Shown here: positions 1-7,385 of the stretch, piece by piece | Layout: each line of letters opens with the position of its first letter | How positions within the stretch are numbered: position 1 is the first letter of the stretch | Assembly: GCA_003648125.1 (NCBI GenBank) | Contig: QMOE01000100.1 | Coordinates: 1 to 7,385 of the forward strand | Length of the DNA: 7,385 bases | Source of the DNA: Chloroflexota bacterium | Lineage (GTDB): Bacteria > Chloroflexota > Anaerolineae > B4-G1 | Direction of reading: 5' to 3' | Position numbers and translations under genes: made by a program | Notes under the pieces: model-generated | Database searches by the model: none | What the model was told of the DNA's origin: nothing | Seen by the model: the letters and a program-made list of their open reading frames with translations, nothing else

Positions 1-6
1 CGGCGC

Positions 7-459
7 TCATCTCGAGATCCGCAGGAGCAGACTCCGCTTACCCCACACGTAGGCGATGACGAAGGCGCCAAAGGCCAGTACCCAGGCGTGGATCACTAGC
101 TCAGTCGCCACGTCGAAGTTCACCGGCCAATAGAGGCCATTCTGAAGAAAGAAGAGGGCATCCATCAGACCCAGGAAGATGAGCGCGCCCCCGGCCACCA
201 GGCTGAAAAGCAACCCCCAGGGTCGCATTTTCCACAGGCCCACCGCCCCCGCCAGGCAAACGACGGCCATCCACGCATCCGCCGCCGGGAAGGATCGCTC
301 CCACAAGAACCAACCTTCACATTCCCGGGCCAGGAACGACTGGCTCTGCCCCTCGTAGTCGGCGAAAAAGACCACCCAGAAAGCCATCGTCAGCACAGCG
401 GTGACGACCATCAAAATGGCAACGACAGTAACTCCCGCCGGGCGTGTAGTCTCACCCAT
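7..459 (-). CDS. Small four-helix integral membrane protein, function unknown
   Basis: This 150-residue protein has four hydrophobic segments at about residues 9-33, 60-77, 81-105 and 118-140. Basic residues sit at the N-terminus (R6), between helices 2 and 3 (K77, R79) and at the C-terminus (K141, R142, R147, R150). By the positive-inside rule both ends are therefore cytoplasmic. The first outside loop (about 34-59) is acidic and aromatic and carries one Cys. The ATG start overlaps the end of the upstream CHAT receptor gene by 8 bases and has a strong purine-rich ribosome binding site inside that gene, so the two are very likely co-translated. I recognise no family. Because it is coupled to a CHAT protease it could be a membrane effector, a protease substrate or an accessory subunit, but this is inference from position alone. 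The gene is complete, with a TGA stop near the window edge. Confidence 0.85.
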   Translation of the reverse strand: MGETTRPAGVTVVAILMVVTAVLTMAFWVVFFADYEGQSQSFLARECEGWFLWERSFPAADAWMAVVCLAGAVGLWKMRPWGLLFSLVAGGALIFLGLMDALFFLQNGLYWPVNFDVATELVIHAWVLAFGAFVIAYVWGKRSLLLRISR

Positions 460-3400
460 GTATCTCCCCTCCCAATTTCATCTGGCGGCGCACAAATTCC
501 CGCACGCGGCTGCGCGCCGTGCGCCACACGTGTAACCATTCAGCTCCCACGAAGCGGAACAGCCTGCCTTCTCTGGTCTGCATGTAGAGTACAGGGCTGC
601 CCCAGTCACGACTCTCGACACCTCGTTCGGCGTTGAGAATCGCATTTCGCGCTTTGGCGATGGCGTAATCCACCTGTCCGGCGCGGAACAGGGCCTCGTA
701 GAATTTGGCGGCGAACAGCCTCGCCGCGTCGTCGTTGATAGGAAACTGCATCCCCACTGCGGCGAGCAGTTGTCCCCTGCGCACCAATACCGGCGCCAGG
801 CCCAGCGTCGCCTGGGCACTCTCGATGGTGGCGGTCTGACAGGCGTTCAGCACAACTAACGCTGGCACGCGCACGCGACCAGGCCCCAGCCGTCCGGCGA
901 ACAAAGCGCTCAGCCGTTCCTCGTCCACGTCTTCATGCCAACCGCCTTCATCCTCCAGACACAGGTAAGACTGGGCATCCCCCACCTTCCCGTGGGCGAT
1001 GAAGTGCACGATGTCCCATCCTTCGTCTGCGCCCAGCCGGGAATCCAGCGCGTCCATCGTGGATTTATCGTCCCGCTCAAGGAACTCCCATTCCATCTCG
1101 CCGCGCTCGACGAGAGATTTCCACACCTCCTCCAGCCGTCTTCGCTCTGCGGAAAGCCTCAGCGGTGCCAGGTCCCGTGGGCTGGAAGCCACTACCAGGA
1201 TGCGCAGCGGTCGGGGGACACGGCGCGGTTCGAGGGGAGGGGCATCCGCGGCCACAGGCAAATCGCGCACCAGGGCCGTCTGTGGTGAAGCGCCCAGAAA
1301 GCGCGGCGGCCGGCCGCCATAGGCATATTCCCAGGGCAGGGCTGCCAGATCGCGGGCGCTCTCCTCGAAACGCAGGCGCAAGCGGAGGGCGTGTCTATCC
1401 ACCAGAGCGGCCAGTTCGCCGTGGAATAGGGTCTCGAACATGCGGCGGCCCAGGTAGCGCAGCGCATCCTCACTAGCGCGGCCCTCTTCTAAATCGGCCA
1501 GAACAGAACGCACAACTCGCTCTACCAGGGCTTCCACCTCTGTCGCGCTCACGTCGGCAGATGCAATCTCGTGGCCCTCCGCGCGGGCACGGACGTGCAA
1601 CCCGGCTTCGTCCTGGGAGAGAGTAAGTTCCACATCCCGATAACGCTGCTCCACGGCGATGCTGGTGACGAACACGTACAGCGCCACGCCGAGCACCGCC
1701 GCTAAGATCAAGCCGCCGGGTACGATGATGTAGGGCACTTTCCAGAAGGGGCGCGGTTTGACCACTATTTCGAGCGCTGCTTCTTCAGAGGCGTTCAGGT
1801 CCGGATCGAGGGCCTGCACCCGCAGGTGATACACGCGCTCGCCGATCACGTCGCGATAGTGCAAGGGGAGCGCCAACGAATTGCTGATGGCGAACCCGTG
1901 GGTTAAGGTCTGCCCGGTTTGCAAAGAGTATGTGTAGCGCAGGCGTTCGGAGTTGACTCGGAAGTCGGCAGCGGCGAGCTTTACGGGTAGGTCGGCTTTA
2001 TGATAAGAGCGAGTGATGCGCCGCTCGCCTTCCACACCGAATTCCAGCCGGGGGGCGCGCTCGCTGGGCCGGTAATGAGTCAGACCGGCCTCGGTGCCGA
2101 ACCAGAAGTCACCACTCGCGTCGCGAAGGATGGCAAAGACAACATCGCTGGCCAGGCCATCGGCTGCACGGAACGCGGGAACGTCCCACACAGCATCCTC
2201 GCCGCGCACGTAGGGGTACACTCCGGCATCGGTGCCCAGCCACAGGTTGCCATCCGCGTCGCCAACGATGGCGTAAACTGCCCGATCCTCCAGATAGCGG
2301 CGGTCGCAGTGTGGCTGTGCTTCGTCCGAGCAGCGCACCAGGCCACCTTCCGTGCCGAACCACAGGTTTCCCCTGAGATCGGCGAAGATGGCGTAAACCC
2401 GCCTCTCGTCGGGCTGTATGCCCGTGTCCTGGAACTCCGCCGGCGTAAGTATATCTGTGTAGCGATATACTTCGTGGAACGTGCTGAGCCACATTCCTCC
2501 GGCTGAATCCTGCCCCAGGGCCTGCACGTCTTCTTTGAGTTCGTGGTGCAGCGCCGTGCCGTCGTAACGCAGAAGCCCACTACCGGCGGCGATCCACAGT
2601 TCATCACTGTCGGGGTCTGACCATAGGTCCCGCACGTACAGCCCGGCCAGTGCATCGTCAGGGTCACACGTGCTCTCCCGCAACAGGCAGATACCATCAG
2701 CAGTGCCCACCCATAGCGCGTCCTCCCCGGCGACGGCGAGTGCCCGCACCGTGACATGGGGCAGGCCGTCATCGCGGGTGAAGGTGTGCCAAAAGTGCCC
2801 GTCGAAACGGGACACTCCGCTCTCGGTGCCGAGCCACACGCTGCCCTCTTTCGCATCCTGCCAGATGGCTTGCACTACGTGACCAATCAGCCCATCTACC
2901 GCACCGAAGCTCTGTGTCTCCCCGTTGGAGAATCGAATCACGCCGTCGTTAGTGCCCAGCCATACGGCGTGTTGGGTGTCCTCGGCGATGGTCAGCACCG
3001 GCACATCGGATACCACTTTTTCCAGATGACCATCTGGCTGGCGGCGGAAAACGCCATTCTCCGTGCCGAACCACAGCGCTCCCGTGTGATCGCGCAAAGC
3101 AGCGTGCACCATCCGCGTGCTGGCGGCATCCAGACCATCAACTGGGACAACGCCCGACGAGTTATCGTAGCGATACACCCCGGCCCCCCAGGTGCCCAGC
3201 CAGATGTGCCCCCCGTCATCCTCGGCCAGGCTGGTCACGCGGGGGTCCACCCGCAACCGGGGGTCAACTTCGATCTCCTCTTCACAGGATTCGCCCGCCG
3301 GATCGCAGCGCCGCATCCCACGCGCTGTACCAAACCACAACGCGCCATCGGAGGTCTGGAGCATAGCGGAGACACCTACCAGCTCGGGCACACCGGTAAA

Positions 3401-3742
3401 GGCCTGCGTCGGGGTTGTCTGTCCCGCATCGAGGCGGTAGACTCCCTCCGTTGACCCGACCCACAGCGTGCCGTTGTGGTCGCGCAGGATCGAGCGCACT
3501 CCGCCGATTGAGGGGCTTTTGCTGGCGTGATGGCCGTCGTAGCAGTATAGCCCGTCTCTAGTGCCGAACCACAGGTAGTCTGCGTTCTCGCCGATGGCCC
3601 GCACGTCGGTCAGGGCCAGCCCCTGCACTGCATGGAACGGCTGCGGACCCTGTGCCGTCGTGCTGCACGGCCATAGGAGGAGAGCCAGGAGCGAGAGAGC
3701 AAGAATGTACGTTCGTGGGGAGATTTTCACGCCAGCCATCAT
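452..3742 (-). CDS. Transmembrane receptor: Reg_prop beta-propeller sensor + Y_Y_Y domain + TM + cytoplasmic CHAT (caspase-like) peptidase
   Basis: This 1096-residue protein starts with a signal peptide or anchor (about 1-31; hydrophobic core 13-24). Residues 33-560 hold 13 blade motifs of the form LW(F/L/V)GT..G(V/L)..(Y/F)D, with Trp at 58, 94, 136, 181, 224, 261, 303, 344, 383, 418, 461, 501 and 547. They are spaced 35-46 residues apart, as in Reg_prop (PF07494) arrays of hybrid two-component sensors. Motifs 9 and 10 are degenerate. A Y_Y_Y-like beta domain (PF07495, about 575-662) follows, then one membrane helix (about 669-692). The cytoplasmic part starts with the extension usual for CHAT proteins (about 700-840) and ends in a CHAT domain (PF12770, about 845-1070). 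The putative catalytic dyad is H917 in HFIAHG and C968 in VVLNACQTA. No kinase, receiver or HTH domain is present. The ATG follows the upstream stop by 2 bases with no clear Shine-Dalgarno site, so translation is probably coupled; an in-frame ATG (3739) and GTG (3730) are alternative starts. I infer that ligand binding outside activates proteolysis inside. Ligand and substrate are unknown. Confidence 0.93.
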   Translation of the reverse strand: MMAGVKISPRTYILALSLLALLLWPCSTTAQGPQPFHAVQGLALTDVRAIGENADYLWFGTRDGLYCYDGHHASKSPSIGGVRSILRDHNGTLWVGSTEGVYRLDAGQTTPTQAFTGVPELVGVSAMLQTSDGALWFGTARGMRRCDPAGESCEEEIEVDPRLRVDPRVTSLAEDDGGHIWLGTWGAGVYRYDNSSGVVPVDGLDAASTRMVHAALRDHTGALWFGTENGVFRRQPDGHLEKVVSDVPVLTIAEDTQHAVWLGTNDGVIRFSNGETQSFGAVDGLIGHVVQAIWQDAKEGSVWLGTESGVSRFDGHFWHTFTRDDGLPHVTVRALAVAGEDALWVGTADGICLLRESTCDPDDALAGLYVRDLWSDPDSDELWIAAGSGLLRYDGTALHHELKEDVQALGQDSAGGMWLSTFHEVYRYTDILTPAEFQDTGIQPDERRVYAIFADLRGNLWFGTEGGLVRCSDEAQPHCDRRYLEDRAVYAIVGDADGNLWLGTDAGVYPYVRGEDAVWDVPAFRAADGLASDVVFAILRDASGDFWFGTEAGLTHYRPSERAPRLEFGVEGERRITRSYHKADLPVKLAAADFRVNSERLRYTYSLQTGQTLTHGFAISNSLALPLHYRDVIGERVYHLRVQALDPDLNASEEAALEIVVKPRPFWKVPYIIVPGGLILAAVLGVALYVFVTSIAVEQRYRDVELTLSQDEAGLHVRARAEGHEIASADVSATEVEALVERVVRSVLADLEEGRASEDALRYLGRRMFETLFHGELAALVDRHALRLRLRFEESARDLAALPWEYAYGGRPPRFLGASPQTALVRDLPVAADAPPLEPRRVPRPLRILVVASSPRDLAPLRLSAERRRLEEVWKSLVERGEMEWEFLERDDKSTMDALDSRLGADEGWDIVHFIAHGKVGDAQSYLCLEDEGGWHEDVDEERLSALFAGRLGPGRVRVPALVVLNACQTATIESAQATLGLAPVLVRRGQLLAAVGMQFPINDDAARLFAAKFYEALFRAGQVDYAIAKARNAILNAERGVESRDWGSPVLYMQTREGRLFRFVGAEWLHVWRTARSRVREFVRRQMKLGGEIHG
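464..473 (-). promoter_or_regulatory. Strong ribosome binding site of the four-helix membrane protein, inside the CHAT gene
   Basis: The minus strand reads GGGAGGGGAG here. The GGAGG core at 468-472 lies 8 bases before the ATG at 459, ideal Shine-Dalgarno spacing. It lies in the last codons of the CHAT receptor gene, which fixes the start and supports translational coupling. Confidence 0.75.
2063..3646 (-). repeat. Degenerate tandem repeat encoding the beta-propeller blades
   Basis: Roughly 105-140 base units, each encoding one blade, recur 13 times in this part of the receptor gene. On the plus strand the most conserved piece is GTGCCGAACCACAG, which occurs identically at 2352-2365, 3063-3076 and 3561-3574, with close variants at most other blades (for example near 2094, 2826, 2952 and 3190). 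Divergence between units is substantial, so the array is old rather than a recent expansion. The short identical stretches could still allow slippage, recombination or assembly errors. Confidence 0.85.
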
Positions 3743-3744
3743 AA

Positions 3745-4653
3745 TCAGGGCGCTTGCTTTTCCAGATAGCCCGACTCTTCGTTATAAACGTACAGGCTGC
3801 GCTCAAATTCAACTATGATGTCCTGGAGAGAGTCCACGTCGCCGCTCACCCCGATCAAGACGATGCAATCCGGCAGATCGCCAGCGTCCCCGGCCACCGC
3901 CAACCGTTCCCGCACTATAGACACATCGGGAATGAACTCCTGGGCGGCCTCCACCCCCTGCTCCTCGAAACTGACCCTGGTCAACTCGGCAACCTCGCCA
4001 TAGGGCGCCGCCTCAGACCCCAGGATGAGGAAAACCGTTCGGGGGTTCTCATTGGCGATGATCTGTTTCGTGCTTTCGTAGATTCTCGCTTCCAAATCCT
4101 GTAGAGGGGGCTGCGTCGGCGCTGCCACTTGTGCCGTGGAGACGAGGGCCAGCAAGCTGGCACTCCAGATTTCGCCGTCAGCCCACTCGGGATCAGATTT
4201 CAGTTTGGCTTCCCCGGCAACAGGCCAGTTGTTGGTGGACGGATCGAAACGATGGATGGGCAGGGCGCGATTCGCCAGTCCCTGATTCTTGAGCTGCACG
4301 CCCTTCTGTCCAACGTGGATGTCCTTGATCGTAATTGTGGGCGGCGCTACTGACTTCACCCCTGACTTGAGCTTGATCTCGAAGACGCGGAGAATCTGGG
4401 TGACATCCCCGGAGATGTCCTGAGGTTTGGGATAGCGCGAATCGCCCTCCGAAACCAATTCCACGTCGGCGATTTTGTTAAGCTGCTTCTCATCTCCCTT
4501 GAGAGTGACATCCCCTCCACTGAATGAGCGGGTTGTGGTCTTCGTCGTTGGCGATGTGGGCGTTGCCGGACCGGTTCCACAGCACGAGCACTGCGCGAGC
4601 GCCACCAGTAGCGCGATAAGCAGTACATTGGTAAGTCCGTATAAGGTTTTCAT
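3745..4653 (-). CDS. Secreted, probably membrane-anchored protein with Thr/Pro linker and two uncharacterised domains
   Basis: This 302-residue protein has a basic N-terminus and a hydrophobic core (about 8-20) followed by a Cys-rich site with C22, C24 and C25. The context LAQC resembles a lipobox but has Gln at -1, so lipid attachment at C22 is plausible, not certain. A Thr/Pro/Ser-rich linker (about 27-44) follows, typical of surface tethers. Residues about 46-175 look beta-rich, with a segment around 127-172 recalling extracytoplasmic beta-sandwich modules (weak). Residues about 184-302 look alpha/beta, with hydrophobic strands at 206-212 and 263-269 and helices between. I recognise no enzyme motif or named family. 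The ATG has a GGAG site (4660-4663) 6 bases upstream. The stop lies 2 bases before the CHAT receptor start, so the proteins are probably made together. An extracytoplasmic ligand-binding partner of the propeller sensor is one reading (inference). Confidence 0.85.
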   Translation of the reverse strand: MKTLYGLTNVLLIALLVALAQCSCCGTGPATPTSPTTKTTTRSFSGGDVTLKGDEKQLNKIADVELVSEGDSRYPKPQDISGDVTQILRVFEIKLKSGVKSVAPPTITIKDIHVGQKGVQLKNQGLANRALPIHRFDPSTNNWPVAGEAKLKSDPEWADGEIWSASLLALVSTAQVAAPTQPPLQDLEARIYESTKQIIANENPRTVFLILGSEAAPYGEVAELTRVSFEEQGVEAAQEFIPDVSIVRERLAVAGDAGDLPDCIVLIGVSGDVDSLQDIIVEFERSLYVYNEESGYLEKQAP

Positions 4654-4659
4654 TACCGT

Positions 4660-4663
4660 CTCC
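4660..4663 (-). promoter_or_regulatory. Ribosome binding site of the secreted protein gene
   Basis: The minus strand reads AAAGGAG ending here, 6 bases before the ATG at 4653. It is a good Shine-Dalgarno match, supports this start, and marks the first gene of the cassette. Confidence 0.65.
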
Positions 4664-4670
4664 TTTCAAT

Positions 4671-4709
4671 TGGCGATGCAAAACTGATCCCAGCCCGCCC
4701 CCATCGCCA
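4671..4709. repeat. Inverted repeat in the gap between the dehydrogenase run and the CHAT cassette
   Basis: Perfect 8-base arms TGGCGATG (4671-4678) and CATCGCCA (4702-4709) are separated by 23 bases. In a minus-strand transcript the pair could form a hairpin just upstream of the Shine-Dalgarno site of the secreted protein gene. No U-run follows, so it is not a standard intrinsic terminator. It might be an operator half-site pair, an mRNA structure, or chance. Confidence 0.4.
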
Positions 4710-4720
4710 GACGAGACCGC

Positions 4721-5575
4721 TCAGCCCTCCGGCATCGCTCCCGGCGGCCAGCACATCGGCACTTTGGGGATAGTATCCTCGTGGCCCATCGCCCGCTCAA
4801 TGGCCCACAGATAACTTTCCTCGCCGATGAGGTGCATCCCGCCATCCACGGCCAGCGAGTGTCCTGTGATCCAGTCCGACCACTCCGAGGCCAGGAAAGC
4901 GGCGGCTTTGGCCACGTCCTCCGGCTGGCCGAAGCGTCCGAAAGGCACCTGCTTGAGATGAGCGGCGCGCAGTTCGGGGATCATAGTCACCTCCTCGGTC
5001 AGCGCCGTCTCAATCATGCCCGGAGCCAGGGCGTTGACGTGGATGCCGTAGGGAGCCAGCTCCAGCGCGGCGGCGCGGGTGAACATCATCACCCCACCTT
5101 TGGAAGCGGAGTAGTGTGCCTCGCCGGCCAGGGGCACGCTCTCGTTGATGGACGACAGATTGATGATCTTCCCCCGCCGCCCGTTCTCGATCCACCAGCG
5201 GGCCACAGCGCGGGTGGTGAGGAAGATGCCCTTGAGATTGACCCCCAGCACCCAGTCCCACTCCTCCTCTAGCATCTCGATGATGGGTGATTCCGTGCCC
5301 ACCCCGGCCGAGTTGACCAGCACGTTCACCCCGCCGAAGCGTTCCAGCGTGGCCTGGAGCATGGCCTCCACCTGTTCCGCGTCCTGGACGTCCACCTCCA
5401 CGGCCAGGGCGGGATAGCCCTGTTCCTCTAATTCGGCGACTACCTCCTCGGCAGCCGCCAGCTCAACGTCGGCTACGACGACGCTTGCTCCCAGGTGGGC
5501 GAACATCCGCGCGATCCCCCGCCCGATTCCTGACCCCGCGCCGGTGATGATGGCGATTTTGTTGCTCAGATCCAT
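4721..5575 (-). CDS. Short-chain dehydrogenase/reductase (SDR), classical NAD(P)-dependent oxidoreductase
   Basis: This 284-residue protein (from the ATG) is a classical SDR that interconverts an alcohol and a carbonyl with NAD(P)(H) in the cytoplasm. The TGAGSGIG cofactor motif is at 11-18. D36 at the end of the second strand favours NAD(H). D62 binds the adenine region, and NSAG at 88-91 replaces the usual NNAG. The catalytic set is complete: N113, S142, Y155 and K159. The VDGG motif at 243-246 closes the Rossmann fold. A tail of about 35 residues follows, longer than in FabG-like enzymes. I chose the ATG at 5575 because the fold begins directly after it and a GAGG site lies 6 bases upstream. 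A GTG at 5587 overlapping the SCP2 stop would add four residues but has no room for a ribosome binding site. The substrate is not evident; the neighbouring zinc dehydrogenase and ThDP enzyme suggest polyol or hydroxy-acid metabolism (inference). Confidence 0.95.
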   Translation of the reverse strand: MDLSNKIAIITGAGSGIGRGIARMFAHLGASVVVADVELAAAEEVVAELEEQGYPALAVEVDVQDAEQVEAMLQATLERFGGVNVLVNSAGVGTESPIIEMLEEEWDWVLGVNLKGIFLTTRAVARWWIENGRRGKIINLSSINESVPLAGEAHYSASKGGVMMFTRAAALELAPYGIHVNALAPGMIETALTEEVTMIPELRAAHLKQVPFGRFGQPEDVAKAAAFLASEWSDWITGHSLAVDGGMHLIGEESYLWAIERAMGHEDTIPKVPMCWPPGAMPEG

Positions 5576-5583
5576 GTTACGCC

Positions 5584-6012
5584 TCACTCCCCGCCAAAAT
5601 TGTACTGGGCATACTCCCCCTCGAACTCCGTGGGGATAGTGCGCAGAATCTCCACCCAGCGAATGGTGGAATCGGCACCTTTCAGCAATTGCAGGAAATT
5701 GCCCTTGATCTTGAGCTTGCGCATGGTGAACGCTTTATTGGGACCTAGCTTGCCGCGCAGGATGTCCACCCACACCCCATAAGGGCCGACCAGGGTAAAC
5801 GTCGTTGGCCGCTCGCCAACCCATATATCCGAAATCTGACCGTGGTCCACCTGGAAGCCAATAGTCAGGGTTTCGTTCACTCCCTTTTTGGGCTCGGCTC
5901 GAATGACCAGGGTGTACGATTCGTAATCGTCCTTGATCATCTCGCAGTAGGTCGCGTCAGCATTGCTGAGCCGCTTGACCTCTTCCAGGTACTCTGAGCT
6001 TCCGAGTTTCAT
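5584..6012 (-). CDS. SCP2 sterol-binding-domain protein (sterol carrier protein 2-like), stand-alone
   Basis: This 142-residue soluble protein resembles the SCP2 family (PF02036), which forms a hydrophobic pocket for lipids, acyl chains or other apolar ligands. The best evidence is the C-terminal half (about 70-125). It has the family pattern of a short strand segment, an aromatic residue before the helix with W-V-D-I-L and G-K-L (about 78-90), then a basic K-L-K-I-K-G strand and a final helix. There is no signal peptide or membrane segment. The ATG is preceded by GGGAGG (6020-6025) at 7 bases. It lies 53 bases after the zinc dehydrogenase, and the SDR start lies 8 bases beyond its stop. It may present or bind an apolar intermediate for the flanking dehydrogenases, but that is inferred from position only. 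The family call is from pattern recognition and is moderately confident. Confidence 0.8.
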   Translation of the reverse strand: MKLGSSEYLEEVKRLSNADATYCEMIKDDYESYTLVIRAEPKKGVNETLTIGFQVDHGQISDIWVGERPTTFTLVGPYGVWVDILRGKLGPNKAFTMRKLKIKGNFLQLLKGADSTIRWVEILRTIPTEFEGEYAQYNFGGE

Positions 6013-6065
6013 GATTTTTCCTCCCTTTCGTTCGTTTGTGTTGTATCCGATATCCTGATCACTGC

Positions 6066-7079
6066 TTACAGTTTGACCAGCACTTTCACCGCCTCGTGTG
6101 GTGGATGCGTCAGCACCTCGAAGCCCTGTTCGACCACGTCTTCCAGGGCGATTTCGTGAGAGATCAACGATTCCACGTCCACCCGGCTCTGGGCGATGAA
6201 GTCCAGTGCCAGCGGTATTTCCTCGTACCCACCGTAGGAGCCTTTGATGCCCACCTCGCTCAGCACCACGGTCATGAAGTCAGCAGTCACCGGCTCCTCA
6301 GCGATGCCCACGACCACGATCTGGCCGCCCTTGCGCACCAGGGTGATCGCGTCCTCGATGGCGGCGGGCACGCCGGCACAGACGAAGATCACGTCTGCCC
6401 CCAGCCCTTCGGTAGGCTCATCCAAAGCGACGAACAAGTTATCCTTTTCAGGGTTGAACACCGTCGTCGCGCCTAACCGCGCGGCCAGCTCCGCCCGCGC
6501 GGGGTTTAGCTCGGTGACGTAGACCTCCCGTGCCCCGGCCAGGCGGGCACATTGCAGCGTCAGCAGGCCGATAGGCCCTGCCCCCATGACCAGTACCCGG
6601 TCGCCGGGTTTGAGCGCGGACAGGCGTACCGCGTGCAGGGCATTGCCCAATGGTTCGGTGAGAGCCGCCTGGCGAGTAGTCACTCCCGCTGGCAGATGGC
6701 ACGCGGCCGGGGCCGGCACCTTCGCGTACTCGGCCATGCCCCCATTGTGGCTAACCCCCGGCTGGACCACGTCCTCGCACTGCCCGCCCATCCCGTGTCG
6801 GCAGAAATAACACATCCCGCAGGGGACGATACTGTTCACCGCGACCAGGTCACCCACGTCCAGGCCGTACACCCTCTCGCCGGTGCTGACAATCTCGCCC
6901 GCGAACTCGTGGCCGATGATCAGCCCCGGCTCGTAAGTGCCCGTCTCGTAGGCGTCAATGTCCGAGCCGCAGATACCGCAGTAATGCACTTTGATCACCA
7001 CTTCGCCGGGGCCAGGCTCGGGCACGGGCAACTTGGCGATCTCGATTTGACCGATTCCCTGGAAAATGGCAGCTTTCAT
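6066..7079 (-). CDS. Zinc-dependent medium-chain alcohol/polyol dehydrogenase (sorbitol/threonine dehydrogenase-like)
   Basis: This 337-residue protein has the length and layout of MDR dehydrogenases: a GroES-like catalytic domain (ADH_N, about 1-150), then a Rossmann domain (ADH_zinc_N). Catalytic zinc ligands are C37 in CGICGSD, H57 and E58 in the GHE motif, and probably E142 in TEP. The structural zinc site is complete with C87, C90, C93 and C101. The GAGPIG nucleotide loop is at 166-171, and an acidic E190 after the second strand favours NAD over NADP. It probably oxidises a secondary alcohol of a polyol, sugar derivative or amino acid such as threonine to a ketone; the exact substrate cannot be told. 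I chose the ATG at 7079 because the fold starts there with MKAAIF and GGAGG (7088-7092) lies 8 bases upstream. An upstream start at 7175 would overlap the preceding gene and add an unconserved leader. It lies 59 bases after the ThDP enzyme gene. Confidence 0.95.
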   Translation of the reverse strand: MKAAIFQGIGQIEIAKLPVPEPGPGEVVIKVHYCGICGSDIDAYETGTYEPGLIIGHEFAGEIVSTGERVYGLDVGDLVAVNSIVPCGMCYFCRHGMGGQCEDVVQPGVSHNGGMAEYAKVPAPAACHLPAGVTTRQAALTEPLGNALHAVRLSALKPGDRVLVMGAGPIGLLTLQCARLAGAREVYVTELNPARAELAARLGATTVFNPEKDNLFVALDEPTEGLGADVIFVCAGVPAAIEDAITLVRKGGQIVVVGIAEEPVTADFMTVVLSEVGIKGSYGGYEEIPLALDFIAQSRVDVESLISHEIALEDVVEQGFEVLTHPPHEAVKVLVKL

Positions 7080-7087
7080 AGGCTTTT

Positions 7088-7092
7088 CCTCC
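7088..7092 (-). promoter_or_regulatory. Ribosome binding site that fixes the zinc dehydrogenase start
   Basis: The minus strand reads GGAGG here, 8 bases before the ATG at 7079. It is a full consensus match and shows that the longer reading frame reaching to 7175 is not the real start. Confidence 0.75.
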
Positions 7093-7138
7093 GTATGCTT
7101 GAACTTGGATTCTGGACACGGGTTTCTAGCGGAGCTCT

Positions 7139-7385
7139 TTAGCACCGGGGCTGAATCTCGCAGCCCTCCATCCACAACCCGTCCAGAATCTCCAGGTCGG
7201 GTGGAACCAGGTTGATCTCGGGGTCTATGATCACGTCGAGCACGGCGGGCAATCCGGAATCTACCGCGCGCTGCAAGGCGGGTCTGATCTGGTCAGGCTC
7301 GGTGACTCGCTCACCGTAGCAGCCCAGCGCCTGGGCGAAGAGATCGTAACGCACTGGTGACAGGTTCACCCCGATGTACCGCTCA
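7139..7385 (-). CDS. Thiamine-diphosphate-dependent enzyme, C-terminal end only (acetolactate synthase-like), cut by window edge
   Basis: Only the last 81 residues are visible; the frame stays open through base 7385, so the gene continues outside the window and no start can be given. The visible part fits the C-terminal ThDP-binding domain (TPP_enzyme_C, PF02775) of the acetolactate synthase / benzoylformate decarboxylase / oxalyl-CoA decarboxylase superfamily. It has the closing pattern of an R-Y-D-L-F-A-Q-A-L-G helix, a Y-G-E-R-V strand, a P-x-Q-I-R-P-A-L-Q-R-A helix, then a G-L-P-A-V-L-D-V-I-I-D-P strand. These enzymes make or break C-C bonds next to a carbonyl (2-keto acids and relatives). 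The GDG motif and the catalytic Glu lie upstream, out of view, so the reaction cannot be specified. A GTG at 7369 is an internal valine codon, not a start. It is the first visible gene of the metabolic run. Confidence 0.88.
   Translation of the reverse strand, partial: ERYIGVNLSPVRYDLFAQALGCYGERVTEPDQIRPALQRAVDSGLPAVLDVIIDPEINLVPPDLEILDGLWMEGCEIQPRC

What the first reader, a model, noticed from the sequence alone, without database searches (positions are those of the whole stretch)
452..3742. One-component transmembrane protease receptor: hybrid-two-component sensor fused to a CHAT caspase-like domain
Seen: 13 propeller blade motifs, a Y_Y_Y-like domain, one membrane helix, then a CHAT domain with H917 and C968, all in one unbroken frame. 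Known: Reg_prop/Y_Y_Y sensors normally feed a histidine kinase, a cyclic-nucleotide enzyme or a DNA-binding output; CHAT peptidases usually pair with TPRs or other adaptors and can act in regulated proteolysis and cell-death-type defence (Csx29 in type III-E CRISPR, proteases that activate bacterial gasdermins). Inferred: this protein senses an outside molecule and responds with proteolysis inside, bypassing phosphorelay and transcription. This is the best candidate in the window for an undescribed signalling system.
Basis: partly seen in the sequence, partly recalled or inferred. Interest (0 to 1): 0.78.

Follow-up and report, generated by a model that had tools for sequence, protein, structure and literature searches.

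The report
Membrane receptor ending in protease domain
A bacterial membrane protein joins an outside sensor of a kind usually wired to kinases to an inside caspase-like protease domain; it looks like a conserved but untested way to turn an outside signal directly into protein cutting.

The parts
452..3742 (-). Receptor gene P1 (1096 aa): signal peptide - Reg_prop propellers - Ig-like domain - TM - CHAT
3650..3742 (-). Residues 1-31: N-terminal signal peptide (positive n-region, hydrophobic core; cleavage site not computed)
   Evidence: sequence; hydropathy 12-30. A hydrophobic N-terminus is seen in 20 of the 25 family proteins at cut-offs of 1.4-1.7
2060..3646 (-). Residues 33-561: Reg_prop beta-propellers, 12-13 blade motifs
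   Evidence: Pfam E 2.5e-41; fold match to BT4673/BT3049/BT4663
1751..2050 (-). Residues 565-664: Ig-like beta domain in the Y_Y_Y position
   Evidence: model strands; hybrid-two-component ectodomains align through residue 663-666; Pfam Y_Y_Y not significant
1649..1738 (-). Residues 669-698: single transmembrane helix
   Evidence: hydropathy 2.5; helix 676-696 in model
1208..1648 (-). Residues 699-845: membrane-proximal part of the CHAT unit (boundary is my reading of the model; called pseudo-protease-like by recalled comparison with separase/Csx29)
   Evidence: model residues 2 onward align to TPR-CHAT/Csx29 from 397/420 and to separase
548..1207 (-). Residues 846-1065: catalytic CHAT part
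   Evidence: Pfam CHAT 764-1052; pLDDT 92, fold matches
992..994 (-). H917, predicted catalytic histidine
   Evidence: 26 of 26 family rows; 93 of 94 CHAT rows
839..841 (-). C968, predicted catalytic cysteine
   Evidence: 26 of 26 family rows; 90 of 94 CHAT rows
455..547 (-). Residues 1066-1096: cationic amphipathic C-terminal helix of the close clade
   Evidence: 21-35 residues in 11 close rows, 0-1 in the 15 others
3745..4653 (-). P3: 302-aa predicted secreted or lipid-anchored protein, 2 nt upstream of P1, co-inherited
   Evidence: hydrophobic N-terminus; C22 and C25 invariant in 15 rows; present in 2 of 298 genomes of the class, both holding the receptor; absent with P1 from three related sites
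7..459 (-). P2: 150-aa 4-TM protein, overlaps the end of P1 by 8 nt; part of the SCP2-SDR gene row
4721..5587 (-). SDR-family dehydrogenase, flank of the inserted pair (context)
5584..6012 (-). SCP-2 sterol-transfer-family protein (context)

Best explanation
A one-component transmembrane receptor protease. Outside the cell the Reg_prop propellers with their Ig-like stalk bind a ligand, possibly presented or buffered by the co-inherited secreted protein P3. By analogy with BT4663 the ectodomain works as a dimer, and ligand changes the packing of the two stalks and membrane helices. No HAMP or PAS domain was matched between membrane and output: the helix runs within a few residues into the first part of the CHAT unit. 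By analogy with Csx29, where a remote binding event reorders the catalytic residues, this movement sets H917/C968 and lets the domain cut one or a few specific cytoplasmic proteins, most likely a regulator. The signal would then cross the membrane without phosphorelay or second messenger. Shown here: anatomy, conservation, predicted folds, linkage with P3. Supported but indirect: CHAT inside the cell. Inferred: dimer, ligand control, protease activity, substrate class.
Confidence: 0.62

Rival explanations
1. The CHAT domain is a scaffold or a self-cleaving release switch rather than a protease of other proteins: ligand triggers autoproteolysis near the membrane or of the cationic C-terminal tail, freeing a fragment that acts elsewhere.
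Against: The dyad is kept in 26 of 26 family rows, and 15 of those rows lack the tail, so the tail cannot be the common target.
Confidence: 0.2
2. A defence or cell-death receptor: it senses phage or contact at the surface and the CHAT protease triggers suicide or activates a killer protein.
For: CHAT proteins act in type III-E CRISPR (PMC10028731, passages) and as SAVED-CHAT (8tl0). Best PADLOC model: SAVED_CHAT, E 5.7e-6.
Against: Neighbours look metabolic or housekeeping: SDR, SCP2, alcohol dehydrogenase in the window; acetolactate-synthase-like, tRNA-thiolation-like and PPDK-regulator genes in L001. None of three neighbours scanned (P0002-P0004) matches PADLOC. The closest sensor folds include a heparin/heparan sulphate receptor.
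Confidence: 0.13
3. Degenerate or non-signalling protein: CHAT is a relic and the protein is a surface scaffold.
For: No activity shown for the family. 49 of the 93 proteins were put in neither membrane class by a strict hydropathy cut, so CHAT does not demand membrane signalling.
Against: dN/dS 0.18-0.20, dyad 26/26, confident protease-type fold.
Confidence: 0.05

Closest known systems
Bacteroides hybrid two-component sensors BT4663/BT3049/BT4673
   Same: Ectodomain fold from first blade to the membrane, N-terminal signal sequence (recalled for them), stalk leading to a membrane helix
   Different: Output is CHAT; no histidine kinase, receiver or DNA-binding domain matched
Csx29 / TPR-CHAT (Craspase)
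   Different: Csx29 has TPRs and is switched by an RNA-guided complex; here no TPR matched and a membrane receptor sits in front
SAVED-CHAT (8tl0)
   Same: Sensor fused directly to CHAT; the only PDB sequence matched by the family profile (E 1.8e-27)
   Different: Intracellular sensor of a nucleotide messenger (recalled); forms filaments (PDB title)
HetF of heterocyst-forming cyanobacteria
   Same: CHAT protein with one predicted transmembrane segment (PMC8406250, passages)
   Different: CHAT is N-terminal, TPRs present; here only 33.9 bits against a cut-off of 1200
Cyanobacterial metacaspase receptors (metacaspase with CHASE2 or ANF_receptor)
   Same: Outside receptor plus cytoplasmic caspase-fold enzyme, proposed in 2012 (PMC3501461, passages)
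   Different: Metacaspase (C14) family, other sensors, enzyme first in the CHASE2 case
DdvA transmembrane anti-sigma factor (8rot, 8rw5)
   Different: From recall: its CHAT-like part is periplasmic with an incomplete active site and the output is an anti-sigma domain

Membership tests
CHAT peptidases (PF12770) | Profile match above curated cut-off | tested here: met
   98.5 bits, cut-off 24; matched in 26 of 26 family rows at E<=0.05
CHAT peptidases (PF12770) | Conserved His and Cys of the dyad | tested here: met
   H917, C968; aligned with 8tl0
CHAT peptidases (PF12770) | Caspase/separase-type fold | tested here: met
   predicted model and fold matches
CHAT peptidases (PF12770) | Peptidase activity | not testable with these tools
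   needs biochemistry
CHAT peptidases (PF12770) | Linked TPR repeats (name-giving, not universal) | tested here: not met
   no TPR family listed at E<=1
Hybrid two-component system receptors | Reg_prop propeller ectodomain | tested here: met
Hybrid two-component system receptors | Y_Y_Y domain | tested here: inconclusive
   no Pfam match, 2 of 26 rows weakly, but the structure aligns through that position
Hybrid two-component system receptors | Histidine kinase and receiver output | tested here: not met
   no such family listed at E<=1
Csx29 / Craspase | TPR domain | tested here: not met
Csx29 / Craspase | Cas7-11 partner gene | tested here: inconclusive
   none among the six window proteins scanned; the window's genome is not held
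HetF (NF045509) | Score above NCBIfam equivalog cut-off | tested here: not met
   33.9 bits against 1200
Metacaspases (Peptidase C14) | C14 profile match | tested here: not met
   no Peptidase_C14 listed at E<=1

The most novel reading that the evidence does not exclude
Chloroflexota, and probably other phyla, use the CHAT protease as a general output of membrane receptors, a signalling class parallel to histidine kinases and receptor cyclases. Sensors are exchanged freely (Reg_prop, periplasmic-binding, Kelch, PD40, CBM9, Big_2, PASTA, NHL, FGE-sulfatase) and attached on either side of the membrane helix, with CHAT inside. The window's protein stands for the sensor-first branch, with its own secreted co-receptor P3.
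Probability: 0.45. Interest if true: 0.82.

Novelty: new variant of a known kind. Interest (0 to 1): 0.62.

Why it matters
Bacterial transmembrane signalling is described mainly in terms of phosphorylation, cyclic nucleotides and membrane-bound transcription regulators. A receptor whose output is regulated proteolysis would add a direct, irreversible mode, conceptually like a death receptor joined to its caspase. The ectodomain belongs to a structurally known class and the protease to one whose allosteric switch has been seen by cryo-EM, so how an outside signal could turn on a caspase-fold protease becomes testable in one polypeptide.

Tried and rejected
Assembly chimera: rejected. Of 9 close relatives, 8 are full length (1085-1118 aa) and carry the same fusion on other contigs; one (P0012) is a 697-aa fragment. 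Two of the 9 lie in named MAG contigs (L001, L002).

Three-gene receptor operon (P3-P1-P2): my first reading, from spacing and conservation in L001 and L002. Dropped for P2: its homologues sit next to SDR in G082, G126 and G087 with neither P3 nor P1 found in those stretches. In three further stretches with weaker P2 matches (L119-L121) neither SDR nor SCP2 was found.

TPR-CHAT or CRISPR accessory: no TPR in P1 and no CRISPR family among the window proteins scanned. PorZ-like secretion part: 72.4 bits against a cut-off of 260; propeller similarity only.

Plasmid carriage: tblastn in 72,556 plasmid records gave 105 records, none covering 80% of the query. The ten listed match the propeller part; five of the ten are annotated as cyclases or kinases.

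The full-length fold searches were filled by propellers and said nothing about CHAT, so that half was modelled alone.

Weak points. The protein searches scored only the 7991-7998 candidates sharing most words. The tree is of the quick type; 2 of the 93 proteins (several stretches or a short one) were left out of it and three loci added, 94 rows in all; its listed long branches include no Reg_prop row. That L068 is an independent union follows from the CHAT tree only; no propeller tree was made. Genome searches scored at most two candidates per genome and cut the match list, so matches across both modules in G001, G002 and G076 only are a lower bound. Membrane helices were called by hydropathy alone; coiled coils were not tested. 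The 12 CHAT-first proteins sent to Pfam were picked by me, mostly because a domain was already noted, so 10 of 12 is not a rate. P0013 and L002 are the same contig, hence 26 rows but 25 proteins.
Full report
WHAT IS THERE. The finding gives no strand; the gene reads on the minus strand, 3742 down to 452, 1096 codons without a stop. Pfam finds Reg_prop (E 2.5e-41) and CHAT (residues 764-1052, E 6.3e-28), both above cut-off. A strict pattern finds 12 blade motifs, a looser one 13. Hydrophobic stretches: one at the N-terminus (12-30) and one helix at about 669-698. Residue 917 is His (HFIAHG) and 968 is Cys (LNAC).

THE FAMILY. A search with residues 600-1096 listed 93 proteins, the query included (candidates capped). 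Nine close ones have 75-85% identity, eight of them full length. P0014-P0016 and P0045-P0046 are distant and carry the same pair of domains. A second search, from P0045, listed 16 proteins with the query, 11 of which (P0045, P0046, P0111-P0119) carry Reg_prop and CHAT. Together 26 rows, 25 distinct proteins, some of them fragments. H917 and C968 are kept in 26 of 26. Among 94 CHAT rows from the 93 proteins, His is kept in 93 and Cys in 90. In a quick maximum-likelihood tree of 94 CHAT domains the 16 sensor-first Reg_prop proteins lie on one side of one branch, SH-aLRT 100; nine subclade-B proteins found later are not in it. One protein, L068, has the modules reversed (CHAT 91-386, helix 432-463, Reg_prop beyond) and falls elsewhere, probably an independent union.

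TOPOLOGY. By a strict hydropathy cut the 93 proteins divide into 34 CHAT-first with a later helix (32 with at least 80 residues beyond the last helix; a few have more than one helix), 10 sensor-TM-CHAT and 49 neither. The 49 include five Reg_prop proteins whose helix is weak or whose sequence is incomplete. In the 34, Lys and Arg are more numerous on the CHAT side in 32, equal in 2. In subclade B the helix is followed by clusters such as RRWWRAYKR; P0016 has 2 outside against 6 inside. In the window's close clade the rule gives no support: of 9 proteins, 5 have more positive residues on the outer side and 4 are equal. There the signal peptide and the relatives decide. Twelve of the 34 were scanned with Pfam, chosen by me. 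Ten show a known domain beyond the helix: CBM9, periplasmic-binding, Kelch, PD40 (2), Big_2, FGE-sulfatase (2), PASTA, NHL. Two show none.

GENOMIC SETTING. On the minus strand: end of a TPP enzyme (by 94% identity to the acetolactate-synthase-like gene of L001), alcohol dehydrogenase, SCP2, SDR, P3, receptor, P2. L001 has the same order with 61-94% identity; L002, cut by its contig end, has the end of P3, the receptor and P2. P3 (302 aa, hydrophobic N-terminus, C22 and C25 invariant in 15 rows) has 14 relatives, all 61-99% identical, none more distant. Three of them sit on contigs of the same lengths as contigs with close receptors (7106, 50826, 20094), which I take to be the same contigs. 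In 298 genomes of the class only G001 and G002, both with the receptor, have P3. Its C-terminal domain is repeated in P0098, P0102, P0103 and, cut short, P0101. P2 has matches in 13 of 298 genomes. In the three that match at 62-69% without the receptor nearby (G082, G126, G087), SCP2, SDR and P2 follow each other, with SDR and P2 about 30-40 nt apart or overlapping by 4. So P3 and the receptor came, or were lost, as a pair in an existing gene row; that they work together is inferred from this. dN/dS: receptor 0.18 (L001) and 0.20 (L002), P3 0.20, P2 0.14 and 0.10, SDR and SCP2 about 0.06.

HOW IT MOST LIKELY WORKS. Ligand at the propellers, perhaps with P3; change of ectodomain packing; a pull or twist on the first part of the CHAT unit, with no HAMP or PAS domain matched between (coiled coils not tested); ordering of the H-C dyad; cleavage of a specific cytoplasmic protein. 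Csx29 shows that a remote event can reorder such a dyad and yield one precise cut in one substrate, an inhibitor of a sigma factor (PMC10028731, passages). A review notes CHAT proteins in the gene neighbourhood of the ECF54 sigma-factor group, proposed to be controlled by proteolysis (PMC8999054, passage). A dedicated regulator as substrate is therefore my preferred guess. The neighbourhood looks metabolic, which speaks for nutrient or polymer sensing rather than defence. The cationic C-terminal helix of the close clade could tether or block the domain; its role is open.

KNOWN OR NEW. The pieces are known. The pairing was not seen described: searches found no paper; one search found one (PMC10907252, passages); one search listed 15 of 443, and passages of PMC8195603 and PMC7159879 were seen. 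The library holds openly licensed papers only. The general idea of a bacterial receptor with a cytoplasmic caspase-fold enzyme was stated in 2012 for metacaspases (PMC3501461, passages), and HetF is a CHAT protein with one predicted transmembrane segment (PMC8406250, passages). Other Reg_prop proteins met here end in cyclases and kinases. Hence a new variant of a known kind, well supported in anatomy, untested in function. What is said of DdvA beyond its PDB title and its role as anti-sigma of DdvS (PMC4374960, passages) is recalled.

Noticed in passing
P0022-P0092: 34 of the 93 proteins are CHAT-first with a later membrane helix; ten of twelve scanned carry Kelch, PD40, CBM9, periplasmic-binding, Big_2, PASTA, NHL or FGE-sulfatase domains beyond it.
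   Followed up: partly
L068 1855-5151: Reversed architecture CHAT-TM-Reg_prop, placed elsewhere in the CHAT tree: probably a second, independent union of the same sensor and output.
   Followed up: partly
window 455-547: Cationic amphipathic C-terminal helix present in the 11 close rows, absent from the other 15 rows with the same domains.
   Followed up: partly
window 3745-4653; P0098, P0101, P0102, P0103: P3 is an orphan predicted secreted protein whose C-terminal domain is tandemly repeated in some relatives.
   Followed up: partly
L116, L117, L118: Sites without the P3-receptor pair: SCP2, SDR and P2 follow each other.
   Followed up: yes
P0062, P0089, one stretch of P0017 (Cys column reads Ser), P0093 (neither His nor Cys): CHAT rows without the full dyad: possible pseudo-proteases or alignment slips.
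   Followed up: no
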